NCBI RefSeq assembly: GCF_018863395.1
Contig: NZ_JAHKRR010000007.1
Location: 62,001-126,000, forward strand
Source: Sinomicrobium weinanense
Lineage (GTDB): Bacteria > Bacteroidota > Bacteroidia > Flavobacteriales > Flavobacteriaceae
DNA length: 64,000 bases
Reading direction: 5' to 3'
The notes beneath the pieces were generated by a model, which made no database searches, had not been told where the DNA came from, and worked only from the letters and a program-made list of their open reading frames with translations. Both the position numbers and the translations under genes were made by a program. This document shows positions 1 through 64,000 of this stretch, in pieces (the first letter of the stretch is position 1; the number at the start of each line of letters is the position of its first letter).

Positions 1-52
1 GTTCATTGATTTTAGTTATACCAAAAATGCTTCCCGGTTCATTTTTATCCAT
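1..52 (-). CDS. 5' end of a minus-strand gene cut by the left window edge
   Basis: Reading the minus strand from an ATG at 52 down to base 1 gives 17 open codons (MDKNEPGSIFGITKINE) and no stop. A purine-rich AAGGGAAGA lies directly before the ATG on that strand. The gene would be divergent from the esterase starting at 267. The fragment is too short to assign a family, and an open stretch this short could be chance. Confidence 0.3.
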   Translation of the reverse strand, partial: MDKNEPGSIFGITKINE

Positions 53-266
53 TCTTCCCTTGGGGTGTACTGGAAGAGGGACCTGTCTGGCACCTCTTTT
101 TTACCCTGCTTTTCTGTTCTTCGTTTCCTCTTTTTATTAAGAAACTGTAACTTCCCGGAGGATTATTCGTCACTTAAATGTGTTGGATATGGTGTGCTAG
201 TCAAAAATGTCATTCGCACCTTAAACCAACTTTTGGTGTTGAAAATTATTTTAAACGAATATAAAA

Positions 267-1796
267 ATGAACAAGAGATTCCAGATCCTTTTCCTATTGG
301 TATGCATGTGTGGTGGTATGACCTATAAGGTAACTGCCCAGGATACCGTTCAAAAAATACCTCTCAACGGACTATTGGATTCTGTCAATTCCAAAGTATT
401 GGGACAGAAGCGGTATATAGAGGTATTTACTCCACCCAATTATACTCCCGAAAGCACAAATACCTACGATGTACTGTATGTGCTTGATGGTGGCAACTGG
501 AATACAGGGCTGGTAAAACAAACCCAGCACTTTGTGGAAGGAGAGGGCAATATGCCATCTACAATTATTGTAAGTGTAATGGGCATTGACCGAAACAGGG
601 AACTTACACCCACATCCATGGAAAACTGGAAGGGATCCGGTGAAGGGGAAAAATTCCTCCGTTTTATAAAAAGTGAGCTCGTACCCTATATAGATAAAAA
701 ATATCCTTCCAATGGCGATAATACACTTTGGGGGCATTCTTTGAGCGGAATGTTTGTGCTATATGCCATGTTACAGGAAACCAGCACATTTAAATCCTAC
801 ATTGCAGTAGATCCCAGCCTTTGGTGGGATGAGTTATATATACCGAAAATGGCGGGCAGCAAATTACCTGCTTTGAATACTAAAAATACAACCCTGTTCA
901 TTGCAGGAAGGGAAGGAACCGCTCTTAATGAAATGAAGATTGATACCATGAAGGCCATCCTCAGTGAAAAGGCACCTGAAAACCTTAAATGGAAAGTAGT
1001 GCTATACCCCGATGAATCCCATAGTTCCGTCCGGCTAAAAAGCACTTATGACGGGTTGAAGTTTACCTATGACGGGCTGACCAGCCACATTGAATTCCAT
1101 CCGATGAATGGTATTGTCATGAAAGACAAACCCATCCCTATCTGGTATTTTGAAGATAAGGACCGCGTGCACTATACCCTGGATGGAAGGGTCCCGACCC
1201 CTGCTTCTCCAAAGGCAAAACCGGAGATCCTTCTTTCCGGTCCTGCCAGGGTTTACTATAAACGTTTTACCAACCGAAGCAGGCATGACAAAACTGCCAT
1301 TGGTGACTTTACAACCGGGGACATAATCCAATCCAATCCAAAACCGAAAAACCTGGAACCGGGCGGGTTTAAATATGCATATTATGAGGTGGACGGAGAC
1401 AAGTGGCCCGATTTTAAAAAATCGAAACCCGTAAAGACCGGGGTGGCCCATAAAGATTTTAATATGGATGACCTCCCGCGGAAAGACCATTTTGCCCTGC
1501 TCATGCAGGGGTATCTGGAAGCAAAAGAAGAGGGCTACTATATTTTTCTTTTTGAAGCCGATAAACATTCAAAACTCTACCTGGACAACAAACCAATCAT
1601 AGAATGGACAGGCGATTACAGGAAACGGACGTACTCCTATATTATGCCGCTCTCTAAAGGTTTTCATTCCCTGAAAATCGAATATCGCTGTTTAAATAAG
1701 GACTTCAAATTACGGTTGAGCTATCTAACACCGGGTAACTTCGATACCAGGAATGTAACCCCGATTCCTTTTGAATTGCAGTATAGGATGAGGTAA
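267..1796 (+). CDS. secreted alpha/beta-hydrolase esterase with C-terminal PA14-like domain
   Basis: The first 25 residues form a signal peptide ending near TAQ, so the enzyme is exported. Residues about 30-270 match the putative-esterase family (enterochelin esterase/esterase D type). GHSLSG holds the nucleophile serine near residue 158, and a DESHSS segment probably supplies the catalytic histidine. Residues about 275-345 look like the small beta domain often appended to glycosidases (HYTLDGRVPT). Residues about 370-505 resemble a PA14 domain (YYIFLFEADKHSKLYLD), a carbohydrate-binding fold. A role in removing acyl groups from a glycan is inferred from this architecture. It lies upstream of a SusC/SusD operon on the same strand but is separated by 800 bases, so it is probably transcribed separately. 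The substrate is unknown. Confidence 0.85.
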   Translation: MNKRFQILFLLVCMCGGMTYKVTAQDTVQKIPLNGLLDSVNSKVLGQKRYIEVFTPPNYTPESTNTYDVLYVLDGGNWNTGLVKQTQHFVEGEGNMPSTIIVSVMGIDRNRELTPTSMENWKGSGEGEKFLRFIKSELVPYIDKKYPSNGDNTLWGHSLSGMFVLYAMLQETSTFKSYIAVDPSLWWDELYIPKMAGSKLPALNTKNTTLFIAGREGTALNEMKIDTMKAILSEKAPENLKWKVVLYPDESHSSVRLKSTYDGLKFTYDGLTSHIEFHPMNGIVMKDKPIPIWYFEDKDRVHYTLDGRVPTPASPKAKPEILLSGPARVYYKRFTNRSRHDKTAIGDFTTGDIIQSNPKPKNLEPGGFKYAYYEVDGDKWPDFKKSKPVKTGVAHKDFNMDDLPRKDHFALLMQGYLEAKEEGYYIFLFEADKHSKLYLDNKPIIEWTGDYRKRTYSYIMPLSKGFHSLKIEYRCLNKDFKLRLSYLTPGNFDTRNVTPIPFELQYRMR

Positions 1797-1902
1797 AAGG
1801 CTTGATAGCCGATCAAAGGAAAAGCGGGAGAAGCACATTACACAACAGGATAAAAACTTCCGGTAAAGGAGTTGTGTGCAACAATAACAGATGTTTTCAG
1901 AA

Positions 1903-2063
1903 TAATTAACGTGAATAATGGATAAGCTCTTTGAAGCGAAGATGTCTTAAACTGTAATCCTATTTGAATTTTTCTAAAAAGTTCCTCTACTTCGACAGGC
2001 TCAGTACCACGCCTTCATCTGAAGAGGAGAGCCGTTTTTCTCATCCATTATTCACGTTAATTA
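1903..2063. repeat. 161-bp palindromic element with 21-bp perfect inverted ends
   Basis: Bases 1903-1923 (TAATTAACGTGAATAATGGA then T) are the exact reverse complement of 2043-2063. The 119-base interior carries the core CTTCGACAGGCTCAGTA at 1990-2006, which recurs in other intergenic repeats of this window. There is no credible reading frame inside. It lies just after the esterase gene and looks like a small non-autonomous repeat of REP/MITE type. Its activity and mobiliser are unknown. Confidence 0.7.
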
Positions 2064-2141
2064 AGATTCAAACTATGATCCCGTTAAGGAATAAACTTAA
2101 CTTATTTGATTACGTTATTCCATTCTACAAGATATCAGATA

Positions 2142-2170
2142 ATTTTTTATGTTAAATTAACATAAAAAAT
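2142..2170. promoter_or_regulatory. 29-bp A/T-rich palindrome upstream of susC
   Basis: Two perfect 14-base arms (ATTTTTTATGTTAA and its reverse complement) flank a single A. The core ATGTTAA-A-TTAACAT has the shape of a dimeric regulator site. It lies about 430 bases before the SusC start at 2599, in a very A/T-rich tract (2100-2320). Whether it is an operator or part of a terminator-like structure after the preceding repeat cannot be decided from the sequence. Confidence 0.4.
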
Positions 2171-2598
2171 AATTATATGTGATTTTAAACATAAAAAAAT
2201 GTATATTAGCATCCATGAATTTAAGGTTTTTCATACGTTTTACAAGTAAAAATGTGCACGAACACTATTTTTTTGAAAATATTCCGGACAATTTTAAAAA
2301 CTTTCTGACAGGCTAATTTACTTTATTTAACGGACCTCAACCGAATACAATTATAATAATTGACCTGTTAAAAATGTGTTCGAGAACATATTTAAAAGGT
2401 TCTTTTTCAAACAAAGCATACAGGAGATATAATAACCATAAACCACTTAACTGATGAAAGGAAACACCAAAGCGTATCACATTCCGGTACGGGGTCTTGT
2501 ACCCGGATAAAGAAAAAATCAATTTCCCCATGGCGTACAGCCGTCCCGGGAAAACACACACTAACTAAAATAAAATCAACCAACTAAAACTACGAAAT
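2171..2598 (+). other. long A/T-rich leader before the susC operon, no gene seen
   Basis: These 428 bases hold no coding sequence I can support. They contain another short hairpin-like motif, TGTTC-GA-GAACA, at about 2377-2388. They must carry the promoter and 5' leader of the SusC operon. No clear TAnnTTTG -7 box at good spacing from a TTG could be picked out. Confidence 0.4.
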
Positions 2599-5500
2599 AT
2601 GAAGAAATACTTACTCGTGTTTTTTTCAATGTTTCAGGTTTGTATTTATGCCCAGCAATCCGGAGTAACGGTAACGGGAAAAACCACAGACTCAGAAACA
2701 GGAATTTTGATACCAGGCGCCAACGTTGTGGAAAAAGGCACCATGAACGGAGTTTCCACAGACTTTGATGGAAACTTTTCCATACAGGTTTCCGGTCCGG
2801 AAGCTGTTTTGGTAATTTCTTATGTAGGATATAGCAATCAGGAGATCCCCGTTGGAGAAAAGACCTATTTCGAAGTCCGGCTAAAAGAAGAACGTACGGA
2901 ATTAGACGACGTTGTACTTGTAGGGTACCAGAAAGTACATAAAAGAGATGTCACGGGTGCCGTGTCCAGTGTCAGGAGCGATGCTTTGGAGAGTATCCCT
3001 GTCCTGAATGTGTCGGGGCTGATAGCCACGCAGGTCACCGGTATGCAAAACGTGACCATGACCGGAGCCCCGGCCGGCAGGGGCGCCCTTGTTATACGTG
3101 GAAACACAAGTATTGGCGGGGATATAGATGCCAACCTGGCTTATAGTACCCCGCTATACGTTGTAGATGGTGTTCAGACCAGTTTAGAGGACCTGGCGGG
3201 TTACGGAGTGTCCAATATGGACTTTCTCGCTTCCCTCAATCCCGATGACATTGCTAGTATCGATATATTAAAAGATGCTTCAGCAGCCGCAATATACGGA
3301 TCAAGGGGCGCAAACGGTGTAATTATCATAGAAACGAAAAAAGGAGCGGCCTTAGACAAGCCGGAATTTTCCTTTTCCACCAGCATGGGTATTCAGCCAC
3401 AGCCCGACTTAGTGCCGATGCTGGCAGGTGCCGCAGAACGCCGGGCTAAAATGGATATGTTATACAATTGGTGGACACCGGCAGAAATGCAATCCGGACA
3501 TACGCCCATGGTGTTGACCGATAGTATAAATCCAGCATTCAATAATAATATAGACTACCAGGGGCTTTTTTATAAAACAGGGATCACCCAAAAGTATAAT
3601 TTCAGTGTCCGGGGCGGAAGCGAAAAGACCAATTACAGGGTTTCCCTGGGATACGACAACCAGGAAGGGGTTATTAAAGGAACCGGTGTAGACAGGATAA
3701 CGCTTTCCACGAACCTGAATTTTACAGCAGGGCAAAAATTCAGGAATCAACTCATCACCAGGTTTACTTATACCGACCAGCAAACAGGGCAGGGAAATCC
3801 GTATCTGGGATCTTTTGACCTGAACAATTCCCTGCCGGTCAATCCCGCACAATTACAATCTTCATTATTTTATGTGTCAGATGAGCGCCTAGCCTCATTG
3901 AACGGGGAGTTAAATGACAAAATGAACCAGGACAGGACGGTAAATTTCACCATTTCCAACTTTGCCACTTTAGACCTGCTGGATGGCTTAAGTGCCAATT
4001 CACAAATAAGTTTTGTATATGACAGCAACAAGAAAAATTTTTATGAGCCTTCTTCGGTAAGAACAGAAAGAGATGGTTTTGCCAGTTATGCGCTATACAC
4101 CCGAAAAAACCTTACGGCGGAAACCTATCTGAGTTTATTTAAAAATTTCGGCGGAGGGAACCACGAGGTGACGGCTGTATTGGGAAACAGGGTAGACTAT
4201 AACCAATATGAAGACATGGCGCTTAGTGCTATCGGTTTTGGCAGCGATGCCATTAAGGTCATAAACAGCAGGTATACCAAAGACCAAATAGAAGGGTATA
4301 CCGATATTAGTGCCAATGCCTTGGTTTCGTTCTTCGGCAGGGCTACCTATGCGTATAAGGACAGGTATCAACTGGGGGTTAACTTCAGTATGGATGGTTC
4401 CTCCAGGTTTGGTAAGGACGTACGCTGGGCCAAATTCCCTTCGGTTTCCGCAGGCTGGATAGTTTCTGACGAGCCTTTCCTGGAGCCTCTTATTTCCGGG
4501 GTTGTGGATTACCTGAAATTAAGGGGGAGCTGGGGGATCAACGGAAAACAATTCCCGGAGAATTATCTGAGGTTCGGTGCCTACGACCTGGGTTATGGAG
4601 GAAACAGGTCCTGGTACAATATTAATAGCTCGTATTGGTCCAATCAAATGAATGTGTCCACATATGGAGGAATTACCGGTGTAATCCCTAATTATGATAA
4701 AATAGGGAACGCTTCCCTTTCCTGGGAGGAAACCAAACAATGGAATATTGGTTTTGACCTGGATATGTTTAACCGCAGGGTCAGTTTAACCTTCGATGCC
4801 TACCACAAGAACACTGAGAAACTCTTTTTTGACGTATTATTCCCGGCCTATTCCGGCTATAACTCGGCACCTACCAACGTGGCCGGCGTTATTAACTATG
4901 GCTGGGAGTCGATGTTGCGTTACCATGTGTTTCCCAGGACCAATGATCTGCGTCTGGAATTAATGTTCGGTTTTGCACAAAACAAGAACTACGTGTCCAA
5001 ACTTCCCAATGGAAACCGCGATTATATAGGAAGTAATTATGGTTATGTGGTAGGAAGGCCGCTTAACCTGTACAAAATGTTCATCAACGATTATATCATT
5101 GACGACCTGTCGCAATTACCGGTAAACCCATTTACCGGAGAACCGTTAACGGGGAAAAGTGCATGGGCCCCCATACGGCCGGGCTTCCCTATTTGGAAAG
5201 ATCTGAACGGTGACTATTTACTGAATGAAGAACACGATCAGAAGTTAACCACGGATTATTCTCCCATTCCCGATATTCAGGGTTCTTTCAATATAAACCT
5301 GCAGTACAAGAAATGGTACTTTCAGGCGTATAGCCAGTTTTCTTTCGGGGCAGATATCAAAAACACGGTGCTTAATAGTTATATGGATGCTTATGACAGG
5401 GCAAGTAGTCCCTGGGCAGAAAGAGGATTGGCAGACCTAAGCGAATACAGTTTCTGGCAACAGCCCGGAGATGGGGCAGCAGGTGTAGATTTTCCCGCTT

Positions 5501-5811
5501 TGTATCCAAAACCCCCGGGCTTGGGGCCCTGGTATGGATTCAGGGGAAACCAGAGCATGTGGATAGAGAGTGGTGACTATTGGAAAGTGACCAATGCTTC
5601 CATAGGTTACACGTTCGATCAGCAGGACAACTTTATGAAGAAAATAGGGTTGACACGCCTGCGGTTGTACACATCCGTATTAAACCCCTACCAATGGCAA
5701 CGATCCAAAAAGGTCGTGGATGCTTCCATGGTAAATGCCAAAGGGGAAACCTATGGAAACGGATATCCCCAGGCAAGGACAATAATGATAGGGATCGACA
5801 CAAAATTTTAA
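2599..5811 (+). CDS. SusC/RagA-family TonB-dependent outer-membrane transporter (set 1)
   Basis: This 1070-residue outer-membrane protein imports a ligand captured by its SusD partner, using TonB energy. A signal peptide (about residues 1-18) is followed by a carboxypeptidase-regulatory-like domain (GANVVEKGT..STDFDGNFS, about 24-95). Next come a TonB-box region (LDDVVLVGYQKV), a plug with the family signature (DILKDASAAAIYGSRGANGV) and a long beta barrel. The last residue is an aromatic F, as usual for barrel proteins. It has no STN domain, so it is not expected to signal to an anti-sigma factor. SusD follows after 11 bases, and then a fasciclin protein and a lipoprotein on the same strand. 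The substrate is not evident because no glycanase or protease is encoded in the operon. Confidence 0.95.
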   Translation: MKKYLLVFFSMFQVCIYAQQSGVTVTGKTTDSETGILIPGANVVEKGTMNGVSTDFDGNFSIQVSGPEAVLVISYVGYSNQEIPVGEKTYFEVRLKEERTELDDVVLVGYQKVHKRDVTGAVSSVRSDALESIPVLNVSGLIATQVTGMQNVTMTGAPAGRGALVIRGNTSIGGDIDANLAYSTPLYVVDGVQTSLEDLAGYGVSNMDFLASLNPDDIASIDILKDASAAAIYGSRGANGVIIIETKKGAALDKPEFSFSTSMGIQPQPDLVPMLAGAAERRAKMDMLYNWWTPAEMQSGHTPMVLTDSINPAFNNNIDYQGLFYKTGITQKYNFSVRGGSEKTNYRVSLGYDNQEGVIKGTGVDRITLSTNLNFTAGQKFRNQLITRFTYTDQQTGQGNPYLGSFDLNNSLPVNPAQLQSSLFYVSDERLASLNGELNDKMNQDRTVNFTISNFATLDLLDGLSANSQISFVYDSNKKNFYEPSSVRTERDGFASYALYTRKNLTAETYLSLFKNFGGGNHEVTAVLGNRVDYNQYEDMALSAIGFGSDAIKVINSRYTKDQIEGYTDISANALVSFFGRATYAYKDRYQLGVNFSMDGSSRFGKDVRWAKFPSVSAGWIVSDEPFLEPLISGVVDYLKLRGSWGINGKQFPENYLRFGAYDLGYGGNRSWYNINSSYWSNQMNVSTYGGITGVIPNYDKIGNASLSWEETKQWNIGFDLDMFNRRVSLTFDAYHKNTEKLFFDVLFPAYSGYNSAPTNVAGVINYGWESMLRYHVFPRTNDLRLELMFGFAQNKNYVSKLPNGNRDYIGSNYGYVVGRPLNLYKMFINDYIIDDLSQLPVNPFTGEPLTGKSAWAPIRPGFPIWKDLNGDYLLNEEHDQKLTTDYSPIPDIQGSFNINLQYKKWYFQAYSQFSFGADIKNTVLNSYMDAYDRASSPWAERGLADLSEYSFWQQPGDGAAGVDFPALYPKPPGLGPWYGFRGNQSMWIESGDYWKVTNASIGYTFDQQDNFMKKIGLTRLRLYTSVLNPYQWQRSKKVVDASMVNAKGETYGNGYPQARTIMIGIDTKF

Positions 5812-5822
5812 TCTGAAAAGCG

Positions 5823-7367
5823 ATGAAAGGAATTAAGAATATCAAAATATACGGAGTGGTCTTAACCTTATTGACTACAATGAGCTGTTCAGACCTGCTC
5901 GACCAGGAACCCGTAAGCATTACACACCCGGATGTTTTCTGGGACAGCCAGGCCAATGCAGAACAGGCACTGGCCGGAGCCTATGGCCTGTTTAAGGAAG
6001 CGATCCTGACGCAGTCGAATTTCATGTATTGGGGAGAATGGACGGGAATGACCTTTATGGACAGCCGTAACTGGATCGTAGGCTATATTGAAGGTGGCGG
6101 AAATTACGTGCTCGCCTATAGGGATACATCCAGGAACTGGAAAAATTTCTATCGTGTGGCAAACTGGGCCTATACCATGGAGCAATACGTAAAAGAAATG
6201 CCTGTCGAATTGTTCGACTCGGCATCTGAAAAAGACAGGATATTGGGAGAAGCAGCCTTTATAAGGGGGCTCACCTATTTTTATATGGCCAGGATCTGGG
6301 GCGATGTGCCCATTGTAGAGCAATCTATTGAAAGTTCAGACCAATTGATCACGGAAGACGGTTATATCGTCCAAAATCCGAGAGAACCGGAACTGGACGT
6401 CCTGAATTATGCATTGGAAGCTACGAACAGGGCCATAGGGCTATTGGAATATTCATCTCCCGGCACCCAGGGCTGGGCCATTACGGCCAATAAAGCCAGT
6501 GCCGAAGCATTAAAGGCACATATAACCCTATGGTATGCAAGCAGGGATAATGATAATGCCGATATGATCCAACAAGCCATAGCGGCCACGACTTCGGTAA
6601 TTAACAACAGCGGGACCAGGTTAATAGATTATGTGGATGAAGGACAGGAAGGTTTTGACAAAATGTGTATAGGCCAGTCAGAAACGGGCTTGTTCGAGGT
6701 GAATATAAGTTCCGACATGGATGAGTCCTTTCGTTTGCGCCAATCCGATGGGAACCATACAGGGCTTACGCTTAATGCCCCTATTTGGCAGAGCTTAAAT
6801 ACGAGTATGAGCCCGCAAATGAACCCGGATTTTTACGGTAATGAAATGATGGCAACCCAGTCCGACAGGGAAAATGACGTCCGGAAAGAGCTCTTCTTTT
6901 ACGAGTATGAGCCGGACGCCGAATACTCCTTCCTGATGAAATATTCCCATACGAAAGACGACCCGGCCTCAGAAGATGCCTACGCCCTTTTTTCTGAATC
7001 GAACATTTTGATCTTCCGCCTGGCCGATATGTACCTTTTAAGAGCCGAAGCGAATGCCAGGCTGGGAAATTCTTCAGAAACAATTATGGACCTGAACACC
7101 ATTCGCAGCCAGGCCAATGTTCCGGATTATACAGGAGCTACGGACAGGGCATCACTTATGAAAGCTATTTTCGACGAAAGGGCTATTGAATTCGTAGGAG
7201 AAGCACAATCGGGATACGACAGGATCCGGATGGATTATTTTGAAGGCGTACCATGGGTAAACCAGGCGAGAAATGATAAAAAAGGTTATTTCTGGCCCGT
7301 ACACCCTTCAGTGATATCCATAAATCCGGCAATTGTTCAAACCGAATACTGGAGAGGAAAATTATAA
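5823..7367 (+). CDS. SusD/RagB-family surface lipoprotein (set 1)
   Basis: This 514-residue lipoprotein is the ligand-binding lid of the SusC channel encoded just upstream. The lipobox is TTMSCSD, with the cysteine near residue 22. The family's N-terminal features (DQEPVSITHPDVFW, EAAFIRGLTYFYMARIWGDVP) and C-terminal region (FRLADMYLLRAEANARLG, LNTIRSQANV, FDERAIEFVGEAQSGYDRIRMD) are intact. The spacing of 11 bases after SusC and 20 bases before the fasciclin gene supports a single transcript. Confidence 0.95.
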   Translation: MKGIKNIKIYGVVLTLLTTMSCSDLLDQEPVSITHPDVFWDSQANAEQALAGAYGLFKEAILTQSNFMYWGEWTGMTFMDSRNWIVGYIEGGGNYVLAYRDTSRNWKNFYRVANWAYTMEQYVKEMPVELFDSASEKDRILGEAAFIRGLTYFYMARIWGDVPIVEQSIESSDQLITEDGYIVQNPREPELDVLNYALEATNRAIGLLEYSSPGTQGWAITANKASAEALKAHITLWYASRDNDNADMIQQAIAATTSVINNSGTRLIDYVDEGQEGFDKMCIGQSETGLFEVNISSDMDESFRLRQSDGNHTGLTLNAPIWQSLNTSMSPQMNPDFYGNEMMATQSDRENDVRKELFFYEYEPDAEYSFLMKYSHTKDDPASEDAYALFSESNILIFRLADMYLLRAEANARLGNSSETIMDLNTIRSQANVPDYTGATDRASLMKAIFDERAIEFVGEAQSGYDRIRMDYFEGVPWVNQARNDKKGYFWPVHPSVISINPAIVQTEYWRGKL

Positions 7368-7387
7368 GCAAACTAAAGGTAATTAAG

Positions 7388-8041
7388 ATGAAAAATATAG
7401 CATTAACAATAATAACAGCAACCCTGTTGTCTTTGTGCTCCTGTGACAGCAGCGGAGATTATCTGGAAGACGGCGGACTGAGCAATCCGGAAGTCGGAAT
7501 GAGCACGGTAGAATTTTTTCGGTCGCATGATCAGTTAGACACCCTGGCGATCTTAATTGACCGGGCAGGAATGGAAGAGCTGTTTAACTCACAGAACACG
7601 GTCTTTGCCCCCAATAACCTCTCGATCAGGAATTACGTTAACGAGATTTTGACTGAAATGAGAAAAGAAGACCCTCAGGCCGAATTCACGGTAAATGATA
7701 TTCCTGTTGACACCCTGACCACATACCTGGGAAGTTATGTTTTTGAAGAGAAGATCACCAGAGAGAATATGACGAAAGAACAAGGCAGGATCTATACCGC
7801 AGCAAACGGTGAGGAAAGAAGGATTTCGCTGGAGCCTACGGGAGCATATGAAGACCAGCTCGACTCAAGGCCGGAGTATGTATATATCACCTATAAGAAC
7901 GGAGAGGAATGGAATGATTGGGATGATACTAACAGTGATGACGATAAATTCGCGGTTAAAACCTCTAACCTCATCTCTACCAACGGAATAATTCATGTGT
8001 TACAGGGAGAGCATACTCTTTTTAACTATGAAAGTGACTAA
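7388..8041 (+). CDS. fasciclin (FAS1)-domain lipoprotein
   Basis: A 217-residue protein with a lipoprotein signal (LLSLCSCDS, cysteine near residue 19). The rest is one divergent FAS1 domain, recognised by the H1-like segment NTVFAPNNLSI and the closing motif TNGIIHVLQGEHTLF. FAS1 domains usually mediate adhesion or ligand contact at the cell surface. It follows SusD by 20 bases and precedes another lipoprotein by 63 bases. It is therefore likely an accessory surface component of this uptake operon. Its precise role is unknown. Confidence 0.8.
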   Translation: MKNIALTIITATLLSLCSCDSSGDYLEDGGLSNPEVGMSTVEFFRSHDQLDTLAILIDRAGMEELFNSQNTVFAPNNLSIRNYVNEILTEMRKEDPQAEFTVNDIPVDTLTTYLGSYVFEEKITRENMTKEQGRIYTAANGEERRISLEPTGAYEDQLDSRPEYVYITYKNGEEWNDWDDTNSDDDKFAVKTSNLISTNGIIHVLQGEHTLFNYESD

Positions 8042-8104
8042 CCGGTATCATTTTTAAAATGGACGGATCTTTTATTTCAAAAAATCAAGCATAAAAAGAT
8101 ACAG

Positions 8105-9193
8105 ATGAAAAATATAATTTATTATTTAATGGTCATAGCCCTTGTAGTGTCGTGCAGCCCGCCCGAAGTAGGGTATATAAGTGATGACATCCACGCCCTG
8201 GAAGATACTATTTTTGTTCCGAGAGGCGTCTTTACCAAAGGTGCGGCTCCGGCCATAGAAGGATCTACCTATCCCATTCACTGGGAAATAACCGGGGTTA
8301 CGGACGGACAGGGAAATTCAACAAATGCTTTATTCGAGGAATATGAATTATTGGTATGGAAAGAATCCTTTAATGCCGATACCGATACCACCCTGGCATT
8401 GGTGGAAGAGAAACTGGAGCTGGCCGATAAGCCTACCATCCTTATAAATGATGTTAGCGGGGAACTGGCTTTTTCACAGGCAAGTGAATTTGTGACAGAC
8501 CATGACATATTTCACGTGAATATGAAAGCAACAAATGTTAAAGGCGAACGTGAATTCGACGATTTTGTGGTTGTAAAATTAGAGCCTTTTAAAGCAGTGG
8601 TGTTCCCTACAGAAATGAGATCGGGCTTACAGCTAGGGAAGGATGACGGAAGCTGGAATCTCGATTACACTTCCACCATTACAAATGATTTTGATGACAA
8701 TGTACCCAGCGTACTCGATGGTTCTCACCCCTACTTTTCCATTCAAAAAACAAGTGACGAGCCTGCAGTGGGAGTTAAGGTAAAAATGATCATTACAGAT
8801 AGTTACGACAATCCGCTAAATCCTGAAAAAGTAGCGTTCTATCCAAGTGATGCCAGTTACTTACAGAATTATCACGATAATTCGGTGGAAACCGTTTCCG
8901 ATGACACATCCACCACATTTTCACTACCTGCCCCTCCGTTTCCGCAATTTTCAAGGTCATATCAAAACGGCCCCAGTAGTTATTTAATGTATTACCTGAG
9001 TACCGAAGATGCTTTTACCGTAGATAAGGAAGCCTATGAGGCAGATAACGGAGCTAAAGACTGGGCACCTTATACAGATCCGGAGACCGGGGAAATAAGG
9101 AACCGGGCATATATCCGTTGGGGCATTAAGATCATCGATTCCGGTACCTGGGAAATAAAAATGAGGATTCCTTATACGAAAGTAAAGGAATAA
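8105..9193 (+). CDS. surface lipoprotein of SusCD operon, DUF5007-like
   Basis: A 362-residue predicted lipoprotein (lipobox ALVVSCSPP, cysteine near residue 17). The opening EVGYISDDIHALEDTIFVPRGVFTKG and the beta-rich body resemble DUF5007-type proteins found beside SusC/SusD/fasciclin genes in Bacteroidetes. That match is from memory, not from a search. It has two probable beta domains (about 40-150 and 160-355) and no enzymatic motif. As the last gene of the operon it is probably a further ligand-binding surface protein. Confidence 0.7.
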   Translation: MKNIIYYLMVIALVVSCSPPEVGYISDDIHALEDTIFVPRGVFTKGAAPAIEGSTYPIHWEITGVTDGQGNSTNALFEEYELLVWKESFNADTDTTLALVEEKLELADKPTILINDVSGELAFSQASEFVTDHDIFHVNMKATNVKGEREFDDFVVVKLEPFKAVVFPTEMRSGLQLGKDDGSWNLDYTSTITNDFDDNVPSVLDGSHPYFSIQKTSDEPAVGVKVKMIITDSYDNPLNPEKVAFYPSDASYLQNYHDNSVETVSDDTSTTFSLPAPPFPQFSRSYQNGPSSYLMYYLSTEDAFTVDKEAYEADNGAKDWAPYTDPETGEIRNRAYIRWGIKIIDSGTWEIKMRIPYTKVKE

Positions 9194-9266
9194 ATCCTGT
9201 TTGATATAAGAAGCGAAGGGAGACACAACAAACAAGACGAATTCTTTCCGGGATAGTACATGAAGA

Positions 9267-10031
9267 TCAGGCATCCAGCCATTCTTTGAAATACCTGGTT
9301 TCGGTCTTGCTGATAAAGATCCTTTCCTCACCCGGAACAGGTTGGTTTAATACAACCTCGAGCCTCAGGTTATCGTGTTTTACAATCCTGGCTACCGATG
9401 CCATACTAATGACATAATTCCTGTTGATCTTAAAAAAATCAGCAGGGTTTAACCTGGTGATCACATCCCGGATGGTGCTGTTATACAAAAAACTGTTCCC
9501 GTCCCCGGTATAAATGAACAAATGCTTGCCCGAGGCGTAGAAAAAGGAAATGTCCCCGACTTCAATGGACCGTAATTGATGGCCGTGGTTGACGAGAAAC
9601 CGCTTTTGGTACCTGGTCTCCCCTTCCTTAAAAAACCGTTGTAAGGCGTCCAGCTGATATTGCTGCCCATAGGTCTGTGTAATCTCCCTGAATTTTTTTA
9701 AGGCCCTGTTCAGGTCATCGGCATCGAAGGGCTTCAGCAGGTAATCGACCGTAAAGTGTTTGAAAGCCCTGATGGCATAGGCATCGTATGCCGTAGTAAA
9801 TATTATGGGGGCAGGGATCCGGACGGACTCCAGGATCTCCATGCTGTTGCCATCTTCGAGGTGTATATCCATGAACACCAGGTCGGGCATGGTATCGCTG
9901 AAATAACACAGAGCTTCTTTTACAGACTCGAGGACCGTAACCTTGTCTATGGTCACGATGTCCTGGTTTAACAGGTTTTTTTTCAGGTAATTTGCAGCCA
10001 GATCCTCATCTTCTATGATAACAACATCCAT
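9267..10031 (-). CDS. LytTR-family response regulator
   Basis: A 254-residue cytosolic transcription factor. The receiver domain (residues 1-120) has acidic residues E7/D8/E9, phospho-acceptor D55 (LVFMDIHLEDG), the switch threonines (IIFTTAYDAY) and the conserved lysine (YLLKPF). The C-terminal LytTR DNA-binding domain (about 145-250) shows ISFFYASGKHLFIYT and FFKINRNYVISM. Its natural partner is the LytS-type kinase at 17951-19507, on the same strand but separated by the protease-SusC-SusD operon. A strong terminator at 10066-10095 separates it from the gene before it, so it needs its own promoter within about 35 bases, or some readthrough. Confidence 0.93.
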   Translation of the reverse strand: MDVVIIEDEDLAANYLKKNLLNQDIVTIDKVTVLESVKEALCYFSDTMPDLVFMDIHLEDGNSMEILESVRIPAPIIFTTAYDAYAIRAFKHFTVDYLLKPFDADDLNRALKKFREITQTYGQQYQLDALQRFFKEGETRYQKRFLVNHGHQLRSIEVGDISFFYASGKHLFIYTGDGNSFLYNSTIRDVITRLNPADFFKINRNYVISMASVARIVKHDNLRLEVVLNQPVPGEERIFISKTETRYFKEWLDA

Positions 10032-10065
10032 AAGCTCGAATTAAGGCCCAAAAATAGGAATAAAT

Positions 10066-10095
10066 AGAAAAAGCCCGGCAGATGATCTGCCGGGC
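10066..10095 (-). terminator. rho-independent terminator after susD (set 2)
   Basis: On the minus strand an 11-base perfect stem (10073-10083 with 10085-10095, sequence GCCCGGCAGAT) is followed by TTTTTC. It begins 25 bases past the SusD stop. It ends the protease-SusC-SusD operon and insulates the response-regulator gene downstream. Confidence 0.85.
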
Positions 10096-10120
10096 CTTCA
10101 GGAAATCAGCTAAATACTAT

Positions 10121-11437
10121 TTATAATTCGGGGTTATTTAATTTCGCATCCTGGGGATAACGCAGTGTATACCGTGGGTCTCCTTCCTTCAACGTATAAA
10201 TAACATCGTTAAAAGCATGTCGTATTTCTATTTGTTCCCTTCTCCTCAGGTCGAACCATCGCTGTCCTTCCAATGCTAATTCCTTTCGCCGTTCTTCAAA
10301 TAACAGCCCGGAATATGTTTCCCTGTCTGCTTCAGTGAGCTGTTCTTCAACGCTGCTGTAATGATCCGGGGCATACCTGTTTTTCAATAATGTTTTAAGT
10401 GCCTTTTTCGACTGGTCGGGGTCTCCGAGCTCCAGCAGGGCTTCGGCTTTTAGTAAATACAACTCCCCTACCCTGAACGAACATTTAAATTTCTGGTCCC
10501 CGCCTTTGTTCGATTTAAACCCGGAATCATCGCTGGAGAAATAAAGGGGAAACCGAAGATCATTTTCCCGGTCGTACAATGCTATCAGATCGTCATTGAC
10601 GTAGGCTGCATTATTTACCTCGGCCTCAAAGACGTCCTCAAGGGCCAGGATCGATTCTGCAGCGTTGTAGGCATTGGGTTGTACATCAGAGAAGTTCAGG
10701 TCTGTAAGGATGTTTTTAATTTCCAGCGCCCGGTCTATGGCTTCCACGGCTTTGTCCCATGCCTTCATATAGGCATGTACCCTGCCTTCGAAAGCATAAA
10801 CGGCCAGCAGCGAGAAACGATAGTTCATCCCGGTTTCCTGCTCTTCCACCACCAGGAGGTCCCTGGCCTTTTCAATATCAGACAGTACCTGCTCATAGAT
10901 CACTGCTACGGAAGAAGGCTCGAAAACCTGTTCCAGGTCAATTTTCAAGGCCAGGGGAACCCCCTTGTCCGATGAGGCAGAGGCCTGGTCAAAAGGCTTG
11001 CCATAAAGGTTGACCAGGTTAAAATAAGTATAGGCCCTCAATGCATAGGCTTCACCGATAAGCTGGTCTTTCTCCGCCGAATCTTCCATGGTCTTAACAC
11101 CCTCGTTTATGATGTAATTGGTATAAAAGATAACATTGTAGAATTGTATCCAGGGATAGGGTGCGGTCTGCGGATCGGGATTGACATCCTCCCACAAATA
11201 CACATCTTTGTATGAGGGGGCATCGGTCGAGAGTTCGTCCAGGGTCAATTCGTCGGCCCGGAAAGCCAATCGCGATTTGTGCTTCGGGAAGGCATGGTAG
11301 GCCTTGGTGAGGAGCCCCCTGTTCTCTTCCAGTGTCTTCGGTATTACCTTTCCTTCCGGTTCTATGTCGAGATAACTGTCGCAACCCGTAACCAGGACTG
11401 CTATAAACAGATATGCTATATAACTTATATTCTTCAT
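10121..11437 (-). CDS. SusD/RagB-family surface lipoprotein (set 2)
   Basis: At 438 residues this is shorter than the other SusD proteins here. The lipobox is LVTGCDS (cysteine near residue 19), followed by the family start YLDIEPEGKVIPKTLEE. The helical repeats (EAYALRAYTYFNLVNLYGKP) and the C-terminal signature (FRVGELYLLKAEALLELGD, FEERRKELALEGQRWFDLRR) are present. The gene follows SusC by 12 bases in the minus-strand operon and ends at a strong terminator. The link to a metalloprotease suggests it binds peptides rather than glycans, but this is inference. Confidence 0.93.
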   Translation of the reverse strand: MKNISYIAYLFIAVLVTGCDSYLDIEPEGKVIPKTLEENRGLLTKAYHAFPKHKSRLAFRADELTLDELSTDAPSYKDVYLWEDVNPDPQTAPYPWIQFYNVIFYTNYIINEGVKTMEDSAEKDQLIGEAYALRAYTYFNLVNLYGKPFDQASASSDKGVPLALKIDLEQVFEPSSVAVIYEQVLSDIEKARDLLVVEEQETGMNYRFSLLAVYAFEGRVHAYMKAWDKAVEAIDRALEIKNILTDLNFSDVQPNAYNAAESILALEDVFEAEVNNAAYVNDDLIALYDRENDLRFPLYFSSDDSGFKSNKGGDQKFKCSFRVGELYLLKAEALLELGDPDQSKKALKTLLKNRYAPDHYSSVEEQLTEADRETYSGLLFEERRKELALEGQRWFDLRRREQIEIRHAFNDVIYTLKEGDPRYTLRYPQDAKLNNPEL

Positions 11438-11449
11438 GCTTTCCTGTGT

Positions 11450-14400
11450 TTAAAATGATACGTTAAGGCCCAGCGCTATTGATTTCGGAATGGGCTGTGC
11501 ATAGATATTACCATAGGTTTCCGGGTCGAAATACCCCGAATAATCGGTACTGATCACGAACAGGTTCCGCCCTTCCAGTGAAAACCTTACCTGGTCCAGG
11601 TTCAGTTTTGATATTACCGTATCGGGCAGGCTGTATCCCATCCGGATACTCGAAATTCTGAGGTAGCTCATCTCGTCCACGAAGGTATCGAGATAAGACA
11701 TGGTATTTACATAGTTCAGGTCTGCAAACCATTTATAGGCCATCCACGAATCGCCCGAACCTGAGGTCTCCCCGACAATTCCCGGCAGGCTGGAGCTTGT
11801 ATTGGTGGACGACCATGCATTTAAAATATCGGTCGTATAATTCTGCCCCCGGTCCACCTGGGCGGCATTGTACGGCAGGTTCTTTACAACGGTCTGTTTT
11901 AAGTTAAAACTGGCCGCTACGGTAAAATCGAAGTTCTTATATGAAAAATTATTAATAATACCACCGCTGTATTTGGGGTCTCTGTCGCCTACATAAGTAA
12001 ACAGGTCCCTGAACTCTTCATTGCTCAGGCCCGATTGGGTATAAAACCCGGGAAGGGTCTCCGCCCAAGGATCTATAAGGTCAAAGAACTCCACGGCACT
12101 TACCTTTTGATCGCCCTTCCGGAACAGCGGATATCCGTTTTCATCGATCCCGGCCGTTTTCAGGGCAAACACGGCATTTACGGGCAATCCTTCGCGCGAT
12201 GGTAAAAAGCTGTTTTCCCTGATCTGTATCTTATCGACCTTGCTCTTGTTATGGGCGATGTTGATGTTCGTTGTCCAGCTAAAGTTTTTTGTAACTATAT
12301 TCCTTGTGGTCAGGGCGAGTTCAAACCCCTTGTTCGTTACCTGGGCCCAGTTGAGATTGGTAAACTCAAAACCGTTTTCCAGGGGAACGGACTTCATCCC
12401 GATAAGATCGGAACTCCTTCTTTTATACATATCGAAGGCTATACTGATCCTGTTCCCCAGCAAGCCAATGTCGGTTCCGATATTATAATTTTCGGTTTTC
12501 TCCCATCGCAGCTTGTTATTGGGCGGAGAGGTCACAACAACGGTCTGCTCGTTAGTACCCGGCAATATCGAGGCGTTTCCGTATTCTCCGATAACAAAGG
12601 GCGAAGTGTTCCGGTCTATATTGCCCTGCAGGCCATAGGAAGCCCTTAATCTCAGGTTAGAAATGACCCTGCTCTCTTTCAGAAAATCTTCTTCAGACAC
12701 CAGCCATGAAGCGGAGGTGGACCACAATGGCAAATATTTGTATTTCGGGTCCACACCAAACAGGTTGGAACCATCGTAGCGCACACTGCCGAACACGGTA
12801 TATTTCCTGTCGTAGGTATAGGAGGCCGTGGCGTAGAAGGAGGCATATGCATTTTCTATCCTGCTCCTGTTATAGGCTTCATAGGTACTTTCGTTGGCTA
12901 CATCATCGTTCGGGAACATGATCGGGGTGGTGGTCAGGGTCTTGGGGTCGTATCCAAAGCCTTGTGTGGCAATGATCTTTGAGTCGGACCGCCGAAGTTC
13001 GGAACCGATCATGGCATCGATCTCGTGTTTTTCAGAAATACGGGTGTTATATTCCAGCAGGGACTTCCAGTTGTACTGGAAAAACGACTCTTCCCAATTC
13101 TGAATGACTCCGCCTTCGGGCAAAAAATAATAATAATCCCCCAGTTCGGAATCGTAGCGGCGGGTCCGTTCCCGCATTTTTCTTGTGAAATAGGAATCAC
13201 CCGAAGCATATTTTTCTGTGCTGTTCTTGTCTGCCTGTAAGCCCAGTTGTGTCGATATCCTGAGGTCGTCCGTAATACTATAAGAAGCATCAAAAATAGC
13301 TTTGAGGGCACTGTTTTTGAGTTCATAGGAGGTATTTTCCCTTTCTTCCAGGAAATTAAAGGGCACATACCTGCCTTCGAACCCTTCTATATCCCGGTCG
13401 TACCGGTAAGAACCGTCATCGTTGTACGGGTTCAGGTATGGGTTTGCATTCCTGGAATAATTGGCCGGGTTCGTAAAAGCGTCCGTACCTGTAACATAAG
13501 ATTCCTTCCCGGATTGTGACGCGAACAGGGACACCCCTACCTTAAATTTGTCCGAAAGGTCATAATTGTTCTTCAGGGTAATATTATAGCGTTCAAAACC
13601 GGTATCGACCGTAGTTCCCTCTTCGTCGTAATATCCCAGTGAAAAGTAATAATCAGATTTTTCGCTTCCTCCAGAGATACTCAGGCTATACTGGGTGTTT
13701 GCTGCGGCGCGATAGAGCAGGTCACCCCAATCGGTGTTGTTTTGCTTTAACCGGTTAATGGAAGCCCGGGTATGGCCGCTCAATGCGGAAAAACCGTTAT
13801 TCCGGTACATCTCCAGCTCACCTGCATTATTGAGTATACGCATCACCTCTCCTTTGTCGGTCCTGAAATCGAGGTCTTCTCTTCGGGCCAGTGCCAGTTC
13901 AAAATCGACTTTTTCCGATGCATTCATCAGGTTTAACTTATCGAAATCGGGACGCATCGTATAAAAGGTATTTGCCGAAAAGTTAACACTCATCCTGCCC
14001 TTCTGCCCTTTCTTCGTGGTAACGACAATAACCCCGTTTGCCGCCCTGGCCCCGTAAATTGCAGTTGCCGCCGCATCTTTGAGGATGGTAATGTCCTTGA
14101 TGTCATCGGGATTGATACCTGCAATGGCATAGTTTCTCAACTGATCGATATTGTCCTTATCGCCAAAATCAGGAACATCGTTTCCTTCAAGAGGCAGACC
14201 GTCTACGACCCACAGGGGGTCCTGTGGCCCGGACAGGGAGGCTGTTCCCCGGATCCTGATTTTGGCCGGTGCCCCGGGCGCCCCGGTTTGCGGGGTAACG
14301 ACCACCCCGGCCGCCTGACCCTGTAAAAGCATGTCTGCACTGGATACCCCGATCTGTCTGGCATCCTTCATTTCTACTTTGGACACGGAAGAGGTCAGCT

Positions 14401-14788
14401 TCCTTTTCTCCACTTTCTGGTATCCGGTGACTACCACTTCGTTGAGAGTGCTCATTTCTTCTCCCAGGTATATCTGGTAAACCGACCTGGACGAAAGGTG
14501 AATGACCTGTGTCTCGAAACCTACATAGCTCACGGTCACCTTTTCTGTGCCCCCCGGAATTTCGAGCGAAAAGTTACCGTCAAAATCTGCTACGGCCCCT
14601 ACACTGGTGCTCTGTATTACACCATCCACTTCTGTTTCATTGGCTATGGTCCTGGAATCTATATACACCGAGGCCCCCGGTAAAGGCATTCCGTCCGCCT
14701 TTGAAAAGACCTGCCCCGTGATGGTCCTAGTTGTCTGGCTAAAACCGATAACCGGTAATAACAATAGTAGTAGTCTTATCCTTTGCAT
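11450..14788 (-). CDS. SusC/RagA-family TonB-dependent transporter (set 2)
   Basis: A 1112-residue outer-membrane transporter with signal peptide, carboxypeptidase-regulatory-like domain (TGQVFSKADGMPLPGASVYI .. DFDGNFSLEIPGG), TonB box region (LNEVVVTGYQKVEKR), plug signature (ILKDAAATAIYGARAANGV) and barrel ending in F. The regulatory-like domain has an extra loop of about 15 residues (ETEVDGVIQSTSVGA) before DFDGNF. It has no STN domain. The gene lies 21 bases after the Met-zincin protease and 12 before SusD, giving a protease-SusC-SusD operon. I infer that peptides released by the protease could be the cargo. Confidence 0.95.
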   Translation of the reverse strand: MQRIRLLLLLLPVIGFSQTTRTITGQVFSKADGMPLPGASVYIDSRTIANETEVDGVIQSTSVGAVADFDGNFSLEIPGGTEKVTVSYVGFETQVIHLSSRSVYQIYLGEEMSTLNEVVVTGYQKVEKRKLTSSVSKVEMKDARQIGVSSADMLLQGQAAGVVVTPQTGAPGAPAKIRIRGTASLSGPQDPLWVVDGLPLEGNDVPDFGDKDNIDQLRNYAIAGINPDDIKDITILKDAAATAIYGARAANGVIVVTTKKGQKGRMSVNFSANTFYTMRPDFDKLNLMNASEKVDFELALARREDLDFRTDKGEVMRILNNAGELEMYRNNGFSALSGHTRASINRLKQNNTDWGDLLYRAAANTQYSLSISGGSEKSDYYFSLGYYDEEGTTVDTGFERYNITLKNNYDLSDKFKVGVSLFASQSGKESYVTGTDAFTNPANYSRNANPYLNPYNDDGSYRYDRDIEGFEGRYVPFNFLEERENTSYELKNSALKAIFDASYSITDDLRISTQLGLQADKNSTEKYASGDSYFTRKMRERTRRYDSELGDYYYFLPEGGVIQNWEESFFQYNWKSLLEYNTRISEKHEIDAMIGSELRRSDSKIIATQGFGYDPKTLTTTPIMFPNDDVANESTYEAYNRSRIENAYASFYATASYTYDRKYTVFGSVRYDGSNLFGVDPKYKYLPLWSTSASWLVSEEDFLKESRVISNLRLRASYGLQGNIDRNTSPFVIGEYGNASILPGTNEQTVVVTSPPNNKLRWEKTENYNIGTDIGLLGNRISIAFDMYKRRSSDLIGMKSVPLENGFEFTNLNWAQVTNKGFELALTTRNIVTKNFSWTTNINIAHNKSKVDKIQIRENSFLPSREGLPVNAVFALKTAGIDENGYPLFRKGDQKVSAVEFFDLIDPWAETLPGFYTQSGLSNEEFRDLFTYVGDRDPKYSGGIINNFSYKNFDFTVAASFNLKQTVVKNLPYNAAQVDRGQNYTTDILNAWSSTNTSSSLPGIVGETSGSGDSWMAYKWFADLNYVNTMSYLDTFVDEMSYLRISSIRMGYSLPDTVISKLNLDQVRFSLEGRNLFVISTDYSGYFDPETYGNIYAQPIPKSIALGLNVSF

Positions 14789-14809
14789 TACATAAAGTTT
14801 TAATAAGGT

Positions 14810-17368
14810 TTAGTTGTTAATCGCTTCCTCTATCCTGTTGATCAGATCCTGGTAGTGCATACGCGTATCCCTGTCACCTTTGTTCTTTTTCTTTTGAAGC
14901 AACCGGAGCAGGGTGCGCAGCTCCCCTTTTTTGACGGATGTGACTTCCGAAACTCTTTTTATCGATGTGAAATTGATATTTCTCGCGGCCTTACCGCTGT
15001 TAACAACATGGTTGCAAATGGTTGGAATTTGCAAAGATGCAGGTATTTGTAACGACTTTTTAGATGTTTTCTCAAAAAGTTTATTGATATCCACGATCAG
15101 GACATCCACATAGTTTTTCTGGGTCATCCGTTCAAAAGTGTCCAGCGATTTATTTTTCATCGTTTTGGCGAAGACGTGATTCCTCGTCTGGTCGAACAGG
15201 TCATTTACCGTAAACTTTTTTCCCTGGTCCGAGGCATACATTCCGCTTTCCAGCAGCCTTAACAACCGGTCGTCCTGAAAGAGGCTGTAAAGCACGCTGT
15301 ACTGCAGTTCGCGTGCCAGGGTATACGGCGAGTATTCATAAGGTCCGAGGGGGGAATCCTTCAAAGGGAACGTCTTTTCGAGGATATCATTGACAAACAG
15401 CCATCCGGGAAAAGTAAAGACCTCGTTGTTCAGGTAGCTTACGGCCTTTTTCTGCATGTCGTACGCCACCGGTTCATAGGACCTCTTTCCGTCCCCGTGT
15501 ACTGTGGTGTTCAGGTAAACCCCTCCGACATTATTGAGTACATGGTTGTTATACAGTTGCCACTGCCCTATGATCCCCATATAAAGTTTTCCCGATTTGT
15601 AATAGCTATCCCCTTCTTCATAGGTCCAGTCCAGGACATGGGCGAGAACGCGTTTCAGGTTTTTGATCCCGTATTGGCTGGCCCGAACGGCATCGTTCCC
15701 CAGGTCTTCAGACTGTGAGCGCGGGTCTATGGTATGTTTGTAGTCCTGTTGTTCCCCGTAGAAGTACAAGGGGTCGTTGTTGTGCTGTGATACAAGCTCC
15801 TTCAGGTATTTTTCTTCTTTGGAGCGGTCGTCAAACCAACGGTATCCCCATTGGATCGCATATTTATCATAGATCCCTATACTCGGGGTAATTGCTTTTA
15901 GATGGTCTTCCGGTTGTGCCACATAATTATACCTTGCATAGTCCATGATGGAAGGGGCCGTTCCGCCCATTTTATCCGTAAAGGTCCTGGACCTCAGGGA
16001 ATCCACCTCAAAAGCATATGATGCCCCCATGTTGTGTTTTAAGCCGAAGGTATGCCCGACCTCGTGAGACGAAACGAAGCGTACGGCTTCTCCCATATGT
16101 TGGTCGTTAAATGTATTACTCCGGGATTTTTCGTCTATGGCCCCTGTCTGTATCCGCATCCAGCTGTGAAGTGATATCATTACATTGTGCCACCATATGA
16201 TATCTGCCTCCAGGATCTCCCCGCTACGGGGATCGACCACCGAGGGTCCCATGGCATTCGATTTGGGGGATGCGGCATATGTGATCACGGAATACCGGAC
16301 ATCGTCAATATCAAAGTCGGCATCTTCTCCGGTCGGTTCTTTGGCAATTACGGCATTCTTAAAACCCGCCTGTTCAAAGGCGACCTGCCAGTCGAACACG
16401 CCTTGTTTGATATAGTCCCTCCATTTTTTCGGTGTGGACGGATCGATATAAAATACGATCGGGTCTTTGGGTTCTACCAGTTCCCCGCTTAAATAGCGTT
16501 CGCGGTCCCCTGCCCTGGGTTCCAGCCTCCACCGGGTGATTAATTTCCGCTCTTCCATGGCATGCTGCTCATCGTTGAAATACCAGCGTTTCTTGCTGAA
16601 ATATCCGACACGCTTATCCAGGAACCTCGGTTGCATCGGCTCTCGGGGAAGAAGTACTATATTACAGGCCACCCGGATGGTTATGGGCAACGAAGCCCCG
16701 CCTTCGGAAACCGAAGTGGAAAGATCTGACTTGATCATCACATTCCGGGGAAATGCCTTGGTCCCGACTATATAGGAAAGGCCCGATTTCACAGAGCCGC
16801 CCAGGCCGGTATTGTTAAGTACATCGTTAAAGCTCTGTTCTTTTCCGTTGAATACTTTGTTGACCTTTATAACAACCGATGCTCCTTTTTTATTTTTGGA
16901 GGCAATGTCAAATGCTTCGACTATGGATGAAGAAAAATTGTTTTTCACCGAGTTGGTGATCGCATCTTCCCCGGGCGAAGACACCATCGGGACCAGAGTC
17001 CGCACCCAGATCTTCTCTCTCAGGGTGTCCTTTTCAAAAGTGATCACCTTATTTTCAAATTCCATCCCTTTATTGAGCCCTGCCTCGTTGAGCTGCAACG
17101 GCACCCTGGATATTTTATTTACAACGAGAAACTCCCTTCCCATCAGCGAATCGGGGATCTCAAAATAATAGTCCTTCTTGTTTCTGATAATATTGAATAT
17201 CCCCTCTTGCAGTGTCCCGCCTTCCAGGAGCTCACTGTACTTTTTCAGTTTGGATGTATCGGAAGAATCTTTTTCCTTTTCATTCTTTTCGTCTTTCTCC
17301 TGGCCCTGTACATGCATGGAACCGGCAATTAAAAACCCCGTGAGGAGTATTCGGAAAATACGGATCAT
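14810..17368 (-). CDS. secreted zinc-dependent Met-zincin protease (DUF5117/DUF5118/DUF4953 type)
   Basis: An 852-residue exported metalloprotease. The signal peptide ends near HVQGQ and is followed by a highly charged linker (EKDEKNEKEKDSSD). The zinc site HEVGHTFGLKH lies near residue 435, and the Met-turn SIMDYAR is about 40 residues later, both typical of metzincins. The N-terminal half matches the DUF5118/DUF5117 arrangement and the rest the DUF4953 protease region, known from family knowledge. It is the first gene of the operon with SusC and SusD. It probably acts in the periplasm or at the cell surface to cut proteins into pieces for uptake. Confidence 0.9.
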   Translation of the reverse strand: MIRIFRILLTGFLIAGSMHVQGQEKDEKNEKEKDSSDTSKLKKYSELLEGGTLQEGIFNIIRNKKDYYFEIPDSLMGREFLVVNKISRVPLQLNEAGLNKGMEFENKVITFEKDTLREKIWVRTLVPMVSSPGEDAITNSVKNNFSSSIVEAFDIASKNKKGASVVIKVNKVFNGKEQSFNDVLNNTGLGGSVKSGLSYIVGTKAFPRNVMIKSDLSTSVSEGGASLPITIRVACNIVLLPREPMQPRFLDKRVGYFSKKRWYFNDEQHAMEERKLITRWRLEPRAGDRERYLSGELVEPKDPIVFYIDPSTPKKWRDYIKQGVFDWQVAFEQAGFKNAVIAKEPTGEDADFDIDDVRYSVITYAASPKSNAMGPSVVDPRSGEILEADIIWWHNVMISLHSWMRIQTGAIDEKSRSNTFNDQHMGEAVRFVSSHEVGHTFGLKHNMGASYAFEVDSLRSRTFTDKMGGTAPSIMDYARYNYVAQPEDHLKAITPSIGIYDKYAIQWGYRWFDDRSKEEKYLKELVSQHNNDPLYFYGEQQDYKHTIDPRSQSEDLGNDAVRASQYGIKNLKRVLAHVLDWTYEEGDSYYKSGKLYMGIIGQWQLYNNHVLNNVGGVYLNTTVHGDGKRSYEPVAYDMQKKAVSYLNNEVFTFPGWLFVNDILEKTFPLKDSPLGPYEYSPYTLARELQYSVLYSLFQDDRLLRLLESGMYASDQGKKFTVNDLFDQTRNHVFAKTMKNKSLDTFERMTQKNYVDVLIVDINKLFEKTSKKSLQIPASLQIPTICNHVVNSGKAARNINFTSIKRVSEVTSVKKGELRTLLRLLQKKKNKGDRDTRMHYQDLINRIEEAINN

Positions 17369-17388
17369 ATAAACATTAACTTTTAGTT

Positions 17389-17599
17389 AGAAACTGTTTA
17401 AAATTTGTTTTTGGAATATTTTATGGTGTATTTTTTCGTCAGACGAAGGTATTTTGAGACACATAGCCACGGTTGCTGAGCAAAGCCGAAGTATAGCTAC
17501 GTATCGAAAAATACCTGAAGTACGGTTGCTGAGCGCAGCCGAAGCATGGCGGAAAAAGACGCATAAAAGAACCGAAGGATAAAATTTAAAAGTTTCTTA
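17389..17599. repeat. palindromic intergenic element E1
   Basis: Terminal sequences near AGAAACTGTTTAAAATTT (17389-17406) and AAAATTTAAAAGTTTCTT (17582-17599) form an imperfect inverted repeat. An inner pair lies around 17431 and 17496 (GTATTTTTTCG with CGAAAAATACC). The segment from about 17550 (GGAAAAAGACGCATAA) to the end is closely repeated in element E3 at 51.8-52.1 kb. It fills the gap between the protease start and E2, and there is no reading frame inside. Confidence 0.6.
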
Positions 17600-17681
17600 A
17601 ATTTCAGCTAAAAGTCCATGACCTGTACAGGTATTCAAAATAAAACGGAGTGGGTTAACAAAAAAACGGAGTGAACGGGAT

Positions 17682-17877
17682 ATATTCAGAAACTGCCTGA
17701 GCACTTCGGCAAGCTCAGTATATCACTTATCGAAAAGGCTCAGGGCATCGTCTTAAGTACTTTTAGGCGCCTTTTTCCGTGCCGTCGGTTAAAAGATTGA
17801 TAGGAGATTGAATCCGGCTACGCCGGAAGATTGAACAAGATTGAAATACTTCAAATCAATCTCCTTCAATCTTACAG
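17682..17877 (-). repeat. intergenic repeat element E2, inverted copy of the 51.8-kb repeat
   Basis: Read on the minus strand, this runs CTGTAAGATTGAAGGAGATT .. TCAATCTCCTATCAATCTTT .. GATGCCCTGAG .. CAGTTTCTGAATAT. The same order of blocks occurs on the plus strand at 51841-52061. It contains the core CTTCGGCAAGCTCAGTA at 17704-17720 and a small hairpin CCGGCTACGCCGG at 17814-17826. The gap 17369-17950 is made almost entirely of E1 and E2, leaving little room for the protease promoter. Confidence 0.65.
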
Positions 17878-17950
17878 ATCCATTATTTTCAGTACCTGGC
17901 TGTACTTCTACACAGTTCAGTAATCGTTGTTTTGTACCAAAAACAGTCCC

Positions 17951-19507
17951 TTATAATAACGGGAGTTCACAAATAAAATCATGCTTTTCCCGGAAGACCT
18001 TAAAGCCGGTGATCTTGTAAAAATCATAGATCCGTTTCAGGTACTGCAATCCAAGCCCTTTTCCCTGGACACGTTGAGGCTTTTCCTGATACGTGTTTTT
18101 AACGATCACCAGGTCTTCCTTTACCGTGATCTCAACCATAAGGGGGTTTTCTTTGGTGGCTTTATTGTGTTTTAAGGCATTTTCAACCACGGTCTGCAAT
18201 GCCAGGTATGGAATGTTCCGTTGCAAGGCACTTTTGGAGCTGATATGGAGGTGGAACTCCAGTTTATTCCCAAATCTTATGCCCTGCAAGAACATATATT
18301 CCCGGATAAAATTCAGCTCAAACTCCAGTTTGGCAATATTAGACCTGGGAGATTGGACCAGATATCGATAGAGGTTAGAGAGTTTAAGGGTGAATTTCTT
18401 AGACAGGTCCTGGTCCTGATCGATCAGTGTATAGAGGGCATTCAGGGAATTAAACAGGAAATGCGGATTCATCTGTTTTTTTAATTGCTGTAATTGCAAA
18501 GAAGCACTTTCTTTTTGAAACACTTCCTTTTCCAGCGCCAGGGATGCCTTGTCCTTTTGCAGCAGTTCCTTTTCCCTGAATTCATTACGGATGGCCCTTG
18601 TGAAAAAATAAAATACAAACAGTAGCAGGCCTGTAGATATAAAATAGATCGCAAAACTGTATTTTTTGATCTTATTAATGTCCTGTTCATTAATGCTTTT
18701 GGGAAAATTAACGGCGATATAATACTTTTCCCCGCCTATATAAAAAGGCTGGATATACCGGATGACATCGAGCTTCAGAAACTCCGATTCCACCAGGCGT
18801 TCATTAAATTTATGTTCCTGAAGAAGTGTATCTTCCGGGATAACAGGGATAAATTCGAAAACATTCTTGCCTATATACGCCATTTCGGGATGGACCAGAC
18901 ACGTCCCTTCCCCACTAAAAACATAAGCATAACTAAGGGAATAGGTATCGATATCCCAAAACAGCCTTTGAATGGCTTTGAGCTCAAGGTCATACCCGTA
19001 ATAGACCGTCCCGAACGATCGTCTGGCCTTTAACCGATTTCTCCACAGATAGCGCCCTTTATCGTCCCTGACAATCTCGCTGTGCGTATTCTGTGGAGAC
19101 TCTGCCAGTGCTGTTATGGTACTATCGGGCAGGATCCGGCCCTTTCCGTTCCGGCTATTGGTATGAATATCCCGGATACCGGACCCGCCGCCCACGTAAA
19201 ACCATGTATTGACCACCATACTGTCTGCTACCTGGAGGGTGCTCAACATGTTCAGGTCTTCGAGAACCTGTTTTTCGCCACCACCTTGAGTTATGATCCT
19301 TTTGGCATCCGACAGCGGTTTCTGTAACTGGTTCAACTGGTACCTGACATGCTCGTATTTCTTTTGAAAACTCCTGCGGGCAATATCACGGCTCACCTCC
19401 TGAACCTCACTGGACACCAGGCTACTGAGTATAAAAGTGGCCACGATTGTGATAATGACCACAACAAATATAATAGCGATATAACTTTTAACGGAAAAAT
19501 ATCTCAT
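17951..19507 (-). CDS. LytS-type sensor histidine kinase with periplasmic sensor domain
   Basis: A 518-residue membrane kinase. TM1 is at about 9-31, a large periplasmic domain of about 250 residues (Cache-like, inferred from its layout) follows, and TM2 is at about 285-307. A coiled coil (KELLQKDKASLALEKEVFQK) leads to the His_kinase domain, with MNPHFLFNSLNAL carrying the phospho-acceptor histidine near residue 352. The ATPase N-box is VVENALKHN and the G-box GKGLGLQYL. No HAMP domain is visible. Kinases of this class phosphorylate LytTR regulators, and the only one in the window is at 9267-10031 on the same strand. The pair probably controls the protease-SusC-SusD operon lying between them. 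Confidence 0.92.
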   Translation of the reverse strand: MRYFSVKSYIAIIFVVVIITIVATFILSSLVSSEVQEVSRDIARRSFQKKYEHVRYQLNQLQKPLSDAKRIITQGGGEKQVLEDLNMLSTLQVADSMVVNTWFYVGGGSGIRDIHTNSRNGKGRILPDSTITALAESPQNTHSEIVRDDKGRYLWRNRLKARRSFGTVYYGYDLELKAIQRLFWDIDTYSLSYAYVFSGEGTCLVHPEMAYIGKNVFEFIPVIPEDTLLQEHKFNERLVESEFLKLDVIRYIQPFYIGGEKYYIAVNFPKSINEQDINKIKKYSFAIYFISTGLLLFVFYFFTRAIRNEFREKELLQKDKASLALEKEVFQKESASLQLQQLKKQMNPHFLFNSLNALYTLIDQDQDLSKKFTLKLSNLYRYLVQSPRSNIAKLEFELNFIREYMFLQGIRFGNKLEFHLHISSKSALQRNIPYLALQTVVENALKHNKATKENPLMVEITVKEDLVIVKNTYQEKPQRVQGKGLGLQYLKRIYDFYKITGFKVFREKHDFICELPLL

Positions 19508-19958
19508 GGATATACTGCCCTTTTGAATGATCTTTTGACGCAGGGGATTGACAAAGATAAACCATGCCAGGCCTTATACGAAACACAAAGCCTTTATGTA
19601 TAAAAAAAGCCGGCATACAGACCGACTTTTAAGACTAATTCAAATTACATGACCCTACGGGAACAACGTTCAACAGACGATCAGGCTTACGGGATAAAAT
19701 TAAAAAATAACCCGCCCCATCAGGTTCAAAAGACCGTGAAGCCTTGTTATGTGGTAGTAAACGGGCTTTTTTGTGTAGTGAGCGGATTTGAGGTCCCGAA
19801 CAACTTGTTAAACCAATTTGATTATTTAGCTTAACAGACCGTTAAACGGGTATATACAGGGAAATGGAAAAAACGCTCCGAAAGCCATGAGATCAACCGG
19901 CTTTTTTGTTTTATAGAGGCATTTTAGTAACTTCATCTCCATATAAATCCTTCCAACC
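19508..19958. other. divergent intergenic region with hairpins, no supported gene
   Basis: This holds the promoters of the kinase (minus) and the channel (plus). A stem AAAGCC (19881-19886) with GGCTTT (19899-19904) and a T-run looks like a weak plus-strand terminator. A second imperfect hairpin lies at about 19602-19628. An open frame of 61 codons at 19649-19834 ends before the terminator-like hairpin. It has no recognisable motif and I do not call it a gene. Confidence 0.4.
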
Positions 19959-21029
19959 ATGACCGTCATGCACAAAATCCTTTTTCTTTTTTGCATCTTA
20001 TTTTCAAGCCTTTTACTAAAGGCCCAGGATACCCTGAACGTGGTGCCGGATAAAAAAGTGGTGATCGGCATTACGGAAACCCCACCTTTTGTGGTTGAGG
20101 AAGGCGAAGAACTCTCCGGACTGAGCATAGCTTCCTGGGAGCTGATAAACCGGAAACTGTCTCTTGATTACGAATACAAAAGTTATCCCGACCTTACCAC
20201 ATTACTACAAGCGGTAGAAGACGGAGCGGTAGATTTCAGTATCAATCCTGTTACGGTTACCGACCTGCGTATGGAGCGGGTAAACTTCTCTCAGCCTTAT
20301 TTTATATCGCATACTGCCATCGCCAAACGAAAGGAACACCTGGTATGGCGTTTCTTCAAGAACCTGTGGAGCTGGAAATTTATGTCGGCCCTGCTCCTTT
20401 TACTAGGAGTGATCTTTATATTCGGGCTCCTTATATGGTTTTTTGAACGCAAACACAATCCCGATGAGTTCGGCGGGGGAGCCAGGGGAATAGCGCAGGG
20501 GTTCTGGTGGAGTGCCGTTACCATGACCACGGTGGGTTACGGAGATAAATCTCCACGTACCACCGGAGGCAGGTTTGTAGGGTTTATCTGGATGTTTCTC
20601 GCTATTATTATTATTTCCAGTTTAACCGCAGGGATCGCTTCTGCGCTGACGGTACAGAGCATGAACGACAAGATCGGGGCGGTTTCGGACCTGGAACGGT
20701 TTCACGTAGCCACAGTCAGGAATTCCGGTTCGCAGGAATTCCTGGACCAGTACGACATCAAATACATGGCCCTGGAGAACCGCCGGCAGGGATTTGATCT
20801 GCTCGATAAGGACCCCGAAGCCGTTTTCATTTACGACCAGCCCATTCTTCAATACGAGATCGAAAAACAGGATATCGGGGACAAAGTGGAAGTATTGCAG
20901 AAAACCCTGAAAAAAGACTATTACAGTTATTCCTTTCCCAAGGGTTCGCCCTGGTTATCCCTTATTAATCCCGAACTTGTAAAAACCCTGAAAACCATGG
21001 AATGGCGCAGGCTCATACGGGATTACTAA
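19959..21029 (+). CDS. prokaryotic ionotropic glutamate-receptor-like potassium channel
   Basis: A 356-residue protein that fuses a periplasmic amino-acid-binding module with an ion pore, as in cyanobacterial GluR0. A signal peptide (1-23) precedes the first lobe of a type-3 solute-binding domain (about 30-125; TDLRMERVNFSQPYF holds the usual ligand-binding arginine near 104). TM1 is at about 141-162. The pore loop carries the potassium selectivity filter TVGYGD at 191-196, and TM2 is at about 207-230. The second binding lobe (about 240-350) completes the receptor. It should open a K+ pathway when a small ligand, probably an amino acid, binds. An alternative start three codons later (MHKILFLF) is equally plausible. 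Confidence 0.9.
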   Translation: MTVMHKILFLFCILFSSLLLKAQDTLNVVPDKKVVIGITETPPFVVEEGEELSGLSIASWELINRKLSLDYEYKSYPDLTTLLQAVEDGAVDFSINPVTVTDLRMERVNFSQPYFISHTAIAKRKEHLVWRFFKNLWSWKFMSALLLLLGVIFIFGLLIWFFERKHNPDEFGGGARGIAQGFWWSAVTMTTVGYGDKSPRTTGGRFVGFIWMFLAIIIISSLTAGIASALTVQSMNDKIGAVSDLERFHVATVRNSGSQEFLDQYDIKYMALENRRQGFDLLDKDPEAVFIYDQPILQYEIEKQDIGDKVEVLQKTLKKDYYSYSFPKGSPWLSLINPELVKTLKTMEWRRLIRDY

Positions 21030-21135
21030 CCTGCCTCAGCCGATCAATTCCAATAAACGGGCATTGTATGCTGTCTTCGTGGGTAACGATCAGCAAATCC
21101 CTTTCCGCCGGAATAACAAGAACACCTTCGGGCAT
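21013..21135 (-). CDS. possible 40-residue small protein downstream of the DPP-IV gene
   Basis: A short open frame (MPEGVLVIPAERDLLIVTHE and 20 further residues) begins 18 bases after the DPP-IV stop on the same strand. It overlaps the last 17 bases of the channel gene in antisense. Its composition looks protein-like, with alternating hydrophobic strands and a charged tail. I recognise no family, and it could be a decayed gene end rather than a functional gene. Confidence 0.3.
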   Translation of the reverse strand: MPEGVLVIPAERDLLIVTHEDSIQCPFIGIDRLRQVSNPV

Positions 21136-21153
21136 CTACAATGGGCTGTATGG

Positions 21154-23406
21154 CTATTGATCCATCCCGTTCTTTTCCAGCAGATAATTGGTGATCAGGG
21201 TGTATAAATGCCGTTGTGTATTTGCTCCTTCATCTATATGGTGCGAACGGTTGGGATAGGACATCATACGGAATTGTTTATTATGCCGTATGAGTTCGTT
21301 GACCAGGTATTCCATATTCTGATAATGCACGTTGTCATCTCCTGTTCCGTGGATGATCAGTAAGTCCCCTTCGAGGTTTTTGGCATAGGTTACGGGAGAT
21401 CCTTCGATAAAGTCTTCTTTGTTTTCCTGTGGCAATCCCATATAGCGTTCCTGGTAAACGTTATCGTAAAAAAACTGATTGGCCACGGCAGCTACGGCGA
21501 CTCCTGTCTTATAGACCTCCGGATACCGGAACATAAGGTTCAGTGTCATGGAGCCTCCCCCGCTCCAGCCCCATACGGAAACCCTTTCTTTATCTATAAA
21601 ATCCCATTGAAGCACTTCTCTGGCCGCCAGGGCCTGATCATCGGTGTTCAGCACTCCGACTTTCCGGTAAATGCTCTTGCGCCATGCACTTCCTCTGAGC
21701 GATGGAGTACCGCGGTTGTCTAAATTTACAATGATAAAATCTTTCTGCGCCAGAAAAATATCATACAGGCCAATCCAGGTATCGGTTGCCATCTGTTTCC
21801 ACGGCTCGCCATAGACATGGAAAATAACCGGGTATTTTTTCGAAGGGTCAAAACCAGCCGGTTTTATGACCCTGCCATCCACGTCCACACCTTCTGAAGT
21901 GTTGACCCGGAAAAATTCTACCGAAGGGAGTTCCAGGGCCTTTAATTTACTCTTTAACTCACTGTTGTCTACCAATGTGCTTATGGTTTTATGCCCCGGT
22001 AAACTGATGAGCCTTGTGGTAATCGGGGTTTCGGCATCGGTATGGTCATGAATGGCGTATTTGCCGTTCGGTGAAATATTGTAAGTGTTCACACCGCTAA
22101 AGGTTTCCGGGGTCAATCGCTTTATTTTTCCTTTGCCGTTAAGGGAAACACTGTATAAATACCGCTGCGCGGGATCATCGGGAGAGGCACTGATATAAAT
22201 GTCCTTTTCAGTCATGGCATAGTATGCGGCCACATCAAAATTGCCGGGCGTGAGCAGGGTCTGTTTGCCGTTATCGATATCTACCCTGTAAATATGCCGC
22301 CAGCCGTCATTTTCGGTCATCCGCAGGAATGCCGAATTGTTGTCGGTAAGCAAGAGGTCATTATCTCCCCATTGATTGGACGAGAGGTCCGGGTACTTCA
22401 GGTCTACCCAGGTGTCTTCAGTCTCGGTATATATTTTTTTCAGCCTTTGGGAAGAGGGCCTGTACGTATAGATATTCAGTTCGTTTTGCTTCCGGTTCAG
22501 TTGCTGAACGAGCAGCAGGTCATCGTTTACCCATTGCATGGCCGGCAAATAGTGCTGTACGGCATCTCCGGGAACGGGGATCCAGGTGATCTCTCCGGAA
22601 TTAACATCAATCACCCCTACCCTGGCCGAAGAAGGATCGTAACCCGCTTTCGGATATTGAAGCGGAACAGGTTTTGCATAGACGGAATCCGTATTGTTAA
22701 TCATATAAAAGGTCCCGATCTCCGAGGCATCCAGTTGCCAGAAGGCTATTTTTTTGGCGTCGGGGCTCCAGCTAAAACCGTCGCGCGTTCCGAACTCTTC
22801 TTCGTAGACCCAGTCAAAAGTCCCGTTAATAATGTCGCCGTTGCCATCTTCCGTAAGCCGGGTGGTCTGTCCGGTCGTAAAACCTTCTTTGTAAATATTA
22901 AAATCGTGGACATAGGCCACAAAGGCGTTATCATCGGAAAATTTGGCAAACATTAATGATGATGCGGGAAAGTCCTTCCCTATTTGTTGCAACCTGCCGC
23001 TGTTAAAATCGTATACCCAGTAATCCCCCTTGGTATTGGAACGCCATACACGGCTGGAATTGGTAAAGATCAACACCTTGGTTTCGTCCGGGCTCAGGGT
23101 AAAATCTTCTATACTTAAGGCCCTATCCTCTCCTTCCGGGGTTATTTTGGCTGCGGACAGATATACACTTTTTTTGTTGTTTCTGCTGACATACCGGATC
23201 AGTTGATCTTCCCCTTCAGCAGAAGGTTCAACAGTTACAAAAGCATCTCCGTTCTCCACCCAAAAGACGGGCCGTTGGCTGTCCGTATGAAATTCAGAAG
23301 AATTGTATATACGATCTAAGGTGAGTAGCGGATCTGTTTGTTGTCCGTGCAACAATACTGTCCCCATTGTGATAAGGACAAATAACAATATGCTGTTTCT
23401 TTTCAC
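21154..23406 (-). CDS. dipeptidyl peptidase IV-type serine peptidase (family S9)
   Basis: A 750-residue exported peptidase with a signal peptide ending near LLHGQQ. Residues about 90-460 form the DPPIV beta-propeller, with the substrate-gating pair in DWVYEEEFG. The C-terminal alpha/beta-hydrolase domain has the nucleophile in GWSGGGS (near 615), where most homologues have GWSYGG. The aspartate lies in HGTGDDNVH and the histidine in RSHHID. It removes X-Pro or X-Ala dipeptides from peptide N-termini. It ends 14 bases from the start of aminopeptidase P, read in the same direction (M24 first, then DPP-IV). Together they suit stepwise degradation of proline-rich peptides. Confidence 0.92.
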   Translation of the reverse strand: MKRNSILLFVLITMGTVLLHGQQTDPLLTLDRIYNSSEFHTDSQRPVFWVENGDAFVTVEPSAEGEDQLIRYVSRNNKKSVYLSAAKITPEGEDRALSIEDFTLSPDETKVLIFTNSSRVWRSNTKGDYWVYDFNSGRLQQIGKDFPASSLMFAKFSDDNAFVAYVHDFNIYKEGFTTGQTTRLTEDGNGDIINGTFDWVYEEEFGTRDGFSWSPDAKKIAFWQLDASEIGTFYMINNTDSVYAKPVPLQYPKAGYDPSSARVGVIDVNSGEITWIPVPGDAVQHYLPAMQWVNDDLLLVQQLNRKQNELNIYTYRPSSQRLKKIYTETEDTWVDLKYPDLSSNQWGDNDLLLTDNNSAFLRMTENDGWRHIYRVDIDNGKQTLLTPGNFDVAAYYAMTEKDIYISASPDDPAQRYLYSVSLNGKGKIKRLTPETFSGVNTYNISPNGKYAIHDHTDAETPITTRLISLPGHKTISTLVDNSELKSKLKALELPSVEFFRVNTSEGVDVDGRVIKPAGFDPSKKYPVIFHVYGEPWKQMATDTWIGLYDIFLAQKDFIIVNLDNRGTPSLRGSAWRKSIYRKVGVLNTDDQALAAREVLQWDFIDKERVSVWGWSGGGSMTLNLMFRYPEVYKTGVAVAAVANQFFYDNVYQERYMGLPQENKEDFIEGSPVTYAKNLEGDLLIIHGTGDDNVHYQNMEYLVNELIRHNKQFRMMSYPNRSHHIDEGANTQRHLYTLITNYLLEKNGMDQ

Positions 23407-23420
23407 TTTCGTTGAAGTTT

Positions 23421-24812
23421 TTACACGTTTTTGAGATTCTCTATATCCTCCGGTGTTTTGGCCAGGGGCTCTCCCAGCAGTTCACTTCCGGAAGGGGTGA
23501 TCACAAAATCTTCTTCGACACGGATACCCCCAAAACCTTTGAATTTCTCCACTTCGTCGTAGTTTACAAACTCGGTGTATTTTTTCTGTGATCGCCACGA
23601 ATCGATCAGGAACGGGTTGAAATAGATCCCGGGCTCGACCGTAAGCACATAACCCGGCTCCAAAGCCTTGCCCAGCCTCAGGGATTTAAGGCCGAATGCC
23701 GTGCTTTTCTTCAGGTCTTCGGTATAACCTACATAGGCTTCTCCCAAATTCTCCATATCGTGTACATCCATTCCCATCATATGTCCCAGTCCGCATTGAA
23801 AAAACAGGGTATGGGCACCGGCAGCCACGGCTTCTTCGGTATTTCCTTTCATCAGCCCCATTTCCTTGAGGCCTTCTGTGAGCCTGGTACAGGCCAGCAG
23901 GTGGATATCTTTAAAACGAACCCCGGGCTTTAGTGCTTCTACGGCCGAATTGTGCGCGTTTAAAACGATATTATAAACCTGTTTTTGCAAGGGTGAAAAA
24001 GTTTTTCCCGCGGGGAAAGTCCGGGTCATGTCACCGGCGTAGTTCATGGCCGTTTCGGCCCCGCAGTCGCACAATATGAGATCTCCTTCTTCGATCACAG
24101 CCTGGGTAGCATGGTTGTGCAGGTATTGTCCGTTTTTGGTGAGGATGATGGGAAAGGAAATATTTCCACCACCACCAATGGCAATAGCCTGTAAATCTCC
24201 TGCAATTTCCTTTTCTGTTTTTCCGGGAACAGCATTTTGAATGGCATAGGTATGCATTTTTGCCGTAATATTTACCGCCTTATGAAGTTCCCGGATCTCT
24301 TCGGGAGATTTTACGGCGCGTTGCTTTGCTACGGCCTTTATAAATGCTTCAGACTTGTTTTTCTCCACTTCCCCGACAGGAATGCCCAGGAAATTGCTCA
24401 ACTGAAAGGTGGTTTCTGACCGGTATGGGGGGAGAAAGTGTATTTTGTTGCCCTTTTGTTTTTGTCGTGCCAGGAATGTGGAAAGTTCTTTAAACGGCTT
24501 TACGCCGGATATGCCCGATCTTTCGGCAAGGTCCGAAAGGGGAGTTGCAGCTCCTATCCATACCATTTCCTCCGGGGTGGGATCGTCGCCGAAGAGGATC
24601 TCCCGGTCATTCTCAATATCGATAACAAAATAAATACCGGGAATATTATTGATCCCTGTGTAATACAAAAAACTGCTGTCCTGCCGGAAAGGGTACCAGT
24701 TGTCTTTGTAGTTCATACTGCTCTCTCCATTGCCGGGAAACAGCAAAATACCTTGTTTAACTTCGGTTTTTAATTCCTGCCTTCTGGCGATATAGGTTTC
24801 TCTGGAAAACAT
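23421..24812 (-). CDS. aminopeptidase P-family metallopeptidase (M24B)
   Basis: A 463-residue enzyme that removes N-terminal residues preceding proline. The N-terminal creatinase-like domain (1-135) starts MFSRETYIARRQEL without a signal peptide, so it is cytosolic. The pita-bread domain has its metal ligands in LCDCGAETAMNYAGDMTRTF (two Asp), GHMMGMDVHD (His), LTVEPGIYF (Glu) and GGIRVEEDFVI (Glu). It is co-transcribed with the DPP-IV gene 14 bases downstream. Confidence 0.93.
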   Translation of the reverse strand: MFSRETYIARRQELKTEVKQGILLFPGNGESSMNYKDNWYPFRQDSSFLYYTGINNIPGIYFVIDIENDREILFGDDPTPEEMVWIGAATPLSDLAERSGISGVKPFKELSTFLARQKQKGNKIHFLPPYRSETTFQLSNFLGIPVGEVEKNKSEAFIKAVAKQRAVKSPEEIRELHKAVNITAKMHTYAIQNAVPGKTEKEIAGDLQAIAIGGGGNISFPIILTKNGQYLHNHATQAVIEEGDLILCDCGAETAMNYAGDMTRTFPAGKTFSPLQKQVYNIVLNAHNSAVEALKPGVRFKDIHLLACTRLTEGLKEMGLMKGNTEEAVAAGAHTLFFQCGLGHMMGMDVHDMENLGEAYVGYTEDLKKSTAFGLKSLRLGKALEPGYVLTVEPGIYFNPFLIDSWRSQKKYTEFVNYDEVEKFKGFGGIRVEEDFVITPSGSELLGEPLAKTPEDIENLKNV

Positions 24813-24879
24813 TAAGATCGTTATTTTACGGGATTATTTTACCTGTTTTATCTTCTGGCCGGGGGATAGGTGACGGCTG

Positions 24880-24907
24880 ACCGATGACTGATTACCGATA
24901 ACCGATG
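24880..24907. repeat. four tandem copies of a 7-base unit (ACCGATG-like)
   Basis: The units are ACCGATG, ACTGATT, ACCGATA and ACCGATG, contiguous and about 70 bases before the aminopeptidase P start on the minus strand. A fifth, degraded unit may precede it (GACGGCTG). The position suits a promoter-proximal spacer. The rest of the gap 24813-25175 holds no gene or hairpin I can support. Confidence 0.5.
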
Positions 24908-25175
24908 CGCCAACTGTTTAAAAATAGGTTAATCGTTGAAACATAAAAAACGCATATCCCGACCAGGTTTTTATCATCATTTATTTGCGTATAAACCTAT
25001 AAATAATCGCCAAGTTTCTGTGTGTGTATATTAGCAAAAACTGATATTTTATTAACAGGGATGCTAACCAAAACGGTTAAATCATGTAATTTTAATATGA
25101 GCTTTCCAGCCTTTACGAACCGAAGAAGTCATCGGCATTTCCTCATAGCCGGGTCAAACTCCCCGTCCTCTTTCG

Positions 25176-27302
25176 TTACCAGTCTTTTTCCAACTGGTCC
25201 AGGGCGTCCCTTACCTCCTGTACTGGTAATTGGCATACTTTATCACGACATACATAGATCATCGTTTCTCCGTCTACCAGTTTATTTTCCAGCAAAGGGA
25301 GGTTTTCCGCCGTGCCTCCCATAAAAAGGGCTGTGGGGAGATATTTCTTTTGCAGGTCGTGACTTTTGGTCCCGGCATCGCCTCCCATAACGGCAATTTC
25401 ATAGGGCTGGTAGGCGATCAATCCCATCAGCATGGCCCAGTTGGCGTAGTAAGGGCCTCCTTTGGCCATGTATTCTTCGGTGTGGGCCAGCATGGTCCTG
25501 CTCATCCGGATATGATCTTTATCGTAGAAATATTCGCCCAGGCGATACAGCACCCCGGCCATTACCGAATTGGAAGCGGGAATAACATTATCGGTAATTT
25601 CCATTTTGCGGGCCACAAGGTTTTCCGATTGGTCGGAAGTATAATAGAACATTCCGCTGTTCTCATCCCTGAAATGGGTAATGGCATAGCCGGTAATTTT
25701 CTTTGCGAGCCTCAGCCAATGGACGTTAAAAGTGGCCTGATAGAGTTGTATGTAAGCATCGGCCAGCAAGGCATAATCGTCCAGGAAGCCATCTATTCCG
25801 GCCTCTCCGTCCTTGTAATTTCGCCAAAGGTGCCCGTCCTCCCCCATCATATTTTTTTCCAGGAACCCGGCATTCTTTACGGCGGCTTCGAGATAGCTCT
25901 TTTCCCCAAGGGCCAGGTAGGCGTTGACATAACCTTTCAGCATCAGGGCATTCCACCCGGTGAGTATCTTATCGTCCGTAGTAGGGCGGATGCGTTTGCT
26001 GCGTTCCTTCAGCAATGTTTTCCTGGCCTGTGCAAGTGTTTCTTCCCACTGTTCCCGCGCAATGTTATGTTTTTGTGCAAATGTCCCCGCATCCGATTTC
26101 CGGTACAGGATATTCTTACCGCCTTCCCAGTTGCCCGATACGGTGACCTGGAAATAATCGATCAGCAGTTTTGCCGTTTTGGAGTCCAGCGCATTTTCCA
26201 GTTCTTTCTTTGTCCACACGTAGAACTTTCCTTCTTCACCTTCGCTGTCGGCATTCAGGGAAGAATAAAATCCTCCGCTGGTATGAGTCATTTCCCGGGC
26301 TATAAAATCGAGGGTTTCACGGATCACCCCGGCATATTTTTCCTCATTGGTCACCTGATAGGCATGAGCATATAAGCTGACGAGCTGTCCATTGTCATAC
26401 AGCATCTTTTCAAAGTGCGGGGCAAACCAGCGGGCATCGGTGGAATACCGGGCAAAGCCTCCTCCTACCTGATCGTAGATACCGCCCCTGCTCATGGCAT
26501 CGAGAGTGGTGGTTACAGCTTTCAGGGCCTCTTTATTTCCGGTCAGATAGTGATATTGCAATAAAAATTCCCAGCCCACGGGCAAAGGGAACTTCGGTGC
26601 CCGGGCATAACCGCCCCGTTTGTGATCGATCCGGGAATCCCAGCCGTCAAACAGTTTGTCGTAGGCTTCTGTGGTAAAACCGGGATCGGCCTTACCGGCT
26701 ACCGTAATCACTTCCTGGCTGCGTATTCCCTGTGTCACTGCCTTGGCCTGGGCTACTGCTTTTTCGTGCTGGTTTTTATAGATATCGGAGATCTGGCGGA
26801 GTAAATCCTTCCATTGGGCTTTCGGGAAATAGGTACCTGCATAGAACGGCCTCCCGTCGGGCAGGGCAAAAGCGTTCAGGGGCCACCCTCCGCTACCGGT
26901 GAGCAGTTGAGCCGCATTCATATAGATCTGGTCGATGTCCGGGCGTTCTTCGCGGTCTATCTTGATGGCCACAAAATTGTCGTTCATCAGTTTTGCCACC
27001 GTACTGTCCATAAAAGACTCGTGTTCCATGACATGACACCAGTGACAGGCCGCATAACCAATACTGATAATCAACGGCTTGTTTTCCTTCCGGGCTTTTT
27101 CAAGCGCCTCATCCCCCCATTCATACCAGTCCACAGGATTGTCTGCATGCTGCTGTAAATAAGGGCTCCTGGCCTTGTTCAGCCGGTTGAGGCTCCTGCT
27201 GTGCTGCAATTTGTCTTTCTCCGGCTGTTTACCCTGGGCATATCCGGAAGTGACAAACAACAACATGCACACCCCCAAAACCCAGATCTTCCCCCACTCC
27301 AT
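25176..27302 (-). CDS. DUF255 thioredoxin-domain protein (YyaL/SSP411 family), exported
   Basis: A 708-residue protein with a signal peptide ([10 protein letters not shown]). The N-terminal DUF255 thioredoxin-like domain has [14 protein letters not shown], a CxxC near residues 87-91, and the conserved [14 protein letters not shown]. The remainder resembles an (alpha/alpha)6-barrel of the N-acylglucosamine-epimerase type ([32 protein letters not shown]). The family is widespread and its biochemical role is not settled. The signal peptide indicates a periplasmic copy here. It stands alone between intergenic regions with repeats. Confidence 0.88.
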
Positions 27303-27368
27303 AGCCGTTTTTTCTTTTAAATTTACAAATGAACCCGTTTAACGTTCAACCCTTTACTCCCACTTTAA

Positions 27369-27929
27369 TTTATCCTGAGTACTTCGATACTTCGACATGC
27401 TCAGTACAGGTAAACTCAGTATAGTATTTGACCGAAGGACTCAGGATAAACTTTTGTGCCCAGGGCGGCAGGTTCAAGGTTAATTAATTCAATCCGCACC
27501 GAATACCATTTACCTACCGAGCACATCTCATCCTTCTTGCATTTTATAACTTTCCGTTATAAATTAAGTTTTCTATAAGTCTTTGTCAACACCTCCTGCG
27601 GATATCCCGGGTAATACAGACTATAAATATAAAGGAATATTCTTCTACCACTGTTTTAGCATTTCCGGGGTATTACAAGCATTTTCTTGGCATTGGTATT
27701 CCCCCATAAACCGCTCTTTAATCCCGTTGTAAATGTTAAAGTTAATCATTTTTTTAAGTTACTTTATATCAGGACCCTCGGGGGCACATGCATTTTAAAA
27801 CGGAATATGGCGGGGTTCAGGATTAAAATTCAAAGGTTCAACATCATTGATCCCTGAGCCCTTCGGTCAAATACTATACTGAGTTTACCTGTACTGAGCA
27901 TGTCGAAGTATCGAAGTACTCAGGATAAA
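27369..27929. repeat. 561-bp element bounded by 77-bp inverted repeats
   Basis: Bases 27369-27445 are the reverse complement of 27853-27929 with one mismatch in 77. The left arm also starts a hairpin of its own: TTTATCCTGAGT (27369-27380) pairs with ACTCAGGATAAA (27439-27450). Both arms carry the core CTTCGACATGCTCAGTA (27390-27406 plus, 27892-27908 minus). The 407-base interior has no open frame of note and no recognisable RNA. The structure resembles a MITE or a pair of REP units bracketing a spacer. No transposase is encoded. Confidence 0.75.
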
Positions 27930-27968
27930 CTTAAGACCACCCTTTATTTCCTTACTCCTCTACGGGGA

Positions 27969-28592
27969 TCAACCGATAGCTTTAACCGGAGTATTTTTTT
28001 TCAACAGGGCGATAAATTCCTGCTGCATCGTTTGTGTTTTATCTTTGGCATACCAGGTGTGCAGTTCTTTTTCGAAATCGTCCCAGCTACGGTCGCCGGG
28101 TGCCGCTTTCCAGTCCAGGAGCAATTGCTGTGCCGGCTCGGGCCTTGGTCCCCAGGTAAACAACTCGTTCCCGGACGGATCAAAGGCCGCCAGTTTGGGA
28201 ATGGACCGGGCGCCGTTAGTCAGATAACGGTCCATCAGGTCCGGATTTTTATCCCGGAGGATCATATGAAGGCGGATCATTCCGTTACTTTCTGCTGCCA
28301 TTTTTGCCATGACCGGGATATTCTGTGCACCATCCCCGCACCAGGCTTCTGTGATCACCCACCAGTCTTGTGGTTGTTCCAAACCGGACAGCAGTTCTTT
28401 GAGTTCAGCTTCTATTTTGGCTGTTTTGTCCAGCCGTTGCGTCCGTTTCAGGTTTAAGGCTGTAAATCCGGCCAGGGCTTCCGTTTGTTTGGAGCCGGAA
28501 GTCCTGCCGTTCCTGACAAGTTCTTCCATCCATGCCACGTATTCCGAATAGTTAAAAATATTTCCTTGAATTGAAGTTTCCAATTTATTCAT
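27969..28592 (-). CDS. thioredoxin-family protein with single active-site cysteine
   Basis: A cytosolic protein of about 207 residues from the start MNKLETSIQG. I chose this over an upstream in-frame ATG because homologues begin in this way. The thioredoxin motif is EAWCGDGAQN, where the usual second cysteine of CxxC is absent, as in many Bacteroidetes members of this group. The function is probably thiol handling or a redox chaperone. It lies between the 561-bp repeat element and OsmC, all on the minus strand. Confidence 0.75.
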   Translation of the reverse strand: MNKLETSIQGNIFNYSEYVAWMEELVRNGRTSGSKQTEALAGFTALNLKRTQRLDKTAKIEAELKELLSGLEQPQDWWVITEAWCGDGAQNIPVMAKMAAESNGMIRLHMILRDKNPDLMDRYLTNGARSIPKLAAFDPSGNELFTWGPRPEPAQQLLLDWKAAPGDRSWDDFEKELHTWYAKDKTQTMQQEFIALLKKNTPVKAIG

Positions 28593-28743
28593 GATCTCTA
28601 AAAATATTTTGACCGGCCTTTCCAAAAAAACAAGCGTATCATGGCAAGTGACAACACCTTTCGGTCCATTGCCCGTACGCTCAGACCGGCGGCCGGCGTG
28701 CTTCGTTTATTTTTGTATAAATTACCGGAAAAATACCAAAAGA

Positions 28744-28770
28744 ACCTTTCAAATAGATATTTTGAAAGGT
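28744..28770 (-). terminator. 10-base-pair hairpin, possible weak terminator downstream of osmC
   Basis: ACCTTTCAAA (28744-28753) pairs perfectly with TTTGAAAGGT (28761-28770) around a 7-base loop. On the minus strand it is followed by TCTTTTGGTATTTTT, which is T-rich but interrupted. It lies about 115 bases past the OsmC stop. A second hairpin, CCCCTT-TACATG-AAGGGG, lies at about 28792-28809. Confidence 0.45.
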
Positions 28771-28886
28771 CCTTCGGCTGTATTTCCCCTCCCCTTTACA
28801 TGAAGGGGAAAAGTCTAAAGAAAAAAGATGGTGTTTCGCTTAAAATATGTGATTGTTTTCACGATGTTCCCAATTCATATTAATGA

Positions 28887-29300
28887 TCAGGAAATAAGCT
28901 GTGCTTGCAGTTCAATTTCAAAGCTAAAGGCCTGGCTTACCGGACAGGTGGCTTCGGCATTTTTGGCTATGGACTGAAAAGTCTCTTCATCTATACCGGG
29001 AACCCTGGCTTCCAGTTGCAGCAATGACCTGGTGATCTTACCATCCTCCAGCGTAACGGTAGAAGTTGTATTGAGTTCTCCGGGTTCATAACCGGCATTG
29101 GTGAGGTCCAGGCTGAGTTTCATGGTAAAACAGCCTGCATGTGCCGCTGCGAGGAGCTCTTCCGGGTTTGTACCTGTGCCCTCGGCAAAACGTGAGTTAA
29201 AAGAATACTGGGTTTGATCCAGAACAGAACTGCCGGTGGTAAGGTGTCCTTTTCCGTCTTTGATGGTACCGTTCCATACGGCTTTTGCTTTACGTTTCAT
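28887..29300 (-). CDS. OsmC-family peroxiredoxin
   Basis: About 137 residues, starting at [11 protein letters not shown] rather than 21 codons upstream, because this is where OsmC homology begins. The two catalytic cysteines are in [11 protein letters not shown] and [10 protein letters not shown], and the family signature [15 protein letters not shown] is intact. It reduces organic hydroperoxides in the cytosol. The AraC-type regulator at 29387-30259 lies 86 bases upstream on the same strand and may control it. Confidence 0.9.
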
Positions 29301-29386
29301 AATTGTTTTATTTAAGATCAGACATGAATTAATTTTTGATAAAACAAAGATACGTCCGTCCAAAGCCGTTAGAAATACATAAAAGT

Positions 29387-30259
29387 CTATTCTGATTGTA
29401 CATTTTTCCCTTGAAGATATTTTTTCTTAAATACAGCAGGGCTATCTCCCACTTTACCGGTAAAAAGGCGGTTAAAATAGGCCGGGTCTTCATAGCCCAG
29501 GTCGTAGGCGATCTCTTTTACACTCAGGTCGGTGTAGTTCAGCAGTCGTTTGGCTTCGAGCATGATCCTGTTCTTGATGACCTCATTGGGCTGGGGCAGG
29601 TTAAAACGTTTGAATTTATTGGATAAGGTCTTGGGCGCTACGCTCAGTAGTTCGGCATAATCGGCTACGGTATGCCTGGTCCTGAAATGGATCTCCACCA
29701 GGCGGCTAAAGTCCCTGAAAAATTCAATTTCCGGGAGAGGCTCGTGATTCAGTTTACCGAGTTGTTGCTGTTTCCACAATCGGGTGGCCCGGATAATGAT
29801 CTGCTTGAGGTATATCCGCAGCATTTCTTCCTTAGCAGATGCTTCCTCTTCAAATTCTTCCCGGATCTGCTCATACAGGTTCAGCACAAGAGTATTTTCC
29901 TTTGGGGAAAGTTCGGTGACCGGTACCTGGTACACATTGTTAAAAAGCAATCCGTCGCAGGCCACTTCGGCATCGTGGATCTGGATGCAATAAAAGTCAC
30001 GGTTATAATACATAAAATGGCCCTGTTCTTTTCCCGCTTTGTGAATGTGCATATGCTGGTTGCTGTTCACAAAGAACAAAGCCGGCTTTCGGGTGCGATA
30101 GTCCGTAAAATCCACAGTAAGCTCATATCCCTGAGGGAGGTACAGGATCTTGATATAGGAAATATAATCAGGACTGTTGATCTCCTGAAGGGAAACTTCG
30201 GAAACAGGCAGGAGGCCTATTTCCTTATAGTGATCGGTATATTGCATATTCCGGTTCAT
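29387..30259 (-). CDS. AraC-family transcriptional regulator
   Basis: A 290-residue regulator. The N-terminal half is a cupin-like sensing domain (LYLPQGYELTVDFTDYRTRKPALFF). The C-terminal 100 residues have two helix-turn-helix motifs (VADYAELLSVAPKTLSNKFKR and DLSVKEIAYDLGYEDPAYFN). The position just before osmC suggests control of peroxide defence, but no effector can be named. Confidence 0.9.
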   Translation of the reverse strand: MNRNMQYTDHYKEIGLLPVSEVSLQEINSPDYISYIKILYLPQGYELTVDFTDYRTRKPALFFVNSNQHMHIHKAGKEQGHFMYYNRDFYCIQIHDAEVACDGLLFNNVYQVPVTELSPKENTLVLNLYEQIREEFEEEASAKEEMLRIYLKQIIIRATRLWKQQQLGKLNHEPLPEIEFFRDFSRLVEIHFRTRHTVADYAELLSVAPKTLSNKFKRFNLPQPNEVIKNRIMLEAKRLLNYTDLSVKEIAYDLGYEDPAYFNRLFTGKVGDSPAVFKKKYLQGKNVQSE

Positions 30260-30297
30260 GCTATGTGTAAAAAAATTGTCAGTTTATAAGCCACAGC

Positions 30298-31389
30298 TTA
30301 CAGTTGATTTTCGACAATTTTAGAGAACGAGGTCATCTTACAATTGTAATTATCCACAAAGAAATCATCGAGTTCATCGGCTTTTTGAAGCAACCCTACA
30401 ATATTCTTTTTAATATCATCTGCCTTTGACGAGAACGCATCGGTCACGGCAACCCTGTAAGAAACATAAATGGTATCTTTAAAAATACCCAGTTTATAAG
30501 GGTTTACATTATCTTTCAACAGGTATTCGAGCAGGGGTTCCAGATTGCCTTTGGGCAATTCGTTTAAGGGAGATGTGACATACAGGTAATTATTCTTAAA
30601 AAGGAATATCCGTATCAGGGAGCTACCGTGGTGAAACTCCCACAGGTTGGCCCCATTCCTTGCCAGGACCGGATTAGTACCTGCTTCTGCCAGTGCTTCT
30701 TCTACAAATACGGCTATTTTACTCAACTGTTGGGTCTCGAAGGCAAAGACCCTGGTGTCTACATTGCTGCCGCAGCTATTGCAGTATTCCACCTTTTCGG
30801 AGATCAGGGCACCACAGGAATCGCATTTCAGCGAATATGAGGTATAGTCGGTGATGGACGACCATGTATCCAGTTCTTCCATCACGGTTTTCAACGGGAT
30901 CCCGAAACCTACATTGTCGGCATTGTTAAATTTTGAGGTGGTTACCGCAACCAGTTCATCGCTGTGGTTCAGCATGGGGCCTCCGCTGTTCCCGGGGTTT
31001 ACCGCGGCATCCGTTTGCAGATAATGCCTGCCGTCCATTAACTGGTCGGGAGCAGAGATAATGCCCTGGGTCACCGTATAAGGCATTCCGAAAGGAAAGC
31101 CGTGCACAAAGATCTGGTCCCTGCCATACGGGACAATTTCTTCATTGATCCTTACCCCGGCTGCATTAAGGCTGTCCCAGCATTTGAGAAAAGCCAGGTC
31201 GGTCACGGGGTTCACCATGACCACATTGGCCAGATAGCGTTCTTTTCTCGTGTTTTCGACCGAAACCTCCCTGTTCCCGTCAACTACGTGATAGTTGGTG
31301 ATGATAACATCGTGTTCTTTAACATAAAACCCGGAACCACTTCCCGCGGCCGTGTTGATCTTGAATATTGATTCTGAAACATTTCCCAT
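30298..31389 (-). CDS. cytosolic HtrA-like serine protease with zinc ribbon and YbjN-like domain
   Basis: A 363-residue protein without signal peptide. Residues about 10-175 are a trypsin-fold protease with the full triad: TNYHVVDG (His), NPVTDLAFLK (Asp) and VNPGNSGGPML (Ser). There is no PDZ domain. Instead a zinc ribbon (CDSCGALISEKVEYCNSCG, four cysteines, about 184-202) is followed by a domain of about 140 residues. Its pattern (IYVSYRVAV..FSSKADDIKKNIVGLLQKADELDDFF) resembles the YbjN/type III chaperone fold. The gene begins 27 bases after the unknown protein 31417-32586, which seems to carry the same fold. Regulated proteolysis in the cytosol is inferred; no target is evident. Confidence 0.8.
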   Translation of the reverse strand: MGNVSESIFKINTAAGSGSGFYVKEHDVIITNYHVVDGNREVSVENTRKERYLANVVMVNPVTDLAFLKCWDSLNAAGVRINEEIVPYGRDQIFVHGFPFGMPYTVTQGIISAPDQLMDGRHYLQTDAAVNPGNSGGPMLNHSDELVAVTTSKFNNADNVGFGIPLKTVMEELDTWSSITDYTSYSLKCDSCGALISEKVEYCNSCGSNVDTRVFAFETQQLSKIAVFVEEALAEAGTNPVLARNGANLWEFHHGSSLIRIFLFKNNYLYVTSPLNELPKGNLEPLLEYLLKDNVNPYKLGIFKDTIYVSYRVAVTDAFSSKADDIKKNIVGLLQKADELDDFFVDNYNCKMTSFSKIVENQL

Positions 31390-31416
31390 GACGAAATGAT
31401 TATTTTTTTAATGATA

Positions 31417-32586
31417 CTAATTGAATAACCTGGAGAAAAAACCCTTGCTTTTTTTCGTGCCCGAAGCCGCTGCTGAAAGCCGGTCGGTCATGATATTGTC
31501 CAGGGCCCTGAAAAGTATTTTGCCCGATTCCTCCCACGATCTTTCCCCCGATCTTTCTAGGGCATTATAGATCTCGTTCGTGTATTTATCCTCTATCGAA
31601 TTATAATACATCAGGTAATAAAAGATGTATTGAACGGAAAGACTGCAGGCCATGTAATCTCTCTTGCCAAATTCCGTTTTTGCCCTTTCATAAATACTCT
31701 TCATAATCTCCTTGACAGCTGCGTCATTTGCATTTCGCTTGGGAGACACAAAATTTTCGATCTCGTAAAGGTCATTCCTAAACTTATCCGCATCCCAATC
31801 CTGCAATTTTCTCAGGAAGTCCCTGGCGTAATTGATCCTTTGCGGAATCTGGTCTTTGGTGGTCATCTGATAGCTGATCTCCTTTTCCAGTTCGGTCCTC
31901 AAATAGCCCTGGGGAAAGCAATAGTTATCTATTTTAAAAAGCGTAATGGCCACCATGTCCCAGGAAAAATATTCCCAGCGCTTATCTTCAAAATAGTCTA
32001 TATACCGGATGGCTTCGTCCACGATCTTCATTACATTGCCGTGGAGCTCCTCCTGTTTTTCCGGTGTGTATTCCCGGACAATGGGTTCGCTGATCCTTCC
32101 GGCCTTGAACTGCTCTATGAATTTATCGTCATAACTGTCTGCATAAATACAGATGTCGTATAAAATATCCCATACTTTATAAGGCTCACAAGTCTCTATC
32201 GGGCATTCGTATTCAAAAGACAGCCGCCCTTCCTTTAGCACTATATGGACCAGGTTGAGGGGCGAAAAATTGATCTGGGTGACCTGCCTGTACAGGGGGA
32301 TGGGATTTTCTGCCGGAACCGTCAGAAACGGAGCGCTCACCTTAAAGCTCTGGTCCGTGACCTTTATATTGACCATCACCGAACCATGCGGAATATTGAA
32401 TTCGGTCTTATCAGTATTGCCATATTTTTCAAACAGTACCGGATTGGCATACCGGATGACCCCTATGGCCGATTCTTTATATTTCTTTGCTTCATAAGAA
32501 TCCATTACATGGTCCCAGTAAGCAATATCGACCTGGCTCCTGTTGCTCTTCAGGACGGAAGGAAAATATTTTGGCGACTTATTCAT
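31417..32586 (-). CDS. uncharacterised protein paired with HtrA-like protease
   Basis: A cytosolic protein of 389 residues from the start MNKSPKYFPSVLK (eight codons after the first in-frame ATG). I do not recognise a named family. Residues about 50-190 have a beta-beta-helix pattern (FNIPHGSVMVNIKVTDQSFKV .. LSFEYECPIE .. VWDILYDICIYADSYDDKF) that resembles the YbjN/chaperone-like C-terminal domain of the neighbouring protease. Residues 190-380 are mostly helical, with no catalytic motif. The two genes are 27 bases apart and likely form an operon in which this protein is the partner or substrate adaptor. Confidence 0.6.
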   Translation of the reverse strand: MNKSPKYFPSVLKSNRSQVDIAYWDHVMDSYEAKKYKESAIGVIRYANPVLFEKYGNTDKTEFNIPHGSVMVNIKVTDQSFKVSAPFLTVPAENPIPLYRQVTQINFSPLNLVHIVLKEGRLSFEYECPIETCEPYKVWDILYDICIYADSYDDKFIEQFKAGRISEPIVREYTPEKQEELHGNVMKIVDEAIRYIDYFEDKRWEYFSWDMVAITLFKIDNYCFPQGYLRTELEKEISYQMTTKDQIPQRINYARDFLRKLQDWDADKFRNDLYEIENFVSPKRNANDAAVKEIMKSIYERAKTEFGKRDYMACSLSVQYIFYYLMYYNSIEDKYTNEIYNALERSGERSWEESGKILFRALDNIMTDRLSAAASGTKKSKGFFSRLFN

Positions 32587-32610
32587 GTTTTTATTTTTAC
32601 GAATTAACAA

Positions 32611-33128
32611 TTCTATGATTCAACGGCCAGGCCTGTCGGGACCCACATTTATCCGGGGCGAAGCAGTTTATGGATACACTATGAACAAAGGGCAGAAATG
32701 CAATCCCTTCCCTTCGTATTGACAGGGGCCGTCTTTCCTTCTTTCACTTCTTCAGTACATCCTGTCCGCAAACAGGTAATGGCTAATTGATCTAACGGTT
32801 GGAGTATAAACAGATACCGGAGTTTTTGATCCGGGTAAAAAACTTTTTCAAAAATACGCATTTCATCCTCGTAAAAAAATCCCCGGGAACCGGTATTTTT
32901 TACCCGGGTATAAAATGCAGTCCGGAGGTTTTGCAGGACTTTAAGGGCCCTGATACATACGCCCTCCTGAGAGGTCCAACAAACTTTTTGATCATTTTGC
33001 ATTTCGTTGTTGTTTTCCAAAAAGAAAGGTGTTTTTACGCAGTACAATTAATACTTTATTGAAAATATAACATTTTTAAACCGAAAAACATATCAAATAT
33101 ATTTTTTTGACTTCCATTTGTTTCTATA
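32611..33128. other. intergenic region with an inverted repeat; doubtful small reading frame
   Basis: CCGGGTAAAAAA (32831-32842) and TTTTTTACCCGG (32896-32907) are perfect 12-base inverted arms 53 bases apart. A minus-strand frame of about 107 codons (start near 33002, stop at 32679) crosses them and has a cysteine-containing tail (CLRTGC..GRDCISALCS). It matches nothing I know and I do not call it. The end of this region is the A/T-rich promoter zone of SusC set 3. Confidence 0.35.
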
Positions 33129-33146
33129 TTCGTTAACGTTAACGAA
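33129..33146. promoter_or_regulatory. perfect 18-bp LacI-type operator before susC (set 3)
   Basis: TTCGTTAACGTTAACGAA is identical to its reverse complement and has the central CpG typical of LacI/GalR-family sites. It ends 28 bases before the SusC start codon at 33175, the usual place for a repressor site overlapping a promoter or transcription start. The likely binder is the LacI-family protein encoded at 38163-39224, just beyond the SusC/SusD pair. By eye I found no second copy in the window. Confidence 0.75.
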
Positions 33147-33174
33147 ATCTAATTATTCAATCAAACTCCAAATC

Positions 33175-36100
33175 ATGAAAAAAGAATTCCGGAAAAAGAT
33201 CCGGCTTCCGAGCAAGGGTCTATTACTGAAACACCTGGTCTTACAGTTTTTGCTAAGCTCGTGTTTTATCTTTAACGGTACTTCCAAAGAAGCTGCCCAT
33301 GTACCTATGCAGCAGCAAATACAGGGCACAGTATCTGACAGCAACAATACGCCCTTGCCAGGGGTTAGCGTATTGATCGTAGGAACCACCCAGGGCGTGG
33401 TGACAGACTTTGACGGCAAATTCAGCATTGAAGCCGAAGACGGGGACGTCCTGGAATTTTCTTATATGGGTATGAACACCAAACGTATTACGGTGTCCGG
33501 AACTGCTCCTGTACAGGTTGTAATGGAAGAGAATTTCGAATCGCTGGATGAAGTGATCGTCACAGGTTACGGTACCCAGAAAAAGGGAGAGGTCACCGCG
33601 GCCATATCGTCTATAGATGCCGGTGCTATTGAAAAAATTGCCACTTCCAGCGGTATAGATGCCATAAAAGGTCAGGTTGCAGGTGTAGACATACAGTCCC
33701 AGGGGGGAAGGCCCGGTGAAAATGTCACGGTAAGAATAAGAGGAAGGAGATCCATAGGAGCTTCAAACGACCCCCTGTATGTCATTGACGGAATTCCGCA
33801 GATCAGTGGTTCCAGCTCTATTTCCGACATCAACCCTCAAGACATCGAATCCATGCAGGTCCTGAAAGATGCGGCAGCAACAGCTATTTACGGTTCGAGA
33901 GGCGCCAACGGGGTCATTCTCATCTCCACAAAACGGGGTAAAGCGGGAAAAACCACCGTAAGCTACAGCAGTCACTTTGGTGTGACCTCGGCAACCCGCC
34001 TGGTGGATATGATGAACGGACAGGAATACGCCGATATGAAACGGGAGTCCAGAAGGTCGTCCTGGGATGGCAGTATTCCGGACGATTCAAAAGTTTTTTT
34101 AGATCCCGTTGAATTAAAATCCATAGCTGAGGGCCGCTCAACCGACTGGCTGGACAAGGTAGTTGGTTCCGGCTGGCAGACCAACCACCAGATAGGGATC
34201 AGCGGCGGATCTGAAAAAACCACCTTTAATGCCGCAATAGGGTACTTTAAAGAGGAAGGCACCATCCCTACCATGGATTATGAACGCTATACCGGAAGGA
34301 TCAATTTAGATCACAAGATCAGTGACATGTTTAAAGTCGGGATGTCTTTTACGGTATCTCACGCCATACAAAACTGGGGTTCCTCCTCGACAATCGGAGA
34401 AGCATTGGCCATCAACCCCCTGGGTGTTCCTTATGATAATGAGGGTAACCTGTTGTTCTTACCCACAAACGACGGACAACGGACCAACCCGCTGAACGAA
34501 CTGGTGGACGGGGCTTATATAGACGAACGTAAGTTTTCCAGGATCTTTGTTCCGATATACCTGGATATCTATATAAACCAGAATCTGAAATGGACCACCA
34601 CCTTTGGCCCGGACATTCGCTATCGCAGGCGCGGCCTGTTCAGGGGCAGCCTCACCAACGCCAACAGAGGCGGACCGGGGGATGCTTCCATAGAACACAA
34701 TGATAATTTCGGTTATACCCTGGAAAATTTACTCACTTACAATCAGTCCATCGCTGAGGACCACAATTTAAAGGTAACCTTATTACAAAGTATCCAGAAA
34801 TCCAGACAGGAAAACTCCAAGTCCGGCGTGTCCAATATTCCATACGAAGAACAACAGTTCTATAACCTCGGTTCGGCATCGGTAAAAGGGGATATTACAT
34901 CCGGCCTCATAGAATGGAGCCTGGCATCCTTTATGGGCAGGGTAAATTACGATATCGGAGGAAAATATCTGTTTCAGGCTTCCCTGAGGGCAGACGGATC
35001 TTCTCGCCTGGCCCAGGGGAACAAGTGGAATTATTTCCCGGGGCTTTCCGCAGGATGGAGAATCTCCGAAGAACCGTTTATGGAAAATGTGAAAATGGTG
35101 AATGACTTAAAGATCAGGGCTTCCTACGGGGAGGTTGGCAATACCTCAGTAGATCCGTATCAGACCGCAGGGAGACTGGAAGGCACTACCTATGCCTTCG
35201 GAAAAGCTCCTGCCCTTGGCTTCGGCCTGAATGAACTCCCGAACCCCAATTTGGGCTGGGAAGTTTCCAAGACCATAGACATAGGTCTGGATTACAGCTT
35301 ATTTAACGGAAAAATACAGGGAAGCGTGGACTGGTATCGCACTCAAACTTCAGACATCCTCCTGAACCGAAGCCTCCCCTACACCTCGGGTTATGAGAAA
35401 ATCTTACAGAACATCGGGGCCACCAGCAGCAAGGGACTGGAATTTAATATAGATGCCAATATCATTGACAATGAAGACGGGTTTAAGTGGAACCTTGCAT
35501 TTAATATAGCGGGGTATAAAGAGAAAATAACAGAACTGGCCCTAAAGGACGAAAATGGAAATTCAATAGATGACGTAGGCAATCAATGGTTTATCGGCAA
35601 ACCCATCAATGTGTTTTACGATTATAAAAAAACAGGGATATATCAGGCAGACGAAGCAGAACTGGCCGTTGCCATGGAAGACAAGGTTCCCGGTGAAATA
35701 AAACTGGAGGACATCAACGGAGATGGAATTATTACTCCGGAAGACAGGGTTATCCTGGGGTCGGATGTTCCCGATTTTTACGGAGGAATCACCAATTCCT
35801 TTGCGTACAAGGGCATTGACCTGAGTTTCTTTTTCTATTTCCGCCAGGGGCAGATGATACAAAGTCGTTTTCACAATGATAACAATGCCTTATTCGGGAG
35901 GTATAATAATCTGGATGTGGATTACTGGACCATTAACAATCCTACCAATGCCTATCCCAGGCCCAATGAAAACCAGGAAAGACCGAGAAATTCGTCGACC
36001 ATAACCTATTTCGATGGCAGCTATATCAAATTGAGAGATATAAGCCTGGGCTATAATTTTCCCAAATCAGTGACCGAGCGTTTGGGCATGTCCAATTTAA

Positions 36101-36246
36101 GGCTATATCTCTCGGGCCAGAACCTGTTCTTTATTACCAAATATGATACGTTTGATCCGGAAGAGGCTGAAAAGGCCTCTAATGCAGAACGCAATATCAT
36201 TCCCAGTAACAAAATGTATTTGTTGGGACTGAAAGTGACGTTTTAA
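33175..36246 (+). CDS. SusC/RagA-family TonB-dependent transporter (set 3)
   Basis: About 1023 residues from the start MKKEFRKKIRLPSKG, chosen because the upstream in-frame ATG would place the operator inside the gene. A long charged N-terminus precedes the signal segment. Then come the regulatory-like domain (QGTVSDSNNTPLPGVSVLIV..TDFDGKFSIEA), TonB box (LDEVIVTGYGTQKK), plug signature (VLKDAAATAIYGSRGANGV) and a barrel ending VTF. No STN domain is present, so control comes from the DNA side, most simply the LacI operator just upstream. SusD follows after 39 bases. Confidence 0.95.
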   Translation: MKKEFRKKIRLPSKGLLLKHLVLQFLLSSCFIFNGTSKEAAHVPMQQQIQGTVSDSNNTPLPGVSVLIVGTTQGVVTDFDGKFSIEAEDGDVLEFSYMGMNTKRITVSGTAPVQVVMEENFESLDEVIVTGYGTQKKGEVTAAISSIDAGAIEKIATSSGIDAIKGQVAGVDIQSQGGRPGENVTVRIRGRRSIGASNDPLYVIDGIPQISGSSSISDINPQDIESMQVLKDAAATAIYGSRGANGVILISTKRGKAGKTTVSYSSHFGVTSATRLVDMMNGQEYADMKRESRRSSWDGSIPDDSKVFLDPVELKSIAEGRSTDWLDKVVGSGWQTNHQIGISGGSEKTTFNAAIGYFKEEGTIPTMDYERYTGRINLDHKISDMFKVGMSFTVSHAIQNWGSSSTIGEALAINPLGVPYDNEGNLLFLPTNDGQRTNPLNELVDGAYIDERKFSRIFVPIYLDIYINQNLKWTTTFGPDIRYRRRGLFRGSLTNANRGGPGDASIEHNDNFGYTLENLLTYNQSIAEDHNLKVTLLQSIQKSRQENSKSGVSNIPYEEQQFYNLGSASVKGDITSGLIEWSLASFMGRVNYDIGGKYLFQASLRADGSSRLAQGNKWNYFPGLSAGWRISEEPFMENVKMVNDLKIRASYGEVGNTSVDPYQTAGRLEGTTYAFGKAPALGFGLNELPNPNLGWEVSKTIDIGLDYSLFNGKIQGSVDWYRTQTSDILLNRSLPYTSGYEKILQNIGATSSKGLEFNIDANIIDNEDGFKWNLAFNIAGYKEKITELALKDENGNSIDDVGNQWFIGKPINVFYDYKKTGIYQADEAELAVAMEDKVPGEIKLEDINGDGIITPEDRVILGSDVPDFYGGITNSFAYKGIDLSFFFYFRQGQMIQSRFHNDNNALFGRYNNLDVDYWTINNPTNAYPRPNENQERPRNSSTITYFDGSYIKLRDISLGYNFPKSVTERLGMSNLRLYLSGQNLFFITKYDTFDPEEAEKASNAERNIIPSNKMYLLGLKVTF

Positions 36247-36285
36247 AATAGCATCTCAACAATATTCTAATTAAAGATCCATATC

Positions 36286-37908
36286 ATGAAGAACAAAATA
36301 TATTTATCTTTTGTAGTATCCCTGGCTTTTTTAAGCTGGTCCTGCAATAAATTTCTGGAGGAAGACCTGGTATCTGACGTATCGGCGACTCATTATTATA
36401 CCACAGAAAAAGGTTTTCAGGACGCAGTAAACGCCACCTATTCCAGGTTAAAGGTATTTTACGGGCAGGAAATAGGTTTTACCATGACCACCTTTGGCAC
36501 CGATATTTTTACCAATGGTTCTGACGGCGGTCATAAATTCTTTAATCTCTATGACGGTACTCTCGATCCCTCCGGGAGCTTTGTCCGCGATGCGTGGAAG
36601 GACTGGTATAAAGGTATTAACCAGGCCAATGCGGTGATCCACAGGTCTGAAGAGCTGGAAATGGATGAAGCCCTGAAAAATGTGAGATTGGCCGAAGTAC
36701 ACTTTTTAAGGGCATTGTTCTATTTTAATATCGTAACCACCTACGGGGATGCCCACCTCAGCCTGGAAGAAACAGAAGGTATGGAGTTAGAGGCTAACAG
36801 GACGGCCAGTGCGGAAATATACAAGCAGGCCATTGTTCCGGACCTGGAATTTGCCGTGGCGAATTTGCCGGATACCCAATCCGATTACGGCCGTGCTACA
36901 AAGGCAGCCGCAGAGTTTCTCCTGGGAAAAGTACTGCTTACGAGAAGTTATACCTCTTATGCCGATGGGAACGACGCTACGCGTTCGGAAGCCCTGTTTA
37001 CTAACGTCATTGAAAATTACGGTTTTTCTCTCCTCCGGGACTACGGTGACCTCTGGGATATTGAAAACCAGGAAAACCAGGAGATCATTTTTTCCGTGAT
37101 CAATTCCAAGACCCAGGTAGACGATGGCACGGACGAATCGGGACACCGGGCACATCTGTTCTTTTTGATGGAATACGACGTTTTGCCCGGAATGAAAAGA
37201 GATGTAAAGAACGGAAGACCGTGGAAAAGATTCAAACCCACAGATTTTCTGCTCTCGCTCTGGGACCGGGACAAAGATACCAGGTATGATAAAGGCTTTA
37301 CACATGTCTGGTACACCAATAATCCCAATGAAACGCTTCAAACGGGAGATACAGCCGTTTATATCCCGGGACCCGGGAAAGACCAGTTGTGGCCGGAATC
37401 CCGACAGGACAGCAAGCCCTATATGGTCATTACCCACGAGGAATATACAGAGCGGTTCTATCCCAGCATGTTAAAATGGCTGGACCCGACCAGGCCCGAC
37501 CATCAAAAGGAACAGGGACAGCGCAACCATATTTTAATGCGCCTTGCCGACGCTTATTTACTAAGGGCCGAAGCAAGACTACAACAAAACAATACCGCAG
37601 GGGCTGCCGAAGATGTAAATACGGTGAGGCGAAGAGCGGCAAAAGGAGGAATGGAAACGGAAATGGAGGTAACTGCAACCCGGGTAAACCTGGATTTTAT
37701 CCTGGACGAAAGGGCGCGGGAACTCTATGGCGAAGGCTACCGCTGGTGGGACCTGGTCAGGACCGGAAAGCTGGTAGAAAGAGTGCGCCTGTATAACCCT
37801 GCAGGTGCCGTAAATATAAAGGACTATCACGTTTTGAGGCCTATTCCCCAGGATCAGATAGACCGGACACTGAATGAATACCCGCAAAACCCCGGGTACC
37901 CGAACTAG
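36286..37908 (+). CDS. SusD/RagB-family surface lipoprotein (set 3)
   Basis: A 540-residue lipoprotein with lipobox LSWSCNK (cysteine near 20), family start FLEEDLVSDVSATHYYTTEKGFQDA, LRALFYFNIVTTYGD and C-terminal motifs MRLADAYLLRAEARLQQN, VNTVRRRAA and DERARELYGEGYRWWDLVRTGKL. All expected features are intact. It caps the SusC channel encoded before it and ends 255 bases from the convergent lacI gene. Confidence 0.95.
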   Translation: MKNKIYLSFVVSLAFLSWSCNKFLEEDLVSDVSATHYYTTEKGFQDAVNATYSRLKVFYGQEIGFTMTTFGTDIFTNGSDGGHKFFNLYDGTLDPSGSFVRDAWKDWYKGINQANAVIHRSEELEMDEALKNVRLAEVHFLRALFYFNIVTTYGDAHLSLEETEGMELEANRTASAEIYKQAIVPDLEFAVANLPDTQSDYGRATKAAAEFLLGKVLLTRSYTSYADGNDATRSEALFTNVIENYGFSLLRDYGDLWDIENQENQEIIFSVINSKTQVDDGTDESGHRAHLFFLMEYDVLPGMKRDVKNGRPWKRFKPTDFLLSLWDRDKDTRYDKGFTHVWYTNNPNETLQTGDTAVYIPGPGKDQLWPESRQDSKPYMVITHEEYTERFYPSMLKWLDPTRPDHQKEQGQRNHILMRLADAYLLRAEARLQQNNTAGAAEDVNTVRRRAAKGGMETEMEVTATRVNLDFILDERARELYGEGYRWWDLVRTGKLVERVRLYNPAGAVNIKDYHVLRPIPQDQIDRTLNEYPQNPGYPN

Positions 37909-37956
37909 ATCTTAAGAGATCTTGCGCTAAGTTTATAAAGTAAAAAAGAAAGCTAT

Positions 37957-38135
37957 GACGTAAGACTTCAAGACATAAGATATAGGACTTTAAAATGTGG
38001 AAAAAAGACGTTAAGCACAACCCCATAAACTAAATAATCTGTAAATAAGATGACTAAAATTAAATGGATAATTTCAAAATTTGTAAAGTTTGACCATCCT
38101 TCAGTCCTACGTCTTAAGTCTTGAAGTCTTACGTC
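37957..38135. repeat. 179-bp element with 33-bp inverted arms between convergent genes
   Basis: Bases 37957-37989 (GACGTAAGACTTCAAGAC...) and 38103-38135 are reverse complements at 30 of 33 positions, separated by 113 bases. It fills the gap between SusD set 3 and lacI, whose stops face each other. The arms are built from short repeats of the AAGAC/GTCTT type. The layout is like the 161-bp element at 1903-2063 but the sequence differs. It might serve as a two-way termination structure or be a decayed mobile element. Confidence 0.65.
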
Positions 38136-38162
38136 TAAAAATAATGGGGTTTTTATTTTTTG

Positions 38163-39224
38163 TCATGTACTGAACACTTCGGTATAAAGATTTTCCTTTA
38201 CAATAATTTCTACGGAAATATCTACATACAATTCGGAAGCATCCTTTTCGGTCAAAAACCGGAACAAGCCTTTTATGGCCGTGTATCCCTGATATTCCGG
38301 TTTTTGGTTGATCAAAAAGGCAATTTCTTCGTCTTTTAAACATTTCCGGTTTTCCCGGTTCAGGTCAAAGCCTACTATTGATGCATTATCTATACCGTAT
38401 TTCCGGAGGATCTCCGGGATGACGTATGCGCGGGAATTCGTGACAAATATACCTTTAGGCCGCTTATTCTTTAACCAGCTTTCCATATCGGGCGTAATTT
38501 CGAACGAACGATCCAAAGGGTGGTTCACGGTCTGTATTTCTATATCTTTACCTGTACAGTTCTCCCTGAAAAATTCCCTGAACCCCGATTCTCTTTGCTT
38601 ATTATTGGCATGCGGCCCCTTCGCATTGATCAGGTTGACCACCACGTAGAGCCCTTCATCTCCTGCCAGGCCGTGTAACAATCTGCCTGCCACCTTCCCG
38701 GCATGATGCGAATTCTGACATATAAAATAACCGGGATGGTCCAATGCTATTTCCGTATCGAGAAAAACAACGGGAATACTTTTTTGCTTTGCTCTCTTCA
38801 TCAGATCGTTACTTTCCGCCTTAAAAAAGGGAACTGTGACCATACCGTCGAAATCCGCTTCCAGGACCTTATCGCATCCTGCCATGAATGAGAGCGGATC
38901 GGAAAAATAGTAATAGGTGACCAGGATGCCCAGTTCGCTTAATTCATCGACAGCCTTATTGATCCCCTTTTTGGGAAGCTCCCAGTATCTCCAGTTATTG
39001 GTGACTTCGGGGATCAAAACAGCGATCTTTATCTTTTTATGAGAAGCCAGTTTAAGGCGACTGGCTACCGTGTTCTTTTTATACCCGGCTTCTTTGATCA
39101 CCGCCAGTACCCTTTGCCGTGTTGTTTTCGAAACACCTTCCCTATCGTGTAATACCCGATCGACTGTTCCGATTGACACCTCAGCCAGTTTCGCTATTTG
39201 CTTAATTCCTATTGGTCCTTCCAT
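38163..39224 (-). CDS. LacI-family transcriptional regulator
   Basis: A 353-residue regulator. The N-terminal HTH (IGIKQIAKLAEVSIGTVDRV, residues 5-25) is followed by the hinge region (NTVASRLKLASHK). The effector domain (about 60-340) is the sugar-binding periplasmic-protein fold. It is the only LacI protein in the window, and the perfect 18-bp operator at 33129-33146 is the obvious target. It lies 119 bases after the GH16 gene on the same strand, so it may be partly co-transcribed with the sigma/FecR-controlled run. The inducer is presumably a saccharide released by that system. Confidence 0.92.
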   Translation of the reverse strand: MEGPIGIKQIAKLAEVSIGTVDRVLHDREGVSKTTRQRVLAVIKEAGYKKNTVASRLKLASHKKIKIAVLIPEVTNNWRYWELPKKGINKAVDELSELGILVTYYYFSDPLSFMAGCDKVLEADFDGMVTVPFFKAESNDLMKRAKQKSIPVVFLDTEIALDHPGYFICQNSHHAGKVAGRLLHGLAGDEGLYVVVNLINAKGPHANNKQRESGFREFFRENCTGKDIEIQTVNHPLDRSFEITPDMESWLKNKRPKGIFVTNSRAYVIPEILRKYGIDNASIVGFDLNRENRKCLKDEEIAFLINQKPEYQGYTAIKGLFRFLTEKDASELYVDISVEIIVKENLYTEVFST

Positions 39225-39343
39225 ATGAGAAAAGTTTCGGGGGCCGGTGCTTCAAGGTACGCACTATCCTACGAAAATAAAAAACTATACCAATATAAAA
39301 AAGACGCTTTTTACGGATATTTTCCAATACACAAAGGACAACT

Positions 39344-40945
39344 TCAATCTTCGGACGCTCTTTTTTTAACCGTAATATCATCGAGCAGGACATCCTTATC
39401 CCCTTCATTTGAAATGGATATCCGTACGGTTTTCATATGATCCCCAAATTCCTCTCCTGTTCTGAAATCTATCGATTTTCCGGTATACTTTCCCTTCCCC
39501 CTGTTCTCACGGCTCACTATCTGACCCGGTTCGCCTGTGACCAGGGTTATATTATCAATACCGGTCTTTACACTTCCTTTTCCCTTGATCCAATACTCCA
39601 GTTTATAGGCTGTATTATTATTTAAATATACATATTGTTCGACGGCCTGTCCCGGTTTTAACAGTACAGCTTTACTTTCATTTCTCCCCGCCCCGTTCCT
39701 GAGCTCGCCCGTTCCTTCCCAGGGCAACAGGCTTCCGCTCTCTTCAAAACCGGGATTGGGAAGTTCGTTCCCGTCGTTTAAGGGCCATTGATATCCGCGT
39801 ATATAATCCACTTCCATATGTACTGATCCGCCACCGCCATAGCTTCCCAGCAGGACATTCATAAAATGGTTGGGAGAATAGATCTGGTGCTTGTCGGTAT
39901 ATTCCCTGATCAGGTCGCCATTGATATAGTGTTTGATACTGTTCGGTGTCCAGAGAATGCCATGCGTTACCCAGTTGTCCACATGTTTGTAGCCTTTGGC
40001 AATATGGGTGGCCAGGTTGTGCTGGAATTGCCCGTTCTTATCCACATGGCCATGCAGGACAAATTGTGCATTGAGGTATTCAAAAATATCGATCTCAAAG
40101 ACCTGTCCCTTGGGCCTGATCCCTTTTACACCGTTTAATGTGGTCCCTTCTTCCAGGTAATACCTAAGGTCAGGCCCGGGTGAGTCGAACCAGAAAGCGG
40201 TGTTAAGGCCGCTGGGCTTACCTGTGCTGCTTCTCTTTACCCTGGCTTCGAAATATCCGCCCCGGCTATTGTCCAGGAGGTTTTCATCGGTCCTCCAGTT
40301 GTAGGTCTGTATGGAAGATATCTTTTTTCCGCTCTTTTTGTCGTAAACCTTTTCGGGGAGGAAGTCATTGACAAAAATATCTATGGTTTTTCCGTTAAGC
40401 GTGTATGCGGCTTCGGGAAGGTTGCCTTCGCGCATGTCTTTTTCAAATTCCCCGCGCAAATGGTCTATGGAAGAATAATAGTTCGTAAACCACTTGTTCC
40501 TGTTGAGCAACAGATCGTTAAACTCATCGTGCCAGAACAATTGCATGCCTTCGGGAACAGCTTTTGAACCTGGATTCGTTGTCAGTTCTTCCAATTCCTC
40601 CGGCACCAGTCTCCAATTCTTTTCCGTAAAGACTTTTCCTGTGACAGTGCCCAGGGTTTCCGTGCTGTTATAGGGTTCGATCCAGACATGATATGTTGTT
40701 TCCGGTTTAATATCCTGTATGTAATAGCGGGATTGATCCTTGTCCAGAACGGCATTTGGCTCATCAGGCCTCTGTCCGTTTAAAGACCAGAACAGGCGAT
40801 ATCCGCCTGCATGTTCCGCAAGGCCTTCCAGATCGATCCGGATCCAGCTACGGGTTCCCAATAATTGAAGCGTTGAAGAAGAGGGAGCCTGTGCACAGAC
40901 TCCCACCCATAAAATTGTCAATAAACAAAACAATGTGTTTTTCAT
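39344..40945 (-). CDS. secreted glycoside hydrolase family 16 enzyme with C-terminal binding domain
   Basis: 533 residues with signal peptide (GVCAQAPSS), a fibronectin-III-like domain (about 25-105), a GH16 jelly-roll (about 135-385) and a C-terminal carbohydrate-binding-like beta-sandwich (about 388-530; NPGFEESGSLLPWEG, YKLEYWIKGKG). The catalytic signature is EIDIFE near residue 283, with nucleophile and acid/base glutamates and the extra residue seen in the beta-bulge subgroup. It should cleave internal beta-linkages in a polysaccharide (laminarin, agar or carrageenan types are all possible). Its start lies 2 bases after the SusD stop, so it is translationally close to set 4. Confidence 0.88.
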   Translation of the reverse strand: MKNTLFCLLTILWVGVCAQAPSSSTLQLLGTRSWIRIDLEGLAEHAGGYRLFWSLNGQRPDEPNAVLDKDQSRYYIQDIKPETTYHVWIEPYNSTETLGTVTGKVFTEKNWRLVPEELEELTTNPGSKAVPEGMQLFWHDEFNDLLLNRNKWFTNYYSSIDHLRGEFEKDMREGNLPEAAYTLNGKTIDIFVNDFLPEKVYDKKSGKKISSIQTYNWRTDENLLDNSRGGYFEARVKRSSTGKPSGLNTAFWFDSPGPDLRYYLEEGTTLNGVKGIRPKGQVFEIDIFEYLNAQFVLHGHVDKNGQFQHNLATHIAKGYKHVDNWVTHGILWTPNSIKHYINGDLIREYTDKHQIYSPNHFMNVLLGSYGGGGSVHMEVDYIRGYQWPLNDGNELPNPGFEESGSLLPWEGTGELRNGAGRNESKAVLLKPGQAVEQYVYLNNNTAYKLEYWIKGKGSVKTGIDNITLVTGEPGQIVSRENRGKGKYTGKSIDFRTGEEFGDHMKTVRISISNEGDKDVLLDDITVKKRASED

Positions 40946-40947
40946 GA

Positions 40948-42465
40948 TTAATTATATCCGGGATTTTGCTTTATAACTCCATTGCTCTGATTGACCGCCG
41001 TTCTCGGGATAGGGTATAACACCTTAAACGGTTCTGCAGTACCGGAGCCGTCATCCGCGGCCCTTTGGACATACTGCCCCCAACGGATAAGGTCGTCCCT
41101 TCGCCATCCTTCGGCCCAGAGTTCGAAAAGGCGTTCATCCTGTATTCTGGCCAGGAACTGTTCTTTCGTAAGCCCCTGGGAGACCGGCTGCACCCCGGCC
41201 CTTGCCCTTACGGCATTGATCGCTTCATAGGCTTCGGTATCAGGCCCTCCATGCACTTCGTTCAGGCTTTCGGCGAGCATTAACAATACATCTGCGTAGC
41301 GATAGACCGGAAAATCGACCGCGCTTTTCTGTGCATTTGCTCCTGACGGATCCGGTCCGAACTTTACGGCCACTGCACCGATATCCCCGTTTTCCCTTGC
41401 ATTCTTGTAGATGATATTGCCTTCCTCGTCCTTACCTACGGGATATTCTTCAAGCAGTACGTTCAGCCTTTTGTCCTCCGGGTCGAATTTGTCATACGTC
41501 TTCCACGGAACCTTATAGCCTCCCCAGGCCGTAAGATCAAGCCCGGAAGGGTCCCTGTAATCGGCGGGCAGTGCATGAGCAAGCCACATATTGGTATAAT
41601 TATCCCCTCCGGTAGCCGTACAGACCACAGCGAGGATAATTTCGGACGAAGCTCCCCCTTTGTTATTGATATTAAAAAGGTCTTCATATTCGGGTTGAAG
41701 GGAATAGCCCAGTTCTGTGATCTGTTTCCCAGCGGAGACGGCTTTATCCCATTGTTTTTCGTGCATATACAATTTCATCAGGCCCGTAAGCGCCGCTGCT
41801 TTGGAAAAACGGCCGTAATCGTCCCCGGCAAATTTCGGCGGGAGCACTTCGGAGGCTTCCAGCCAGTCCTTTTCGATCTGTTGTACCATTTCCTCGCTAC
41901 TCGGTCTGGGTACGGCCGGTGCATCCGGATCGGCAGCAATCGCGGCATCTGTAATGATGGTCAAAGGGCCATAGGCAAAATACAGCAGTTGTGCATAATG
42001 TGCCCGAAGCGCTTTTAACTCGGCAACATACCGGTTTTTTAGCTCCCCGTCCATTTCAATATCCTTGATATCATTGAGGGTAATGGCAATCCGGGAAATA
42101 TAAGGCAGGTAACGGGAGTAATTATGTGTTACCCAATCAAAGTCGGGATTGAAATTAAGGGTCTGCATCCGCGCCCAGTCTCCGCCCCATGCACAAACAC
42201 CTTCATCGGTGGTCATCATGGCCTGGGCACGCCATCCGTATGTACCGGAACCCCAGCCTCCCTGCCAGTCCGATCCCCCGGCAAGGCCTGTATAGGCCGC
42301 GCTAACGGCCGCTTCCACCCCTTCGGGCGTATCCACGATTGAATTGAGGTCCCCGTAACTAACGTAGTCCAGGTCTTTTTCACAGGCAATGAACAACAGG
42401 ATGCTGCTGAACCAACCCGCAAGAGACATCCATTTAACTATTTTATGTTTTTTCTTGATCTTCAT
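40948..42465 (-). CDS. SusD/RagB-family surface lipoprotein (set 4)
   Basis: 505 residues. The N-terminal signal is long and charged (MKIKKKHKIVKWMSLAGW), with the lipobox LFIACEK near residue 28. The family core is recognised from NSIVDTPEGVEAAVSAAYTGL, ELKALRAHYAQLLYFAYGPL, YRYADVLLMLAESLNEV, INAVRARAG and QDERLFELWAEGWRRDDLIR. It is encoded 18 bases after SusC and directly before GH16, so its ligand is probably the GH16 substrate or product. Confidence 0.95.
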   Translation of the reverse strand: MKIKKKHKIVKWMSLAGWFSSILLFIACEKDLDYVSYGDLNSIVDTPEGVEAAVSAAYTGLAGGSDWQGGWGSGTYGWRAQAMMTTDEGVCAWGGDWARMQTLNFNPDFDWVTHNYSRYLPYISRIAITLNDIKDIEMDGELKNRYVAELKALRAHYAQLLYFAYGPLTIITDAAIAADPDAPAVPRPSSEEMVQQIEKDWLEASEVLPPKFAGDDYGRFSKAAALTGLMKLYMHEKQWDKAVSAGKQITELGYSLQPEYEDLFNINNKGGASSEIILAVVCTATGGDNYTNMWLAHALPADYRDPSGLDLTAWGGYKVPWKTYDKFDPEDKRLNVLLEEYPVGKDEEGNIIYKNARENGDIGAVAVKFGPDPSGANAQKSAVDFPVYRYADVLLMLAESLNEVHGGPDTEAYEAINAVRARAGVQPVSQGLTKEQFLARIQDERLFELWAEGWRRDDLIRWGQYVQRAADDGSGTAEPFKVLYPIPRTAVNQSNGVIKQNPGYN

Positions 42466-42483
42466 GAGCGTATTTTTAACGGT

Positions 42484-45400
42484 TTAGAAAGTGGCGTGGA
42501 TACCAAATACATAGCTTTTTACCAGGGGATAGAAATTATCCGGATTGAGTTCAGGGTCCAGTCCCGGGTAATTGGTTATGGTAAACAGGTTTTGCATATC
42601 AAATGACAGCTTTAGCGAAGAGATCACTTTCTGTTTTTTCATCAGTTTTTCGGGAAGGGTATAACCGAGCGTAATATTCCTGGCCCGGAGGAAAGAGGCA
42701 TCTACCAGCCAGTAATCCGCCCCGTTCTGGTATCCGGAATAAGTTTCATCATTCAGTGCCGTGGGAAATGTTCCATTGGTATTCTGCACGTTCCACCTCC
42801 CGGCAGAGACAGGCATGGCATTAAAGCCAAAGGCATCCATGGTATTCTCCGCGGCCCTGCCACCTTCATAAGGCGACCATTTTTTCTGTTTCATGCCCGA
42901 CAGATAGACATACAGGTCAAAGCCTTTATATTCAAAGGTATTACCGATCCCGAAGATCAGGTCGGGGTCCTCATTTCCGATATAAGTTCTGTCCGCTGCA
43001 GTGATCGCACCGTCGGGAGCTATCAGGTTGCCTTCGTCGTCATACCCGTGTATATCTTTCAGGATAATACCTCCGGGCAGCATTCCCGGCATATGGCCCG
43101 GGGCAGTACCGTACTCTCCCTTGAACAATCCGTCCGACTTATACCCGAAAAAGGGATTGAACAGTGCCTTTTTACCTTTTTCAACCTCATACTTTTCGAG
43201 TACTTTAAGGGCTTGTTCAGACCTTTCCACCCAGTAATTGAGGTAGTGCGAAAGGTTTATATTGGTGGTCCACCGAAAGCCATCCGGGGTCGCCGGCTGT
43301 ATATTCCGGGCCTTCAGGCTGATCTCGTAACCTGTTGACCGGGTTTTTCCCGCATTGGCATACACCCCGTCAATGACAAACCCGGTAGGATAAGGGACAA
43401 ACGAGATGAGATTACGGATTGTCTTGTTAAAATAGTCTACCGTACCGGACACCCGGTCGTTGAAAAAGCCGAAATCCAGGCCCACGTTAAACTCCCCTGC
43501 CGTTTCCCAGGTCAGATCGGGATTGCCTGCCCTGGACAGTGAAAGGCCGGAGCTTACGCTATTGGACCCGAAATAGGCACTTAAATCTGTATTATACAAT
43601 GCAAATGCAGCGGATTGGAAAGAGCTGTTCCCCGTTTCTCCGTAGCCTGCTCGCAATTTGAGGAATGAGATCTGATCCACGGACCTCATCCAGGATTCGT
43701 CAGATATCACCCAGCCTGCGGACACCGCGGGGAAATACCCCCATTTCCTGTTCTCGGCAAAGATCGATGAACCGTCCCTCCTCAGGGAAGCCTGCAGGAT
43801 GACATTGTCTTTATAGGTATAAATAACCCTGGCAAAATAGGACGCCCAGGTAGTCTGGCTCTTTCGGGATCCCACGGTCGGCCGGTCGGACTGGCCGGAC
43901 TCCAGGGAATAATAGGAAAGGCCATCGGATATAAAATCCTGGTTCCCCGCATTAAAGCCACCCCAATCCGTTTGCTGATACGTATAGCCGACAACAACGT
44001 TCAAATGGTGTTTTTCGGCCAGGTACTTATCGTAATTCAGCGTATATTCATATAACTTGGACTGTGAATCGGACTCGGTGATACTGGCCGCTCCGTTGGC
44101 CTGGGCCCCGTAAAGAAAGGTCGTCGGAAAATAGGAAGAGCGTTTGGAATAGGACTGGTCATAGCTAAACCTCGCCTTGGCCTTCAATCCGTCTATGATA
44201 TTCCATTCACCGAAGGCGCTGCTGAGCAAACGGTTGGATTTGGTGAGATCTGTAATGGTCTCATAAGACAGGGGATTGGGAATGTTCGGGTAATACGGGC
44301 TTAAAGGATAGCTGCCATCCTCTCCCCTGAGTGCAACCGAAGGCGCCCAGTAGATCGCCGATGTTACGATCCCCCCGTTTTCCAATGTTCCTCCCGTTAT
44401 GGTATTATCGGCACGCGAATTGGACATCACGATATTTGCCCCCAGCTTTATTTTGTCGGACAGGGTGTGTTCGAGATTGAGCCTTCCGTTGTATCGTTTG
44501 TAGTCCGAACCGATGATCACCCCTTTCTGGTCAAAGTAGTTTGCAGATGCGAAATAGGTCGTTTTCTTATTCCCCCCGGACAAAGTGATATTGTGCTGCT
44601 GGGTATACCCGTTCCGGGTTATGGCATCCGTAGCAGCCTCCCGGTTCGCAGGGATGTTGTTAATTTCTTCCTGAGTAAACACCGGGGTATACGGATCTAC
44701 GGTCGAAGGGTCTGTTGTACCGTAATAAGGGGCTATCTTATTATCCTTATACCACTTTTCCTCCCGCAGCAGGTTGCGCTGCTCCATATATTCCCTGGCA
44801 CCGAATACCGGGTACATCCTATCGGCCCGCTGAAACCCATAGTTTGAAGAATAGGACAGGCTCGACCTTCCTTCTTTTCCTTTTTTGGTAGTGATAAGGA
44901 CGACCCCTGCTCCTGCCCGGGCCCCGTAAATGGAAGCGGCACTCGCGTCTTTCAGGAACTGGATGGATTCGATATCATTGGGATTAATAAAGTTTAGCGG
45001 GGATTTATCCACACCGCCTTCTCCGTATTTAGAACCGACTCCCCCTCCAAAATCAGGCTGGCCGGCAGAATCGTTTACAGGGACACCGTCAATAACATAC
45101 AACACCCCTGCATTGGCAAACGACGGGTTGCTCCTGATCTGTACCGATACCCCGGCCCCGGGCTGCCCGGTAGACTGTATAACCTGCACACCGGCCGCTT
45201 TTCCCTGAAGGGTCTGCTGAAAATTGGAAGCTACCCCCATGTTCAGGTCGTCGCTGTCCACCTTGGTCACGGCGCCGGTTACATTCTTCTGTTTAACGGA
45301 CCCGTAGCCGATGACCACTACTTCATCCAACTGGGACATGCTTTCCTTTAAGGTTACATCGAGTACGGATTGATTATTCACCGGAAGCTCTATGGTCTCA

Positions 45401-46029
45401 AAACCCATATAGGAAAATACCAGGACGGTACCGGGTTCTGTATGTTGCAGGCTATATTTCCCGTCAAAATCGGTTGCCGTACCGGTTGAGCTCCCTTTGA
45501 TCACTACACTCACCCCGGCCAGCGGAATACCGCTTGCATCGGTCACGGTACCACTGACCCGGTCCTGTGCCGACGACCGTATCAGGCTGTTGATCATACC
45601 AGGATTAAGCGATGTCAACTGTCCGTTTTCTTCCTTTCGCAACAGGCTGGCCAGTTTTTCCCTGATCTCTGGGTTATTCCCGGGGTATAATACGATCTGT
45701 TCATCCACCACCTGGTAGCTGATACCGGTATCTTTTAAGAGTTCCTGTAAAATATCCTCTACCTGCTTATTGTTCACGGACAGGGACCTCTTCTGTGAGA
45801 TATCAATAATACTGTTGTTGTAAAAGAAATTGTAATCGCTTTTACGCTCTATCTCTTTGAGAATACTTTTCAGCTCCTTGTTATTGGCATGCAGGGAAAT
45901 ATTTTGCGAAAAAACATCGTCTGCTGCAAACAACCGGACCATACTAAAGCAAAGTAATGCGACGTATATCTTCATAATCCGAAATAACGGGATTCCGGAC
46001 GGGAAAGTCCCGTAACCGTTTTTTTTCAT
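42484..46029 (-). CDS. SusC/RagA-family transporter with STN signalling domain (set 4)
   Basis: A 1181-residue transporter with an N-terminal extension. After the signal region (about 15-45) comes an STN (secretin/TonB short N-terminal) domain at about 48-120 (LKSILKEIERKSDYNFFYNN, ISYQVVDEQIVLYP). It is followed by the regulatory-like domain (GVSVVIKGSSTGTATDFDGKYS), TonB box (LDEVVVIGYGSVKQKN), plug signature (FLKDASAASIYGARAGAGV) and a barrel ending ATF. The STN domain should contact the periplasmic part of FecR (46109-47071), so ligand uptake signals to the ECF sigma factor at 48462-49058. Confidence 0.95.
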   Translation of the reverse strand: MKKNGYGTFPSGIPLFRIMKIYVALLCFSMVRLFAADDVFSQNISLHANNKELKSILKEIERKSDYNFFYNNSIIDISQKRSLSVNNKQVEDILQELLKDTGISYQVVDEQIVLYPGNNPEIREKLASLLRKEENGQLTSLNPGMINSLIRSSAQDRVSGTVTDASGIPLAGVSVVIKGSSTGTATDFDGKYSLQHTEPGTVLVFSYMGFETIELPVNNQSVLDVTLKESMSQLDEVVVIGYGSVKQKNVTGAVTKVDSDDLNMGVASNFQQTLQGKAAGVQVIQSTGQPGAGVSVQIRSNPSFANAGVLYVIDGVPVNDSAGQPDFGGGVGSKYGEGGVDKSPLNFINPNDIESIQFLKDASAASIYGARAGAGVVLITTKKGKEGRSSLSYSSNYGFQRADRMYPVFGAREYMEQRNLLREEKWYKDNKIAPYYGTTDPSTVDPYTPVFTQEEINNIPANREAATDAITRNGYTQQHNITLSGGNKKTTYFASANYFDQKGVIIGSDYKRYNGRLNLEHTLSDKIKLGANIVMSNSRADNTITGGTLENGGIVTSAIYWAPSVALRGEDGSYPLSPYYPNIPNPLSYETITDLTKSNRLLSSAFGEWNIIDGLKAKARFSYDQSYSKRSSYFPTTFLYGAQANGAASITESDSQSKLYEYTLNYDKYLAEKHHLNVVVGYTYQQTDWGGFNAGNQDFISDGLSYYSLESGQSDRPTVGSRKSQTTWASYFARVIYTYKDNVILQASLRRDGSSIFAENRKWGYFPAVSAGWVISDESWMRSVDQISFLKLRAGYGETGNSSFQSAAFALYNTDLSAYFGSNSVSSGLSLSRAGNPDLTWETAGEFNVGLDFGFFNDRVSGTVDYFNKTIRNLISFVPYPTGFVIDGVYANAGKTRSTGYEISLKARNIQPATPDGFRWTTNINLSHYLNYWVERSEQALKVLEKYEVEKGKKALFNPFFGYKSDGLFKGEYGTAPGHMPGMLPGGIILKDIHGYDDEGNLIAPDGAITAADRTYIGNEDPDLIFGIGNTFEYKGFDLYVYLSGMKQKKWSPYEGGRAAENTMDAFGFNAMPVSAGRWNVQNTNGTFPTALNDETYSGYQNGADYWLVDASFLRARNITLGYTLPEKLMKKQKVISSLKLSFDMQNLFTITNYPGLDPELNPDNFYPLVKSYVFGIHATF

Positions 46030-46078
46030 AATTTTGATTAGTTTTAATTATTTAATTGTTCTCAATTAGATAGTTTCG

Positions 46079-46105
46079 AGGGAGTGTTGGCGCACTCCCT
46101 TTTTT
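46079..46105 (+). terminator. GC-rich hairpin with T-run between fecR and susC
   Basis: AGGGAGTG (46079-46086) pairs with CACTCCCT (46093-46100) around TTGGCG, followed by TTTTTT on the plus strand. It has intrinsic-terminator form on the plus strand, although no plus-strand gene lies nearby. On the minus strand, in which fecR and susC are read, the hairpin lacks a T-run. There it could stabilise the leader or lower readthrough from fecR into susC. Confidence 0.6.
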
Positions 46106-46108
46106 GGT

Positions 46109-47071
46109 TTATTTCATTTCTAGCACAATGGTATCCTTGTTTTTAATGTTATACGTTATGGGTGAGGAAATGGTAAAAAGGTTCAGCACCTTGTCCAGGC
46201 CTGCATTGTTAAATGTCCCGGTATATTTGTAGTTCAGGAGTTTTTCGGACCGGAGGACAAAGGTCACGCCATATTTTCGCTCCAGGTCGCGCACTACCTG
46301 GCGCATGGGGGTGGCATCAAAGGAAAGCCTGCCCTCCTGCCATGCCGTGACATGGCGGGTATTTGCCCTTTCAACTTTCAGCCTTTTGCCGGACTTGCTG
46401 TAGGTAGCTTTTTGAGCGGGTTTTAATATCACGGTTTCCCTGTCCCCCTCGCGGCCCACCTCTACCTTGCCTTGGACCAGGGTAGTTTCTACCTGTTCGT
46501 CTTCGCGGTATGATTTTACGTTAAAGGAAGTGCCCAGCACTTTTACCTTAACGCCATTGGCCGTAACAATAAAGGGCATTTTTTCATTGCGACTGACTTT
46601 GAAAAAAGCCTCTCCGTTAAGCTCCACATTCCTGACCGAACCATTAAATTCTTCCGGATAAATCAATTCGCTATTGGCATTGAGGGTGACCCGGGTGCCG
46701 TCGGAAAGTGAAATTTCCCTGGTATCCCCGACAGAAGTCGTTGCGATCAGCAGGCCTTTCTGTCCCGGTTGGAGAAAGGAAGGCATTTTTTCCATGTAGA
46801 CACCAGACAGTGCTAAAAACAATAACACGGTAGCTGCTATCCCGGTATAGCGATATAATTTTTTCTTCCTTGCTTTTCTGATGATCCTTTTGCGCGCATA
46901 TTCCCGGTCGCCGGGCAGGTTTTCGCCAAGCCCTTCGGCGACATACCGGGCTTTTAAGCTATTGAATTTTTTCTGCAATCCGGGGTCGGTACGCAAGCGG
47001 CGCAGTACTTCCTTTTTTTCAGTGGAAGACAGCTCTCCCCTGATATATTGCAACAGTCTTTTTTCTTCCAT
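46109..47071 (-). CDS. FecR-family anti-sigma factor
   Basis: About 320 residues from MEEKRLLQYIRGE (13 codons after the first in-frame ATG). A short cytosolic anti-sigma domain (1-75) precedes one TM helix (about 78-96, YTGIAATVLLFLALSGVYM), the FecR domain (about 115-205, GDTREISLSDGTRVTLNANS) and a DUF4974-type C-terminal domain (about 245-318). It should hold the ECF sigma factor inactive until the STN domain of SusC set 4 signals. A metallophosphoesterase gene separates it from its sigma gene, whereas the two are normally adjacent. Confidence 0.92.
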   Translation of the reverse strand: MEEKRLLQYIRGELSSTEKKEVLRRLRTDPGLQKKFNSLKARYVAEGLGENLPGDREYARKRIIRKARKKKLYRYTGIAATVLLFLALSGVYMEKMPSFLQPGQKGLLIATTSVGDTREISLSDGTRVTLNANSELIYPEEFNGSVRNVELNGEAFFKVSRNEKMPFIVTANGVKVKVLGTSFNVKSYREDEQVETTLVQGKVEVGREGDRETVILKPAQKATYSKSGKRLKVERANTRHVTAWQEGRLSFDATPMRQVVRDLERKYGVTFVLRSEKLLNYKYTGTFNNAGLDKVLNLFTISSPITYNIKNKDTIVLEMK

Positions 47072-47165
47072 TTTAACCGTAGGTTCTATATACAGTACGT
47101 AAATATGCATATAGCCCCCCCAATCAAAAGGGCAGTTTTTTTGTCAACCGGTATTAATTAGGTGT

Positions 47166-48434
47166 TTAGGCGTTGAAACGCAACTCTTTCAGCACCTGTC
47201 CGTCGAGAGCAGACATTACGACCTTTAACTCTTTTGAAGTGGCATGTCCGGTGATGCACGTAGCCGCTCCGGGTTTGGGCCCTCCGCCGATCAGTTGGCC
47301 GTAGGGGCGTTTTTCATTCGGCGGGAAATAGGCATGCCGATGTGTATGCCCGGAGATGATCAGTTGTACATTTCCCCTGACGAGCAGGTCGTGCCATTTG
47401 TCATATCCGTCCTCACATATCCATCCGTTATGACCGCCCCATATCGAAGGCCATCGTTCGGGGACTTCCGCGTCCCATATCAGCGGGATATGCATAAAAG
47501 CGATCCGGAAGGGGGCTGAGGTAAACCACGGCTGTTCGATCACTTCTGCGAGCCACCAGGCCTGCTCTTCGCGGAAATTCTCAAAATCGAGAAGCCCTGC
47601 ATAGGACTTATAGTCATCGGGTTTGTCTTCGCCGGTGTCGAGTACAATACAGGCCAGCGGCCCCTGGCGGAAACCGTAGTAATACTGGTCGCCGGGCCCT
47701 GTCAGGTAGTCCTGTAAGTGCCTGGCGCTGCGCCCGCGCACATCGTGATTGCCCCGGGAGAGCATCAGCGGTACGGAGGCGGCCGAGGCTTTTCCGCCCG
47801 GTTTCAGGAACTGGTCTACAATTTGTTCTTCCCTGAAAATGTTGTTGGTGATGTCGCCGTTCCACATCAGCCAGTCCGGTCGCTGATCTTCTAACATGGC
47901 AGTCAGTTGTTCGAGCGTCTCCTGGTATTCGTGGGTGTCGTTCCAGCAGGAAAACACAGCGGTATCTGCGTTGGCATCGAGCGTACGGAAACGCAGGATA
48001 TCACTGTTTACCGCTTCGCCCTGTTCATGCTTGTAGTCGGTTTTGTAAACGATCTGTTGTAAATGTACCCTGTAAAAATATTCTTTTCCGGGTTTAAGGC
48101 CGGTCAGCTTAAAGCGCAATACCCGTTCCGAAGTGGGGAACATGCCGTACTGAGCTGCGTCTGTCCTGAGCCCGAGCTGTTCGTTGCGGCCATATTCTAC
48201 CCATCCGGTAGCCAGGTCGTGGGGTGCTACAATAATTTCGGCTTCATCAGGGCCAATATTGGCCAAAACGGGAGGTGCTCCAAATCCGAACTCTTTTTCG
48301 CCCTCAGGTTGTTTACCTGCCGTAACGGCCAGTAGCGGGGCTGCGGGCATTCCCAATCCCGCTACGGAAAGGACTGTGGCATTTTTCAGAAAATTTCTCC
48401 GGCCGGGAAGTTGGTTGTTCAGTTTTTTCATCAT
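47166..48434 (-). CDS. Tat-exported metallophosphoesterase (purple-acid-phosphatase-like)
   Basis: 422 residues with a twin-arginine signal (GRRNFLKNATVLSVAGLGM). Residues about 50-150 form the fibronectin-like N-terminal domain of purple acid phosphatases (GWVEYGRNEQL, LKPGKEYFYRV). The metal-binding motifs are NDTHE (DxH), NGDITNN, SRGNHDVRG (GNHD) and SGHTHRH (GHTH). It should hydrolyse phosphomonoesters or diesters in the periplasm. The gene lies 27 bases after the sigma factor and 94 bases before fecR on the same strand, so it is likely co-expressed with them. Why a phosphatase belongs to this glycan system is unknown; a phosphorylated substrate or a signalling role are both possible. 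Confidence 0.88.
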   Translation of the reverse strand: MMKKLNNQLPGRRNFLKNATVLSVAGLGMPAAPLLAVTAGKQPEGEKEFGFGAPPVLANIGPDEAEIIVAPHDLATGWVEYGRNEQLGLRTDAAQYGMFPTSERVLRFKLTGLKPGKEYFYRVHLQQIVYKTDYKHEQGEAVNSDILRFRTLDANADTAVFSCWNDTHEYQETLEQLTAMLEDQRPDWLMWNGDITNNIFREEQIVDQFLKPGGKASAASVPLMLSRGNHDVRGRSARHLQDYLTGPGDQYYYGFRQGPLACIVLDTGEDKPDDYKSYAGLLDFENFREEQAWWLAEVIEQPWFTSAPFRIAFMHIPLIWDAEVPERWPSIWGGHNGWICEDGYDKWHDLLVRGNVQLIISGHTHRHAYFPPNEKRPYGQLIGGGPKPGAATCITGHATSKELKVVMSALDGQVLKELRFNA

Positions 48435-48461
48435 GTTGTATCGGTGCGATTTTATCGGTTT

Positions 48462-49058
48462 TTAAAACAGGGAAAGAAACTCCTGGAGATGCACTCTCAT
48501 ATGTTTCAATGCCCTGGTCAGATGGTTTTCTACGGTTTTTACGGAAATATGAAGCTCTTCCGATATCTCTTTGCGTTTAAGCCCTTCAAACCTGCTCTTT
48601 ACAAATACAGTTTTACATTTTTCGGGGAGCAACTCCAGTGCTTTCAACACCTGTTTTTCCAATTCTTTTTCAATAACGGAAGAAGAAACATCATCGGCCA
48701 GGGCTGAATAATTTACAAGGGCTTCTTCCTGCAGGGTATCGCGGTAAATATTTAACCGGGACTTTCTTTTCCTCAGGAAATCCAGGCAGGCATTCCTGGT
48801 CATGCGATACAGGTAGTTATTGACGTTCCTATTCCTGTCTATTACATTTCTCTTGTTCCATATCTTAACAAAGACATCCTGGACAATTTCCTGGGCATCC
48901 TCCCTGTTACCTATATAATTTACCGCTATATAGAGGAGTTTGTCGTAATACAGTTCAAACAATATCTCATAAGCTCTTTCATCCCCCCGGTTGACCCGGG
49001 CTATAACAGCTTCATTGTCGATGCGGATTTCTTCCTCCCGATGTAAAGAGTGGTCCAT
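48462..49058 (-). CDS. ECF sigma factor, FecI/Bacteroidetes type
   Basis: 198 residues. Sigma region 2 (about 20-95: YEILFELYYDKLLYIAVNYI, EIVQDVFVKIWNKR) and region 4 (about 125-185: LPEKCKTVFVKSRFEGLKRKEISEELHISVKTVE) are complete. It is the first gene of the minus-strand run that leads through phosphoesterase, fecR, SusC, SusD and GH16. FecR and the STN-type SusC are its expected regulators. Activation should raise expression of the SusC/SusD/GH16 genes. Confidence 0.93.
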   Translation of the reverse strand: MDHSLHREEEIRIDNEAVIARVNRGDERAYEILFELYYDKLLYIAVNYIGNREDAQEIVQDVFVKIWNKRNVIDRNRNVNNYLYRMTRNACLDFLRKRKSRLNIYRDTLQEEALVNYSALADDVSSSVIEKELEKQVLKALELLPEKCKTVFVKSRFEGLKRKEISEELHISVKTVENHLTRALKHMRVHLQEFLSLF

Positions 49059-49537
49059 TGTATCGTTGGTTAGTGAACTCTCGTATCACAGCACTATCAT
49101 ACTTCCTCAACAACGCTCCATCCGGGGGCAAAAGCGCGTTTTGTTCAAATACAAAATGTCAGGAAAACAGTTTTAAAGAAAACAGACAGATCTATGGCAC
49201 TGTTCCGGACAGACCGGATATTATCCTTTTTGTATTATTTATATTTTTTATAGGTTACATTAAATAAAAGTTCATTTCTTCCGTCTAAAGTATCAAATAT
49301 TTTTTTGTGTTCGAAAACATTTGTAAAAAAAATTAAATTTCACCCTGAAAATATAACAACTGACAGAAGGGTTTACTGCACCAATTTTGACCGGGGCAAC
49401 ATTTAATCGTCCGGGGAACTTTTGTAATTTCCATAAGCAGACTGAATATCCTGACGATCCGGGCCCGGTTGGTTTCCTTCTCAAAATATTGTTAAAAGGA
49501 AGTATTCATAAAACAAATTTTATAGTTTTGTTTTGAA
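49059..49537. other. divergent intergenic region (sigma factor / HYC protein)
   Basis: These 479 bases hold the promoters of the minus-strand sigma gene and the plus-strand gene at 49538. TAGTTTTG at 49523-49530 fits the Bacteroidetes -7 consensus TAnnTTTG, with only 7 bases between it and the ATG. TGTGTTCGAAAACAT at about 49307-49321 resembles a sequence in the SusC set 1 leader (about 2376-2390). There is no reading frame I can support. Confidence 0.4.
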
Positions 49538-49954
49538 ATGAAAGGTTTTATCCACAAGATCGCAGCCGTGTTCATGACATTTGTAGTGCTTTTGTCTACA
49601 ATGTCGTTCACCATAAATATGCATTGTTGTGGAGACTCCATAAGAGATATTTCTCTTCTTGACAAAGCAGAGGCTTGTAGCATGGACATGCAAAAAAGTT
49701 TAACTACACCCGATTGTACTATTTCTTCAGAGGATTGTTGTAGTGACAAATGCATCGTCATAGAAGGACAGGGACAACTTAAACCCACTTCGAGCACTAC
49801 TGTTATTGAACAACAGGCATTTGTTGCTGCCTTTATTTATACCTATCTCAACCTGTTTGAAGGCTTAGAAAAAGGATTTGTTCCCTTCAGGGATTATGAA
49901 CCGCCTTTATTGACATCCGATGTCCAGGTCCTTTACGAAACTTACCTTATTTGA
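49538..49954 (+). CDS. small exported cysteine-rich protein, HYC_CC_PP-like
   Basis: 138 residues with an N-terminal signal/TM segment (IAAVFMTFVVLLSTMSFTINM) running into INMHCCGDS, close to the HYC motif of the HYC_CC_PP family. Further cysteines follow at EACSM, PDCTISSEDCCSDKC. This family commonly occurs beside heavy-metal resistance genes in Flavobacteria (family knowledge), and a DUF3347 protein and an RND pump follow here. Metal binding through the paired cysteines is inferred. A hairpin after the gene probably ends its transcript. Confidence 0.7.
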   Translation: MKGFIHKIAAVFMTFVVLLSTMSFTINMHCCGDSIRDISLLDKAEACSMDMQKSLTTPDCTISSEDCCSDKCIVIEGQGQLKPTSSTTVIEQQAFVAAFIYTYLNLFEGLEKGFVPFRDYEPPLLTSDVQVLYETYLI

Positions 49955-50017
49955 TATTTAAGCATCAGGCATTTTCCGCCTGTATGCCCTGTTCCCTCCT
50001 ATGAGGCGAATCCCTTA

Positions 50018-50045
50018 TGCCCGGGATCTGCCTGGGCATTCTTTA
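50018..50045 (+). terminator. hairpin terminator after the HYC-like gene
   Basis: TGCCCGGG (50018-50025) pairs with CCTGGGCA (50031-50038), including one G-T pair, around a 5-base loop, and TTCTTT follows. It lies 64 bases after the stop codon and separates the gene from the DUF3347 gene at 50199. Confidence 0.55.
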
Positions 50046-50198
50046 TGCATACCTAATTATCAACGCATTAACCTTTTACATCGTGAAACGGCATATCAAT
50101 CCCGGTTAACCATATGTTCGCCCGGAAGAAGTCATATTGGCCTTTCCGCGAGATTTTAACAAGAACACTTTATTATTTCAACCTTTAAATCTATCATT

Positions 50199-50759
50199 AT
50201 GAGAGTACTCCAAGTAAGTCTGGGAATTGCAATACTATCTTTTGCATCCCTCAGTGCAATGCCTGGCGCAAGCACCCCAATGCAGAACAGGCCGGAAAAG
50301 AACGGCAACGGCATCAATGCCATCGTGCAGGACGAGATTGCCACTACCATTGTAAACCAGTATTTAGACCTGAAAAATGCCCTGGTGGAAAGCAATTCCG
50401 AAAAAGCTGCACAGGCCGGCGGCAAACTGGCCAAAACACTAAAAAAGTTTGATGTTAGCAGCTATGAACAAGGACAGCAACAGGAATTAAAAGAGATTGT
50501 TGAGGATGCCATTGAGCACGGAGAGCACATTTCGAAAAGCAAAATCGGCCACCAGCGGGAACACTTTGAGATATTAAGCGAAGACATTGTGGACATGGTA
50601 GCCATAACCGGCACCTCCCAAACATTATATCAACAGTACTGTCCGATGTACAATGAGAACAAAGGAGGTTTTTGGCTAAGTACGGAAGAGGAGATCAAAA
50701 ACCCGTACTTTGGAAGCAAGATGCTGACATGTGGAAAAGTACAAAAGAAGATCGGTTAA
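50199..50759 (+). CDS. DUF3347-domain periplasmic protein, probable metal-binding
   Basis: 186 residues. The signal peptide (ILSFASLSAMPGAS) is followed by a helical DUF3347 domain (NQYLDLKNALVESNSEKAAQAG) and a C-terminal motif QYCPMYNENKGGFWLS..NPYFGSKMLTCGKV. The Cys/Met pairs CPM and MLTCG match those in DUF3347 extensions of copper/silver efflux adaptors. It probably binds copper or a similar metal in the periplasm. Its stop is immediately followed by the ATG of the next gene, so the two are translationally coupled. Confidence 0.8.
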   Translation: MRVLQVSLGIAILSFASLSAMPGASTPMQNRPEKNGNGINAIVQDEIATTIVNQYLDLKNALVESNSEKAAQAGGKLAKTLKKFDVSSYEQGQQQELKEIVEDAIEHGEHISKSKIGHQREHFEILSEDIVDMVAITGTSQTLYQQYCPMYNENKGGFWLSTEEEIKNPYFGSKMLTCGKVQKKIG

Positions 50760-51209
50760 ATGAAGTATCTTAAAATTTCAGGATTACTGATATTGGTTGC
50801 GCTTGTGGGTATACAATTTATACCCACTTCGCTCAACCAAAGCGAGGTTGTACCCCCATCGGACTTTATGATCTCCAACGAGGTACCGGAACATATAGAA
50901 CGAAAAATCCGGGTGTCGTGTTACGACTGCCATAGCAACAACACTGAATATCCGTGGTATAGTACGGTTCAGCCTATGGCATGGATATTGGAAGATCATA
51001 TTACCGAAGGAAAGGAGGAACTGAACTTCAGTGAATGGGACGACTATTCTTCCAGAAAAAAAAGGAGCAAGCTAAGGTCCGTTAAAAGTCAGATCGAAAG
51101 CAATAAAATGCCGCTTTCTTCTTATACCCTGTTACACCGGGATGCCGTAATCAGTGAAAAAGAAAAAAAGATGCTCCTGGAATGGTTAGAGACTCTCGAG
51201 GCTCGCTGA
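50760..51209 (+). CDS. haem-binding-domain (cytochrome c-like) protein
   Basis: 149 residues with an N-terminal membrane anchor or signal (ISGLLILVALVGIQFI). The haem site is CYDCHSNNTEYPWYSTVQP, a single CxxCH of the Haem_bd family, with conserved WILEDHITEGKEELNFS. It would sit in the periplasm and handle haem or electrons. It starts at the base after the DUF3347 stop codon, which suggests the two act together. Confidence 0.85.
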   Translation: MKYLKISGLLILVALVGIQFIPTSLNQSEVVPPSDFMISNEVPEHIERKIRVSCYDCHSNNTEYPWYSTVQPMAWILEDHITEGKEELNFSEWDDYSSRKKRSKLRSVKSQIESNKMPLSSYTLLHRDAVISEKEKKMLLEWLETLEAR

Positions 51210-51412
51210 TCAGTTCCCGATGTAGCCGGAAAACCCAAAGCCGTTTCGGCCGGGGTAGCAGAAATTCATAAAGCAGGCGCAAAGTGACACAGAGATTATA
51301 CAGAAGTGGCAAATATGACCCGAAATTATTAATGTAAAGTTAATTCCCCCAGGTTAAAGGGTTGTCCGGAAGCATTTTTATACTTTTGGGAGCCTTACTG
51401 ATAAAGCAGCGT

Positions 51413-51808
51413 ATGAGAAACGGCTTATCGATCTTATTAACCCTTATTATTTTCTTCACGTCTTCCTGTGCGGTGAAAAAGGTCGTTATGCATTATCTCG
51501 ATATGCATCAGGGGATCCCTGCAAAGGCCCATATGCCCACGAATCCGGCAGAAGCCCGGGCGGCCTATTTTATCAATTGTACATTCAAGAGCGGAGCAGA
51601 CTTTCAATATAATACCAATGATGTATTGGCCGTTCTTCAGACCCTGAAGCTCCAGGCTCCCCTTTTATTGCTAAGCTCGCTTATCCTTGTATTTTTAAGC
51701 CTGCATTATTCTTCTCCCTTAAACTTCCGTGTACCTGCTCAAAACGGAGGTTTTCCAATAAAGATACCCATTTACAAACAATTAAGACAATTCGTCCTCT
51801 ACGCCTGA
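51413..51808 (+). CDS. small membrane protein of unknown function in the efflux cluster
   Basis: 131 residues from MRNGLSILLTLII, preferred over an earlier in-frame ATG because it opens a normal signal or TM segment with SSC at its end (possible lipobox). A central stretch has several His and Met residues (VMHYLDMHQGIPAKAHMPTN) and two cysteines nearby. A second TM (about 86-104, LQAPLLLLSSLILVFLSL) precedes a basic tail. I recognise no family. The setting between haem-binding and TolC genes hints at metal handling. Confidence 0.55.
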   Translation: MRNGLSILLTLIIFFTSSCAVKKVVMHYLDMHQGIPAKAHMPTNPAEARAAYFINCTFKSGADFQYNTNDVLAVLQTLKLQAPLLLLSSLILVFLSLHYSSPLNFRVPAQNGGFPIKIPIYKQLRQFVLYA

Positions 51809-51840
51809 TCTCCCGTTTTTAGTACTGTCAATATTTTAAC

Positions 51841-52061
51841 CTGTAAGATTGAAGAAGATTGATGAAAGATTGAATTCCGATAGCTATCGGGAGATTGATC
51901 TTAAACATTTCAATCCCGTTCAATCTTGCCGCGTAGCGGATCAATCTCCTGTCAATCTTTTAACCTTGCCTTTGTCTGCACGGAAAAAGACGCATAAGAG
52001 AACCAAAGGCGATGCCCTGAGTTTCTCGAAGGGGATAAAATTCAGACAGTTTCTTAAATAT
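51841..52061 (+). repeat. intergenic repeat element E3, matches E2 in inverted orientation
   Basis: It begins CTGTAAGATTGAAGAAGATT and ends CAGTTTCTTAAATAT. The internal blocks TCAATCTCCTGTCAATCTTT, CACGGAAAAAGACGCATAAG and GATGCCCTGAG follow the same order as the reverse complement of 17682-17877 (E2), and one block also matches E1. It includes several GATTGAA/TTCAATC units and a short palindrome CCGATAGCTATCGG. It occupies the gap before the TolC gene. Confidence 0.65.
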
Positions 52062-52103
52062 ACATTTTTTTAGTTTCAACAATCATCACAACTCTTAAAA
52101 ATC

Positions 52104-53465
52104 ATGAGGTATTATATACCGCTGGTGGTCATTTTATGGTGTACCAGCTGGAAAACTCAGGCACAGGAGAGGGACATGATCTCCTTAACAGCCCTGTACA
52201 ATGCTGCCATGCAATATCCCGACATCAAAGCCCGGGAAGCCGCAATAGCGGAAACCAATGTTCAGTACAACCTGATACAGCTTGCCAATCTTCCCCGAAT
52301 AGATATCCAGGCACAGAACACTTTTGGAAGTGCTCAGAGAACGGGAGGGGCTTTCTTTCCCCTTCCGGGCATTTTTAATATAAGCGGAACCGGCACGGAG
52401 GCCTATGCCACTGCTACCAACATGGTAGCTTCGGGAACCGTTCAATGGAACGCTATTCAATTCGGAAAACACCGGAACCGTGTAAAGGCCAGCCGTATCC
52501 GGAAAGAACAGGCTATAACTTCCATGGACCTGGAGAAATTAAGCCTTAAACGCAAAATATCCCGGGCGTATATAGACTGGTTATATTATCACAACATGAA
52601 AAACTGGGCGGCAAGAGAAATAGGCCGTTTTAGTCAGCTCATGGACATTTCCAGGAGTTTAGTAAGATCGGGCATTGCAGCAGCCGGGGATTCGCTAATG
52701 GTAAAGGCCTCTCTGCAACAGGCAGAGGCCTTAAAGGAATCCTGGAAAGGCAGAATAGCTTCGACAAGCAACACCCTCACCCGGTTTACCGGTATACCAT
52801 TACAAAGTGTACAGCAAACTACATCGCGTTTTTTTACCACGATCGGAGAAAACATGTGGATGGATCCCATACCGGAAAATCACCCTGTTGTACAATTGCA
52901 GCAACAGGAAATAGCTTTTACAAAAAAACAAAAGCAAATAGCTGGCAAAAATATCCTTCCGGACATTTCTCTTTTAGCCGGAGGCCAGTTGCGGGGTGTT
53001 TCTTTTTCCGATACAGCAGGCGGATCATGGGAGGACAGCTATAATATGCCCGTACAAAATTACCTGGTGGGGGTCGGTATGACCTGGAACCTCAACAGCG
53101 TTTACACCGCACCTTTGGAAGTCCGCCGGTATGAGGAACAGATAAACCGCTATAAAGCAGAAGAAGAAAGTATAAACCTGGGCATCCTGGAAGACCACGA
53201 ATCTGCACAGCAACAGCTCATACATACGGCAAAACAGATCCGGGAAGCAGAACAGGCTTATGCTGCTGCAAAAAAGGCCTATCAGTTATACGAGGTAAGA
53301 TACCGCAACGGCATCATTGACCTCACCGACCTGCTTCAAATACAGCAAACCTTACAATTTACAGACAAGGAAAGGATCACCGCCTATTATCAGTACTGGC
53401 AGTACGTTATACGTTTAGCCGGGGCCCGGGCAGATTTTTCCCTGTTGACCCGAACATTCAATTAA
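52104..53465 (+). CDS. TolC-family outer-membrane efflux protein
   Basis: 453 residues: signal peptide (CTSWKTQAQ) and two outer-membrane-efflux repeats rich in long helices (YPDIKAREAAIAETNVQYNL; EDHESAQQQLIHTAKQIREA). It forms the exit duct of a tripartite pump with the RND permease and adaptor encoded directly downstream. The gene order (outer-membrane protein, permease, adaptor) differs from the commoner adaptor-permease-outer-membrane order. The permease gene starts 12 bases after its stop. Confidence 0.9.
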   Translation: MRYYIPLVVILWCTSWKTQAQERDMISLTALYNAAMQYPDIKAREAAIAETNVQYNLIQLANLPRIDIQAQNTFGSAQRTGGAFFPLPGIFNISGTGTEAYATATNMVASGTVQWNAIQFGKHRNRVKASRIRKEQAITSMDLEKLSLKRKISRAYIDWLYYHNMKNWAAREIGRFSQLMDISRSLVRSGIAAAGDSLMVKASLQQAEALKESWKGRIASTSNTLTRFTGIPLQSVQQTTSRFFTTIGENMWMDPIPENHPVVQLQQQEIAFTKKQKQIAGKNILPDISLLAGGQLRGVSFSDTAGGSWEDSYNMPVQNYLVGVGMTWNLNSVYTAPLEVRRYEEQINRYKAEEESINLGILEDHESAQQQLIHTAKQIREAEQAYAAAKKAYQLYEVRYRNGIIDLTDLLQIQQTLQFTDKERITAYYQYWQYVIRLAGARADFSLLTRTFN

Positions 53466-53477
53466 AAAATTTAAAAT

Positions 53478-56400
53478 ATGAAAATAATCAGGCTCTCACT
53501 GAGAAACCCTATCGCCGTTATCGTGGTGATTCTGGCCCTCATATATTTCTCCTTCCTGGCCATACGGAAGATCAAAGTTGATATTTTTCCTCAGATAACA
53601 TCTCCTGCCATTTATATCGCCATGCCATACGGAGGATTGTCTCCCGCATATATGGATGGTTTCATGGCCAACGAGTTTCAAAAAGTACTGGTTTTTGTCA
53701 GTGGCGTACAGGACATGGAATTTAAAAGTGTCCAGGGACTTACCCTGATGAAACTTTCTTTTTACCCGGGAACCGATATGGCGCAGGCAGCCGCAGAAGT
53801 ATCTACACAGGTATCCCGTGCCATGGCATTTACCCCTCCGGGGGCGGTCCCTCCCCAAGTGGTTCGTTTCGATGCCGGGGCACAACCCGTAGGCCAGTTG
53901 GTGTTCGAAAGCCCGAAACGTTCTATCGGGGAACTTCAAAACCTGGTACTGTCCCGTATTCGTCCCATGTTTGTCAATATCCCAGGGATCAGCGCCCCGG
54001 CACCTTTCGGGGGGAATACCCGGACCATGGTGGTCAATGTTATTCCCGAACAAATGCACGCTTATGGTTTAACGGCAGAAGAGGTTATGCTCGCCATTAA
54101 CCGGAATAATTTCCCTTCACCGGCCGGTAATGTGCAAATTGACAACCAGGATTATATGGTCCCGGTCAATACCCTGGAGCTGGGTCCGGAAGACTTTTTA
54201 AATACTCCTGTAAAAACCGGAAACGGGCCTACGGTATTTATCCGCGATATTGCCACTGTCACCGACGGAACGGACAAAATTACAGGATATGCATTGGTTA
54301 ACGGAAAGCGTACGGTATATCTTCCCATCATAAAAAAGGCAGATGCATCTACCCTGGATGCCATAAATAACCTTAAAAATTCCATGGACCTTCTCAAAGA
54401 TACACTCCCTGAGGATGTCTCTGTGGAGTACGTATTCGATCAGTCCGGATATATAGAAAATGCGCTTTCCAATCTGATGCATGAAGGAATACTCGGAGCC
54501 CTGTTAACGGGACTCATGGTACTTCTGTTCCTGGGAGACAAACGAGGGGCGCTCATTGTTGTACTTACAATACCCATCGCCATTTTATCGGCCATAATCA
54601 CCCTCTATTTGTTTGATCAGACCATAAATATAATGACCCTGAGTGGCCTGGCCCTCGCCATCGGGGTACTGGTAGACGAGGCTACGGTAACGATCGAGAA
54701 TATTCACCAGCATTTTGAAACGAACAAACCCAAAAGCAGGGCCGTTTTAGATGCCTTGCTGGAAATCTCGGTTCCCAAATTGCTTATCCTTTTATGTATC
54801 CTCGCCGTACTGATCCCGTCGTTCATGATGGCCGGTGTACCGAGGGATATGTTTATGCCATTGTCCATAGCGGTCGGTGCAGCAATGGTCGCTTCGTTTC
54901 TCGCTTCCCAAACCTTTATCCCGGTGCTGGCTAACTGGATCATGAAAAACAATCACACCGCCCGGGAACAGAAAAAGCAACCGGGACGTTTTGAGAAATT
55001 CAGGAATACATACCTCCATACAATTCTGGGCGGCAAAAAACGTAAACCGCAGATCGTGGGGGGCTATCTCTTAATTGTAATCCTCCTGGTAGGACTCTGC
55101 TTCTCATGGATAGGGACAGATATTCTGCCGGCCAGTGATGCCAGGGACCTACAGTTGCGTATCCAGGCACCGCAGGGATCAACACTTGAAAAAACCGAGG
55201 AATATATTCTAAACATTGAAGATCTCATAAAGGAAGAAACAGGAGAGGGTGGAATTAAGATCACTTCCGCTTTTGTAGGGATGCATTCCCCAAACTCTCC
55301 GATCAATCCTATTTTTCTGTTTACCACCGGATCTCACGAAGCGGTTTTGCAGTTTTCGGTCAACGGGGAGGCCTACAACGGTTCCATGGAAGCCCTGAAA
55401 GAAAGGATCCGGAACAAGGTAGCCGGCAAATTCCCGGAAATACAACTCACTTTTGAACCGATGGAGCTCGTGGAAAAGATCATGAGCCAGGGCAATACCA
55501 CTCCCATAGCCATAAAAATACTGGGCAAAGACCTGAGCCAGGCCAAAACATATGCGCTAAAGTTACAGGACAGGTTAAAAGATATCGACTATATGAGGGA
55601 TGTCCATATCACCGAACCTCTGAACTACCCCAGTATTTCCGTACAGGTAGACCGCGAACGGGTAGCCCAGTTCGGCTTGAGCATGAAACAGGTAAATGCA
55701 GCCCTGACCACGGCAACTTCCTCATCGCGGTACATCAACAAAAATGTATGGATAGATCCTAATTCGGGCCTGGTCTACCAGGTACAGGTGCAACTACCGG
55801 AAACCCGTATCAAAGCTCTGAACGATCTGAGAAAACTACCGTTAAAACCCGGTAGTCTTCATCCCATTTTAGAAGATGTAGCAGACCTGACCCCTTCGGA
55901 AGAGCAGGGACAGGTTAACCGACAGGGACCAAACCGGTTCATTACCCTGCTGGCAAATACACACGACAAGGACCTGGGGAGTGCCGCGGTCGCCGTAAAA
56001 AAAGCCATTCGGGATATTGGTCCTCCCCCGAGGGGTTACCTGGTTAAAATGACAGGAGCTACTGAAATACTGGGAAGCACCCTTTCGGGCTTGCAGGAAG
56101 GATTATTCATTGCCATCATTGTCATTTTTCTATTGCTCTCGGCATACTATCAATCATTCCAGGTGTCCGCCGTTATCCTGTCTATGGTACCGGCAGTGAT
56201 TGGAGGCAGCCTGCTGTTCCTGCTGTTTAGTGGAAGTACGCTTAATCTGCAGTCCTACATGGGGATGATCATGGCCGTCGGCGTTTCCGTATCCAATGCG
56301 GTATTGATCGTAAACCAGGCAGAAGTTTACCGGACAACACAGAGGATCCCGGCATTTAAAGCCGCTCTGGGGGCAGTTGAATCGCGTTTCCGCCCTATTT

Positions 56401-56657
56401 TAATGACAGCTTCGGCCATGATCGCAGGAATGATCCCCATGGCCCTGGGCATAGGAGACGGAGGAGGACAGGTAGCACCATTGGGGCAGGCCGTTATCGG
56501 CGGATTGCTTTTCTCTACTTTGGCCTCTCTCCTGGTATTGCCGTATATCTATACACTGATCCGCAGCAAAGCCACGTTTGACAGTGTATCCCTGGATCCG
56601 GACGACCCTTCATCCAAATACTTTACACCTCAGTCTGAAACAAAAATCGAATCATAA
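53478..56657 (+). CDS. RND-family efflux permease (AcrB/CusA superfamily)
   Basis: 1059 residues with the standard twofold RND layout: TM1 near 12-30, a first periplasmic loop, TM2-6 (about 333-490), TM7 near 525-545, a second loop, and TM8-12 (about 868-1030). TM4 has ALAIGVLVDEATVTIENI, where the acidic pair D-E replaces the D-D of AcrB-type drug pumps. It uses the proton gradient to expel a substrate through TolC. The nearby DUF3347 and haem-binding proteins suggest a metal or metal complex, but the sequence alone does not settle metal versus drug. Confidence 0.92.
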   Translation: MKIIRLSLRNPIAVIVVILALIYFSFLAIRKIKVDIFPQITSPAIYIAMPYGGLSPAYMDGFMANEFQKVLVFVSGVQDMEFKSVQGLTLMKLSFYPGTDMAQAAAEVSTQVSRAMAFTPPGAVPPQVVRFDAGAQPVGQLVFESPKRSIGELQNLVLSRIRPMFVNIPGISAPAPFGGNTRTMVVNVIPEQMHAYGLTAEEVMLAINRNNFPSPAGNVQIDNQDYMVPVNTLELGPEDFLNTPVKTGNGPTVFIRDIATVTDGTDKITGYALVNGKRTVYLPIIKKADASTLDAINNLKNSMDLLKDTLPEDVSVEYVFDQSGYIENALSNLMHEGILGALLTGLMVLLFLGDKRGALIVVLTIPIAILSAIITLYLFDQTINIMTLSGLALAIGVLVDEATVTIENIHQHFETNKPKSRAVLDALLEISVPKLLILLCILAVLIPSFMMAGVPRDMFMPLSIAVGAAMVASFLASQTFIPVLANWIMKNNHTAREQKKQPGRFEKFRNTYLHTILGGKKRKPQIVGGYLLIVILLVGLCFSWIGTDILPASDARDLQLRIQAPQGSTLEKTEEYILNIEDLIKEETGEGGIKITSAFVGMHSPNSPINPIFLFTTGSHEAVLQFSVNGEAYNGSMEALKERIRNKVAGKFPEIQLTFEPMELVEKIMSQGNTTPIAIKILGKDLSQAKTYALKLQDRLKDIDYMRDVHITEPLNYPSISVQVDRERVAQFGLSMKQVNAALTTATSSSRYINKNVWIDPNSGLVYQVQVQLPETRIKALNDLRKLPLKPGSLHPILEDVADLTPSEEQGQVNRQGPNRFITLLANTHDKDLGSAAVAVKKAIRDIGPPPRGYLVKMTGATEILGSTLSGLQEGLFIAIIVIFLLLSAYYQSFQVSAVILSMVPAVIGGSLLFLLFSGSTLNLQSYMGMIMAVGVSVSNAVLIVNQAEVYRTTQRIPAFKAALGAVESRFRPILMTASAMIAGMIPMALGIGDGGGQVAPLGQAVIGGLLFSTLASLLVLPYIYTLIRSKATFDSVSLDPDDPSSKYFTPQSETKIES

Positions 56658-56658
56658 A

Positions 56659-57750
56659 ATGAAAACAATCCATAATTCCATACTGGCAGTGTTTACCGTA
56701 TTGGCGGTTTCCTGCAATACCGATAAACAAGACCCCGTAACAAAGGCCTCTCCGGGGAAGGAAAATGTTATTTCCCTGTCTACCATCAAAGCTAAAAAAG
56801 ATACCGTAAGCTATACCTTAAGCCTGCCCGGGGAACTGTATCCGTACGAATCTGTGACACTCTATGCCAAAATAGAAGGTTTCGTCGACAAGTTATACGT
56901 CGACCGGGGAAGCCAGGTAAAAAAAGACCAGTTGCTGGCCACACTGGATGCTCCCGAGATCGCACAGCACTACCTGGCGGCCAGGGCAAAGCAACGCGAG
57001 GTCTTTCAAAAGTTGAATTTCAGTGAGGCCAACTATCGCCGGATGCTGGACGCTTCTCGCGTGGAAGGTGCAGTATCTACCCTGGAACTGGAACAGGCCA
57101 ATACCCGTTTTTTAGGTGACAGCGCCGCACATAACGCTATACAAGCCGAAATGGAGGCCGCCGAGGAGCTTCAGAATTATACCAGGGTGAAGGCTCCGTT
57201 CTCCGGGGTTATTACAAGACGGCCGGTTTCTCCGGGAACACTGGTGGGAAATACGGAAGAACCCTTATTTGACCTGGCCAGGCAGAATAAATTAAGGCTG
57301 GTAGTTGCTATTCCCGAAAAACACGCTCAGGCCATACAGGATAGCGTTACCGCTGTTTTCACCGTAAACAGCCTTAAAAACAGGACTTTCAGGGCGGGTT
57401 TTTCCCGGAGCAGCGTTGCCCTAGACCCGCAATTGCGTTCCTTAATGGTAGAATTTGATGTGGATAACCCCGGCCAGGTACTCAAGGCTGGTTCTTACGC
57501 CCGGGTTCAATTGAATTTCAGGCGAAGCACTCCTTCTGTCCGGGTGCTACAAAGCAGTATTATACGTACAAAATCCGAAAATTATGTAGCCCGTGTCATC
57601 GAAAATAAAATTAATCTGGTCCCGGTCGACATCGGCCTCGGTTCCGGGGGCTGGACAGAGATCTCCGGGGCCATAGAAGCGGGTGACATCATTGTTAAGC
57701 AAGGGAGTACAAGCCTGACGGAAGGTATGCCCGTTCAACTAAAGGATTAA
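56659..57750 (+). CDS. RND efflux periplasmic adaptor lipoprotein
   Basis: About 363 residues starting MKTIHNSILAVF, 1 base after the permease stop. An earlier in-frame ATG would run into the permease gene. The lipobox is LAVSCNT. The barrel-hairpin-lipoyl arrangement is visible: ESVTLYAKIEGFVDKLYVDR and KKDQLLATLDAPEI (lipoyl halves), a helical hairpin (about 98-155), and KAPFSGVITRRPVSPGT. It links TolC and the permease. A hairpin follows the gene. Confidence 0.92.
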   Translation: MKTIHNSILAVFTVLAVSCNTDKQDPVTKASPGKENVISLSTIKAKKDTVSYTLSLPGELYPYESVTLYAKIEGFVDKLYVDRGSQVKKDQLLATLDAPEIAQHYLAARAKQREVFQKLNFSEANYRRMLDASRVEGAVSTLELEQANTRFLGDSAAHNAIQAEMEAAEELQNYTRVKAPFSGVITRRPVSPGTLVGNTEEPLFDLARQNKLRLVVAIPEKHAQAIQDSVTAVFTVNSLKNRTFRAGFSRSSVALDPQLRSLMVEFDVDNPGQVLKAGSYARVQLNFRRSTPSVRVLQSSIIRTKSENYVARVIENKINLVPVDIGLGSGGWTEISGAIEAGDIIVKQGSTSLTEGMPVQLKD

Positions 57751-57763
57751 CTGTTTAAACCGA

Positions 57764-57812
57764 CCTGGGTTTCCATCTTAGAAATTACAAATGACCTATA
57801 TGGAAACCCGGG
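57764..57812 (+). terminator. long hairpin after the efflux operon
   Basis: CCTGGGTTTCCAT (57764-57776) pairs with ATGGAAACCCGGG (57800-57812), including one T-G pair, around a 23-base loop. TTTCATCGTTTTCTC follows. It begins 13 bases after the adaptor stop and probably ends the operon transcript. Confidence 0.6.
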
Positions 57813-57939
57813 TTTCATCGTTTTCTCTGGTATCTCCACGAACAGCTGAACCTATGAATCCGTGCTTCTGCCAGTAATCCATCGCAAAATCCCCGGCATC
57901 GATGAACTCTTATATCGTTTCAGGACCGCGCTGCAATAT

Positions 57940-59394
57940 TTAATCCAGAATCTGCTTTACAGTCTCAATAAATTTGTCCATCTCCACATCGTTCAGCGAA
58001 GCAAATCCAATCCTGACCCCATTGAATCTTTCGATAAAAATATTATCGGTTTCGAGTAAATAGCCTTGTTCTAAAAGTTTATCAGGCAGGTTTTTTAATA
58101 CCTCCGCATTTTTGAAAACCAACCAGACCGACATGCCTCCTTCAGGTTTTATGAAACTCAGGTGTTCTGAAAGATTATTTTGTAACAAAGAACAAAAATA
58201 ATCTCTGCGATGCTTATATATCCTGACAGTTTTTTTTAAATGCCGGTTCAAATCACCGGACTTTATAAATTCACTTACCGCTCTTTCTAATAAAGGATCG
58301 CCCTGCCTGTCAATGATCCTTCTCAATTTATTAGCAGCCTCCATGATCTCTTTCGGAGCAACAAAATACCCCACACGTACAGATGGTGAGAGACATTTAC
58401 TGAAAGAACCTATGTAGATTACACGGCCATCTTTATTTAAACTTGCCAGGGGCAGTACCGGGCTATTGTTATAATGCAAATCATAGTCATAATCATCCTC
58501 CAGTATGTAAAAATTATGCTTTATGGCCAGTTGCAACAATTCAATACGGCGTTTGGGAGAAAGCCTTACTGTTGTCGGATAATGATGATGGGGTGTTATG
58601 TACAGCAATTTGACTTTCTTCTTTTTACAAATCTCATCCACCTGGCCCACATCGATACCTTCCCTGTCTACTGCTATATGGGCTATCTTACCTCCCAAAT
58701 GATTAATAATATTGTCAACTATCTGATAGCCGGGCAAACTTGTAATGCAATAATCATCCTTTTTTAATAAGGTACTAACAGCAATATAAATTGCCATCTG
58801 GCTCCCCCTGGTTATAAAAATGTTCTGACCATTGGTCATTATTCCCCTGGTAGTATGCAGGTAAGATCTTAGTGTCATTCTCAAATCAAGATCTCCCTCA
58901 ATATGATTGTATTTCAACAAAGCACTAAAAGCATTTTTGGAAAGAATGGAACGATGATATCCATACAGCGTATTCAATGGTGATAACCTTACATCAGGAA
59001 CCCCATCATCGATAAGGCGGACATTATTATAATCAAGGTATAAGGATTCAAGAAAACGGAATTTATTGACTTTATGGCCAGTTCCTTCTACCGCTTCCCC
59101 AAAAACCGTATGCTGCAATGGCTTATACTTTAATTTGGGCAAATTATTTGATACGAAGGTCCCCCTGCATTCATAACTTTCCAACCAGCCCTGACTGGAT
59201 AGTTCTTCAATAGCAGCTATAACAGTTTTACGGTTTAAATTTAGTAAATCTCCAAGCACTCTGGCTCCGGGTAATTTCTGTCCGGGAAAAAGATGTCCTT
59301 CATGGATCGATTTAATTATGGCATCTGTTAACTGCAAGTAGATCGGTTTAGTTGATTCCCTACTAAACTTTAATATCGATTTCCATGGAAACAT
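57940..59394 (-). CDS. MocR-type regulator (GntR HTH fused to aminotransferase domain)
   Basis: 484 residues. A GntR winged helix (about 12-75: IYLQLTDAIIKSIHEGHLFP, ARVLGDLLNLNRKTVIAAIE) is joined to a class I aminotransferase-like domain (about 110-480). The PLP lysine is in IGSFSKCLSP near residue 332, and the cofactor-binding TPHHHYPTT and LEDDYDYDL motifs are present. Such proteins often control vitamin B6, amino-acid or amine genes. It is divergent from the gene at 59502 with a 107-base gap, so that gene is a likely target. Confidence 0.92.
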   Translation of the reverse strand: MFPWKSILKFSRESTKPIYLQLTDAIIKSIHEGHLFPGQKLPGARVLGDLLNLNRKTVIAAIEELSSQGWLESYECRGTFVSNNLPKLKYKPLQHTVFGEAVEGTGHKVNKFRFLESLYLDYNNVRLIDDGVPDVRLSPLNTLYGYHRSILSKNAFSALLKYNHIEGDLDLRMTLRSYLHTTRGIMTNGQNIFITRGSQMAIYIAVSTLLKKDDYCITSLPGYQIVDNIINHLGGKIAHIAVDREGIDVGQVDEICKKKKVKLLYITPHHHYPTTVRLSPKRRIELLQLAIKHNFYILEDDYDYDLHYNNSPVLPLASLNKDGRVIYIGSFSKCLSPSVRVGYFVAPKEIMEAANKLRRIIDRQGDPLLERAVSEFIKSGDLNRHLKKTVRIYKHRRDYFCSLLQNNLSEHLSFIKPEGGMSVWLVFKNAEVLKNLPDKLLEQGYLLETDNIFIERFNGVRIGFASLNDVEMDKFIETVKQILD

Positions 59395-59501
59395 ATACAG
59401 CCATTTTCAGGTCCTTAATCTGGCCCAGTTACAATGTAAAAAGTGTACCACTAAGATAGTCGAATATAATTATATTTTTATTGCGAAAAACAAGGGATAT
59501 A

Positions 59502-60704
59502 ATGAAACACTATAACACATACATCGCAGTCATATTTTCACTGATTCTACCGGCTATTTTTACACAGAGTTCCGCACAATCCATAATAACGAAGGAGGAC
59601 CTGGTTAACGCCACTATTGAGGCAGATGGCAAATTAAGGATTATACCGTCTGAAACTTCTTCTAAAAATGATTTTGACTTTTTTGAAGGTAATTGGAAAA
59701 TCCATAACAAAAAACTCAAAACACGATTGAACAACAGCACGGAATGGATTGAATACGATGGCACCAACAAAGACAAAAAGATATTGAATGGGCTCGGCCA
59801 TACCAATAACAATCGTTCCGTTATTGATGGTAAACCCTACGAAGGCATAGGCCTTACCCTCTTTAATCCGAAAACAAGACTGTGGAGTATTTATTGGGCA
59901 AGCAGCAAAAATGGTATACTTGATAGAGACAATCCTGTCGTAGGCTCCTTTGAAGGTAACATCGGCACTTTTTATGCCCGGGAAACTTTTAATGGTAAAC
60001 CCATTATTGTCATGGCAAGGTGGGATAAAACTGATCCGGACAAAGCCATCTGGAGCCAGGCCTTCTCCGAAGACAACGGAAAAACATGGGAATGGAACTG
60101 GTACATGTACGAAAACCGGATCATTGAAAATGAAAAAGAACTCCGGGAAAAACTGCTGACATTTGACACAAAAATCCCCATTCCTGATCTTTCGTTTGAT
60201 AAAAACGGAGAACTGGTCATCAAAGCCTCCGAAACATCTTCCCACGACGACTTCGATGTGCTGACGGGCAAGTGGAAAATGTACCATAAAAAACTTAAGT
60301 CCAGGTTAAGCAATAATAACGAATGGATTTACCTGGAGTCTGTTGATGTCAATTATGGGACCATATTACAAGGTATTGGCAATACGGATTTATATAGGGC
60401 AACCTTTGATGATAAACCATTTGAAGGGTTTACGTTACGGTTATTCAATCCGGAAACAAAATTGTGGAGTTTGTATTGGGTAGCAAGCGATTCAGGTGTA
60501 CTGGACCCGCCGGTTGTCGGTTCGTTTGACAATGATATCGGACACTTTTTCGGAAAAGATACTTTCAATGGAAAAGATATCGTCATGGTGTTCCGCTGGG
60601 ATATGCGCGACAGGCAGCATCCTGTATGGAGCCAGGCCTTTTCTGAAGACAACGGAAAAACATGGGAATGGAACTGGATTAATGTTTCGTATAAAATGGA
60701 GTAA
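59502..60704 (+). CDS. secreted protein with two near-identical tandem domains, function unknown
   Basis: About 400 residues from MKHYNTYIAVIFS (seven codons after the first in-frame ATG) with a signal peptide ending near SSAQS. The mature part is two repeats of about 190 residues. Each runs from DFDFFEGNWKIHNKKLK or DDFDVLTGKWKMYHKKLK to a final WSQAFSEDNGKTWEWNW. Both contain a conserved FNPxTxLWSxYW and VVGSF. The fold resembles DUF1579-type beta-barrels, which is a guess from the pattern. A Trp-rich pocket could bind a small ligand. Two 51-base stretches of DNA are almost identical, so the duplication is recent or kept uniform by conversion. Confidence 0.7.
   Translation: MKHYNTYIAVIFSLILPAIFTQSSAQSIITKEDLVNATIEADGKLRIIPSETSSKNDFDFFEGNWKIHNKKLKTRLNNSTEWIEYDGTNKDKKILNGLGHTNNNRSVIDGKPYEGIGLTLFNPKTRLWSIYWASSKNGILDRDNPVVGSFEGNIGTFYARETFNGKPIIVMARWDKTDPDKAIWSQAFSEDNGKTWEWNWYMYENRIIENEKELREKLLTFDTKIPIPDLSFDKNGELVIKASETSSHDDFDVLTGKWKMYHKKLKSRLSNNNEWIYLESVDVNYGTILQGIGNTDLYRATFDDKPFEGFTLRLFNPETKLWSLYWVASDSGVLDPPVVGSFDNDIGHFFGKDTFNGKDIVMVFRWDMRDRQHPVWSQAFSEDNGKTWEWNWINVSYKME
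60051..60101 (+). repeat. 51-bp direct repeat, first copy (inside the 59.5-kb gene)
   Basis: TGGAGCCAGGCCTTCTCCGA and the bases following encode WSQAFSEDNGKTWEWNW. It matches 60627-60677 at 49 of 51 positions, and the copies are 576 bases (192 codons) apart, in frame. This marks the end of each domain repeat. Confidence 0.9.
60627..60677 (+). repeat. 51-bp direct repeat, second copy
   Basis: It differs from 60051-60101 only at two silent C-to-T positions. In-frame direct repeats this similar could recombine and delete one domain. Confidence 0.9.
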
Positions 60705-60813
60705 AAATAATTTTGACTTATAACGCAACACTAATGCGTCATAATGGCCTGCCGGTTTTGCTCTTTTTTTCATCTTCTTGCTTTGTTTTTATCAGCACAG
60801 AATTTCAGTAGTC

Positions 60814-61626
60814 ATGGTCTATAAAACAATTGTTCCGGGTGATGAATTAAGGCCCTATATAAAGAGGTTCTGGTTTTTCGATTCGGAAGAATTCATCATC
60901 AGAGAGGAAGTTCTATTGCCTTCGGGTTACCTGCAAATTGCTTTTAATTTAGGAGGTGCCGAATGGCAATCTAAACGTGGTGATAACTTCGAGACCGACA
61001 CAAATTTGGAATTGCGTGGCCAACAAATGGGCCCTTCAAGGACCAAAATGATTGGACGTGATATTATCCTGGGAATCAATTTTCATCCCCATACGGCCTG
61101 CTGTTTTATAAATGACAGAGCCACTATTTTCAGTAATAATATATTCGATCTGCATGACGTTTTTGGAAAAGACACCTCCTTGTTACATGAAATGTTGCTT
61201 TCAGAAAACGATTTAACTGCCCGAATCAATATACTTGAAGCATTTCTGATAAAAAGGCTGAGTAAGTACAAGGTAAAAGAAAGAAATATAGAGTTTCTTA
61301 ATTATATGATATCCTTATTGGCACAAGACATTACTACCCCAACTGCAGTAAAAAAAATGACAACTGAAACGGGATACAGTGAACGTCATATACAGCGGCT
61401 GTTTAAAGAATACATTGGCGTAACGCCTAAAGAACTTCAAAAAATATATCGTTTCCACGAGAGCCTTCGCGAATTAAACAAATCTCCCGGTACTCTTACC
61501 TCGGTTGCATATAAGTGTGGTTACTCAGATCAGTCACATTTTATTAAAGATTTCAAATCTTTTACAGGAATTACACCATCTTCTTACCAAAAAGGGTTAT
61601 TTCCGTCGAGCAGTAGTTTTCTATAA
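60814..61626 (+). CDS. AraC-family transcriptional regulator
   Basis: About 270 residues from MVYKTIVPGDELRPYIKRFW (12 codons after the first in-frame ATG). The N-terminal domain matches the group with YIKRFWFFDS and LLPSGYLQIAFNLGG (DUF6597-like). The C-terminal HTH pair is TAVKKMTTETGYSERHIQRL and TLTSVAYKCGYSDQSHFIKD. It follows the tandem-domain gene on the same strand and precedes an NTF2-like gene. Its effector is unknown. Confidence 0.88.
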   Translation: MVYKTIVPGDELRPYIKRFWFFDSEEFIIREEVLLPSGYLQIAFNLGGAEWQSKRGDNFETDTNLELRGQQMGPSRTKMIGRDIILGINFHPHTACCFINDRATIFSNNIFDLHDVFGKDTSLLHEMLLSENDLTARINILEAFLIKRLSKYKVKERNIEFLNYMISLLAQDITTPTAVKKMTTETGYSERHIQRLFKEYIGVTPKELQKIYRFHESLRELNKSPGTLTSVAYKCGYSDQSHFIKDFKSFTGITPSSYQKGLFPSSSSFL

Positions 61627-61706
61627 AATAGAAATGTCGGTTTTTTACAATCATAACACTTAACTGAAGTATACTTTTATCCAATAAAAGCTTAAATCAG
61701 TTAGTT

Positions 61707-62165
61707 ATGACAGGCAAAAACTATTTATTTGGAATCATGACCTTGGTATTTTTTATCTTCTGTCAGAAAAACTTTGGTCAGACATCTGAACTGGAAGAAG
61801 CAAAAAAGGCAATAGCAGAAAGTAATGCTATTTATTTTAAATCGTATGAAAGAAACGAACCCAAACTTTTTACAGATCGCTATGCCAAGGATGCATGTCT
61901 AATGGAACCGGGTAAACCGATTATGTGTGGTGAAGACGTCGTGGCTGAATTTTTCAGAAAGTCATATGCCGGTGGTACCCGTAGTGGTGAATTTATCACC
62001 CAGGAGGTTTTTGGCGCCGGGGACGGATATGTTGTCGAGGTTGGTTTGCTTAAAATTTATGATGGAAAAGGAAAACAGAAGGATAACGGAAAATATCTGG
62101 TCCTCTGGAAAAAAACACCTGATGGCTGGAAAATGTTCCGGGATGCATTTAGCAGTAATCAATAA
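61707..62165 (+). CDS. exported NTF2-like (DUF4440/SnoaL-type) protein
   Basis: 152 residues with a signal peptide (LVFFIFCQKNFGQ). The rest fits the cone-shaped NTF2 fold: an N-terminal helix (EEAKKAIAESNAIYFKSYE), FTDRYAKDACLMEPGKPIMCG and the closing strand YLVLWKKTPDGWKMFRDAFS. Members may be enzymes or ligand carriers; no active-site residue singles out one of these. Confidence 0.75.
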   Translation: MTGKNYLFGIMTLVFFIFCQKNFGQTSELEEAKKAIAESNAIYFKSYERNEPKLFTDRYAKDACLMEPGKPIMCGEDVVAEFFRKSYAGGTRSGEFITQEVFGAGDGYVVEVGLLKIYDGKGKQKDNGKYLVLWKKTPDGWKMFRDAFSSNQ

Positions 62166-62295
62166 CTGTGAATATTATTAAACATAAATTACTTTGTGGC
62201 TTTAGGTCATATCCATACGTTTGCAATGTCGATTATACTCCACCCGATATACCCAAACAAAAGTAATTTTAGTACTCATTAAATTATTACACATA

Positions 62296-62820
62296 ATGAT
62301 GAAATATATTTTGATATTAATTGGTATGGGAATATTAGTAAGTTGTACTAATAAGACCCGGAATACGAATGATCTTGACGTGAGATCATTACTCTTACAA
62401 CAATTGAAAAATACACATAACAACCAGGAATGGTTTGTGCCTTCAATAAAAGCAATCGAAAATCTTTCAGCGGAACAATCAAACCGGAGAGACAGTACAG
62501 CAAATCATTCCATAGGCGAATTAACTTCTCATTTGATATTTTGGAATGAAAAGCACTTAAAAGCAATAAAAGGTGAAGACCTATCTGATTTCCAAATTGA
62601 AAGCAACGAAGTTACATTTAAAAAATATAAAGATTTAGAATGGAAAACCGCAGTTCAAAAGTTAGATCATCAGCAATCGGAACTGGAGATGTTAATTGAA
62701 AACGCAACACCGGAGCAAATTGATCAATGGGGCTCAGCGATAGCCAATTTAGCGGCACATAATGCATATCATACGGGTCAGATCATTTACATAAGAAAAC
62801 AGAACGGATGGTGGAAATGA
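62296..62820 (+). CDS. DinB-fold lipoprotein
   Basis: 174 residues from MMKYILILIGMGILVSC. That stretch is a lipoprotein signal with a cysteine near residue 17. The mature part is a four-helix DinB-like domain with candidate metal histidines in NHSIGELTSHLIFW and NLAAHNAYHTGQIIYI. DinB proteins are usually cytosolic metal enzymes (thiol-dependent transferases), so a membrane-anchored periplasmic copy is less common. It is the last gene of the A/T-rich plus-strand group. Confidence 0.75.
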   Translation: MMKYILILIGMGILVSCTNKTRNTNDLDVRSLLLQQLKNTHNNQEWFVPSIKAIENLSAEQSNRRDSTANHSIGELTSHLIFWNEKHLKAIKGEDLSDFQIESNEVTFKKYKDLEWKTAVQKLDHQQSELEMLIENATPEQIDQWGSAIANLAAHNAYHTGQIIYIRKQNGWWK

Positions 62821-62961
62821 TTAATCTCCGAAGGGGGTTTTGTATCGGGTATGGACACTCCCAAACAAAATGAATGCAATCTGTTTGAAACAGAGTTATG
62901 CTTAAACAAAACAGGAGATTGCAAAAGCCGGACACTTAAAACCCTAACAATAAAACCCAAA

Positions 62962-62993
62962 TAAAAAGCGAGATCTCTTACAGAAACCTCGCT
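62962..62993 (-). terminator. minus-strand terminator hairpin
   Basis: AGCGAG (62967-62972) pairs with CTCGCT (62988-62993), and on the minus strand TTTTTATTT follows. It lies downstream of the tRNA-like remnant, so it may be the old terminator of that RNA gene. Confidence 0.5.
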
Positions 62994-63191
62994 CAGTGCG
63001 GATGAAGGTACTGCACTCGAACAGCTTATTTCTATTTTAAAATTCCTTAGCAACTTAAAAACACAAAATCAAAACACCTAATATCAATTAGTTACAATTA
63101 AAACAAAACATTTATATTGAGCTATTTCACGATCGCATAAATTCTCGTTTTTCCCCAAAAATTGAATTAAGCTGATAAACTAAATTCTTTT

Positions 63192-63216
63192 CCTTGAGTT
63201 CGACTCGAACCCAAGG
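63192..63216. repeat. 25-bp near-perfect palindrome
   Basis: CCTTGAGTTCGA and TCGAACCCAAGG are inverted arms (11 of 12 pairs) around a single C. The GTTCGA/TCGAAC parts resemble a tRNA T-loop. It could be a regulator site, a recombination site or part of a decayed RNA gene. No integrase is encoded nearby. Confidence 0.5.
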
Positions 63217-63316
63217 GAATGGTAGAGGGACTACAATCGAACATCTCATACTATTTTGGAAATGTCTTAATTTTTTTGAATAAACAAAGCTAATTTTTAT
63301 TTTTTCAGATTTGTCC

Positions 63317-63535
63317 CTAGAGGCTATCCTTACGCGTTCCGGGTTGTAAACCGTTCAATAGTTTTTCTATCGCGTGGTCACCTGGTATTCCGGGGGCTTG
63401 TTGCGCTTCGTCTTTTACAGATCCGTTCGCATTGGCTTCCGCTGCAGATGTGCCCGGATTTCCCAGCTTATGTGTTTCTTTACAGGAAATCAGCAATGTT
63501 GCCAGTATGATAATTGTCAACATCTTCTTTTTCAT
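63317..63535 (-). CDS. small lipoprotein of unknown function
   Basis: 72 residues from MKKKMLTIIILATLLISCKE, a clean lipoprotein signal with the cysteine near residue 18. I chose this ATG over the frame's first one, 23 codons upstream. The mature part is short and polar (AEANANGSVKDEAQQAPGIP) and ends NGLQPGTRKDSL. It has no recognisable domain. Confidence 0.6.
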   Translation of the reverse strand: MKKKMLTIIILATLLISCKETHKLGNPGTSAAEANANGSVKDEAQQAPGIPGDHAIEKLLNGLQPGTRKDSL

Positions 63536-64000
63536 TTCATTTCTGCTTTTTGCATCGCGACAAAGATGCGCAACGCAATTTTTGAGGTTGCCAATTTTTC
63601 GCATATGATCAGGTTTTGATTTCAGAAAAGTCTTTATTCCACCTCAAAAACAGCCAGAATCTCCACCGAAGAATCTACCGAAATGGACGAAGTTTTGTAA
63701 GTGCCCCGGTTTAGGAAGATAAAAAATTTACAGTAAAATTTTAAAGGTCAAGAAAAGAAGATTCAATTGAAATCAATTTTAAAGGATATAATTATGATAG
63801 CAGGAGAATAAGATCAAATACCGGCTAATTTTTATTTTACGGTTATTTTAACACAGCCCATGTCGAATCTCACTGTAGTTTCTTTTACTTCTCACAAGAA
63901 GATAACCTTTACTTTATTTCCGGGAACTCCCTTACCCCAGAAACGGACAATTTTACCTTGTTACAATACCATATTATCCGTAAATATATCCGGCAATGAG
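63536..64000. other. right-edge region with fragments of decayed coding sequence
   Basis: On the plus strand, protein-like stretches appear in different frames without a start codon: SRKEDSIEINFKGYNYDSRR at about 63747-63825, then QEDNLYFISGNSLTPETDNF ending at a TGA at 63997-63999. On the minus strand a fragment SISVDSSVEILAVFEVE ends near 63640. This looks like pseudogene debris. No intact gene is supported. Confidence 0.3.

Follow-up and report, generated by a model that had tools for sequence, protein, structure and literature searches.

HtrA proteases usually find their substrates through PDZ domains. The window analyzed here, a stretch of 64,000 nucleotides from Sinomicrobium weinanense, carries the gene of an HtrA-type protease (TRY) in which a PDZ domain was not detected, together with the gene of a partner protein (TYC). 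The question raised by this locus is how such a protease is guided, and what the partner does for it. The initial annotation had described a two-gene layout in which a 389-residue neighbor lies 27 bases upstream of the protease gene, and our analysis confirmed the coordinates of both genes, on the minus strand. The features are collected in Table 1. In Galbibacter (L003), the gap between the two genes is likewise 27 bp.

Table 1. Features of the TYC-TRY gene pair in the window
Feature	Position	Strand	Description
Partner gene TYC	31417..32586	(-)	389 aa; N-terminal TY-Chap/YbjN-like domain, then helical C-terminal half; upstream of TRY
TY-Chap/YbjN-like domain of TYC	32083..32490	(-)	About residues 33-168; TY-Chap1, 2plg, hhalign
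Predicted helical half of TYC	31471..32082	(-)	About residues 169-372; secondary structure in low-confidence model
C-terminal aromatic/basic tail KGFFSRLFN of TYC	31420..31446	(-)	Motif count in partners
Intergenic gap	31390..31416	(-)	27 bp, between TYC and TRY
Protease gene TRY	30298..31389	(-)	363 aa; trypsin domain (HtrA-type), followed by zinc ribbon and TY-Chap domain
Trypsin-like protease domain of TRY	30865..31350	(-)	About residues 14-175; H34, D64, S135 in GNSGGP
Zinc ribbon of TRY	30772..30825	(-)	Cys189/192/203/206
C-terminal TY-Chap/YbjN-like domain of TRY	30322..30735	(-)	About residues 219-356; 2plg, hhalign, fold search

The protease TRY

In the Pfam scan, Trypsin_2 matched residues 18-149 of TRY (E = 1.9e-25), which places the domain almost at the N-terminus. 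The nearest PDB relatives of this domain were MucD (3.1e-21) and the Thermotoga-type HtrA 1l1j (6.8e-21); HhoA and DegS were also found. The catalytic triad had been described as intact, and H34, D64 and S135 are indeed invariant in 18/18 aligned homologues, as are the cysteines at positions 189, 192, 203 and 206. When the set was widened to 31 homologues, the four cysteines were present in all of them and the H-D-GNSGG pattern was complete in 29. The Zn_Ribbon_1 match in TRY (E = 0.0015) reached 18.7 bits, under the Pfam cut-off of 25.

The initial annotation had also stated that TRY lacks a signal peptide and a PDZ domain, and both statements held. No PDZ family was detected in TRY up to E = 1 in the Pfam scan, and no hydrophobic leader was detected by hydropathy in any of the 31 homologues. 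The 19-residue Kyte-Doolittle mean within the first 45 residues had a maximum of 1.03 or less in all 31, a set in which three homologues have over-long predicted starts. TRY seems to be an HtrA-type protease that stays inside the cell.

The cut-off of the HtrA/Do model TIGR02037 is 416.2 bits; TRY reached 123.9 bits, and the match covers the protease part. The same genome encodes a separate full-length HtrA (396.8 bits, also under this cut-off, model positions 3-427 of 434), and four further matches to the Do-family model are limited to later model positions. Because PDZ and export, two defining features, both fail, we did not assign TRY to the HtrA/Do family, although it may act in a similar way. 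Beyond the trypsin domain, the zinc ribbon and a C-terminal domain (the TY domain) were the only parts found, and no fusion to a defence enzyme was detected. The PADLOC matches of TRY to RT-Protease_XI are confined to the trypsin domain.

The partner TYC and the common domain

TY-Chap1 (PF22551) matched the window TYC with 19.8 bits, under the Pfam cut-off of 27. Among 20 TYC homologues, 13 were matched at E≤0.1, the best at 1.2e-6. For the helical half, the 20 homologues gave weak and scattered Pfam matches, and no family was convincing. No MBL or nuclease family was detected in the window TYC at E≤1 in the Pfam scan, and the 20 members contained neither at E≤0.1 except for one weak Cas9-WED match (0.019). 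In the Trypco/VMAP conflict systems, MoxR-vWA-VMAP genes occur with a Trypco partner; no Trypco-named model matched the window protein or its 20 homologues.

The pattern [FLW]xx[LI]F occurs within 14 residues of either end in 16/31 partners (11 at the C-terminal end and 5 at the N-terminal end), and in 3.2% of shuffled sequences. By the count used, it was not found in the terminal 14 residues of the other 15. By eye, the motif is present in three more partners (G468, G712 and G834), just inside an over-long predicted TYC start. From its sequence, the aromatic tail of TYC is a possible membrane- or protein-binding motif.

The neighbor had been suggested to have the same fold as the C-terminal part of the protease. 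When the full profiles were aligned with hhalign, TRY 244-356 matched TYC 57-168 with a probability of 97.2 and an E-value of 4e-11; domain against domain, these values were 98.1 and 9.7e-14. The controls failed, with E = 0.22 for the C-terminal half of TYC and 0.053 for the reversed domain, and 50 column shuffles gave a minimum E of 0.0083 and a median of 0.27. In a PDB profile search at E≤0.001, 2plg (Tll0839) was the sole match of each profile separately (1.1e-5 for the TRY C-terminal profile and 2e-5 for the TYC profile). A GS motif and an AD-x-x-D motif are found in both matches. An excerpt of PMC10948618 lists Tll0839 under the YbjN superfamily.

Structure prediction, performed in two runs with two sequences each, gave weak models (mean pLDDT 38 and 52), and the trypsin half was unusable. 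In a fold search, the TRY model had five matches at E≤0.001, all of them 2plg (7.6e-5) or type III secretion system (T3SS) chaperones; further down the list, poor matches to Arp2/3 were mixed in. The TYC model gave nothing at E≤0.001; SycH (6.8e-3) and 2plg (9.2e-3) were on top. By profile, the TY domains of TRY and TYC belong to the YbjN/CesT superfamily. The zinc ribbon and chaperone-like fold that had been assigned to TRY are borne out by the conserved cysteines and the 2plg match, and the hhalign and profile results show related rather than unrelated folds in the two proteins.

Linkage across genomes

The genome searches covered the same phylum, collections of plasmids, phages and viral contigs, and genome contigs in a single scan that detects close relatives only. 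In the family, TYC was found in 15/299 genomes, counting that of the window, which is a patchy distribution. At the level of the class, 8/295 genomes were matched; one of these is again the genome of the window, and one (G514, E = 4.5e-4) was too weak and was left out of the partner count. TYC was not found in two other sampled genomes of the window's genus, and a relative with 76% identity is present in Galbibacter sp. EGI 63066. In 22/22 loci (the window, Galbibacter and 20 others), TRY is the next gene downstream of TYC on the same strand.

Since searching by the partner is biased, a second search was performed on 345 phylum genomes with the TRY C-terminal profile. Matches at E≤0.001 were obtained in 34 genomes, of which the 14 with a full-length TRY (E≤1.2e-36) were counted, and 20 with short zinc-ribbon or YbjN-type matches were dropped. 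TYC is present in 14/14 of the TRY genomes; it is adjacent in 12, and on another contig in two (G438 and G731). In the combined set, TYC occurs in 31/31 TRY-bearing genomes, 22 of which had been found through TYC, and is adjacent in 29. Counted as adjacent were G846, in which TYC and TRY are separated by 326 bp that contain a small frame, and G822, with a TYC frame without its start. Two less clean loci were kept in the counts: L077 (a 341-aa partner frame with a profile match only from position 94) and L080 (genes 326 bp apart, with an intervening frame of 62 aa).

The linkage spans nine families of the sample, with TYC identity to that of the window down to 15-17%. The co-occurrence on which the initial annotation had made its proposal depend was thereby found by the neighborhood survey. 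TYC-TRY is a genuine two-gene unit in some Bacteroidota, kept over long evolutionary distances.

We also considered mobile cargo and rejected it. No TYC match was found in plasmids or phages, and 85 pattern matches in viral contigs yielded none that was confirmed. The TRY C-terminal part had one plasmid match (Bernardetia) and none in phages.

Pairwise identities of TYC and TRY over 30 genomes correlated with rho = 0.87, whereas rho against RpoB was 0.29 for TYC and 0.41 for TRY. Thus, the divergences of the two proteins track each other better than they track RpoB, and the pair has been inherited together. For example, G001 and G215 share 95.8% identity in RpoB, 27.5% in TYC and 46.9% in TRY; TYC diverges faster than TRY. 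In trees compared by eye, both TYC and TRY place G026, G215 and G184 with G119, G224, G186 and G252, and RpoB places the same three genomes with G001, G011, G050, G189 and G135. These patterns suggest that the pair was probably transferred, or else that an old duplication was sorted by loss. Part of the linked inheritance follows from mere adjacency.

Decayed and unlinked proteases

The H-D-GNSGG pattern is incomplete in 2/31 TRY proteins, and these are exactly the two unlinked ones. In G731, Gly stands in place of the catalytic Ser. In G438, the Ser is kept and the GNSGG surroundings are lost (MFSGS); this gene is at least about 20 kb away from both ends of its contig. In both proteins, the zinc cysteines are kept and the TY part still matches, and both genomes have kept TYC. 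Since the two belong to one family (f63) and are grouped in the protease tree, for which long branches call for caution, the decay may be one event.

On a 602-kb Bernardetia replicon, the triad and GNSGG of TRY are intact and no TYC lies next to it; a search of that record did not find TYC. By its sequence, this may be a solo active protease. Including Bernardetia, decay is seen in 2/3 non-adjacent and 0/29 adjacent TRY proteins. Loss of linkage and loss of catalysis thus do not always go together, because the Bernardetia protease is intact.

Because both proteins persist in the two genomes with a decayed site, a non-catalytic use of the pair is probable. This is most simply read as a function of the pair other than cleavage, with TYC being more than a substrate. 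These genomes also bear on the possibility that TYC is an inhibitor or folding partner, which would keep TRY silent or folded until a signal arrives. The constant linkage with the partner gene first and the common TY domain are in line with this, and an HtrA-type protease without a leader would plausibly have to be kept in check. However, a pure inhibitor does not explain why TYC is kept where catalysis is apparently lost, and the intact Bernardetia protease has no adjacent partner at all. We regard this explanation as rather unlikely. The Bernardetia case also counts against the reading we prefer: since its protease has no TYC beside it, the probability of an adaptor-protease complex is slightly lowered.

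Gene surroundings and the defence question

In the window, a divergent TonB-dependent receptor gene precedes the pair, and AraC-type (HTH_18) and OsmC genes come after it. At six flavobacterial loci, the pair is part of an extended gene cluster. This cluster also encodes a TPR histidine kinase and a response regulator of the LytTR type, both identified with Pfam on the L030 members. By clustering, LemA and DUF1266 are present in 5/6 and DUF3137 in 3/6 of these loci, and we read the small proteins of the cluster as lipoprotein-like. At locus L032, a Band_7 neighbor ends in a SHOCT-like segment (22.7 bits, cut-off 27), and TRY carries a similar SHOCT-like tail. This Band_7 protein had joined the protease cluster by its SHOCT tail only and was dropped from it. 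Envelope-type neighbors are hints in some loci only; the other loci are varied.

For 19 loci, 65 near neighbors were compared with PADLOC and Pfam. Two ORFs per side were taken and those below 90 aa were dropped; 10 of the 29 linked loci, including the island loci L030, L031, L033, L035, L036 and L037, were left out. The DNA polymerase III beta subunit was found in 3/65 neighbors and IF-2 in 2/65; the remaining families were mostly single among the 25 of 99 families listed. PspA was not among the families listed, here or in the cluster and L032 analyses. Each PADLOC family matched 1/65 neighbors at most. Of the 25 PADLOC models matched, 19 stem from one RecQ helicase (L034), and the AbiU match stems from an AIPR protein at L078, a genuine candidate for abortive infection of the AIPR/AbiU type. 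The other PADLOC models matched include RTasPolA, mad3, PtuA and GajA, and DNA polymerase A was among the Pfam matches.

The initial annotation had raised a possible defence role. With no recurrent defence family among the 65 neighbors and no phage match for TYC or the TRY C-terminal part, this claim gained no support, and a defence island was rejected as the main reading. The pair could still act as an anti-phage or conflict module in which TYC is a sensor or a latent effector activated by TRY cleavage, as in Hachiman and AVAST. The gene order, with the partner upstream and a trypsin-like protease downstream, resembles those pairs as they appear in an excerpt of PMC12799240, and trypsins with co-occurring partner genes are found in predicted conflict systems according to a portion of PMC7159879. 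The patchy distribution with probable transfer, the faster divergence of TYC and the AIPR/AbiU-type neighbor also fit. However, at the thresholds given above TYC contains neither a nuclease domain nor any other effector domain that is convincing, and TRY is not fused to a defence enzyme. Furthermore, because TYC persists beside decayed active sites, activation of a proenzyme by TRY is made less likely. The distribution and probable transfer of the pair are compatible with a conflict role but do not argue for it; such a module seems improbable.

Proposed mechanism

Our tentative reading, which we hold at somewhat below an even chance, is that TYC and TRY are the subunits of one intracellular adaptor-protease complex. 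Its place of action would be intracellular and might be the inner membrane. The two TY domains would pair with each other, as in SycN-YscB, a heterodimeric chaperone according to the title of PDB entry 1xkp. TYC may capture extended or misfolded segments and hand them to TRY, and in the members having an aromatic tail, this tail may hold TYC near the membrane. The targets would be cytosolic or membrane-near proteins under stress. The complex would be an ATP-independent counterpart of a PDZ-guided HtrA, serving intracellular quality control or a stress response, and it probably also has a non-catalytic use.

It is doubtful, though conceivable, that the wider evolutionary account holds as well: a secretion-chaperone fold would have been turned into a docking and substrate-delivery module, a heterotypic chaperone dimer with a partly membrane-tethered adaptor would replace PDZ, and the protease of one lineage would have decayed to a peptide-binding pseudoenzyme. 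That the proteins form no complex, and that two YbjN-domain proteins born of a local domain duplication belong to one operon and one stress response but never touch, is improbable too, since homologous domains in neighboring genes can arise by duplication alone but the linkage holds across the nine families despite the low TYC identity, and both genes are present even in the two genomes where they are unlinked.

The TYC-TRY unit matters in three respects. The replacement of PDZ by a T3SS chaperone-like domain that is repeated on the partner suggests another ATP-free way of guiding an intracellular protease. The natural decay of the active site lets catalytic and non-catalytic roles be separated. 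Finally, the poorly understood YbjN-like domain gains a concrete partner through TYC-TRY.

Comparison with known systems

A description of the TYC-TRY pair in print was not found in the literature searched, outside of which most subscription journals lie. Like HtrA, Do and DegP, TRY has a trypsin-like catalytic domain with the H-D-S triad and GNSGGP. Unlike them, it carries a zinc ribbon and a TY domain in place of the PDZ domain and hydrophobic leader.

The domain in both proteins is that of the YbjN/CesT-Tir/TY-Chap superfamily (PF22551, 2plg and the T3SS class-I chaperones). Here it is fused to a zinc ribbon and a protease in TRY, and to a helical half in TYC, with the window TYC under the Pfam cut-off. 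TY-Chap1, the same named domain family, is found in ADP-ribose-centred conflict systems in an excerpt of PMC9503650, the main text of which has no occurrence of "Trypsin".

The Hachiman and AVAST pairs likewise consist of two genes with a trypsin-like protease downstream. In the same excerpt of PMC12799240, however, the partner is an MBL nuclease and the protease is fused to a defence enzyme, whereas TYC is chaperone-like and TRY is unfused. Because TYC shows no nuclease, TYC-TRY is not a nuclease-protease defence pair of the Hachiman, AVAST, Lamassu or DRT kind.

An excerpt of PMC11237479 proposes sub-membrane stress complexes in which CesT/Tir-like chaperones, Band-7 and SHOCT-like domains act. 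Locus L032 also combines a chaperone fold with Band-7 and SHOCT, as in the CesT/Tir-PspA-Band-7 envelope-stress operons of that source and in BacA (part of PMC10948618). In those operons PspA is present, whereas here the protease is the constant partner.

Proteases Lacking an Adjacent Partner and a Stand-Alone YbjN-like Protein

The active sites of the proteases at L085 (genome G731) and L084 (genome G438) were degenerate. The partner was retained in both genomes, but on a different contig from the protease. For the protease of the Bernardetia replicon (L088), the partner was neither adjacent nor found elsewhere on the same record. In addition, the stand-alone YbjN-like protein of genome G454 matched the profiles of both the partner (TYC) and the C-terminal part of the protease (TRY), the two E-values being 2.6e-13 and 3.3e-5. 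Searches of this genome gave neither a partner match nor a full-length protease match.

Genes Surrounding the Pair

In the window, the open frame that precedes the partner gene clustered with nothing from the other loci, and is possibly not a real gene. The cluster c25 genes were located on opposite sides of the pair in two lineages. IF-2 was matched by two neighbors of the pair, which are presumed to be these c25 genes.

In L032, similar SHOCT-like C-terminal tails were observed on the Band_7 (SPFH) protein and on the adjoining protease. The L039 protease likewise possesses a SHOCT-like tail. A TPR histidine kinase and a LytTR regulator were present in the larger flavobacterial cluster, which also contains small lipoprotein-like families. 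Furthermore, LemA, DUF1266 and DUF3137 were present in some of these loci.

Features related to the pair (L, compared loci; G, genomes of the Bacteroidota sample)
Feature	Location	Strand	Remark
Protease, Bernardetia replicon	L088:4446-5525		Same type; active site intact
Stand-alone YbjN-like protein	L087:5081-5527		148 aa; G454
Open frame upstream of partner	window 32679-33002	(-)	107 aa
Cluster c25, related long genes	L026:4940-7699; L028:2728-5529		Close to pair
AIPR/AbiU-type abortive-infection candidate	L078:9694-11709		Close to pair; one genome
Band_7 (SPFH) protein	L032:9301-10284
Adjoining protease	L032:6760-8016
L039 protease	L039:11309-12549
Larger flavobacterial cluster	L030, L031, L033, L035, L036, L037		Encloses pair
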